Shown here one piece after another: positions 1 to 35,395 of a stretch of DNA of 35,395 bases; positions within the stretch are counted from its first letter, which is position 1, and each line of letters opens with the position of its first letter. The position numbers were made by a program, and so were the translations under genes. The notes below the pieces were generated by a model, which worked only from the letters and a program-made list of their open reading frames with translations, was not told the DNA's origin and made no database searches. Source of the stretch: Pseudomonadaceae bacterium. GTDB taxonomy: Bacteria; Pseudomonadota; Gammaproteobacteria; Pseudomonadales; Pseudomonadaceae. The DNA is taken from assembly GCA_007692485.1 (NCBI GenBank), contig REBY01000079.1, positions 1-35,395 of the forward strand, read 5' to 3'.

Positions 1-95
1 GTGCGCGTCTTGGGCTGAATTCCCTCGAGGAGCGCCAGGAACAAATGACTGAGCATGAGCGGAAGCGCCGTGCCAATATCCAGCAAACCCGTTAA
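1..95 (+). CDS. C-terminal end of an unidentified protein (partial)
   Basis: Reading from base 3, thirty codons run open to a TAA at 93-95. The peptide is rich in Glu, Arg and Gln (it contains LEERQEQMTEHERKRR), as expected of a charged helical tail. The other two forward frames stop earlier. Only the tail is visible, so no family can be named. It could also be a chance open frame. The 218 bases up to the next gene hold no gene I can support. Confidence 0.4.
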   Translation, partial: ARLGLNSLEERQEQMTEHERKRRANIQQTR

Positions 96-253
96 CCAAA
101 CGTAGCACTCGACCGTCCTTGTCTCCGTTTCGCTGCGTCGAGGACGCCGTTGTGCTTAGGGTCATTACATAAAGCTACTTTGCATAAGCTGCTGGATTTG
201 TGTTGATCAGCCGATTTTTTTAGACATCGGTCGGCAGGGTTGCCAATCATTCA

Positions 254-282
254 GGCGCTGGAGTCAATTCGACTTCAGCGCC
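254..282. terminator. Hairpin, probable terminator between converging genes
   Basis: GGCGCTGGAGTC (254-265) pairs with GACTTCAGCGCC (271-282) around a 5-base loop, giving a 12-bp stem with one G-U pair. It lies just past the stop of the reverse-strand oxidoreductase and downstream of the partial gene at the left edge. No U-tract follows on either strand, so it is either a weak or bidirectional terminator or a 3'-end stabilising structure. Confidence 0.5.
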
Positions 283-313
283 CTATGAAGGCCTTGCGGC
301 CAATCGCTTTACC

Positions 314-1441
314 TTAGCTCTGTGGTTTGACCAGGAACTTCTCTCCAGTAGCCATTTTGCCGTAAGCCGCGATGGCATCGAGTTGTAACGCACCGGCCAG
401 GGATACGTCGTGGGTGTAGTGACTGGCGAAGGTGGTTTTGATCTCGGCGGCGACGCGTTTGCGCATGGCGATGTTGGTTTCCTTACCCAGTTTTCCTAAC
501 GCATTGAACAATAGAAAGCCGTTCACCCCCCAGGCAAAACCAAAGCTGCGGTTCAGTGTGATGGGGCCGCGATCAAGGCCGCCATAGATATACACCTGTT
601 TGTAGATGTCGGATCCATACACGCTGTATTCAGTGATGTTACGCGATACGGCAGCTTCCATGCAGGTGAGAATATCGCTAGCCAATCTGCCGCCACCGAT
701 AGGGTCAAAAGCGATGGTGGCGCCGGTGTCGATCAGTGCTTTGGTCAGGTCTGCCATAAAGCTGTCGCTGCTGGAGTTGACCACGTATTTGGCACCCATG
801 TCCCGCAGCAAGGCTTCCTGTTCCGGCTTGCGGACGATATTGACCAGGTCGATGCCGTCGGCCATACAGATGCGGTTGAGCATTTGCCCGAGGTTAGAGG
901 CAGCGGCGGCGTGAACGATCGCCTTGTGGCCTTCAGCGCGCATGGTTTCTACCATGGCCAATGCGGTCAGCGGGTTAACAAAGCTGGAAGCGCCTTCGAC
1001 TGCAGTGGTACCCGGCTCCAGTTCCAAGCAACTTTGCACATTGGCACAGAGGTATTTGCGGTAGCTACCACCGCCAATGAACGCAACGGTTTTGCCCATC
1101 AGGCTTTGCGCAGCGGCTGATGAACCCGCAGCAACGACGGTGCCGGCGCCTTCGTTGCCAACGGGTATAGCCTTGCCCACCCGCTTCTTAACGGCGCCCA
1201 TGAACTTGGCCGGGACATCGGCACTGATGACCGGGCGATCGGCGCTACCAGATTGCTTGGCAGTCGTCATATCGGCCGCGCTGAACATCACGCCCAGGTC
1301 AGATGGGTTGATAGGGGCGGCTTCGATGCGGATGACCACTTGGTTTTCGCCCGGCTGCGGGATCTCGATCTCGCGTAGGGCAAGTTCCAGTTTGTTGTCT
1401 TCGCTGATGGTCGAAGTCAGTTCGATATTGGTATCTGACAC
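314..1441 (-). CDS. MDR-family (zinc-less) NAD(P)H-dependent oxidoreductase
   Basis: A 375-residue medium-chain dehydrogenase/reductase of the quinone-oxidoreductase kind. The N-terminal GroES-like part carries EAAPINPSDLG and GNEGAGTVVAAG. The C-terminal Rossmann part has a degenerate nucleotide loop (HAAAASNLGQMLNRIC) followed by AFDPIGGG. The structural-zinc cysteine cluster of classical alcohol dehydrogenases is absent, so a zinc-independent reduction of enones or quinones by NADPH is likely; the substrate is unknown. The open frame extends upstream to a TTG at 1456. I prefer the GTG at 1439-1441 because AGGAG (1448-1452, reverse strand) sits 6 bases ahead of it, while the TTG overlaps that site. 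It is divergent from the M23 peptidase gene. Confidence 0.82.
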   Translation of the reverse strand: MSDTNIELTSTISEDNKLELALREIEIPQPGENQVVIRIEAAPINPSDLGVMFSAADMTTAKQSGSADRPVISADVPAKFMGAVKKRVGKAIPVGNEGAGTVVAAGSSAAAQSLMGKTVAFIGGGSYRKYLCANVQSCLELEPGTTAVEGASSFVNPLTALAMVETMRAEGHKAIVHAAAASNLGQMLNRICMADGIDLVNIVRKPEQEALLRDMGAKYVVNSSSDSFMADLTKALIDTGATIAFDPIGGGRLASDILTCMEAAVSRNITEYSVYGSDIYKQVYIYGGLDRGPITLNRSFGFAWGVNGFLLFNALGKLGKETNIAMRKRVAAEIKTTFASHYTHDVSLAGALQLDAIAAYGKMATGEKFLVKPQS

Positions 1442-1644
1442 TTTTATCTCCTGCAAAGGTTACGTGGTCTGGTGCTTCGCTAACCGGTGTGATCCGTGTC
1501 GCGGGGCGGTCTGATCGTGGTGATCAATGGGGTTAGGGTAGCTGACTTCTTCGATCAATTCTCCTAAGAACTACAGGTAATTGCTTACAAGCCGCTCGAT
1601 GACGCCACAGGGAACGTTGCGGCTATGCAGGGGTCACTGTTGGT

Positions 1645-2733
1645 ATGAGCGATGCGTCCAAACCACCGGTTAACGAGCCAGTGTCTGAGCCTGACAATTC
1701 CGAGGCGGTGCAGGCTAGCGCTGACCAGTCATCTATCAAGTCAAGGAAGGCGGCCATACGTGCCTGGCTGCTGCTCAGTCTGTTAGTTGTATTAGTGGTG
1801 CTTCTGAGCGTTCGTGATGACCTGCGCCAAGGCGCGATTCAAAGCAGCGAAAAGGCCGCTCATTTCGTTGCCTTCGATATGCTGGGGTGGTCACCCAGAG
1901 ATATATTTGTTGTGCGTTTGCGCCTAGCAGGTTTGTTGGATAGCCCACTGGGCCAGCGCTGGATAGGGGCTGTCGAACAGGCGGGTGACCAGCCTGTGCA
2001 CATCGGCCGTCAGTACCTCTCAACCAACAATTTTGCCAGTGATGAGGTTGAGGCACATGTGTATCAAGTTGCGCTAGAGCGAGGAGAGATGCTGGTATGG
2101 CAGCTTTCTCGTTTGGACGCGTCTGGCAGTCGACTGTATGCCAGCCTGGAGCGGCGTGACAGTAGCGGTCAGGAATGGTCAACCGTTACGGCGCTCGACG
2201 CAGATAGCGCAGCCAGCAGCCGCGTCGTAACTCAACCGGGTGACTACCGATTCGTTCTGCAACCCGAGTTGTTTGCCGAGATGGAGTATTCGCTGGCAAT
2301 GGCTAATGGCGGCTCATTGCCGTTCCCGGTAGAAGGTGCAGCACAGCGCGATATAGGTAGTGGTTTTGGTGCGCCGCGTGATGGCGGCGCTCGAGTGCAT
2401 CATGGCGTGGATATCTTTGCCGAGAGAGGAACGCCGGTTACTGCCGTGATTGATGGCCGCGTAAGGACCGGAACAAGCCCAAGGGGTGGCAAGCATGTTT
2501 GGCTAACGGGTGGCTTGCTGAATTTTGGCAGCGCCCGTTTTTATTTTGCTCATCTTGATTCCATTGCGGTCGAAACCGGCGACAGGGTTAAAGCGGGCGA
2601 AGTAATCGGATACGTGGGTAACACCGGCAATGCCATTACCACGCCTCCCCATCTTCACTTTGGAATATACTCTGGTGGTCCAATTGATCCGGCCCCATTC
2701 TTGAAACCTGGGCCGGTGTTGCCTGAAGGGTGA
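1645..2733 (+). CDS. Membrane-anchored M23 (LytM-type) metallopeptidase
   Basis: A 362-residue protein with an acidic cytoplasmic N-terminus, one membrane segment near residues 40-57 (WLLLSLLVVLVVLLSV), a middle region of about 170 residues with no family I recognise, and a C-terminal M23 peptidase domain. The zinc and catalytic residues are visible: H252 and D256 in HHGVDIF, and H336/H338 in PHLHFG. Family knowledge points to cleavage of peptidoglycan cross-links, or of glycine-rich peptides, in the periplasm. All key residues are present, so it should be active rather than a degenerate EnvC/NlpD-like activator. A G-rich stretch about 11 bases before the ATG is the only ribosome site. The gene appears monocistronic. 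Confidence 0.85.
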   Translation: MSDASKPPVNEPVSEPDNSEAVQASADQSSIKSRKAAIRAWLLLSLLVVLVVLLSVRDDLRQGAIQSSEKAAHFVAFDMLGWSPRDIFVVRLRLAGLLDSPLGQRWIGAVEQAGDQPVHIGRQYLSTNNFASDEVEAHVYQVALERGEMLVWQLSRLDASGSRLYASLERRDSSGQEWSTVTALDADSAASSRVVTQPGDYRFVLQPELFAEMEYSLAMANGGSLPFPVEGAAQRDIGSGFGAPRDGGARVHHGVDIFAERGTPVTAVIDGRVRTGTSPRGGKHVWLTGGLLNFGSARFYFAHLDSIAVETGDRVKAGEVIGYVGNTGNAITTPPHLHFGIYSGGPIDPAPFLKPGPVLPEG

Positions 2734-2804
2734 GCTTAGTCTCGGACGATACATGCACAAGGGCACCTTGCTGCTGGTGTAGCTGAAATGGGCGTTACTT
2801 TCAC

Positions 2805-3197
2805 ATGATTGAGTTCTTACGCAGATACCAACTACGCAAAGCCTTCAGAAGCTATATCTACAAGCTCGGCCCGGCGCTTGCAAAGCGATATGGGCGAGGC
2901 GATCAATACACCGTTTTGCAGATAAAAAAGACGGTGCTGCATTTAAAGCTGAGCGTCCGATACTTGCCTTATGCCGTTGCGTTATACCGTCATGAACAGT
3001 CGTCCAATACAGTTGATTTGCTGCGTATTGATCAAGCGTCTTTGGATCAGCTGCGCAGCGAGGTCGCTGAGGCGTTGTTTCACGGTAATACGCATTACCG
3101 GGCAACTCAGGTATTGGCTATGAGCAAGCAGAGGGGTTGGAGAGGTGGCCCGCCCCCAGACTGGCAGTCAAACCGGTTAGGCAAAACAAGTCTTTGA
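2805..3197 (+). CDS. Small basic protein of unknown function (DUF6559-like)
   Basis: A 130-residue basic protein. It resembles a family of short gammaproteobacterial proteins with no assigned role (possibly DUF6559, from memory). The N-terminus RRYQLRKAFRSYIYKLGPALAKRYG is followed by a stretch that could fold as alternating helices and strands. The C-terminus ends in a Gly/Pro/Trp motif (GWRGGPPPDWQ). There are no membrane segments, no signal peptide and no catalytic motif. The reading frame is much longer than competing frames here and is followed within 40 bases by an acetyltransferase gene, so the two may be cotranscribed. Function unknown. Confidence 0.65.
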   Translation: MIEFLRRYQLRKAFRSYIYKLGPALAKRYGRGDQYTVLQIKKTVLHLKLSVRYLPYAVALYRHEQSSNTVDLLRIDQASLDQLRSEVAEALFHGNTHYRATQVLAMSKQRGWRGGPPPDWQSNRLGKTSL

Positions 3198-3235
3198 GCG
3201 TTCTCCTTGGGCAAGACAAATGCAGGAGCTTTATG

Positions 3236-3691
3236 ATGGCAACCTATAACGTGAGTTTCGTGTCTGCGCATGACAAGCCCGAATGGCGTGCTTTATTCGG
3301 TGGCTATGCCGATTTCTACCAGACGGCTATGACGGACGAGGTCGCGGATCAGGTTTGGGGTTGGCTACTTGATCCTGAGCACGTTTTTGAGGGTTTGATC
3401 GTCCGCGATGAATATAAACAGGCTTTGGGGATTGCTCACGTGCGGGCGTGCCCCCGTTCGTTGAGCGGCTGCGATATTGGGTTTGTGGATGACATGTTCA
3501 TTACCCCGCAAGCGCGAGGGTCCGGCGCCGCTGATGCGCTGGTTGCACGCTTGCAGTCCCTGGCTGAAGAGCGGGGCTGGCCTTCCATCCGCTGGATTAC
3601 ACAGCACTATAATGAACGTGGTCGTGCTTTTTACGACCGCTATACAGGTGGCCCAAGTGATTTCATCATGTATCAGTTAACGCTTGGGTAA
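3236..3691 (+). CDS. GNAT-family N-acetyltransferase
   Basis: A 151-residue acetyl-CoA-dependent acetyltransferase. The acetyl-CoA-binding motif A is visible as DDMFITPQARGSGAADALV, where Q-A-R-G-S-G fits the Q/R-x-x-G-x-G/A consensus. It is followed by a motif-B-like region ending in YNERGRAFYDRY, typical of amino-acid or small-amine acetyltransferases. The frame is open from 3137, but AGGAG at 3224-3228 lies 7 bases before the ATG at 3236 (a second ATG sits at 3233), so I take the later start and discard the upstream extension, which overlaps the previous gene. The acceptor substrate cannot be deduced. Confidence 0.85.
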   Translation: MATYNVSFVSAHDKPEWRALFGGYADFYQTAMTDEVADQVWGWLLDPEHVFEGLIVRDEYKQALGIAHVRACPRSLSGCDIGFVDDMFITPQARGSGAADALVARLQSLAEERGWPSIRWITQHYNERGRAFYDRYTGGPSDFIMYQLTLG

Positions 3692-3700
3692 GCGGCACCT

Positions 3701-3718
3701 GCAGTGTCTGATCACTGC
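3701..3718 (+). terminator. Short hairpin after the acetyltransferase gene
   Basis: GCAGTG (3701-3706) pairs with CACTGC (3713-3718) around a 6-base loop, 10 bases after the stop codon. There is no U-tract, so terminator function is uncertain. Confidence 0.3.
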
Positions 3719-3780
3719 AACGCTGTTTGTCTGGGGTAAGGCCAATACACAGTCCATGATCAGGTGCTGTATCAATTACT

Positions 3781-4614
3781 ATGCAATTGAATAGGGTGTT
3801 GCGTTTAGGCGCTGTACTGGCGCTGTCATATGTGGCGATTGTGCTGCTGATGTGGCTGTTTCAGGAGCGGCTGCTGTTTTTGCCGGGCGTCGGTCGTGAG
3901 CATATTGCCACGCCTGATGATATCGGGCTCTATTGGCGAGCGGTGGAGCTAACCACTGAGGATGATCTGACTCTGGATGCCTGGTGGTTGCCTGCTGAAA
4001 ACCCGCGGGCGGCAATGCTGTTTCTGCATGGCAATGCCGGCAATATTTCACATCGGCTGGATTCTCTTGAGCAATTCAACCAGCTTGGCCTGTCGGTATT
4101 GATCCTGGATTATCGTGGTTACGGCCAAAGTGAAGGGCGGCCTTCAGAGCGGGGCACGGCGCTGGATGCCGACGCTGGTTGGCAATGGCTGCAGGCGGAA
4201 TCCGGGCATGATCCTGAGCGTCTGGTTATTTTCGGCCGCTCGCTGGGTGCGGCCGTGGCCGCTGAATTGGCCACCCGTACTGACCCCGCGGCATTGATTC
4301 TGGAGTCAGCGTTTCGTTCGGTGCCTGACCTGGGGCAGCAGCTTTATCCCTGGCTACCGGTGCGCACGTTGGCAAGGCTGACATATCCGACGGTCGACTA
4401 TGTGGCGCAGCAGAATGCACCGGTTCTGGTTATTCATAGTGAAGACGATGAGATAATACCCTTTGCTGAGGGGCAGGCGGTGTACGAGGCGGCATCAGCG
4501 CCGAAAGCGTTGTTGGTGATTGAGGGCGATCACAATACCGGTTTTCTGCGTAGCGAAAGGGTTTACTTACCCGGTATTGACGATTTTCTCAGTGGTGCTG
4601 GTTTGGCGCGTTAA
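3781..4614 (+). CDS. Membrane-anchored alpha/beta hydrolase (BEM46/YfhR-like)
   Basis: A 277-residue serine hydrolase. One hydrophobic segment near residues 8-27 (AVLALSYVAIVLLMWLF) should anchor it in the inner membrane with the catalytic domain outside. The oxyanion region is FLHGNAGNISHR. The nucleophile is S154 in GRSLG. The acid is probably D223 in SEDDEIIP, and the base H251 in GDHNTG, giving a complete triad in the usual order. Its size and these motifs match the BEM46/YfhR-type family, whose bacterial members lack well-defined substrates. No strong Shine-Dalgarno site is seen before the ATG. It converges on the small reverse-strand gene that follows. Confidence 0.87.
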   Translation: MQLNRVLRLGAVLALSYVAIVLLMWLFQERLLFLPGVGREHIATPDDIGLYWRAVELTTEDDLTLDAWWLPAENPRAAMLFLHGNAGNISHRLDSLEQFNQLGLSVLILDYRGYGQSEGRPSERGTALDADAGWQWLQAESGHDPERLVIFGRSLGAAVAAELATRTDPAALILESAFRSVPDLGQQLYPWLPVRTLARLTYPTVDYVAQQNAPVLVIHSEDDEIIPFAEGQAVYEAASAPKALLVIEGDHNTGFLRSERVYLPGIDDFLSGAGLAR

Positions 4615-4648
4615 CCCTTAGGCCTCCGCGCCAGGTTACTCGCTGGAT

Positions 4649-4867
4649 TCAGGGTGTCTGAATTTCAGTTTTGGTGCCGTCTTTGTTCTCGATTTTCAAG
4701 CTTATGCCGCTAGCCGCTTCAGGCACGGCAGGGGTTTCGATAACGGTTGTTTTGCTGTTGCCCAGTGCACCGGTGTAGAACAACACGCCGGCACCTGCGA
4801 TGAGCACGCCAACGACAATAATTGCCACGATTGCCACGTTGTTGTTACTACCTTCTGCAGTTGCCAT
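4649..4867 (-). CDS. Small single-pass membrane protein, 72 aa
   Basis: A 72-residue protein with one clear membrane helix at about residues 11-33 (VAIVAIIVVGVLIAGAGVLF). A short hydrophilic N-terminus (MATAEGSNNN) comes before it and a polar tail rich in Thr, Glu and Lys after it. A GGAG ribosome site (4874-4877, reverse strand) lies 6 bases before the ATG, which supports translation. By topology it is either anchored with a small periplasmic tail or secreted by its helix. I do not recognise a family. The 258 bases between it and the next forward gene hold its promoter and nothing else I can identify. Confidence 0.65.
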   Translation of the reverse strand: MATAEGSNNNVAIVAIIVVGVLIAGAGVLFYTGALGNSKTTVIETPAVPEAASGISLKIENKDGTKTEIQTP

Positions 4868-5125
4868 GTGAATCTCCAGTTGAAACCCGATCTCGCAGCT
4901 GTCCAGCCGGCACGGTCATGCCGTATGCGCTCAGGTGCGTGAGTATGCGCTTTAAATGCTTGCAGGGTAGCTTTATTAATTGAGCCGTTCGTGGCCGGCG
5001 AAGGGACAGTGGTTTGGCTAAGTGCGCCAGCGTACAGACCCTTCTGGATGAATAGCCCACTCTGTATCTTGGTGCGTCTCAGGTGACTGCGACGCAGGTG
5101 TTTGGGTTCTTCGGGAGCGTGATCT

Positions 5126-5200
5126 ATGAACAGTATTATTTACGTTGTGGGCTTGGTCGTTATTGTTTTGGTGGTACTGTCTTTCCTTGGCTTTCGTTAA
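5126..5200 (+). CDS. Very small single-pass membrane protein, 24 aa
   Basis: A 24-codon gene, ATG at 5126 to TAA at 5198-5200. The product starts MNSIIYVVGLVVIVLVV and ends SFLGFR: one membrane helix with a C-terminal Arg that predicts the end stays in the cytoplasm. A good ribosome site, GGGAG at 5113-5117, lies 8 bases ahead of the ATG. Similar miniature membrane proteins occur in other Pseudomonas genomes as far as I recall, with no known role; such peptides often modulate larger membrane proteins. The hydrophobic composition and the Shine-Dalgarno site are the evidence for coding. Confidence 0.6.
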   Translation: MNSIIYVVGLVVIVLVVLSFLGFR

Positions 5201-5364
5201 GCAATCGAGCTCTGCTTCTTTGAGCGCTAGCCCCCGATAACGGCGATTGTTCTCTTGGTATTATTGCTATCGCTGATCGGGCTTGCGCGTGTGGTGTTTG
5301 TTGTTGGACCATCCCTGTATAGGATTTAGCCGGCCCGGCGAAATACAGGCGTGAGAGACGCGAT

Positions 5365-5901
5365 ATGCCCCAAGAGATTCTGGCCTTCTGGTTTGATGAG
5401 ATTGCTCCGAAACAGTGGTGGAAAGTCGATCCTGAATTTGACCGTGCTCTGCGTGAGCGCTTTCTGCCGCTGCTGCACCGGGCTATGCGGGGTGAGCTCT
5501 ATGCATGGCGCGCAACAGCCAAAGGACGGCTGGCAGAAATCATCGTATTGGATCAGTTCTCGCGCAATATCTTCCGCGATACGCCGGCTGCCTTTGCCCA
5601 GGACCCCATGGCTTTGGTGCTGGCACAGGAAGCGGTTGCCGCTGGTGCGTACAGGGAGCTTGCCGCCATCGAGTGCGCCTTCCTGCTGATGCCCTACATG
5701 CACAGTGAATCACGCCTGATTCATGTGCAGGCCGAGGCGCTCTACCGGGATTTTGCGCCAGCTGATAATCATGATTTTGAACTAAAGCACAAAGCGATCA
5801 TTGACCGTTTTGGGCGTTACCCGCACCGCAACCGGATTCTGGGTCGAACTTCCAGCGCGGAAGAAGTCGAATTTCTCAAGCAGCCCGGTTCGTCCTTTTG
5901 A
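5365..5901 (+). CDS. DUF924 family protein
   Basis: A 178-residue soluble protein of the DUF924 family. Typical features are the opening EILAFWFDE, the Trp-rich KQWWKVDPEFD, the conserved block LAEIIVLDQFSRNIFRDTPAAFAQDP, then YMHSESRL and the closing FGRYPHRNRILGR. Family members are all-helical, fold like TPR-type proteins and have no established biochemical role. Length and all family blocks look complete. The ribosome site before the ATG is weak. It is followed 53 bases later by a DUF2784 gene on the same strand and may share its transcript. Confidence 0.88.
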   Translation: MPQEILAFWFDEIAPKQWWKVDPEFDRALRERFLPLLHRAMRGELYAWRATAKGRLAEIIVLDQFSRNIFRDTPAAFAQDPMALVLAQEAVAAGAYRELAAIECAFLLMPYMHSESRLIHVQAEALYRDFAPADNHDFELKHKAIIDRFGRYPHRNRILGRTSSAEEVEFLKQPGSSF

Positions 5902-5954
5902 CGAGGTAGGGCTGGAAGTGGATCAGCCTTGTTTCTTGATCAGGGGATAACGAC

Positions 5955-6371
5955 GTGTCTGGACAATTACCTCTTCTCTGGCTGGCCGATTTTATTCTGG
6001 TCGTCCACGTGCTGTTTGTTCTCTTTGTGGTGTGTGGGCTGCTGGCGATTTATCTCGGTTATGCGCTGAACTGGCAATGGGTGCGGAACCGGTATTTTCG
6101 CCTGGCCCACCTGGCGGCTATTGCCATCGTTGTCCTGCAGGCCTGGTTGGGGGTGATTTGTCCGTTGACCACGTGGGAAATGGCGCTACGGGACGCGGCG
6201 GGGGAGGCGACCTACGCGGGTTCCTTTATCCAGCACTGGTTGCAGCAGCTGCTGTATTACAGCGCTCCGGACTGGGTTTTTGTGCTGCTGTATACGGTCT
6301 TCGGCAGCCTGGTGCTGGCCAGTTGGTGGCTGGTGCGTCCCAACCCGAAAGTGAGTGCTCAGGGCAAGTGA
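5955..6371 (+). CDS. DUF2784 family inner-membrane protein
   Basis: A 138-residue membrane protein with about four hydrophobic segments (residues 8-34, 50-68, 86-100 and 108-128). The conserved family pieces are visible: ADFILVVHVLFVLFVV at the N-terminus, RLAHLAA, CPLTTWE and an FIQHWL element. The family is common in proteobacteria; no function is known. The start is a GTG at 5955 with AGGGG about 9 bases upstream. It ends facing the large reverse-strand molybdoenzyme gene, with a hairpin in between. Confidence 0.85.
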   Translation: MSGQLPLLWLADFILVVHVLFVLFVVCGLLAIYLGYALNWQWVRNRYFRLAHLAAIAIVVLQAWLGVICPLTTWEMALRDAAGEATYAGSFIQHWLQQLLYYSAPDWVFVLLYTVFGSLVLASWWLVRPNPKVSAQGK

Positions 6372-6415
6372 GCCAGACAGCCGCATTGGCTGCTGCCTGA
6401 CCCGCTTCAGGTTCA

Positions 6416-6440
6416 GATAGCCCGTAGCCAGCGGGCTATC
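6416..6440. terminator. Hairpin between convergent genes
   Basis: GATAGCCCG (6416-6424) and CGGGCTATC (6432-6440) form a perfect 9-bp stem with a 7-base loop. It sits between two converging stop codons, as expected for a bidirectional terminator, although neither strand has a strong U-tract. Confidence 0.55.
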
Positions 6441-6446
6441 TTCAGC

Positions 6447-9400
6447 TCAGGCTGCCACGACGGATACCGGAATACCGTTGAGCACTGCGTTACCCGATAG
6501 CACGTCGACGACCTGGTCATCGGTAATTTCATTGACGTTGATGCCGGGGTTGCTCTGGGCCACGCGCAGGCTGATGCCTTCGCGGTCGTGGCCCCAGCCA
6601 TGGGGCAGGCAAACGGTGCCGGGCATGATGTCGTCCGTGACCTGCACGCTGACCAGCAGCTCGCCGGTACGCGACATGATGCGTGCCTGCTTGCCATTGG
6701 CCAGGCTCAAGCGTTTGGCGTCAGCGGGGTTGATTAGCAGGTCGCAGCGGTTGTTACCTTTGACCAGACGCTGGCTGTTGTGCATCCAGGAGTTGTTGGT
6801 ACGCAAATCGCGCCGCCCGATCAGCATCAGCTCGTCGCTGTCGGCGCCACGCAATTCCGCCAGAGCGCGGCCCAGATCGGTGACCAGTTCCGGTGGGGTC
6901 AGGTGCAACGTGTTATCTGCGGTAAACAGGTAGCCGGGGAAAGACTCGCGCATGGGCCCCAGGTCCAGACCGTGCGGATAACGCTTGAGTACTTCAACAC
7001 TAAGCGGCTCATCGCGTTTTATCGGTTCGCCACTGTTGTATTCATCGAACCCCTTGCCGTAAGGACCGGTTTGCAGGCCGTGGTCAAGAATCTGTTCCGG
7101 GCTGGGCATTTTGCGCGCGGGTGCTCCGTCCGGGTTCTTCAGCGCCATGATGCGTTGGGCCAGGCCCTGCACAATGTCCCAGTCACTCAGGCTGCCTTCG
7201 GCTGGCTCGAATACCGGATCGCTGAAGCGAGCGATATTGCGTACCGCGAGCATGTTGAACACGATGTCGTATTGCTCATGTTCCAGCGGCCCGGTGGGCG
7301 GCAGGATGATATCGGCATGGCGTGAGGTTTCATTGAGGTAGAAATCGATCGAGACCATGAACTCGAGCTGTTCCAGCGCGGCGTCCATTTGTCGGCCATT
7401 CGGCGTGGACAGTACCGGGTTGCCGGCAACGCAGACAAAACCGCGAACCTGACCTTCGCCGGGGGTGAGCATTTCCTCGGCGATGGTCACGGCGGGGAAA
7501 TAGCTGTCGAACTCGGGCAGGCCGCGGGCACGGCTCTGGTAGGTATTGAAGCTGCCCATCGGCCGACTCTGTGCCTTGTTGAACGCGGGGGTGGTAAACA
7601 TCATGCCGCCGGGGCTATCGAGGTTGCCGGTTAGAATATTCAGGACCAGCATCAGCCAGTGGTTGAGCGCTCCATAACTTTGCGTGGATATACCCATGCG
7701 GCCATAGCAGACGGCACACTCGGCGGCGGCAAAGTCTTCAGCGATCTGTTTGATCTGGTTGACGGCAATCCCGCAACGGGCGCTGACCTGCTCCAGAGTC
7801 AGGCCATCGAACAGTGGTGCCAGAGCGTCCCAGTCATCTGCCAGCTCCTGCAGGCGTCCGGGCTTGGTCAGGCCTTTGTCGAGCACATGGCGGATCAGTC
7901 CCATGAGGAAGAAGGCATCGGTGCCGGGTTTGATAAACAGGTGCTGGTCGACGTAGCGCGCCGACTCGGTGCGACGTGGGTCAACCAGAACCACCTTGCC
8001 ACCGCGCTCGCGTATCCGTTCCAGCCGTTTGAGAATATCGCCCGCGGTCATCAGGCTACCGTTGGAAGCGGCCGGGTTGGCGCCGAGCATCAGCATATAT
8101 TGGGTACGGTCGATATCCGGAATGGTAAACAGCTGGCTGTGACCAAACATCAGGTAGGACACCAGCTGGTGCGGCATCTGGTCAAGTGAGGCAGCCGACG
8201 AGATGTTGCGGGTGCCAATGGCCTTGCGCAGACTGCCAGACGCCAGCATCAACCCCAGGTTGTGCGAAGAGGGGTTACCCCAGTAACCGGCAATAGAATC
8301 GTCGCCATGCCGGCGCTGGATATCGACAAATTTTGCTGCAACCTTATCCAGCGCGGACCCCCAGTCGATTGGTAGCCATTCACCATTGACCTTTTCCAGC
8401 GGTGTACGCAGGCGGTCCGGGTCGTTGTGCAGGTCTTGCAGGGCATAGCCTTTCGGGCAGATATGGCCTTCGCTGTGCGGGTCGTTTTCGTCACCGCTGA
8501 TCGACAGGATCTGCTCGCCCTGGGTTTCGATCACTACGCCACACATGGCTTCACACAAGCTGCAGGCGCGGTGATGGGTTTTCACCGGCAGCCTTGCCTG
8601 TTCTTCCTCACGGGCTCTGGCATCACGGATGACGCTCAACATCTCGGCAATGTTGACTACCTTGCGCCGGGTGCGGCCTTCGCTGCGGCCACGGGCCTGT
8701 TCATGCTGGTCCAGCAGGCGCCAGTCAGCGAGGCTGACGGTATCAACCTTGCGGGCTGCAAGCAGGGTGTCGATGGTTTCTTCCGTCAATTCGGGCAGGC
8801 TGCTGCCCAGGTCATCCAGCAGACGCTGAACGCTTTCCGTGGCGCACTGACGGTTACTGCCGATCACGCCGCTGGCGCCGCGCTTGATCCAGCCGGCAAC
8901 ATAATCACGGCCGTCCGGGTTGCCGTTGATACGGCCTTGCTCATGCTGGATAACCCCGCGCCCGGTATCAAAGGGCAGTTCATCAATGGCTGAACCTTGA
9001 TAACCAATAGCGTGAACGACCAGACCGGCAGGCATATCCAGCGTTTGCTCTGACGGGCGGGCAATCAGCTCGCCCTGGTCATTACGCACCAGCTCGGTAC
9101 GCTGGGCATGCACGGTGCTGACCTGGCCGTTATCAGCACTGAAGCCAGTCGGGCTGGTGTAGAACATAAAGCGGATACGCTTGCCCTCGGCCTGTGGCCG
9201 GGCAGCGATGTCGCGCAGCAGGCTGAGATTTTGGCGCGCTTCGGCAAATTCGGGCTGCTCCAGTTGGCGCGTGGTGGCGTCATCGAGTTCCAGATCGGCC
9301 GGATCGACCAGCAGTTGCAGGCCAGGGATGGCCATCAGCTGTTCCAGTTCTTTCGGGGTAAAAGCGGCCTGTGCCGGACCACGGCGGGCCAGCAGGCGTA

Positions 9401-10256
9401 CTTCTTCAATGCCGCTGTTGGCCAGGGCTTGCAGAGCGTCATCGGCGATATCGGTCTTGGCCAACTGGTCGTTGGGCAACACCAGCAGGCGAGCGATATC
9501 CAGGGCGACATTGCCGATACCAATAATCACCGCAGTGGGGCCGGTGAGGGCAGGGGCAAGTGCGGTTTCGTCCGGGTGGCCGTTATACCAGCCGACAAAA
9601 TTCGAGGACCCGAAGATATTGCCGGCATCCGCGCCGGGCAGCGTCAGCGGACGACTTTGCGAGCCGCCGGTGGCGTATATCACGCCATGGTAGTGCTGGC
9701 GCAGGTCGGCACTGGACAGGTCACGACCAATCTGTACGTTGCCGAAGAAACGGAAGTTCTGCGACTCGGCAATACGTTCAAAGCCAGCGGTAACGGACTT
9801 GATGCGTGGGTGATCTGGCGCTACACCATAGCGCACCAGGCCAAAGGGCGTTGGCAGGCGCTCGAACATATCAATGCGCGCCGCCGGCATTTGCTTCATC
9901 AGGGCTTCGGCAGCATAGAAGCCGCTGGGGCCGGAGCCGACAATGGCAAAACGTCCGGGCAGCCGCGCCAATGGGCTGGCGGCATGTTGGCCGGCCTGGA
10001 TGCTTTCGCGGATGACCGGGCGGATTTTCGCTTCTTCGGCATTCAGGGCAATATAGTTTTGCTGGTCTTCTGGCACCATGCTCTGCGGGAAGATAGCGCC
10101 CTCGGGGCAGGCCGACACACAGGCATTACAATCAATACAGGCCTCGGGGTCGATAAACAGCATCTCTGGTGCTTCACGGAAGGCTTCGACCGGGCACACA
10201 TCGACGCAACTGGTGTGTTTGTTGCCAATACAGCTCTGGGTGACTACGTAGGCCAT
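6447..10256 (-). CDS. Three-part fusion: 7Fe ferredoxin / FAD-NADP reductase / molybdopterin oxidoreductase
   Basis: One uninterrupted 1269-codon frame. Residues 1-60 are a 7Fe ferredoxin: C9, C17, C21-P, then C40-x2-C43-x2-C46-x3-C50-P, the [3Fe-4S]+[4Fe-4S] spacing of Azotobacter FdI. Residues 100-510 are an adrenodoxin-reductase/FprA-type flavoprotein: FAD loop GSGPSG (107-112), NADP loop GIGNVALD (246-253), C-terminal GWIKRGASGVIGSN. After a charged linker, residues 560-1269 form a bis-MGD molybdenum enzyme with a [4Fe-4S] site (C565, C568, C572, C600) and a C-terminal cofactor-binding domain. There is no Tat signal, so it should be cytoplasmic. Inferred electron path: NADPH, FAD, Fe-S, molybdenum. 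The metal-ligand position appears to be D692 in ASLDQMPH, not Cys or Sec. The substrate is unknown. GGAGA lies 5-6 bases ahead of the ATG. It is divergent from an AraC-type regulator. Confidence 0.88.
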   Translation of the reverse strand: MAYVVTQSCIGNKHTSCVDVCPVEAFREAPEMLFIDPEACIDCNACVSACPEGAIFPQSMVPEDQQNYIALNAEEAKIRPVIRESIQAGQHAASPLARLPGRFAIVGSGPSGFYAAEALMKQMPAARIDMFERLPTPFGLVRYGVAPDHPRIKSVTAGFERIAESQNFRFFGNVQIGRDLSSADLRQHYHGVIYATGGSQSRPLTLPGADAGNIFGSSNFVGWYNGHPDETALAPALTGPTAVIIGIGNVALDIARLLVLPNDQLAKTDIADDALQALANSGIEEVRLLARRGPAQAAFTPKELEQLMAIPGLQLLVDPADLELDDATTRQLEQPEFAEARQNLSLLRDIAARPQAEGKRIRFMFYTSPTGFSADNGQVSTVHAQRTELVRNDQGELIARPSEQTLDMPAGLVVHAIGYQGSAIDELPFDTGRGVIQHEQGRINGNPDGRDYVAGWIKRGASGVIGSNRQCATESVQRLLDDLGSSLPELTEETIDTLLAARKVDTVSLADWRLLDQHEQARGRSEGRTRRKVVNIAEMLSVIRDARAREEEQARLPVKTHHRACSLCEAMCGVVIETQGEQILSISGDENDPHSEGHICPKGYALQDLHNDPDRLRTPLEKVNGEWLPIDWGSALDKVAAKFVDIQRRHGDDSIAGYWGNPSSHNLGLMLASGSLRKAIGTRNISSAASLDQMPHQLVSYLMFGHSQLFTIPDIDRTQYMLMLGANPAASNGSLMTAGDILKRLERIRERGGKVVLVDPRRTESARYVDQHLFIKPGTDAFFLMGLIRHVLDKGLTKPGRLQELADDWDALAPLFDGLTLEQVSARCGIAVNQIKQIAEDFAAAECAVCYGRMGISTQSYGALNHWLMLVLNILTGNLDSPGGMMFTTPAFNKAQSRPMGSFNTYQSRARGLPEFDSYFPAVTIAEEMLTPGEGQVRGFVCVAGNPVLSTPNGRQMDAALEQLEFMVSIDFYLNETSRHADIILPPTGPLEHEQYDIVFNMLAVRNIARFSDPVFEPAEGSLSDWDIVQGLAQRIMALKNPDGAPARKMPSPEQILDHGLQTGPYGKGFDEYNSGEPIKRDEPLSVEVLKRYPHGLDLGPMRESFPGYLFTADNTLHLTPPELVTDLGRALAELRGADSDELMLIGRRDLRTNNSWMHNSQRLVKGNNRCDLLINPADAKRLSLANGKQARIMSRTGELLVSVQVTDDIMPGTVCLPHGWGHDREGISLRVAQSNPGINVNEITDDQVVDVLSGNAVLNGIPVSVVAA

Positions 10257-10289
10257 GATCTTCTCCGGGAAGGGACCGCAAAAACCCGT

Positions 10290-10371
10290 ATTCTATGTCC
10301 GGACTTGGTTGGGCGTATTGGCAGCAAGTGCCTGATTGACATTTTGTGCCAGCGTGCCGATAGTGTCAGTT
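10290..10371. promoter_or_regulatory. Shared divergent control region of the molybdoenzyme and AraC-type genes
   Basis: Forward promoter: TTGACA (10336-10341), 17-base spacer, GATAGT (10359-10364), which places the transcript start at about 10371, next to the ATG at 10372. Reverse promoter: TAGAAT (10290-10295, reverse strand) with no recognisable -35, as at activator-dependent promoters. TGNCA-like half-sites lie at 10337 (TGACA), 10347 (TGCCA, exactly one helical turn on), 10355 (TGCCG) and 10364 (TGTCA), with one on the other strand at 10319-10323. This is the kind of array AraC-family proteins bind. Binding is inferred. Confidence 0.55.
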
Positions 10372-11424
10372 ATGAGCAAAACCGACTTTATCCCCTCCGG
10401 CTTTATCGAAACGCTGCACAGCTATGTGCGCGAGCGTGACTTGCCTGCGGGCGGGTTACTGGCTGGCATGGATGTGGAGCTGGAGTCTCCCTACGTGTCG
10501 GCGCAACGATTCTGCGACTTGCTGGCCGCCGTCTGGCAGTTGGACCCGGTTGCTGCTCTGGGCTTGCGCCTGGGGCTCTCCAGTCAACCGCGCCAGTTTG
10601 GCGTGGTGGGCTATATGGTCTCATCCTGCGGCACGTTGGGTCAGGCGTTAGCGCGTTACCACCGCTATCAGGGACTGCTTCAGGGCGGTCTGGCGTCGCG
10701 TGCCTGGCTCAAGGACGGGGTGCTGTATATGCGCTGGACCCAGGCGGTCGCCAATACGCCCTTGGCCACCGAGTTCAGTCTGGCGGTCTTTATCAGTTTG
10801 TGCCAGGCCTTGATCGGCCGCCCGGTGACGCCGATACGGGCCGGTTTGCCCTTTCCCCGGCCGGATGATGTGGGGATATACGAAGCTTTGCTCGGTTGCC
10901 CGGTAGATTTCGAGCGCAGCAGCATCGAGCTGGCCATCCCTGCCCATTTGCTGGCGCTGCCGATTTCCAGCAAAGACCCTTACTTGTTGCGGCTGCTGGA
11001 GCAACAAGCCCAAGCACTGCTCAACCAACAGCCGCGTTTTGATGATGCAGAAGCCGGGCCGTTTTTCTCGCGGGTGCAGGAGCAGATTGTCGAGTCGATG
11101 AAAAATGGCGATGTCAGCGCCGAAGCCGTCGCGCTGGCTCTCGACTGCTCTTTGCGCACCTTCTATCGCCAGTTACGCAGCGCCGGCTATAGCTATCGTG
11201 GCTTGCTTGCGCACACCCGACATACCCTCGCCAGGCAGTATCTGGCTGATCCGGCACTGGCCCAAACCGATGTGGCTCTGTTGCTTGGCTATTCCGAGCA
11301 AAGCTCGTTTATTCGGGCCTTTCGCAGCTGGACCGGGATGACACCCGGAGAGTATCGCAGCAGTCTGCGGCAATCCCCCGAAACGGGATTACCCGCCAGG
11401 GTGGGTGGAAAAACAGTGGTTTAG
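10372..11424 (+). CDS. AraC-family transcriptional regulator (arabinose-binding-like N-domain)
   Basis: A 350-residue regulator of the OruR-like subgroup. The N-terminal ~200 residues match the effector-binding domain of that group (GLRLGLSSQPRQFGVVGYMVSSCGTLGQAL as partial landmarks: GLRLGL, GVVGYMV, LGQAL). The C-terminal ~100 residues hold the double helix-turn-helix, with EAVALALDCSLRTFYRQL as the first and DVALLLGYSEQSSFIRAFRSW as the second, closing with GMTPGEYR. I use the ATG at 10372 (MSKTDF), not the upstream frame extension, which lies in the promoter. It is divergent from the molybdoenzyme fusion by 115 bases and is the obvious candidate to control it. The promoter predicts an almost leaderless message. 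Confidence 0.88.
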   Translation: MSKTDFIPSGFIETLHSYVRERDLPAGGLLAGMDVELESPYVSAQRFCDLLAAVWQLDPVAALGLRLGLSSQPRQFGVVGYMVSSCGTLGQALARYHRYQGLLQGGLASRAWLKDGVLYMRWTQAVANTPLATEFSLAVFISLCQALIGRPVTPIRAGLPFPRPDDVGIYEALLGCPVDFERSSIELAIPAHLLALPISSKDPYLLRLLEQQAQALLNQQPRFDDAEAGPFFSRVQEQIVESMKNGDVSAEAVALALDCSLRTFYRQLRSAGYSYRGLLAHTRHTLARQYLADPALAQTDVALLLGYSEQSSFIRAFRSWTGMTPGEYRSSLRQSPETGLPARVGGKTVV

Positions 11425-11489
11425 ACCCCATAGTAATTATGAGGCTTGTACGAATTGCCTGAATCCGACCATTGCAACGGAGGACTAGC

Positions 11490-12035
11490 ATGACTGACAA
11501 ACCATTTCTGACCGACGTGAAGACGCTGCGCGAACGCGCCCGCAAGCACATTGAGGACGGCGCCGTTACCGAAGGCTATACCGCAAACCGGGAAAACGTC
11601 ATCAATATACTCAACGAGGCGTTGGCGACCGAGATTGTCTGCACCCTGCGCTACAAGAGCCATTATTTTCGTGCTGATGGCATCAAGGCCAATGTAGCGG
11701 CGAAGGAGTTTCTTGAGCATGCCAATCAGGAACAGCAGCATGCCGATTGGTTGGCCGAGCGTATTGTTCAATTGGGTGGCAAGCCTAACTTTTCTCCTGA
11801 AGGGCTGCTGAGCCGTTCACATGCTGAATATGTTGAAGGTGACAGTCTGCGGGAAATGATTGTGGAAGATCTGGTCGCCGAGCGGATTGCGATCGATAGC
11901 TATCGTGAGATAGCCCGTTACCTGAGTGATCAGGACCCGACATCTCGCCGTATCATTGAAGAAATCCTCGCCCAGGAAGAGGAACATGCTGAGGATATGG
12001 CAGGCCTGCTGAAAGATCTGCCCGCTGACGCCTGA
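11490..12035 (+). CDS. Ferritin-like diiron protein (bacterioferritin-type)
   Basis: A 181-residue four-helix protein. Putative diiron ligands appear in helix order: Glu in NEALATEIVCTLRY, the E..H pair in EFLEHANQEQQHADWL, Glu in DLVAERIAIDSYREI, and the E..H pair in EILAQEEEHAEDM. This is the ExxH pattern of the ferritin/bacterioferritin superfamily, so iron storage or detoxification of oxidants is likely. It is longer than Dps-type mini-ferritins at the N-terminus, and I cannot place it confidently among Bfr, Dps or Dps-like bacterioferritins. GGAGG at 11479-11483 lies 6 bases before the ATG and fixes the start. It lies 65 bases after the AraC-type gene on the same strand. Confidence 0.85.
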   Translation: MTDKPFLTDVKTLRERARKHIEDGAVTEGYTANRENVINILNEALATEIVCTLRYKSHYFRADGIKANVAAKEFLEHANQEQQHADWLAERIVQLGGKPNFSPEGLLSRSHAEYVEGDSLREMIVEDLVAERIAIDSYREIARYLSDQDPTSRRIIEEILAQEEEHAEDMAGLLKDLPADA

Positions 12036-12058
12036 GCGATTGCTGTAGTTTGATCCGG

Positions 12059-12112
12059 CATGGCCCGGTCATGAGTCCTGGTAAGGTGCACAGCTCATGG
12101 GACCGGGCCATG
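12059..12112 (+). terminator. Long imperfect hairpin after the ferritin-like gene
   Basis: Left arm 12059-12075 (CATGGCCCGGTCATGAG) is complementary to right arm 12094-12112 except for two extra G bases in the right arm, so about 17 bp pair around an 18-base loop. No U-tract follows. It probably ends or stabilises the ferritin-like transcript. Its right arm stops one base before the GTG start used for the next gene. Confidence 0.55.
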
Positions 12113-12113
12113 C

Positions 12114-12587
12114 GTGAAAAACCTCCTTGCTGTGTTATGGCAGGAGGTAGCCATCAAGGATGCATGGATGCGTGACTACCTGAAAATCCTGCTGTCTGTT
12201 ATTGCTGCCCTGCTGAGCCTGGCGGCACTTATCGCGGTTGTAACGGCCGTAACGGTGCTTGCGTCCGGCAATGACCTGTCGGCAGATCCCCTTGTGTTTC
12301 CCTTCGCCATTGCCATGGCGGGTTTTATGCTCTTTGGTATTACTGGCTCTATTGTCTGGTTTGGCACAGATAAGGCACTCGGAGACATATCCCTTGGCGC
12401 GTTAGGCCGGCAAGTCATCTGTGCTGCCAGCGGAGCGCTGGCCAGTGTCGCGTTTGTGGTGGTGGGTATTTCTGGCCCAGGCGGTATTGTTCTGAGTGAT
12501 GTGTTTATACCGCTAGCGCTGGTAGTGCCTGTGGTCACCGTCAGTGTACTTTGGTACTGGGGGTTGTTTATTAGGGGGCAACGGTAG
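12114..12587 (+). CDS. Uncharacterised membrane protein, 157 aa
   Basis: A protein of up to 157 residues with about four membrane helices: near 24-50 (ILLSVIAALLSLAALIAVV), 63-82, 102-122 and 129-150. I recognise no family. The start is unclear. The GTG at 12114 has no free Shine-Dalgarno site, because a long hairpin ends at 12112. A strong AGGAGG (12142-12147) lies inside the frame, but the nearest in-frame ATG (12168) is 20 bases after it. Starting at 12168 would give 139 residues beginning MRDYLKILL and keep all helices. No catalytic motif is seen. Confidence 0.6.
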   Translation: MKNLLAVLWQEVAIKDAWMRDYLKILLSVIAALLSLAALIAVVTAVTVLASGNDLSADPLVFPFAIAMAGFMLFGITGSIVWFGTDKALGDISLGALGRQVICAASGALASVAFVVVGISGPGGIVLSDVFIPLALVVPVVTVSVLWYWGLFIRGQR

Positions 12588-12645
12588 ATAACAGGGTTTA
12601 AAGCAGTTTGGCAGCGGGCGCCGTCCGCAGATTGGGGGTTGATGT

Positions 12646-13446
12646 ATGGCGGGTAAAAGCAGAAAGCGGCTGATCAAGCGTGCTGAGGCATTGCATAAAG
12701 CGTCTGCATTGCTGCTGGCCAGGGAAACGCCACTTTCACCATCACATGTTCATCAGTTGCGGGTGTCTATCAAGGAGTTGCGCGCGCTGTGGCAAATGTT
12801 GCAGCCCTTTCTGGCCCCAGGCGAGGCGGCCCGGGCGAGCAGGGATATCGGGCGTGCGGCCAAGCGCTTGGCCACAGCACGGGATCAGCACGTGCAGCTC
12901 AAGACATTGGATAAGCGCATTCGCAAGGCGCAAGACGCTGAGTTGCAATCACTACGGCGGGCGCGGGACCAATTGTCCGCCAGGCAGGCTGACGCACCAG
13001 AGCAACCCTTGCTGATCGAGGATATTGCTGTGCGCTTTGCCCAGGATCGTCAACGCTGGCAAGATCTGGAGCTGACGTGTGGACGGCGGGAGCTGATGCG
13101 TAAGGGCTATGGCCGGCTTTACCGTAAGGCGCGCAAGTGCTTCCGGCGCGCGTCGAAAGGCGGTAGCGCTGAGGACTGGCACCGGTTGCGGCGTTGGGTA
13201 AAGTATCTGGCCCTGGCGTTGCCGGTCATTGCCGATGACAGCGTGACCAAAGCCACGAGCAGGCGCTACGCCAGGCTCGCAGAAAAATTGGGCGAACTGA
13301 ACGATCTGGATGTATTGGCTACCCGCTTGAAACAGCTATCAGGCAAGAACGGCAAGTCAGCCTGTCAGGCGATTGCTCAGGTGGAACAACGGGCAGAGCG
13401 GGTGCAGAAAAAATGTCACAAGCAGGCCAGGCGGCTTTTCCAGTAA
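12646..13446 (+). CDS. CHAD domain protein
   Basis: A 266-residue, strongly basic, helical protein made of a single CHAD domain. The two signature blocks with conserved His and Lys/Arg are visible: VHQLRVSIKELRALWQML near residues 36-53, and WHRLRRWVKYLALALPV near 178-194. CHAD domains are known to bind inorganic polyphosphate through these positive faces. This member has no attached CYTH triphosphatase domain and no CYTH gene is nearby, so a polyphosphate-binding or granule-associated role is inferred. GGGGG about 7 bases before the ATG serves as ribosome site. Confidence 0.85.
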   Translation: MAGKSRKRLIKRAEALHKASALLLARETPLSPSHVHQLRVSIKELRALWQMLQPFLAPGEAARASRDIGRAAKRLATARDQHVQLKTLDKRIRKAQDAELQSLRRARDQLSARQADAPEQPLLIEDIAVRFAQDRQRWQDLELTCGRRELMRKGYGRLYRKARKCFRRASKGGSAEDWHRLRRWVKYLALALPVIADDSVTKATSRRYARLAEKLGELNDLDVLATRLKQLSGKNGKSACQAIAQVEQRAERVQKKCHKQARRLFQ

Positions 13447-13501
13447 AGCGTCAGTGACAGTTGGCGTAAGTCAGGCGTGCGAAGGATAGAGAGGCTTGAA
13501 A

Positions 13502-13873
13502 ATGACCTACCTTGAGTTCAACCGTTTTTGCGCAGCATTGCCAGCTACAACACATTGCGTACAGTGGGGTGACTCCCATGTCTGGAAGGTTGGCGGCAAG
13601 GTCTTTGCCATCGGCGGCTGGGGCAAGAACGATGAGCCTGGGTTCACCTTCAAAGCCTCAGAGCTCAATTATAATATCTTGCAGGATCAGCCGGGCTACC
13701 GGCCAGCGCCCTATCTGGCAAGCCGGGGCATGAAGTGGATACAGCGCTACCAGGCTGCAGGAAATTCGGATGATAAGCTGAAATATTACCTGGAAGCGTC
13801 GCATCGTATTGTGTCATCCGGGTTGAGCAAGAAAAAGCAAAGAGAACTCGGGCTGGCCCGACCTCATGAGTAA
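13502..13873 (+). CDS. MmcQ/YjbR family protein
   Basis: A 123-residue protein of the YjbR (cyanobacterial-MmcQ-like) family, a double-wing fold sometimes described as DNA-binding. Landmarks are the N-terminal helix FNRFCAALPATTHCVQWGD, then VWKVGGKVFAIGGW, the FKASELNYNIL segment, APYLASRGMKWI, and the C-terminal SHRIVSSGLSKKKQRELGL. The ATG at 13502 has AGAGAGG ending 7 bases upstream; a TTG two codons earlier is not preferred. Its cellular role is not established, and single-gene context gives no hint. Confidence 0.85.
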   Translation: MTYLEFNRFCAALPATTHCVQWGDSHVWKVGGKVFAIGGWGKNDEPGFTFKASELNYNILQDQPGYRPAPYLASRGMKWIQRYQAAGNSDDKLKYYLEASHRIVSSGLSKKKQRELGLARPHE

Positions 13874-13880
13874 GGTTTGC

Positions 13881-13909
13881 TTGAATCTTTCGGGCGAGTC
13901 ACCGGTAAT
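13881..13909 (+). promoter_or_regulatory. Possible sigma-70 promoter for the small membrane protein
   Basis: TTGAAT (13881-13886), a 17-base spacer and GGTAAT (13904-13909) lie about 40 bases before the next start codon. The -10 matches consensus at only four of six bases. Confidence 0.3.
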
Positions 13910-13952
13910 TGTCTATCCTTAAAGGCAACACACAGCAACAGGCAGGTGATAC

Positions 13953-14327
13953 ATGTCGGTATTAGTCATTGTATTGGGTATTGTGATTTTTCTGCTCGGG
14001 CTGGCGGTGTTGATTCAGCCGAACCGCGTGATGGCCATACTGGACGAGTATGCCGGTACTCAGCTGCTGTTCTTCACGTCGGTGATTGGTCGGGTATTTC
14101 TTGGCTTGGTGCTTTTGCTGGCGGCTTTCGAGTCGCGCTTTCCCGGGGTGCTTCAGGTTTTGGGGGTTATTGCCATTATCTTGGGTACGGCGACGGCCTT
14201 GATGGGGCGCGAAAGGGTCGGAAAAATTGCCAAGCGAGTGGACGATTTCCCCATTCTGCTTAAACGCATAATCGGCGCTTTCTGGGTATTTATCGGTGGA
14301 CTGTTGATCTGGCTGGGCTGGCGCTAG
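13953..14327 (+). CDS. Small inner-membrane protein of unknown function, 124 aa
   Basis: A 124-residue protein with four predicted membrane helices: about 3-22 (VLVIVLGIVIFLLGLAVLI), 38-60, 65-83 and 104-122. The loop between helices 3 and 4 is basic (GRERVGKIAKRVDDFP) and probably cytoplasmic. AGGTG lies 7 bases before the ATG. I recognise no family name, but the layout resembles many uncharacterised four-helix proteins of gammaproteobacteria. No enzyme motif is present. Confidence 0.7.
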   Translation: MSVLVIVLGIVIFLLGLAVLIQPNRVMAILDEYAGTQLLFFTSVIGRVFLGLVLLLAAFESRFPGVLQVLGVIAIILGTATALMGRERVGKIAKRVDDFPILLKRIIGAFWVFIGGLLIWLGWR

Positions 14328-14452
14328 CGCAGCTTCTTGCGCCACAGGCAAACTTTTGTAGCACTCTGCCAGCGCTGCCTGACGGCACGCGTGAGCTCAG
14401 GCTGCTACCTTGAACGGCATTGCTTTGATCAGCCATACAAGGGATTCATACC

Positions 14453-15988
14453 ATGACCAAGCCGGTGATCGCCGATAATAAGCCAGTCAAGCAACAGCTT
14501 ACCAAGGGTGAGGAATACTTTTTCTGCACCTGTGGTCGCTCCAAGGATCAGCCGTTTTGTGACGGTTCTCACGCCGATACGGGCTTCACACCAAAAAGTT
14601 TTGTTGCCGAGGAAACCGGCGAGGCTTGGCTGTGCCAGTGCAAACACACCGGTGATGCGCCTTTCTGTGATGGGTCGCATAAAGCATTTGCTGACCAACA
14701 GGTGGGTGAAGAAGGGCCTGGCGATAAAGAGGATGACAAACTTATTGCCAAGGCGACGGCCGAAGAGCCGACAGTCGAGTTTATCCATCAACTGGCCCGC
14801 GAAGGTCTGAAAGGGGTTGGCCCGCACGGGCCGGTCTCAGCGATGGGTGTGCCGCGGCACAGTTTGCCCGACTGGGATGATCTGCAGTTGATGGTGGCGC
14901 AACTGGCCAGTCGCCCGTTAATGGAAGATGAGCCGGTAGTGACCGAGCTGGTTATTGGCCCGGAAGCGAAGAAGCCACTGACGCTAGATATCCCTTTACT
15001 GGTTTCGGACATGTCCTTCGGGGCCTTGTCTGAAGAGGCCAAGGTCGCTCTGGCCAAAGGTGCTGAATTGGCGGGTACCGGTATTTGCTCGGGCGAGGGC
15101 GGTATGTTGCCGGAAGAGCAGCAGGCTAACTCGCGCTATTTTTACGAGCTGGGCAGTGCCCTGTACGGTTACAGCGAAGCCCAGTTGAGCAAGGTGCAGG
15201 CGTTCCACTTCAAGGGCGGCCAAGCGGCCAAGACGGGTACGGGCGGTCATCTGCCGGCAAACAAGAATGTGGGCAAGATTGCCGAGGTGCGTAACCTTAA
15301 AGAGGGTATGTCGGCCGTATCACCACCCACATTCAAGGATCTCAGCACCGTTGCGGATTTCAAGCGTTTTGCTGATCGGGTGCGCGAGGTCACGGGCGGC
15401 ATACCGATTGGTTTCAAATTGAGTGCCAACCATATTGAGCAGGATATCCAGTTTGCCCTGGATGCTGGCGCCGATTACATCATTCTGGATGGCCGCGGCG
15501 GTGGGACGGGTGCGTCCCCGGAGATGTTCCGTGACCATATCAGCGTACCAACTATCCCTGCGCTGGCCCGGGCCCGACGCTACCTGGACAAGCAGAAAGC
15601 CAGTGGCCGGGTAACCCTGATTGTGACGGGTGGTTTGCGAGTACCCATGGACTTCGTCAAGGCGCTGGCCTTGGGTGCCGATGGTGTCGCGCTGGCTAAC
15701 AGCGCAATCCAGGCGGTTGGCTGTGTCGGCGCGCGTATGTGCCATACCAACAACTGCCCTGCCGGGATTGCTACCCAGCGGGAGGATTTACGCAAACGTC
15801 TGAACGTGGACGCGTCGGCTAAACAGCTGCAGACCTTTCTGCAGTCATCGACTGAGCTGATGCAGGTCATGGCGCGTGCTTGCGGGCATCATGCCTTGAG
15901 TGATTTCAACTCACGTGATCTGGCGACCTGGCACCGCGAGATGGCTCTGTTGTCCGGGGTTGAGTACGCGGGCCTGAGCAAGCTCTGA
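14453..15988 (+). CDS. Double CDGSH iron-sulfur / glutamate-synthase FMN-domain fusion protein
   Basis: A 511-residue fusion. The N-terminus carries two CDGSH [2Fe-2S] sites: C25, C27, C36, H40 and C61, C63, C72, H76, each ending CDGSH. Residues from about 120 on are the FMN-binding domain of the glutamate synthase large subunit, with SDMSFGALSEEAK, GTGGHLPANKN, LDGRGGGTGASP and the [3Fe-4S] motif C424-x5-C430-x4-C435. There is no N-terminal glutaminase domain, so it cannot take ammonia from glutamine in cis. Such stand-alone FMN domains occur in many bacteria and archaea, with mostly unproven substrates. The CDGSH sites suggest that it accepts single electrons or senses redox or iron state. 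AAGGG about 8 bases before the ATG. Confidence 0.9.
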   Translation: MTKPVIADNKPVKQQLTKGEEYFFCTCGRSKDQPFCDGSHADTGFTPKSFVAEETGEAWLCQCKHTGDAPFCDGSHKAFADQQVGEEGPGDKEDDKLIAKATAEEPTVEFIHQLAREGLKGVGPHGPVSAMGVPRHSLPDWDDLQLMVAQLASRPLMEDEPVVTELVIGPEAKKPLTLDIPLLVSDMSFGALSEEAKVALAKGAELAGTGICSGEGGMLPEEQQANSRYFYELGSALYGYSEAQLSKVQAFHFKGGQAAKTGTGGHLPANKNVGKIAEVRNLKEGMSAVSPPTFKDLSTVADFKRFADRVREVTGGIPIGFKLSANHIEQDIQFALDAGADYIILDGRGGGTGASPEMFRDHISVPTIPALARARRYLDKQKASGRVTLIVTGGLRVPMDFVKALALGADGVALANSAIQAVGCVGARMCHTNNCPAGIATQREDLRKRLNVDASAKQLQTFLQSSTELMQVMARACGHHALSDFNSRDLATWHREMALLSGVEYAGLSKL

Positions 15989-16030
15989 GCTGTTTACTGA
16001 CTGGTCTGGAAAGACCCGGCAATGAATTCT

Positions 16031-16053
16031 CTGTGCGGCCTGTCGCCGCACAG
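16031..16053 (+). terminator. Hairpin after the CDGSH-glutamate synthase gene
   Basis: CTGTGCGGC (16031-16039) and GCCGCACAG (16045-16053) form a perfect 9-bp stem with a 5-base loop, 43 bases after the stop codon. The following sequence is only mildly T-rich, so this is a probable but not a textbook intrinsic terminator. Confidence 0.6.
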
Positions 16054-16118
16054 TCACTTGCTTGTGTCATGCTGTTGGCAATCAGAAGCAATGTAAAGAA
16101 CACCCAAAGGATATGCCA

Positions 16119-16985
16119 ATGAGCGGTAACACGTACACACCACCTCGGGTCTGGACCTGGGATTCCGAGGGTGGCGGAAAATTTGCCAGTATTAACCGGC
16201 CGATCGCCGGTGCTACCCATGAGCAGGACTTGCCGGTTGGCGAGCACCCCTTTCAGCTGTATTCGTTGGCCACGCCGAACGGGGTCAAAGTCACCATTAT
16301 GTTGGAAGAGCTGCTCGAGCTGGGTTACACCGAAGCGGAATACGATGCTCATTTGATCAAAATCATGGAGGGTGAGCAGTTCAGTAGCGGTTTTGTCGGC
16401 GTGAATCCCAATTCGAAAATTCCGGCTCTGCTGGACTTCAGTGTCGAGCCGCCGCAGCGGGTCTTCGAGTCTGGAGCCATTTTGCTCTATCTGGCGGAAA
16501 AGTTTGGTGCCTTTATGCCAAAGGATCACCCTGGGCGAACTGAGTGTCTGTCCTGGCTGTTCTGGCAGATGGGTAGCGCGCCGATTCTGGGTGGTGGCTT
16601 TGGTCACTTTTATGCCTATGCGCCGGAAAAGTACGAATACCCGATCAATCGCTACACCATGGAAATCAAGCGTCAGTTGGATGTGCTGGATCGTCATCTG
16701 GCCGAGCATGAATATATCGCGGGCAGCGAATACAGCATTGCCGATACGGCGATCTGGCCCTGGTATGGCGCACTGGTCACCAATAAGGTCTATGAGGCCG
16801 CTGAGTTCCTGGATGCTGCCAGTTACACGCACTTGCAACGTTGGACGCAACTGATCGACGCGCGCCCTGCAGTGCAGCGTGGCCGTATGGTCAACCGCAC
16901 TTGGGGCAAGCCGGAAGAGCAGTTGCCCGAGCGCCACCACGCCAGTGACTTCCGTTCGCGTACCCAGGACAAGTTGGATAAGTAG
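16119..16985 (+). CDS. yghU: Glutathione-dependent disulfide-bond oxidoreductase, YghU-type
   Basis: A 288-residue Nu-class glutathione transferase-like enzyme. From memory it aligns nearly end to end with E. coli YghU: the N-terminal extension VWTWDSEGGGKFASINRP, then LPVGEHPFQLYSLATPNG, the glutathione-site turn GFVGVNPNSKIPAL, the FESGAILLYLAEKFG helix, and the C-terminal GRMVNRTWG and HDASDF-like (HHASDF) elements. The family binds two glutathione molecules and reduces disulfides or organic hydroperoxides in the cytoplasm. I start at the ATG at 16119 (MSGNTY), which AAAGG precedes by 8 bases and which matches the YghU start; the open frame upstream is not translated in that view. Confidence 0.92.
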   Translation: MSGNTYTPPRVWTWDSEGGGKFASINRPIAGATHEQDLPVGEHPFQLYSLATPNGVKVTIMLEELLELGYTEAEYDAHLIKIMEGEQFSSGFVGVNPNSKIPALLDFSVEPPQRVFESGAILLYLAEKFGAFMPKDHPGRTECLSWLFWQMGSAPILGGGFGHFYAYAPEKYEYPINRYTMEIKRQLDVLDRHLAEHEYIAGSEYSIADTAIWPWYGALVTNKVYEAAEFLDAASYTHLQRWTQLIDARPAVQRGRMVNRTWGKPEEQLPERHHASDFRSRTQDKLDK

Positions 16986-17095
16986 CACGTGCGGCCGGCT
17001 GCCTGGACTGCACTGGGAGCTGGAAGCCCGGCCAAGCTGCGTTTATGCTGGCAAGCTTATTCATTACCTGCCTGCCGGGCAGCAAGGACGCTGGC

Positions 17096-18226
17096 GTGAC
17101 GAGTGACAACCCTGTGCATGAACTCTTTGGTATGCCACATTCGCTGTATAGCGGGATTGCGCGCGCTTACTTGCGCACCCAAGGTATTGCCTATCGCGAG
17201 CTGGGGACACGTCACCCACGTTTTGCTGCCGAGATACTGCCGGTCACCCGGCGTAGTATTATACCGGTGCTGCGCAGCGCCGAGGGAGACGTGGTTCAGG
17301 ATAGCCTGGATATCATCGATCACTTCGAGGCGCGCGGGGTGCCGTACCCTGCCTACCCAGAGGGCCCCTTGCAGTGCATTCTTGCCATGCTGCTGCAGTA
17401 TTATGGCGTCCAGAGCATGCTGCGCCACGCGATGCATTTCCGTTGGTCTTTTTTGGCTGAGCAGGAAGATTTCATTCGCCATGCGTTTGCCAGTGCCCTG
17501 GGAGCAGAACTGGCTGAAGATGTTATGCAGCGGATGCAGTCCTACCTGCCGGGCCTTGGTGTGACCCCCGATACAGCACCGCTGATCGAAGCTTCATACC
17601 GGGATTTGCTGTACCTGCTCAATACCCATCTGGCACAGCACCCCTATCTGTTTGGCGGCCGCCCCTCGATTGCCGACTACGGGCTGATCGGCCCGCTTTA
17701 TGCGCATCTGGGCCGTGATCCGGTGCCGGCGGGCATTATGAAAACCACGGCCCCCTGGGTGTACCGTTGGGTGGAGCGGATGCTGGCGCCGGGGCTGGAT
17801 GTAGTCGAGTTTGCGGATTACGGCACAGGTTTTTTTGCCGATGATACGGTTGCTGACACCTTGGCGCCGGTACTGGCTCACGTTGCTGCAGAAGTCTTCC
17901 CGGAACTGACTGATAAACTGGCCTTTCTGGATGCTTGGGTGTCTAACAACCAGCCGACAGATGGCCAGCCGGTTGGCGCCAAGCCGCATCAGCGGCATGT
18001 TGGCCAAGTGCAGACACAATTTCGTGGCGTGCCGATTCAGGCGGGCGTTGAACCCTATTTGTTGTACCTGTTGCAGCGCGCTACTGATGTGTTGTACGGC
18101 CTGCCAGCTGCTGAGCAGGAGCGGGTGCAGGCCGCTTTGCACGCCTATGGGTTGGCTGCTGCCGTGCCGGCGCCGCGCGATTACCGAGTTGGCCGGGTAG
18201 GGCAGTTGGAGGTCTGGCTGCGTTAA
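17096..18226 (+). CDS. Long glutathione S-transferase-like protein
   Basis: A 376-residue protein whose N-terminal part has a thioredoxin-like GST fold (FGMPHSLYSGIARAYLRTQG, then TRRSIIPVLRSAEGDVVQDS, the glutathione-site region). It is followed by an all-helical GST C-domain with the N-capping element GRPSIADYGLIGPLYAHL. About 130 further residues follow that ordinary 200-230-residue GSTs lack. The catalytic Ser/Tyr/Cys is not obvious; Ser and Tyr in PHSLYS are candidates. The GTG at 17096 has AAGGA 7 bases ahead; the upstream in-frame ATG at 17045 has no ribosome site. It lies 110 bases after yghU. Its TAA overlaps that of the convergent regulator gene. Confidence 0.8.
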   Translation: MTSDNPVHELFGMPHSLYSGIARAYLRTQGIAYRELGTRHPRFAAEILPVTRRSIIPVLRSAEGDVVQDSLDIIDHFEARGVPYPAYPEGPLQCILAMLLQYYGVQSMLRHAMHFRWSFLAEQEDFIRHAFASALGAELAEDVMQRMQSYLPGLGVTPDTAPLIEASYRDLLYLLNTHLAQHPYLFGGRPSIADYGLIGPLYAHLGRDPVPAGIMKTTAPWVYRWVERMLAPGLDVVEFADYGTGFFADDTVADTLAPVLAHVAAEVFPELTDKLAFLDAWVSNNQPTDGQPVGAKPHQRHVGQVQTQFRGVPIQAGVEPYLLYLLQRATDVLYGLPAAEQERVQAALHAYGLAAAVPAPRDYRVGRVGQLEVWLR

Positions 18227-19650
18227 TGGCCAGCGAGCTGGCCGGCCAGTTCGCCCAGCCGGTGGACCGCCTGCTGCACGGTTGCGTCCACTGGTTGACC
18301 GGTATTCAACCTCAGGTAGTTGAAGTGCCGTGGCCCGGCAGAAAAAACATTGCCGGGAAAAATATGAATGCGTTCGGCCATGGCCTGGGTAAAAAGAACG
18401 CGTGAGTCGATATGTTGCGGCAAGCCTATCCAAAGCGCACAGCCACCGGCTGGCTGAGTAATATAAGTGCCAGGTGGAAAGCTGTCGGCCACGGCGTGAG
18501 ACATGGCGCGACTCTGTTTGGCCAGTTGCTGGCGCAGCTGGTCGAGGTGCCGCGCATAAAAGCCGCTTTCCATAAGCCGTGCCATGAGTAACTGTGGTGC
18601 GCTTGCAGTGGTGATGCTGCTGATCTGCTTGAGTTCGCGCAGGCGTTTGTGAAAGCGCCCGGGGGCTACCCAGCCCAGACGCAAGCCGGGCATCAGGGTT
18701 TTCGAGAAGCTGCTGCAGTAAATTACCAGGCCATCACGGTCCCAGGCTTTGATGGGCAGGCTGTCACCGGCAAAACAGGTATCTCCCCAGACATCGTTTT
18801 CAATAATCGGAATGTCGTAATGGCTGGCTAATTCGACCAGTCGTTGCTTGCGTTCGGCCGGCATGCAGAAACCCAATGGATTTTGCGCGTTGGCCGAAAT
18901 CAGGCAAGCGGCTACCTGGCCGCGCTTGAAAGCCTGTTCCAGAGAGTACAGACATAGCCCGTCGCGGGCATGGGTGGGGATTTCCAGCGCGCGGCGGCGC
19001 AATACATCCAGCGCGACCAGGGAGCCGTAATAGGTCGGTGTCTCAACTGCGACCGTATCGCCGCGTCGCGTGACACTGCGCAGCGCCAGCTCAATGGCTT
19101 CCATGCAGCCATTGGTGACCACAATGTCACCATGACTGATGGGCGCCGGATACTTCAGGCTGCGGTGAGATATCTGGTGGGTAAAGGATTCGAGCCCATG
19201 TGGGTGGCAATAATCCCATGCTTGCCGAGCATGGTTGCGCGTGATTTCACGCAGGGTGCGCATAACCCGCTCAACCGGCATGATATCGCTGGAAGGAAGA
19301 GCAATGCCGAGACGCACCAGGTTGTTTTCGACGTGGGGCTCCATGAAGTGCAGGATGTCTTCACTGAGTGAGACCTCGACGGGTAACAGAGGAAAGCTGA
19401 GGACTTCGGCCAAGCGTGTCTGGCCGGGAGGTGTTGCATGCACGAACACCCCTGAACGCGGGCGGATTTCGATATAGCCGTCGGTTTCCAGTTGGCGAAA
19501 GCATTGCACGACGGTGTTAACGCTGACGCCGAACATCTGGCTGAGTTGGCGCACTGAGGGTAAGCGTTCGCCGGCGCTGTAGCAGCCGGTGCGAATATGC
19601 TGGCGCAACTGCTCGCTGATACTTTCGTAGAGATAGTGCTCGTGGGCCAT
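18223..19650 (-). CDS. MocR-type GntR/aminotransferase-like transcriptional regulator
   Basis: A 475-residue regulator. Residues 1-75 are a GntR winged helix (YESISEQLRQHIRTG, RLPSVRQLSQMFGVSVNTV, DGYIEIRPRSGVFV). Residues ~110-475 are a fold-type-I aminotransferase domain with the PLP lysine K317 in SSFSKTLMPGLRLGW and the conserved NDVWGD motif. MocR proteins bind PLP and often an amino acid to switch genes of vitamin B6, GABA or amino-acid metabolism. Here no neighbour is an obvious target: trmA lies upstream on the same strand and the GST gene is convergent. The gene has its own promoter (19711-19740). Confidence 0.9.
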   Translation of the reverse strand: MAHEHYLYESISEQLRQHIRTGCYSAGERLPSVRQLSQMFGVSVNTVVQCFRQLETDGYIEIRPRSGVFVHATPPGQTRLAEVLSFPLLPVEVSLSEDILHFMEPHVENNLVRLGIALPSSDIMPVERVMRTLREITRNHARQAWDYCHPHGLESFTHQISHRSLKYPAPISHGDIVVTNGCMEAIELALRSVTRRGDTVAVETPTYYGSLVALDVLRRRALEIPTHARDGLCLYSLEQAFKRGQVAACLISANAQNPLGFCMPAERKQRLVELASHYDIPIIENDVWGDTCFAGDSLPIKAWDRDGLVIYCSSFSKTLMPGLRLGWVAPGRFHKRLRELKQISSITTASAPQLLMARLMESGFYARHLDQLRQQLAKQSRAMSHAVADSFPPGTYITQPAGGCALWIGLPQHIDSRVLFTQAMAERIHIFPGNVFSAGPRHFNYLRLNTGQPVDATVQQAVHRLGELAGQLAGH

Positions 19651-19710
19651 GGGTGCACTCGCCCGGCGGGCCGGGACTGCTCAGGTACATTATTGTTATT
19701 GGCTGTGAGC

Positions 19711-19740
19711 AGTATAGGCAGCACTTGCCAGATGCGCCAA
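19711..19740 (-). promoter_or_regulatory. Sigma-70-type promoter of the MocR-type gene
   Basis: On the reverse strand, TTGGCG (19735-19740), an 18-base spacer and TATACT (19711-19716) lie in the 116-base gap after trmA. This would start transcription about 55 bases before the regulator ATG. Confidence 0.5.
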
Positions 19741-19766
19741 TCTGGTGCGAGCTGGGGCGTGACAGT

Positions 19767-20852
19767 CTAGCGGCGCTGCAGCAAAACCCCGGACTCCATA
19801 TGATGGGTGTAGGGGAACTGGTCGAACAAAGCGCAGCGCACTACTCGGTGGGTGGCGTCGAGTTCGGCCAGATTGGCGGCCAGGGTTTCCGGGTTGCAAG
19901 AGATATACAGAATGCGCTCGTAGCCTTTGACCAGCTCGAGCGTGGCCGGGTCGAGACCGGCGCGTGGCGGGTCGACAAATACGGTAGAAAAGTCGAAGCC
20001 GTCCAGGTCAATGCCCTGCAAGCGGCGAAACTCACGCACGCCGGTCAGTGCCTGGGTGACTTCTTCGCTGGCCAGTCGCACCAGGGTGACGTTGTCCACA
20101 CCATTGTTGGCCAGGTTGTCCAAGGCGGCATAGACCGAACGTTTGGCCAATTCGGTGGCTAGCACGCGGCGGAAGCGGGTCGACAGTGGCAAGGTAAAGT
20201 TGCCATTGCCGCAATAGAGCTCCAGCAGGTCGCGTTGATCATGACCGGCGGCATCCAGCGCCCAGCCGAGCATTTGTTGATTGACTGCGCCGTTGGGCTG
20301 GGTGAAGCCACCTTCAACCTGTTGATAGCGCCATTGCCGGCCATCAACGTCCAGGCATTCGGTAATGTAGTCTTGGCCAAGCACGCGTTTGCGTCCGCGG
20401 CTGCGGCCAATCAGTTGGATATCCAGTTGTGCGGCCAGTTCGCGTGCCGGTGCGTCCCAGTCCTCATCCAGTGGCCGGTGATAGCACAGGGTGACCAGCG
20501 CTTCACCGGAGAGGGTGGTGAGAAACTCGACCTGAAACAGCTTGCGCCCGAGGACGGGGTCGGCCTTGCAGGCATCGAGCAAGGGCCCCATCAGTTGATT
20601 GATACGCTGGCTGGCGATCGGTAGTTGCGTCAACAGAATGGGTTGGCGTTTGTCACCGCGCTCGAACATGGCGTAATGCGGTGTACCCTTTTCGTACCAG
20701 AGGCGAAATTCCGCGCGCAGGCGGAAGTGCTCCGGCGGCGAGGCAAATACCTCGGGCTCTGGCGCGGCAAAGGGGTGCAGCAAGTCGACCAGGCGTTGGC
20801 GTTTGGCCTCGAGCTGGAGAGTGTATTGGCTGGGATCGAATGCAGTACTCAT
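19767..20852 (-). CDS. trmA: tRNA (uracil-5-)-methyltransferase TrmA
   Basis: A 361-residue SAM-dependent enzyme that makes ribothymidine (m5U54) in the T-loop of tRNAs. The N-terminal region holds [16 protein letters not shown]. The SAM-binding motif is [17 protein letters not shown], followed by [10 protein letters not shown]. The catalytic nucleophile is C319 in YISCNPETL, and the base is E353 in HHMESGVL. Length and motifs match E. coli TrmA throughout. It lacks the extra N-terminal TRAM and Fe-S domains of RlmD. Its ATG overlaps by one base the TGA of the purine permease gene upstream (TGATG), so translation of the two is probably coupled. Confidence 0.95.
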
Positions 20853-22144
20853 CAGTTAAAAAACGCCAGTTTGATGATAAACAGGGCCGACAGCGCATAC
20901 AGGCTGGGGTTGAGTTCGCGCCAACGGCCGGAGAGCAGTTTGATGGCCGTCCAGGTGATAAAGCCGATGGCGATACCGTGGGCAATCGAAAAAGTCAGCG
21001 GCATCATGATGGCCGTTACGACCACGGGTGCCGCTTCAGTCAGGTCTTCCCAGTCCACCTGTACCAGCCCGCCGGTCATCAGCACGGCAACAAACAGCAA
21101 TGCGGGGGCGGTGGCAAAGGCGGGCACCGCCGTAGCCAGTGGCGAGAGAAACAGGCACAGCAGGAAGAGCACGGCAACCACGCAGGCCGTCAGACCGGTG
21201 CGCCCGCCGGCCGAGGTGCCGGCCGCTGACTCGATGTAGCTGGTGGTGGTTGAGGTGCCGAGGAATGAACCGGCCATAGTCGCAGTACTGTCAGCGACCA
21301 GCGCGCGCCCGAGGCGTGGCATGCGCCCGTTTTCATCCAGCAGGTTGGCGCGTTGGGCGACGCCGATCAGGGTGCCCGAGGTGTCGAACAAGTCAACAAA
21401 CAGGAAGGCAAAAACGACGCTGAGCAGACCAATTTCAAAGGCGCCGCGCAAGTCCAGCTGCATGAACGTCGGCGCCAGGCTGGGCGGGGCCGAGACGACG
21501 CCGGTGGCCTGGCTCAGGCCTAGCAGCAGGCTGATACCGGTGATTACCAGAATGCCAATCATGACGGCGCCGGTGATCCGCTTATAGGCCAGTGCAACAA
21601 TGAGCACGAAACCCAGTGCAGCCAGAACAGGGGCCGGTTGGGTCATGTCACCGAGACTGACCATGGTTGCATCGTGCGGTACCACAATGCCGGCGTTTTT
21701 CAGTGCGATCAGGGCGAGAAACAGACCGATGCCGGCGGCGATCGCTGAGCGTAGCGCCATGGGAATGCTATTGATGATCCACTCACGGACCTTGAAGATG
21801 CTGAGCAGGAAAAACAGAAAGCCGGAAAGGAAAACTGCGCCCAGTGCCACTTCCCAGCTGTAGCCCATGGAGCCGACCACGGTGTAACTGAAAAAGGCAT
21901 TCAGCCCCATGCCGGGGGCCAGGGCAATCGGGTAGTTGGCCCACAGCCCCATAATCAGGGTGCCCAGTGCGGCCGCCAGGCAGGTGGCGACAAATGCGGC
22001 GCCTGGATCAATCCCGGCATCAGCCATCATCGCCGGGTTGACGAAGATGATATAAGCCATGGTCAGGAAGGTGGTCAGACCGGCAATGATCTCGGTCTTG
22101 ATGTTGGTGCCATGCGCGCTGAGTTGAAAAAGTCGTTCCAGCAT
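20852..22144 (-). CDS. NCS2-family purine (adenine/hypoxanthine/guanine-type) permease
   Basis: A 430-residue inner-membrane transporter of the AzgA/PbuG branch of the NCS2 (nucleobase-cation symporter 2) family, probably importing a purine base with protons. Signature pieces are [21 protein letters not shown] in two overlapping blocks ([15 protein letters not shown]), [12 protein letters not shown], the [13 protein letters not shown] motif and [20 protein letters not shown]. About 12-14 helices are visible. The open frame begins at 22261, but the family N-terminus starts at the ATG at 22144 (MLERLFQL), which I use. The exact base transported cannot be fixed from sequence. The coding end overlaps the trmA start. 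Confidence 0.9.
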
Positions 22145-22304
22145 CGGGATAGCCTGTGGCAAATGAGTAGGGAAAACCGGCGATTTTAGCGCAAAATGTG
22201 GCTCAAAGGGGAGTGAATTACGCCTTTTGTGTTGCCATGGGGTGGGCAAAAGCGGCCGCATTGTGGCAGGCTTGGCGGTCTATTTTCCCAGGAGGCCTTG
22301 CCTT

Positions 22305-22913
22305 ATGAGCTTTGAAACCGAATCCCAGCGTGTCAGTTACGGCATTGGCCGCCAGATGGGCGACCAGTTGGCCAGCAGCAACATCCCCGATCTGGATCTT
22401 GATGGTGTGGCCGCGGGTCTGCGTGATGCCTTCAATCAGCTGCCCAGCCAAGTGGCAGAAGCTGATTTGCAGGCTGCTTTCCAGAGCTTGCAGGCTAAAA
22501 TGCAAGCCCAGGCTGATCAGGCGGCTGGCGCCATGCGTCAGGCTGGCGAAGAGTTTCTCGCAGAAAATGCCAAGCGCGAAGGCGTGGTAACCCTGGCTTC
22601 CGGCCTGCAATATGAAGTAGTGAACGCCGGTACGGGCGCCACTCCCAGCGCCAGCTCGACGGTACAGACCCACTATGAAGGCACCTTGATCAATGGCGAC
22701 GTGTTTGATTCTTCATACAAGCGCGGCCAGCCGGCTGAATTCCCGGTAGGTGGCGTGATTGCCGGCTGGACCGAGGCGCTGCAGCTGATGCAGGAAGGTG
22801 CCAAATGGCGCTTGTTTATTCCCTCTGACCTGGCCTATGGCGAGCGTGCTGCCGGCAGTATTCCGCCGCACAGTACTCTGGTATTCGATATCGAGCTGCT
22901 CAAAGTACTCTGA
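22305..22913 (+). CDS. fklB: FKBP-type peptidyl-prolyl isomerase, FKBP22 (FklB)-type
   Basis: A 202-residue peptidyl-prolyl cis-trans isomerase. The N-terminal helical dimerisation part (SYGIGRQMGDQLA to the Gln/Ala-rich helix near residue 75) precedes the FKBP domain, which holds VQTHYEGTLINGDVFDSSYKRG, FPVGGVIAGWTEAL, WRLFIPSDLAYGERAAGS and HSTLVFDIELLKV, all typical active-site blocks. No signal peptide is seen, so it resembles cytoplasmic FklB more than periplasmic FkpA/Mip. AGGAGG (22290-22295) is 9 bases before the ATG at 22305; the longer open frame upstream is not used. It is divergent from the purine permease gene. Confidence 0.92.
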   Translation: MSFETESQRVSYGIGRQMGDQLASSNIPDLDLDGVAAGLRDAFNQLPSQVAEADLQAAFQSLQAKMQAQADQAAGAMRQAGEEFLAENAKREGVVTLASGLQYEVVNAGTGATPSASSTVQTHYEGTLINGDVFDSSYKRGQPAEFPVGGVIAGWTEALQLMQEGAKWRLFIPSDLAYGERAAGSIPPHSTLVFDIELLKVL

Positions 22914-22928
22914 TTTCGGCTGATCAAT

Positions 22929-22963
22929 ACCCTTGCACGCCGCCATGAGGCGGATGCAAGGGT
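22929..22963 (+). terminator. Strong hairpin after fklB
   Basis: ACCCTTGCA (22929-22937) pairs with TGCAAGGGT (22955-22963), and inside it CCGCC (22940-22944) with GGCGG (22949-22953), closing on a 4-base ATGA loop. It starts 15 bases after the stop codon. The U-tract is poor, so this could end transcription or protect the 3' end. Confidence 0.6.
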
Positions 22964-22973
22964 CGTCTGATTC

Positions 22974-23002
22974 TTGACAGCGCGAGGCCTGCCACCTAGC
23001 AT
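22974..23002 (+). promoter_or_regulatory. Sigma-70 promoter of ispB
   Basis: TTGACA (22974-22979), an exact 17-base spacer and TAGCAT (22997-23002) lie just before ispB. The predicted start at about 23009 gives a leader of roughly 24 bases. Confidence 0.7.
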
Positions 23003-23032
23003 GCCGCCAACCTTTCGGAAAATGTGCTGTCA

Positions 23033-24001
23033 ATGTCCACCCTGCCTTTCTATGCTCCTGTTAGTGATGACTTCGAAGCCGTCAACGCTCTGATTTTGCG
23101 GCAACTGCACTCGCGGGTGCCTCTGGTCGAAAAAATCGGTGAATACATCATCAGTGCCGGTGGTAAACGCCTGCGGCCTTTGGTGGTGTTGCTGGCAGCG
23201 CGGGCCTGTGGTGAAGATAGCGGCCGGCAACACAGTCTGGCTGCGATCATTGAGTTTCTGCACACCGCGACCCTGTTGCACGATGATGTTGTCGATACCT
23301 CTGACATGCGCCGCGGGCGCTCTACCGCCAATGCCTTGTGGGGCAATGCCCCCAGCGTGCTGGTGGGTGACTTCCTGTACTCACGCTCGTTCGAGATGAT
23401 GGTGGCGCTGGGTGAGATGGGGGTAATGCAGATTCTCTCGCGGGCCACCAATGTGATTGCCGAAGGGGAAGTGTTGCAGTTGTCCAAGGTGCGTGACGCC
23501 AGCACTGACGAGGCCACCTACATGGAAGTCATTCGTAGCAAGACGGCCATGTTGTTTGAAGCCTCCAGCCATAGTGCTGCGGTATTGGCTGGCGCTGCTC
23601 AGCCGGCGGCCGAGGCATTGCGCGTTTACGGGGATGCTCTGGGTGTTGCCTTCCAGTTGATTGACGATGTGCTGGATTATCGCGGTGATGCCGATGCCAT
23701 GGGTAAGAACGTGGGTGACGACCTGGCTGAAGGCAAGCCGACCTTGCCGTTGATCTACACCATGCGTGAAGGGACTGCCGAGCAGGCGCAACTGGTACGC
23801 ACGGCGATCCAGAAGGGCGGTAGTGCAGAGATTGTCGCTGTGCAGGCGGCGGTCCAGGATTCGGGTGCGCTTGACTACACTGAGGCGCTGGCGCGCGAGC
23901 ATGTCGAGCGGGCAATTGCCGCGCTGGAGGTGTTGCCGGCTTCGCCGTATCGTGAGGCATTGGCGCAATTGGCACGTTTCGCTACTGAGCGTCAGTACTA
24001 A
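23033..24001 (+). CDS. ispB: Octaprenyl/polyprenyl diphosphate synthase
   Basis: A 322-residue trans-polyprenyl diphosphate synthase. It condenses isopentenyl diphosphate onto farnesyl diphosphate to make the side chain of ubiquinone; in Pseudomonas this is usually the nonaprenyl or octaprenyl chain, which sequence alone cannot decide. Both aspartate-rich metal motifs are present: LLHDDVVDTSDMRRG (first, DDxxD) and LIDDVLDY (second), with GGKRLRPL near the N-terminus. The ATG at 23033 corresponds to the P. aeruginosa start from memory; a GTG at 23024 is possible because GGA lies nearer to it. It is followed by rplU-rpmA, which have their own promoter. Confidence 0.93.
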   Translation: MSTLPFYAPVSDDFEAVNALILRQLHSRVPLVEKIGEYIISAGGKRLRPLVVLLAARACGEDSGRQHSLAAIIEFLHTATLLHDDVVDTSDMRRGRSTANALWGNAPSVLVGDFLYSRSFEMMVALGEMGVMQILSRATNVIAEGEVLQLSKVRDASTDEATYMEVIRSKTAMLFEASSHSAAVLAGAAQPAAEALRVYGDALGVAFQLIDDVLDYRGDADAMGKNVGDDLAEGKPTLPLIYTMREGTAEQAQLVRTAIQKGGSAEIVAVQAAVQDSGALDYTEALAREHVERAIAALEVLPASPYREALAQLARFATERQY

Positions 24002-24023
24002 GCGGCTTATACCGTTTTTACGC

Positions 24024-24052
24024 TTGCGTCAGGGGCTGCAAACCGCTAGAAT
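24024..24052 (+). promoter_or_regulatory. Promoter of the rplU-rpmA transcript
   Basis: TTGCGT (24024-24029), an exact 17-base spacer and TAGAAT (24047-24052) lie just after ispB. Predicted initiation near 24059 leaves a leader of about 138 bases before rplU, with a short GCCC/GGGC hairpin at 24109-24119. Confidence 0.6.
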
Positions 24053-24196
24053 CCTCGCCCCTGAAAAACCGATTTACAGCATCCCTGTTTTGACAATGGC
24101 AAGGTAGGGCCCGATGGGCGGGTTCACTTGCAGCCATGCCGGCCACTAATCATTATACCCAAGCGCCGGGTGAGCAGGATTACGGAGAAAGCAAAC

Positions 24197-24508
24197 ATGT
24201 ACGCAGTGATTGTTACCGGTGGCAAGCAGTACAAAGTCGCTGAAGGCGAATACCTTCGCGTAGAAAAACTGGAAGCCGAAACCGGTTCCAGCATTGAATT
24301 TGACAAAGTGCTGCTGGTTGGCAATGGTGACGACATCAAGATCGGTGTTCCGGTTGTTGATGGCGCCAAGGTAACTGCCGAAGTGACCGAGCACGGTCGT
24401 GGCGATAAGGTTCGCATCATCAAGTTCCGTCGTCGCAAGCACCACATGAAGCGTCAGGGCCACCGTCAGTGGTTCACCGAAATCAAGATTACCGGCATTT
24501 CAGCCTAA
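24197..24508 (+). CDS. rplU: Ribosomal protein bL21
   Basis: A 103-residue 50S subunit protein. It has the standard L21 start [14 protein letters not shown] and the conserved C-terminal RNA-binding segment [21 protein letters not shown], followed by the closing TEIKITGI. It contacts 23S rRNA domain I and L20 in the large subunit. GGAG at 24184-24187 lies 9 bases before the ATG; the longer open frame upstream belongs to the leader. It is the first gene of the rplU-rpmA pair, 23 bases ahead of rpmA. Confidence 0.98.
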
Positions 24509-24531
24509 GCCGATTCTGGAGGTACTTACTC

Positions 24532-24789
24532 ATGGCACACAAAAAAGCAGGCGGTTCCACACGTAACGGCCGCGATTCAGAATCCAAACGCCTTGGTGTG
24601 AAAATGTTTGGTGGCCAGGCGGTCAACGCCGGCAACATTATCGTTCGTCAGCGTGGCACTCAGTTCCACCCGGGCAAGAACGTTGGCATCGGTAAAGATC
24701 ACACCCTGTTTGCCAAGGCAGAAGGCGTGGTCAAGTTTGAAGTCAAGGGCAAGTTCGGCCGCCGCTACGTGAATATCGTAGCCGCCTAA
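24532..24789 (+). CDS. rpmA: Ribosomal protein bL27
   Basis: An 85-residue 50S subunit protein with the typical opening [19 protein letters not shown], whose N-terminal tail reaches the peptidyl-transferase centre. The rest ([37 protein letters not shown]) is complete. Unlike Firmicutes L27 it has no N-terminal extension that must be cleaved. GGAGG at 24518-24522 lies 9 bases ahead of the ATG. A clear intrinsic terminator follows, which closes the two-gene transcript. Confidence 0.98.
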
Positions 24790-24804
24790 GCGCCGCCTTG
24801 TACG

Positions 24805-24834
24805 AAAAGCCCTGTCATGTGACGGGGCTTTTTT
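24805..24834 (+). terminator. Intrinsic terminator of rplU-rpmA
   Basis: AAAAGCCCTGTCA (24805-24817) pairs with TGACGGGGCTTTT (24820-24832), with one wobble pair, followed directly by a run of six T (24829-24834). It begins 15 bases after rpmA. Confidence 0.92.
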
Positions 24835-24873
24835 GTTTGTGAGTGGTGGGCCTTTGGGTCGATTCAGCGCTAA

Positions 24874-26139
<1,266 letters not shown>

Positions 26140-26162
26140 GCGCGCGGGTGTAAGTTGCCATT

Positions 26163-26216
26163 GACCCGCTGCCAGTTAATAGCCAAAAGCGACTGGCTTG
26201 CAACTGGAAGCGGGTC
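26163..26216 (+). repeat. Two-tier inverted repeat between obgE and proB
   Basis: Outer arms GACCCGCTGCCAGTT (26163-26177) and AACTGGAAGCGGGTC (26202-26216) form 15 pairs with one mismatch. Inside, AGCCA (26181-26185) pairs with TGGCT (26194-26198) around an 8-base loop. There is no U-tract. It may be a terminator or mRNA stabiliser for obgE, or part of the proB leader. Confidence 0.6.
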
Positions 26217-26270
26217 GCTGCTGGCTAGTACAATACCGCTTTTCCCGTTCACCCGGCTGATGGAATCAAC

Positions 26271-27389
26271 ATGCGTGAAAAGGTAACCAACGCCCGGCGC
26301 TGGGTCGTAAAGATTGGCAGCGCATTGCTGACTGGCGACGGTCGTGGCTTGGATCAGGATGCCATGCGCATCTGGGTTGAGCAGCTGGTTGCCTTGCGTA
26401 ATAGCGGCGCCGATCTGGTACTGGTCTCTTCCGGCGCTGTAGCTGCGGGCATGAGCCGTCTGGGCTGGAGCGAGCGGCCGAAAACCATCCATGAGTTGCA
26501 GGCAGCGGCTGCGATTGGTCAGATGGGCCTGGTGCAGGCCTGGGAATCCAGTTTTCAGGCCCATGGCCTGGCGACAGCGCAGGTGCTGCTGACCCACGAT
26601 GACCTGTCGGATCGCAAACGTTACCTGAATGCGCGCAGCACCCTGCGGGCATTGCTCGATCTGGGTGTGATTCCGGTCGTCAACGAAAACGATACCGTCG
26701 TCACTGACGAGATTCGCTTTGGTGACAACGATACCTTGGGCGCGCTGGTAACTAATCTGGTTGAGGCGGACTTGTTGGTGATTTTGACCGACAAGGACGG
26801 CCTGTACACGGCTGATCCCGGTCGTGATCCGAATGCCGAACTGATTGCCGAAGCCATGGCGGACGATGCCCGCTTGGACGCTATGGCGGGCGGCAGTGCT
26901 GGCGCACTGGGTCGTGGCGGCATGCTGACCAAGTTGCGCGCAGCGCGTCTAGCTGCGCGCTCGGGTGCCGGTACGGTGATTGTTGGTGGGCGCATCGAGC
27001 GGGTGATTGACCGTCTGCATGCGGGCGAGCCACTGGGTACGCTGCTGTTGCCCGAGAAAGGGCTGTTGGCCGCGCGCAAGCAGTGGCTGGCTGGACACTT
27101 GCAGATTCGCGGCCGTTTATTCGTGGATGCGGGTGCGGTGCGTGCCTTGACCAGTGGGCGGCGCAGTTTGTTGCCGGTGGGTGTGACCGCAGTCGAGGGG
27201 AGTTTCCGTCGTGGCGAGATGGTTGCCTGCGTGGGGCCGGACGGGCGTGAAGTGGCGCGTGGCCTGGTTAACTACGGTATCCAGGATGCTCAGCGTATTG
27301 TTGGGCAGCCGACCGAGTCAATCAGCAGTATTCTGGGTTATATCGATGAGCCGGAGCTGGTACACCGGGATAACCTGGTTCTGCTCTGA
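26271..27389 (+). CDS. proB: Glutamate 5-kinase
   Basis: A 372-residue enzyme catalysing the first step of proline synthesis, ATP-dependent phosphorylation of glutamate to gamma-glutamyl phosphate. The amino-acid kinase domain covers residues 1-~260, with [49 protein letters not shown] in consecutive conserved blocks, and GTGGMLTK-like [12 protein letters not shown]. The C-terminal ~100 residues are a PUA domain ([12 protein letters not shown] to ARGLVNYG). In the family, proline inhibits the kinase. proA is not in the window. It ends just before a bidirectional terminator facing rpsT. Confidence 0.97.
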
Positions 27390-27417
27390 TGGGCTGAATT
27401 GGCCAAATGACAGGCAC

Positions 27418-27445
27418 AAAAAAACCGGCCAAGGCCGGTTTTTTT
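27418..27445. terminator. Bidirectional intrinsic terminator, proB / rpsT
   Basis: Seven A, CCGGCC (27425-27430), AA, GGCCGG (27433-27438), seven T (27439-27445). The symmetry gives a GC stem with a T-run when read from either side, so it can end both proB and the convergent rpsT transcript. Confidence 0.95.
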
Positions 27446-27463
27446 ACGACAATTGCTACAGCA

Positions 27464-27736
27464 TCAAGCGGCTTCAGCCAGGGCCTTGATGTGAGCATTC
27501 AGGCGGCTCTTGTGACGAGCGGCCTTGTTTTTGTCGAGAATGCCTTTGTCAGCCATGCGGTCAATGACCGGGACAGCTGCGGTGTAGGCCGTTTTGGCTT
27601 GTTCCAGATCTTTGGCGTCGATCGCCTTGATCACGTTCTTGATGTACGTGCGGACCATGGAGCGCAGGCTGGCATTGTGGCTGCGGCGCTTCTCGGCCTG
27701 CTTGGCGCGTTTTTTGGCTTGAGGTGAGTTGGCCAC
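27464..27736 (-). CDS. rpsT: Ribosomal protein bS20
   Basis: A 90-residue, strongly basic 30S protein that binds 16S rRNA helices near the 5' domain. Typical blocks are [31 protein letters not shown] and the C-terminal [17 protein letters not shown]. The start codon is GTG (27734-27736, reverse strand), with GAGGAG about 8 bases ahead. E. coli rpsT is also known for a non-ATG start (UUG) linked to autogenous control, so the weak start may be functional here. A sigma-70 promoter lies at 27788-27816 on the reverse strand. It is divergent from murJ. Confidence 0.97.
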
Positions 27737-27787
27737 CGTCGTGCTCCTCAGAAATACTGAATGAATAAGGGTCGAATAAGGCCGCGT

Positions 27788-27816
27788 ACTATGCCGCCGG
27801 GCTTGGGGAATGTCAA
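27788..27816 (-). promoter_or_regulatory. Sigma-70 promoter of rpsT
   Basis: On the reverse strand, TTGACA (27811-27816), an exact 17-base spacer and CATAGT (27788-27793). The predicted start gives a leader of about 45 bases before the rpsT GTG. Confidence 0.75.
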
Positions 27817-27931
27817 GCCTGTCACACGTTATAACGCGCCGTCATCCGATTGCCGGTTATCAAGACGCACAAGGGGTGCCTTGTGGCCCTGCATCGGGCT
27901 ATTATCGCGGTTTTTGCCGCACGGATAAACC

Positions 27932-29500
27932 ATGACCACCAACACCTCACCTCCAGCAGCGGAACCCAAGGCCCACGGCCTGCTGCGTTCGGGTATGGTG
28001 GTCAGCATCATGACCATGCTGTCGCGGGTGCTGGGCATGGTGCGTGACGTGGTGGTTGCCAATTATTTTGGCTCCAAGTCCGAGGCGGATGCCTTTTTTA
28101 TTGCCTTCAAAATCCCTAACTTTCTGCGCCGGCTGTTCGCCGAAGGGGCTTTTGCCCAGGCCTTTGTGCCGGTTCTGTCGGAATATCGCACCCGGCGCAG
28201 TCTGGCTGAGGTCAAGCAGTTGGTGGACCGGGTGGCCGGCACCCTGGGAATTACTCTGGTGGCGATTACGGCACTGGGGGTGGCCGGTGCGCCGGTGCTG
28301 ATTACCCTGTTTGCGCCAGGGTTTCATGGCGACGCCTACAAGCTGGGCCTCGCCACCGATATGCTGCGCATTACCTTTCCTTATCTGCTGCTGATTTCGC
28401 TGACGGCCTTTTGTGGTTCGATTCTCAACAGTTATGGCCGCTTTGCCGTACCGGCGTTTACTCCGGTACTGCTCAACTTGTGCATGATTGGGGCGACTGT
28501 GCTGCTCAGCCCCTGGTTCGAGCAACCCATCATGGCTCTGGCTTGGGGCGTATTCATTGCCGGGGTGGCGCAGTTGTTGTTTCAGGTGCCTTTCCTCTGG
28601 CGTATCCGGCTGCTGCCGGTGCCGCGGCCGAACCGGCGTGATGAGGGCGTCAAACGCATCATGACCTTGATGATTCCGGCACTCTTTGCGGTGTCGGTGA
28701 GTCAGATCAATCTGTTGCTGGATACTGTGCTCGCGTCTTTCCTGCAGACCGGCAGTATCTCCTGGCTGTATTACGCTGATCGGTTGTCCGAGCTGCCGTT
28801 GGGCGCTTTCGGTATTGCCATCGGGACGGTGATTCTGCCTGCACTGTCACGCCAACATGCCGGCGCTGACCCCAAAGCCTTTGCCGCTACATTGGACTGG
28901 GCCATTCGTATGGTGCTGTTGATCGGTGTGCCGGCGGCACTGGCCTTGTTGTTATTGGCGGAGCCGCTGATCGCCACCTTGTTTCACTATGGCGCCATGA
29001 CTGATCGCGACGTGCTGCAGTCAGCGGCGGCCTTGCGTGCCTACGCGGTGGGGGTGATGACCTTTATGCTGATCAAGGTGCTGGCACCCGGCTACTTTGC
29101 CCGTCAGGACACCAAAACCCCGGTCAAGATTGCCATTGTGTGCATGGTAGCCAATATGGTGCTGAACCTGATCCTGATCTGGCCCCTGGCCCATGTTGGC
29201 CTGGCGCTGGCAACGTCCTTGTCGGCCTTGCTCAACGCCGGTTTGCTCTGGTGGGGGTTGCGCAAGTCGGGCATCTACATTGCCCAGCCTGGCTGGGGGC
29301 TGTTTGCCCTGCGTTTGGTGCTGGCCAGTCTGGCCATGGTGCTGGTGGTGTATTGGCTAGCCGCGGATGCCAGCCTGTGGTTGCAGTGGGGCTGGCAGCA
29401 GCGTGTGACCCAGATGGGCTTGCTGGTACTGGCTGGTGCCGGTGCTTATGGCCTGGCCCTGCTGTTGGCTGGCTTTCGCCCGCGTCATCTACGCAAATAA
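27932..29500 (+). CDS. murJ: Lipid II flippase MurJ
   Basis: A 522-residue inner-membrane protein of the MOP (multidrug/oligosaccharidyl-lipid/polysaccharide exporter) superfamily that moves lipid II to the periplasmic face for cell-wall synthesis. Landmarks are SMVVSIMTMLSRVLGMVRD at the N-terminus, the FKIPNFLRRLFAEGAFAQAFVPVL block that is diagnostic of MurJ, and APGFHGD. About 14 membrane helices spread over the sequence. The essential arginines of the cavity lie in RVLGMVRD and in the PNFLRRLFAEG segment. The ATG at 27932 follows a modest GGA ribosome site. It is divergent from rpsT and followed by ribF, as in P. aeruginosa. Confidence 0.96.
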   Translation: MTTNTSPPAAEPKAHGLLRSGMVVSIMTMLSRVLGMVRDVVVANYFGSKSEADAFFIAFKIPNFLRRLFAEGAFAQAFVPVLSEYRTRRSLAEVKQLVDRVAGTLGITLVAITALGVAGAPVLITLFAPGFHGDAYKLGLATDMLRITFPYLLLISLTAFCGSILNSYGRFAVPAFTPVLLNLCMIGATVLLSPWFEQPIMALAWGVFIAGVAQLLFQVPFLWRIRLLPVPRPNRRDEGVKRIMTLMIPALFAVSVSQINLLLDTVLASFLQTGSISWLYYADRLSELPLGAFGIAIGTVILPALSRQHAGADPKAFAATLDWAIRMVLLIGVPAALALLLLAEPLIATLFHYGAMTDRDVLQSAAALRAYAVGVMTFMLIKVLAPGYFARQDTKTPVKIAIVCMVANMVLNLILIWPLAHVGLALATSLSALLNAGLLWWGLRKSGIYIAQPGWGLFALRLVLASLAMVLVVYWLAADASLWLQWGWQQRVTQMGLLVLAGAGAYGLALLLAGFRPRHLRK

Positions 29501-29592
29501 TTCACTTCCCGGCGCCACGCGGCGCTGGTGGCTTGCCTGGCGCCCCATGAGGTATACTGCGGCGCTTTCACTCATCCACTACGACGAGCACT

Positions 29593-30525
29593 ATGGAACT
29601 GGTCCGCGGCCTTCACAATCTGCGGCCCCGGCATCGGGGCTGTGTGGCAACCATCGGCAATTTTGACGGTGTGCATGCCGGCCATCAGGCCATCCTCAAT
29701 CGCTTGCGGGCTCACTCCCAGCGTCTGGGGCTGCCCGGCTGCGTGGTGATATTTGAACCCCAGCCGCGCGAGTACTTTGCACCGCAGGCAGCGCCGCCAC
29801 GCCTGTCGCGTCTGCGTGACAAGCTTGCGTTGCTGGAGGCCGAAGGTGTCGACCGGGTGCTTTGTCTGGCCTTCAACCACCGTTTGCGCAGCCTGAGTGC
29901 GGAAGCCTTTGTGCAACAGGCCTTGCTCGACGGGCTGGGTATCCAGCACCTGGAAGTGGGTGATGATTTCCGCTTTGGTTGTGATCGTTCGGGGGATTTT
30001 GCCTTCCTGCAGGACAGTGGCGCACGCCATGGCTTCAGTGTGGAAGCGGCCAGCACGGTGGCGGATTGCGGTGAGCGGATCAGCAGTACCCGTGTGCGTC
30101 AGGTATTGACTGAAGGTGACTTCGATCAGGCAGAACGCTTGCTGGGTCGCCCGTTCAGTATTTCTGGACGGGTACTTTATGGCCAGCAACTGGGGCGTAC
30201 CCTGGGCGCGCCGACGGCGAACGTTCAGCTTAAGCGCCTGCATGCGCCCTTGAACGGTGTTTACCGGGTCAGCGCCGTGATTGATGGCAGTGGTGAGGCC
30301 TTGAAAGGCGTTGCCAACATCGGTCGCCGCCCCAGTGTCGGCGAAGACGGCCAGGCCCATCTGGAAGTGCACTTGTTTGACTTTAGTGGTGATCTTTATG
30401 GTCGTCGGCTGACTGTGCTGTTCCATGAAAAATTGCGTGACGAGCAGCGCTTTGATTCGCTGGATGCCTTGCAGGCAGCCATTCAAGCTGACTTTGCCAA
30501 GGCCCGCGCCCAATGGGGCATTTAA
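29593..30525 (+). CDS. ribF: Bifunctional riboflavin kinase / FAD synthetase
   Basis: A 310-residue enzyme that makes FMN and then FAD from riboflavin and ATP. The N-terminal nucleotidyl-transferase part has [18 protein letters not shown] (the GxFDGxHxGH motif) and [15 protein letters not shown] second motif, [14 protein letters not shown], is the ISSTRIR element. The C-terminal flavokinase domain carries [20 protein letters not shown] and [19 protein letters not shown] -10-like box lies at 29553-29558, with no good -35, 35 bases before the ATG. The ribosome site is weak. ileS follows after 37 bases, and the pair is probably cotranscribed. Confidence 0.96.
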
Positions 30526-30562
30526 CTCACTTTTTGCGTATTCACGTCTGGACTCAATCGAC

Positions 30563-33388
30563 ATGACCGATTACAAAGCGACACTGAATCTGCCGGCCAC
30601 CGACTTTCCGATGAAGGCCGGTCTGCCGACGCGCGAGCCTGCTACCTTGCAGCGCCTGGATGGCCTGTATCAGCGTATTCGTGAAGTCAGTCAGGGCCGC
30701 CCGCAGTTTATCCTGCATGATGGCCCGCCCTACGCCAACGGCAGCATTCATATCGGTCATGCAGTGAACAAGATCATCAAGGATATGATCATTCGCTCGA
30801 AGACTCTGTCTGGGTTTGATGCGCCCTATGTACCAGGCTGGGACTGCCATGGCCTGCCGATCGAGCACAAGATAGAGACGACCCACGGCAAGCACCTGGA
30901 GCCAGCCAAGACCCGCGAGCTGAGCCGCAGCTATGCCGGCGAGCAGGTCGAGGGCCAGAAGGCCGATTTTATCCGTCTTGGTGTACTGGGTGACTGGAAC
31001 AAGCCGTATCGCACCATGGACTTCAGCAATGAAGCCGGTGAAATTCGTGCCTTGGGCAAGATGGTCGAGCAGGGCGTAGTGTTCAAGGGCCTGAAGCCGG
31101 TCAACTGGTGTTTTGACTGTGGCTCGGCGCTGGCCGAGGCGGAAGTCGAGTACGCTGACAAGCAGTCGCCGACCATTGATGTGGGCTTCTTCTGTGCCGA
31201 GCCGGAAAAACTGGCTGCTGCGTTCGATCTGGACAGTCTGAGCAAGCCGGCTCAAGTGGTGATCTGGACCACGACCCCGTGGACCATCCCGGCCAACCAG
31301 GCGCTGAATATGCACCCGGAATTCGACTATGCACTGGTCGATGTTGGCGATCGTTTGTTGTTGCTGGCTGAGGAGCTGGTCGAAGGCTGCTTGCAGCGTT
31401 ACGGCCGTGAGGGTCAGGTGCTGGCGACTACGACCGGTGATCGGCTGGAATGGATCAACTTCCGCCACCCCTTCTACGATCGCCTGTCGCCGGTCTATCT
31501 GGCTGACTACGTCGAGCTGGGTGCCGGTACGGGCATTGTGCATTCGGCTCCAGCTTACGGTGAAGACGACTTTTACACCTGCAAGCGTTACGGCATGCAC
31601 AACGATGACATCCTTAACCCGGTACAGGGCAACGGCGTCTACGCTGAATCACTGGAGTTCTTTGGTGGTCAGTTCATCTGGAAGGCCAACCCCAATGTCG
31701 TCGCCAAGCTGGAAGAGGTGGACTGCCTGCTGGCGCACGAGCAAGTCAGCCACAGTTACATGCACTGCTGGCGGCATAAAACACCGGTGATCTATCGCGC
31801 GACTGCGCAATGGTTTGTCGGTATGGATGTGCCGGTTGCCGGTGGTGAAACCCTGCGTGAGCGGGCCCTGAAGGCGATCGAAGAGACCCATTTTGTGCCT
31901 GACTGGGGCAAGCAGCGCTTGCATAACATGATTGCCGGGCGGCCTGACTGGTGTATCTCGCGTCAGCGAAACTGGGGCGTACCTATCCCGTTCTTCCTGC
32001 ACAAGGAAAGCGGTGACTTGCACCCGCGTACCCTCGAGCTGCTTGAGCAGGTGGCACAGAAAGTTGAGCAGCAGGGCATTGATGCCTGGTTCAACCTGGA
32101 TGCCGCCGAGCTGCTGGGTGATGAGGCGGCTGACTATGACAAGATCAGTGATACCTTGGATGTCTGGTTTGACTCCGGCACCACCCACTGGCATGTGATG
32201 CGTGGCTCGCATCCAATGGGTCATGCACAAGGCCCACTGGCGGACCTGTATCTGGAAGGCTCTGACCAGCACCGTGGCTGGTTTCATTCCTCCTTGCTGA
32301 CCGGTGCCGCGATCGATGGTCACGCGCCTTACAAGGCTCTGCTCACACACGGCTTTGTGGTTGATGAGAACGGTCGCAAGATGTCCAAGTCATTGGGCAA
32401 CGTGATTGCGCCGCAGCAGGTGACCGATAGCCTGGGTGCGGATATTCTGCGCCTGTGGGTGGCGTCTTCGGATTATTCCGGTGAGATGGCGGTCTCCCAG
32501 CAGATTCTGCAACGCAGTGCTGATGCTTACCGGCGTATCCGCAATACCTCGCGCTTTTTGCTGTCCAACCTGAACGGTTTTGATCCGCAAACCCACTTGC
32601 TGCCACCTGAGCAGATGCTGGATCTTGACCGCTGGGCCGTGGATTACACCTTGCGCTTGCAGCAGGAAATCGTCGAGGCCTACGACAGCTACAAGTTCTG
32701 GAACGTGTACCAGAAGATTCATAACTTCTGCGTGCAGGAACTGGGTGGCTTCTATCTGGATATCATCAAGGATCGCCAGTACACCACCCAGGCCGATAGC
32801 ATTGCGCGGCGCTCCTGCCAAAGTGCGCTTTATCATATCGCTGAAGCGCTGGTGCGCTGGATTGCGCCTATTCTGTCGTTTACCGCTGAAGAGCTGTGGC
32901 AGCACCTGCCGGGCGAGCGCGGTGATTCAGTGATGTTGGCGACCTGGTATGAGGGGCTGCACGCCTTGCCGGCAAACGCCGAACTTGGCCGGACTTTCTG
33001 GGACCAGGTGATTGCTGTGAAAACAGCGGTCAACAAGGAGCTGGAAAACCAGCGCAACGCCAAGGTGATTCGCGGCAACCTGCAAGCTGAACTGGTGCTG
33101 TATGTGGATGGCGAGCTGCAGGCTATCCTGGAGCGGCTGGGCGACGAACTGCGTTTCGTGCTGATTACTTCAGAAGCGACCCTGGCACCCCTGGATAGTG
33201 CGCCGGCGGATGCCCTGGCCACTGATCTGGCGGGCCTCAAGCTGCAGGTGGTGAAATCAGAACACACCAAGTGCGAGCGTTGCTGGCACCACCGTGCCGA
33301 TGTTGGCAGCCATGCCGGGCATGAAACCATTTGTGGCCGTTGTGTGGACAATATCGAAGGGCCGGGTGAGGTGCGCAAGCATGCCTGA
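30563..33388 (+). CDS. ileS: Isoleucyl-tRNA synthetase
   Basis: A 941-residue class I synthetase. The HIGH motif is H63-I-G-H66 in [11 protein letters not shown], and the KMSKS motif is K606-M-S-K-S610. The editing domain (CP1) lies between, with [11 protein letters not shown] and a [15 protein letters not shown] region where Val-tRNA is hydrolysed. The C-terminal zinc site is CERCWHH...CGRC near the end. These features and the length match bacterial type IleS1, the mupirocin-sensitive form, rather than the eukaryote-like IleS2. The ATG at 30563 has no recognisable Shine-Dalgarno sequence. Its last 8 bases overlap the lspA start. Confidence 0.97.
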
Positions 33389-33881
33389 GGCGCCGCGGCA
33401 GGGCCTGGTCTGGCTGTGGCTATCGGCCGTTGTACTGGTGCTCGATCTGGGCACCAAGTGGCTGGCGGAAGCTTACCTGCTGCCGTACCAGCAAGTGCCG
33501 CTGATCGATGGCTTGTTCAGTCTGATGCTGGCCTACAACCCGGGCGCGGCCTTCAGCTTTCTGGCGTCAGCCGGGGGCTGGCAGCGCTGGTTTTTCTCGG
33601 CAGTTGCCGTGGTGGTGAGTATCGTGCTGGTGATCTGGCTGGCCCGTCTGAGCCGCGACAAGTGGCTTGAGGCGATGGGTCTGGCACTGATCCTCGGCGG
33701 TGCGCTGGGTAATTTGTATGATCGTGTTGTGCACGGTCAGGTGGTCGACTTCATTCTGGTACATTGGCAACAGAGCTGGTTTTTTCCGGCGTTCAATGTT
33801 GCTGACAGTGCGATTACCGTCGGCGCCATTATCCTGATTGCCGACATGTTCTGGCCGCGTAAGGCGAGTAGCAAGGCATGA
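33381..33881 (+). CDS. lspA: Lipoprotein signal peptidase (signal peptidase II)
   Basis: A 166-residue inner-membrane aspartyl peptidase that removes signal peptides from diacylated prolipoproteins. There are four helices (about 9-25, 68-88, 96-113 and 143-158). The catalytic pair is D123 (GQVVDF) and D142 (FNVADSAI); AYNPGAAF and [14 protein letters not shown] are the other conserved boxes. The ATG at 33381 lies inside the ileS end, and GAGGTG a few bases ahead serves as ribosome site, so the genes are translationally linked. A longer open frame upstream is discarded because it is within ileS. It is the target class of globomycin. Confidence 0.97.
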
Positions 33882-33888
33882 CCCGTCC

Positions 33889-33908
33889 GGCCGCACTGAG
33901 GTGCGGCC
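33889..33908 (+). repeat. Perfect 8-bp hairpin between lspA and fkpB
   Basis: GGCCGCAC (33889-33896), loop TGAG, GTGCGGCC (33901-33908), 7 bases after the lspA stop. There is no T-run. It may lower read-through into fkpB or protect upstream mRNA. Confidence 0.55.
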
Positions 33909-33938
33909 ACTGTTCCACTCATTTGGCAGGTCCCGCGC

Positions 33939-34370
33939 ATGAGCGAAAATCGCATCAATCAAGAGAGTCAGGTCACCCTGCATTTCACCCTGAAATTGCC
34001 CGATGGCGAGGTGGTCGACAGTACCCTGGACAAGCAACCGGCTACCTTCAAAGTCGGTGATGGCAGTCTGTTGCCCGGTTTTGAGCAGGCGCTTTATGGG
34101 CTTAAGGCGGGTGACCAGCGTAGCTTCGAGATTGACCCTGAGCATGGCTTTGGCCCGGGCAATCCGCAGAACATTCAGGTGATGCCGCGCGACAACTTCA
34201 ACGAAATGGAGCTGGAAACCGGTTTGCTGGTGATTTTCCAGGACGCCGCCGGTGGCGAACTCCCAGGGGTGGTCAAAACAATCCATGACACCACGGTCGA
34301 GGTGGATTTCAACCATCCGCTGGCCGGCAAGGTGGTGACCTTTGAGGTCGAGATTATTGCTGTCGCCTGA
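33939..34370 (+). CDS. fkpB: FKBP-type peptidyl-prolyl isomerase, SlpA-type
   Basis: A 143-residue cytoplasmic peptidyl-prolyl isomerase and chaperone of the SlyD/SlpA branch. The FKBP core is split by the inserted IF domain: VTLHFTLKLPDGEVVDSTL and LLPGFEQALYGLKAGDQRSFEI come first, then the insert beginning PEHGFGPGNPQNIQVMPRDNF, then the closing DFNHPLAGKVVTFEVEI, which is diagnostic. It lacks the His-rich metal-binding tail of SlyD, so SlpA (also called fkpB) is the better name. The position between lspA and ispH is the classical one in gammaproteobacteria. Confidence 0.95.
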   Translation: MSENRINQESQVTLHFTLKLPDGEVVDSTLDKQPATFKVGDGSLLPGFEQALYGLKAGDQRSFEIDPEHGFGPGNPQNIQVMPRDNFNEMELETGLLVIFQDAAGGELPGVVKTIHDTTVEVDFNHPLAGKVVTFEVEIIAVA

Positions 34371-34412
34371 TGGGTGAATGTGCATCATGGTTCCACTTCA
34401 TGCATAATACTT

Positions 34413-34425
34413 GAGTAAATTACTC
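34413..34425. promoter_or_regulatory. Small palindrome upstream of ispH
   Basis: GAGTAA and TTACTC flank a single central A, giving a perfect 6-bp inverted repeat 22 bases before the ispH start. It is in an AT-rich stretch that holds TATAAC just downstream and could be an operator or promoter element. No binder can be named. Confidence 0.3.
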
Positions 34426-34447
34426 TGTTATAACGCCGAGGCTGTGT

Positions 34448-35395
34448 ATGCAGATCAAATTGGCCAACCCCCGTGGTTTCTGTGCCGGGGTCGACCGCGC
34501 TATCGAGATCGTCAATCGGGCGCTTGAGGTGTTCGAGCCGCCGATCTATGTGCGCCATGAAGTGGTGCACAACAAGTTTGTGGTTGAGGATCTGCGCAGC
34601 CGGGGTGCCATCTTTGTCGAGGAAATCGATCAGGTGCCGGATGATGTCATTGTTATCTTCAGTGCCCATGGGGTATCCCAAGAAGTGCGGCAGCAGGCGG
34701 CTGATCGTGGGTTGAAGGTGTTTGATGCGACCTGTCCGCTGGTGACCAAGGTGCATATGGAAGTGGCCCGTTACAGCCGGGATGGCCGTGAATGCATTCT
34801 TATCGGGCATGCCGGGCACCCGGAAGTGGAAGGCACCATGGGTCAGTATGACGCTGCCAATGGCGGGGCCATTTATCTGGTTGAAGATGAGGCGGATGTA
34901 GCAGCGTTGCAGGTGCAGCATCCTGACCGGCTGGCTTTTGTGACCCAGACGACCTTATCAATGGATGACACGGCGCGGGTGATTGATGCCCTGCGTGCCC
35001 GTTTTCCGTCGATCAACGGGCCACGCAAGGATGATATCTGCTACGCCACGCAGAACCGTCAGGATGCGGTGAAGCAACTGGCGGCGGATTGTGATCTGGT
35101 GTTGGTGGTGGGTAGTCCGAACAGCTCCAATTCCAACCGTTTGCGTGAGCTGTCCGAGCGTATGGGTACGCCGGCCTACCTGATTGATGGTGCAGATGAG
35201 ATTGATCGCAACTGGCTGCAGGGTGTTCAGAACATCGGTGTGACTGCCGGTGCTTCGGCACCTGATATTTTAGTGCGTGAAGTGATCCAGCATTTGCATA
35301 GCTGGGGGGCTACCGGTGCCGAAGAGCTGGCCGGGCGGGAAGAGAATATTGTCTTCAGCATGCCTAAAGAGTTGCGGCTGGTGGATGTTGGTGAG
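34448..35395 (+). CDS. ispH: 4-hydroxy-3-methylbut-2-enyl diphosphate reductase (partial, runs off the edge)
   Basis: The first 316 codons of the last enzyme of the MEP pathway, which reduces HMBPP to isopentenyl and dimethylallyl diphosphate using a [4Fe-4S] cluster. The three cluster cysteines are C12 (GFCAGV), C96 (DATCPLV) and C198 (DDICYATQ). The catalytic Glu region [10 protein letters not shown] and the substrate-binding [10 protein letters not shown] are also present. Only the extreme C-terminus is missing. GAGG at 34438-34441 lies 6 bases before the ATG. With ispB in the same window it feeds the isoprenoid supply for quinones and undecaprenyl lipids. Confidence 0.97.

Follow-up and report, generated by a model that had tools for sequence, protein, structure and literature searches.

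A ferredoxin, FprA-type reductase and molybdenum oxidoreductase fusion with a divergent AraC-type regulator in a Pseudomonadaceae bacterium

Enzymes that carry a bis-MGD cofactor are usually multi-subunit complexes that need an electron partner. A 35,395-nucleotide stretch of Pseudomonadaceae DNA (hereafter the window) raises the question of whether one polypeptide could hold the whole route from NADPH to the metal and, if so, which way its electrons run and toward what compound. An initial annotation had read a single long frame as a 7Fe ferredoxin, an adrenodoxin-reductase-type FAD/NADP domain and a full bis-MGD oxidoreductase, together forming a soluble enzyme. Upon reanalysis, we found that the fusion is real and conserved, and that it seems to contain every step of an internal electron path between NADPH and a predicted molybdenum site. 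If one soluble polypeptide can be driven by NADPH, it would be simple to assay, engineer and use.

Table 1. Positions of the fusion gene, its domains and the adjoining regulatory features in the window.
Feature	Position	Strand	Evidence
Fusion gene, 1269 aa: ferredoxin, FprA-type FAD/NADPH reductase, bis-MGD-type molybdenum oxidoreductase	6447..10256	-	Single ORF
7Fe ferredoxin domain, residues 1-87	9996..10256	-	FdxA model, ferredoxin I alignment
FprA/adrenodoxin-reductase domain, about residues 100-542	8631..9959	-	Sequence and fold match to FprA
Molybdenum domain, residues 552-1269	6447..8603	-	Pfam, alignment, predicted structure, fold matches
AraC-family regulator, 350 aa, Arabinose_bd N-domain and HTH_18	10372..11424	+	Pfam
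Intergenic region between the divergent fusion and AraC genes, 115 bp	10257..10371	.	
Conserved operator-like block TGGCACAAAATGTCAA	10336..10351	-	Conservation; candidate operator
Probable further half site TGCCAATAC, 12 bases beyond the first block; other loci have variants	10315..10323	-	

Architecture and integrity of the fusion

The coordinates, strand and length of the frame first reported were reproduced exactly, with ATG as the start codon, and every residue that had been named was found in the protein. Pfam placed five domains in the predicted order, each above its cut-off: Fer4 (residues 34-55), Pyr_redox_2 (103-258), Molybdop_Fe4S4 (559-609), Molybdopterin (615-1034) and Molydop_binding (1143-1257). 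This bears out a 7Fe ferredoxin, an FprA/adrenodoxin-reductase domain and a complete bis-MGD-type molybdenum domain in one frame. In an alignment of nine fusions, C9, C17, C21, C40, C43, C46, C50, C565, C568, C572 and C600 were invariant, and the motifs GSGPSG (107-112) and GIGNVALD (246-253) were kept with the exceptions of S108 and I247, changed in one row. The predicted structure of residues 1-1195 reached a pTM of 0.74.

The NCBIfam FdxA model spans residues 1-87 below its cut-off (95.6 versus 135 bits). A solved ferredoxin I aligned over residues 2-85 (E about 1e-21), and the seven Cys residues of its 3Fe and 4Fe sites are all present in the fusion, a pattern that would provide for one [3Fe-4S] and one [4Fe-4S] cluster. 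Solved FprA (1lqt) aligned over residues 100-542 with an E value of 5e-106, its FAD and NADP motifs included, and the fold of the reductase domain matched FprA with a TM of 0.91-0.92 of the target. R291 and R292 align with the RR pair of FprA, which we take to serve the 2′-phosphate. The proposed likeness of the first two parts to mycobacterial FprB held in its combination of a ferredoxin with an FprA-type reductase. Among the matches listed, ferredoxin-FprA proteins of Rhodococcus and Nocardia showed 40-44% identity over about residues 1-544 of the fusion. FprB and the rhodococcal and nocardial proteins have no molybdenum domain in frame, whereas in the fusion they equal the first two fifths.

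As the initial annotation had it, there is no Tat signal, the RR pair being absent from residues 1-40, and among the scanned genes of the window no further subunit or membrane partner lies near the fusion gene. The peak 19-residue hydropathy (2.05, at residue 242) falls within the reductase domain. A soluble, NADPH-linked enzyme remains the probable reading of the protein.

A join of two genes by a sequencing or assembly error is rejected, because 12 of the 37 genus genomes carry the fusion at full length and it also recurs outside the genus. Four of these 12 frames sit in genomes assembled as one contig, and two more genomes (G015 and G020) hold the fusion in pieces. Across 390 genomes, window included, we found the full fusion in eight, seven of them other genomes of the order, and a scan of named genomes placed it in contigs assigned to at least five genera. 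In the open-licence literature we found neither a description of this architecture nor a characterised homologue that shares it.

The molybdenum domain and its family

The predicted structure of the molybdenum domain (pLDDT 92, pTM 0.93) matched NapA, FDH and polysulfide reductase, with a TM (query) of 0.70-0.79 among the 50 matches listed. Its closest solved sequence is the FdhF subunit of a hydrogen-dependent CO2 reductase (E 2.1e-42); formate dehydrogenases come next. The fold, together with Molybdop_Fe4S4, Molybdopterin and Molydop_binding in order, places the domain in the DMSO reductase superfamily. The [4Fe-4S] site is formed by C565, C568, C572 and C600. In a family alignment that counts the window twice, these four Cys residues and Lys602, presumably a relay, were kept in 115 of 115 rows, and the metal-ligand position was Asp (Asp692) rather than Cys or Sec in 114 of the 115. 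This putative Asp ligand across the family, placed by alignment, is new here.

The domain combines marks of two types by alignment. With FdhF/NapA-type (type I) enzymes it shares the fold, the three Pfam domains, the CxxCxxxC...C cluster and the CPK lysine; unlike them it has Asp at the ligand position, has lost the formate residues and has a reductase covalently attached. The cluster of NarG is His-type, whereas the fusion has four Cys ligands. On the type II model TIGR03479 (DMSO_red_II_alp) the fusion scored 115.6 bits against a cut-off of 984.75, and the best 25 of the 74 families that scored against it did not include narG. What it has in common with NarG/PcrA-like (type II) enzymes, by alignment only, is Asp as metal ligand, the mark of type II enzymes (PMC6650914).

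In a tree of 91 of the 115 rows, with near-copies and some fragments dropped, the fusions form one group within a large family whose other molybdoenzymes are mostly unfused. Other members of the same family are joined to a CysJ-like NADPH diflavin reductase, and the FprA-type and CysJ-type fusions fall in two separate clades; this second, separate fusion is likewise new here. Long branches were seen for L044, three Williamsia rows and L041. An unfused relative occurs in 15 of 16 other genomes of the window's taxonomic family in a sample of the phylum. The fusion thereby points to a large family of unfused relatives that has no curated name among the models scanned. Across 60 unfused loci, the neighbouring genes formed local themes only: 11 loci have a glutaredoxin-like gene on the downstream side and seven an argF-like gene on the upstream side (names read from sequence).

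A divergent regulator and an operator-like block

We add to the earlier reading an AraC-type regulator gene that belongs to the fusion gene. It is divergent from the fusion in 23 of the 25 loci examined, two of which (L047 and L203) are probably one genome, and no other widely conserved neighbour was found at the fusion loci. On the regulator's strand, a -35-like TTGACA overlaps with the block TGGCACAAAATGTCAA; the promoter match found three promoter-like sites where 1.7 +/- 1.1 are expected by chance. With up to three mismatches, TGGCACAAAATGTCAA is present in 24 of 25 fusion loci, a set that excludes the fragmentary fusions of G015 and G020, both of whose genomes also hold the block.

A search blind to genes returned five exact matches in the 390 genomes, window included, and all five lie beside the AraC-fusion pair. 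Three of the eight full-fusion genomes have no exact match, two of them holding the block at one or two mismatches; G933, a full-fusion genome, has neither the block nor the AraC gene. Within the genus, at one mismatch, the block was found in 10 of 10 fusion genomes versus 0 of 13 others searched. At this setting it also matches G038, whose locus has neither AraC nor fusion gene, and a reversed control pattern matched 2 of 34 genomes. The block TGGCACAAAATGTCAA is conserved DNA and a candidate binding site, found almost only at the AraC-fusion pair. A dedicated regulator offers a direct route to the substrate, as an inducer could be found with a promoter reporter.

As read from sequence starts, genes resembling acyl-CoA dehydrogenase, flavin monooxygenase or GST occur at a few fusion loci. 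In three of the loci (L212, L214 and L215) the next gene downstream of the fusion is GST-like. We claim no link to GST and reject it as a conserved partner, because the window's own GST is a 33-35% paralogue 6.8 kb from the fusion, a homologue at E <= 1e-30 occurs in 30 of 37 genus genomes, and the six closest genus GSTs (56-67% identity) are in genomes without the fusion.

Proposed reaction and its alternatives

With a probability of about 0.6, we propose that the fusion is a self-sufficient cytosolic enzyme, induced by its substrate, that uses NADPH to reduce a small organic compound at a molybdenum centre. NADPH would pass hydride to FAD in the FprA-type domain, and FAD would release electrons one at a time, first to the two N-terminal ferredoxin clusters and then to the [4Fe-4S] cluster next to the active site. 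From there, electrons would pass by Lys602 and reach a bis-MGD metal centre with an Asp ligand. This centre would reduce the compound, most likely at a group that bears oxygen (S-oxide, N-oxide, N-hydroxyl or hydroxyl, for example). The AraC regulator may sense the compound or its product and act at one operator, which would make enzyme and regulator a two-gene unit. That the substrate is organic rests on the regulator type, since only AraC is widely conserved beside the fusion. More tentatively, and with the odds somewhat against it, the fusion may represent a class of molybdenum reductases that are self-sufficient in the way that some P450s are. In this class, a type I (Nap/FDH-like) scaffold with an Asp-ligated centre would have been fused to NADPH reductases of different kinds at least twice in evolution. 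Enzyme and regulator would have moved between gammaproteobacterial families as one portable unit, which would sense and reduce a single organic compound in the aerobic cytoplasm.

The initial annotation had left the direction as either reduction by NADPH or oxidation by NADP. CysJ-type diflavin reductases normally donate electrons, and in at least three Actinobacteria (Nocardia exalbida, Williamsia sp. 1138 and Rhodococcus sp. BP22) the molybdenum gene directly precedes a separate ferredoxin-FprA gene. The diflavin-reductase fusion and these adjacent genes favour the first option. FprA-type reductases run in both directions, so the fusion enzyme could also reduce NADP. A dehydrogenase or hydroxylase whose molybdenum centre oxidises an organic compound while the reductase part works backward to make NADPH is a less likely competitor: hydroxylases such as ethylbenzene dehydrogenase are among the type II enzymes with an Asp ligand, and the oxidative and GST-like genes at a few fusion loci would suit it, but the joining of family members to electron-donating diflavin reductases speaks for the proposed reductase.

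Model cut-offs, active-site columns and separate nas/nirB genes disfavour both nitrate and formate as substrates. A single chain from NAD(P)H to Mo is known in eukaryotic nitrate reductase, which differs from the fusion in fold, being of the sulfite oxidase family with a heme relay. That the fusion is an assimilatory nitrate reductase variant fed by NADPH is improbable. Periplasmic nitrate reductase is among the best fold matches listed, and the NasC model (NF047855) scores 206.4 bits, but its cut-off is 1100 bits; the cut-off alone is a weak argument because the window genome's own NasC-like gene also falls below it (503.9 bits). That gene (G000:C201:30123-32225) is separate from the fusion and adjoins nirB (27168-29546). 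Both genes occur in 13 of 14 genus fusion genomes, and G006 keeps the fusion with neither at the limits used. Genus genomes without the fusion hold nirB in 22 of 23 cases and a NasC-like gene in 15 of 23, so there is no sign of the fusion replacing NasC. Moreover, nitrate-type enzymes have Cys as metal ligand, and the fusion has Asp.

In the open-licence literature, the nearest published chain we found is StnC of Sporomusa. Both StnC and the 1178-aa NfnABC chain of Caldicellulosiruptor (9bov) resemble the fusion in joining NADPH/FAD and FdhF-like domains in one chain. StnC has a different reductase type and is described as a GltD-type reductase with a NuoG domain and a catalytically inactive FdhF domain in a bifurcating complex (PMC10482914). 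An explanation built on StnC as analogue would be very improbable. Foldseek alignments with StnC and the 9bov chain extend along the whole fusion, but with a TM of only 0.32-0.33, and the cluster Cys residues, Lys602, Asp692 and the Molydop_binding domain are all kept. The reductase matches FprA best, no [2Fe-2S] ferredoxin family is among the Pfam matches at E <= 0.001, and neither partner subunits nor electron-bifurcating partner genes were found near the fusion among the window genes scanned. The gut catechol dehydroxylases of Eggerthella and Gordonibacter are substrate-regulated bis-MGD reductases of organic compounds (PMC11574389); likened to the fusion by description rather than sequence, they have two or three components where it has one chain.

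Least probable of all is an NADP-linked formate dehydrogenase or CO2 reductase: the closest curated model among the best 25 of 74 families is Fdh-alpha (TIGR01591) and the closest solved sequences are FdhF-type subunits, but the model scores 232.4 bits against a cut-off of 666.25, and the columns that we take to be the Sec/Cys ligand, the following His and the active-site Arg of the FDH helix hold Asp692, Gln693 and Trp867, which argues against formate.

A Thioclava plasmid carries an operon (L044) of AraC, molybdenum enzyme, 7Fe ferredoxin, FprA-type and glp genes. We rejected it as the unfused ancestor and regard it as a parallel case, because its molybdenum protein shares only 23% identity and the Asp column falls in a gap there.

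Architecture and distribution of the fusion

The initial annotation had read the gene as one frame joining a ferredoxin, an FprA-type reductase and a molybdenum oxidoreductase, and this was borne out by an uninterrupted reading frame (Table) and by Pfam, which recovered all five domains in the proposed sequence, each above its cut-off. Residues 1-87 matched the FdxA model below cut-off and also aligned with ferredoxin I. Residues 100-542 aligned with M. tuberculosis FprA (E 5e-106) and adrenodoxin reductase (E 1e-88), and residues 552-1269 with FdhF-type subunits (best E 2.1e-42). Every residue singled out by the annotation lies where it had been placed; across nine aligned fusions, the named cysteines are invariant and the two named motifs vary only at S108 and I247. 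The molybdenum domain was modeled confidently, with pLDDT 92 and pTM 0.93 and the chain (residues 1-1195) with pLDDT 89 and pTM 0.74, its ferredoxin part being lower (blocks of 61-83).

A sequencing error joining two genes, which the annotation had raised against its own reading, was ruled out. At E <= 1e-240, the fusion was matched in 14 of 37 genomes sampled from the genus, as a single full-length frame in 12. Two genomes, G020 and G015, hold it in pieces with N-terminal parts on other contigs, and the G015 piece contains one TAG. The matches listed further include full-length fusions on contigs named Aestuariicella, Aestuariirhabdus, Acinetobacter sp. ANC 4204, Glaciecola sp. 33A and Pseudomonas sp. 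SJZ079, as well as a Halomonadaceae MAG in which residues 1-540 lie at the edge of a contig. Given this recurrence within the genus and in other named genera, we rejected an assembly artefact as the origin of the fusion. The order sample yielded 8 fusion genomes out of 390, counting the window's own, some of which may belong to species already represented among the named contigs; the class (369 genomes) and phylum (398 genomes) samples gave no full-length match besides the window's own. The fusion is therefore uncommon and patchily distributed.

Table. Locations of the fusion gene and of features at the loci compared (L-handles)
Feature	Location	Orientation	Source	Remark
Fusion gene	window 6447-10256	minus		ATG start, 1269 aa, free of internal stops
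AraC-family regulator	window 10372-11424	divergent from fusion gene		Arabinose_bd domain
Glutamate synthase-like and CDGSH iron-binding domains	window 14453-15988			one frame
Diflavin-reductase fusion	L054:7968-11768		Woeseiaceae / Robiginitomaculaceae MAG set	CysJ-like by HMM
Diflavin-reductase fusion	L056:7962-11717		same set	judged by sequence
Diflavin-reductase fusion	L060:7908-11711		same set	judged by sequence
Diflavin-reductase fusion	L076:4493-8245		same set	judged by sequence
GST-like gene	L212:6867-7979	as fusion	outside genus	directly downstream of fusion
GST-like gene	L214:6974-8275	as fusion	outside genus	directly downstream of fusion
GST-like gene	L215:5982-7088	as fusion	outside genus	directly downstream of fusion
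Small gene	L049:10150-10671	as Mo gene		overlaps Mo gene end
Small gene	L052:10153-10692	as Mo gene		overlaps Mo gene end
Molybdoenzyme cluster	L085:5803-14010		Williamsia sp. 1138	one ferredoxin-FprA gene amid three divergent molybdoenzyme genes
Unfused gene set	L044:4808-11030		Thioclava plasmid p4

Metal-ligand position and relatives of the molybdenum domain

In phmmer alignments, ungapped in this stretch, Asp692 falls on the Sec/Cys of formate dehydrogenases and is thus the predicted metal ligand. Of 115 aligned rows, two of which are the window protein, all keep Lys602 and the four cluster cysteines and 114 keep Asp692 (a distant Thioclava protein has a gap there); Gln693 and Trp867 are each present in 104. 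The published DMSO reductase scheme assigns Cys or Sec to type I, Asp to type II and Ser to type III, and Asp had already been proposed outside the NarG group for haloarchaeal DmsA and TorA (PMC6650914). The best curated models for the window protein are FDH and NasC, and the best fold matches of its molybdenum domain are NapA, FDH and polysulfide reductase; because of these, we read the scaffold as otherwise type I-like, combined in this family with a predicted Asp ligand position. Among the matches listed, all curated models score below their cut-offs, both with the window protein and with the four relatives scanned.

In a tree of 91 molybdenum domains, a branch with SH-aLRT 99 sets nine fusions (window and eight) apart; next to them stand the unfused L049 and L052 (support 94). 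This clade is nested in a family of unfused molybdoenzymes, a member of which is also present in the window genome (G000:C19, 50% identity). Fusions from the one genus take two places in the clade, that of genome G023 grouping with Pseudomonas SJZ079, which suggests gene transfer. The small genes common to L049 and L052 have similar sequence starts. The unfused paralogue (L137 and part of L164-L181) is often followed by a glutaredoxin-like gene and flanked on its other side by an argF-like gene, as named from sequence.

Divergent regulator and operator-like block

The AraC gene is divergent from the fusion in 23 of 25 loci examined; of the remaining two, L130 is truncated where its contig stops, and the 19 kb at L216 contain no such gene. 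Leaving antisense frames within the fusion out of account, 4 of 20 loci is the most in which any other neighbor family was seen. The GST-like proteins of three genomes share 64-66% mutual identity.

Aligned upstream regions share the block TGGCACAAAATGTCAA, followed after 12-13 bases by TGYCAATAC or a variant. With up to three mismatches it was found in 24 of the 25 loci (exact in 20), a count that includes L047 and L203, whose identical figures probably reflect one genome; the locus lacking it, L216, is the same one that lacks the regulator. When 34 genomes were searched with one mismatch, the block was present in each of the 10 genus genomes among them that carry the fusion, in none of 13 other genus genomes and in one (G038, at a locus without regulator or fusion) of the 11 from farther afield; a reversed control pattern matched 2 of the 34. 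In genome G014, the block recurs at the end of a contig, adjoining a regulator fragment. Exact matches numbered five among 390 genomes (window and four), each beside regulator and fusion. This conservation makes the block operator-like. It overlaps a -35-like TTGACA on the regulator's strand, so that control of the regulator's own gene is possible; promoter-like sites were not clearly above chance.

NADPH reductases and the proposed electron route

Four further proteins carry an Asp-family molybdenum domain N-terminally and a diflavin reductase C-terminally, the reductase part of L054 scoring 544.7 of 668.15 bits against the CysJ model. They belong to a distinct six-member clade (support 100), in which L055 and L058 have no reductase in the molybdenum-gene frame. 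By sequence, these four proteins are a second, separate NADPH-fed fusion of the Asp family. A separate ferredoxin-FprA gene lies directly after a molybdenum gene in Nocardia exalbida, Williamsia sp. 1138 and Rhodococcus sp. BP22. Acyl-CoA synthetase-like and CoA-transferase-like genes, read from sequence, adjoin the Williamsia cluster. On Thioclava p4, a molybdoenzyme gene beside a divergent AraC gene is followed by individual genes for a 4Fe-4S ferredoxin and an FprA-type reductase, and by glp; this unfused system is a parallel case, its molybdoenzyme being a different and distant one.

No listed curated family model covers the whole fusion chain, and we found no description of the architecture in the open-licence library searched. 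StnC, the nearest published chain found, differs in its type of reductase, its extra domains and its FdhF domain, described as inactive (PMC10482914). Going by these models and this literature, we file the fusion as a previously undescribed form within the DMSO reductase superfamily.

Electrons would probably pass from NADPH to FAD, on to the ferredoxin clusters and the active-site [4Fe-4S], and then through Mo(Asp) to the substrate. Reduction is the favored direction because of the reductase types joined to this molybdenum family; oxidation with NADP is a less likely alternative. Judging from the kind of regulator and the absence of fixed partners, the enzyme would convert one organic compound in a single step. 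Nitrate assimilation is an unlikely role: of the 14 genus genomes with the fusion, 13 encode both nirB and a NasC-like protein at other sites, G006 keeps the fusion with neither at the limits used, and among 23 genus genomes without the fusion, nirB occurs in 22 and a NasC-like gene in 15. Formate chemistry is likewise unlikely, as the active-site columns speak against it.
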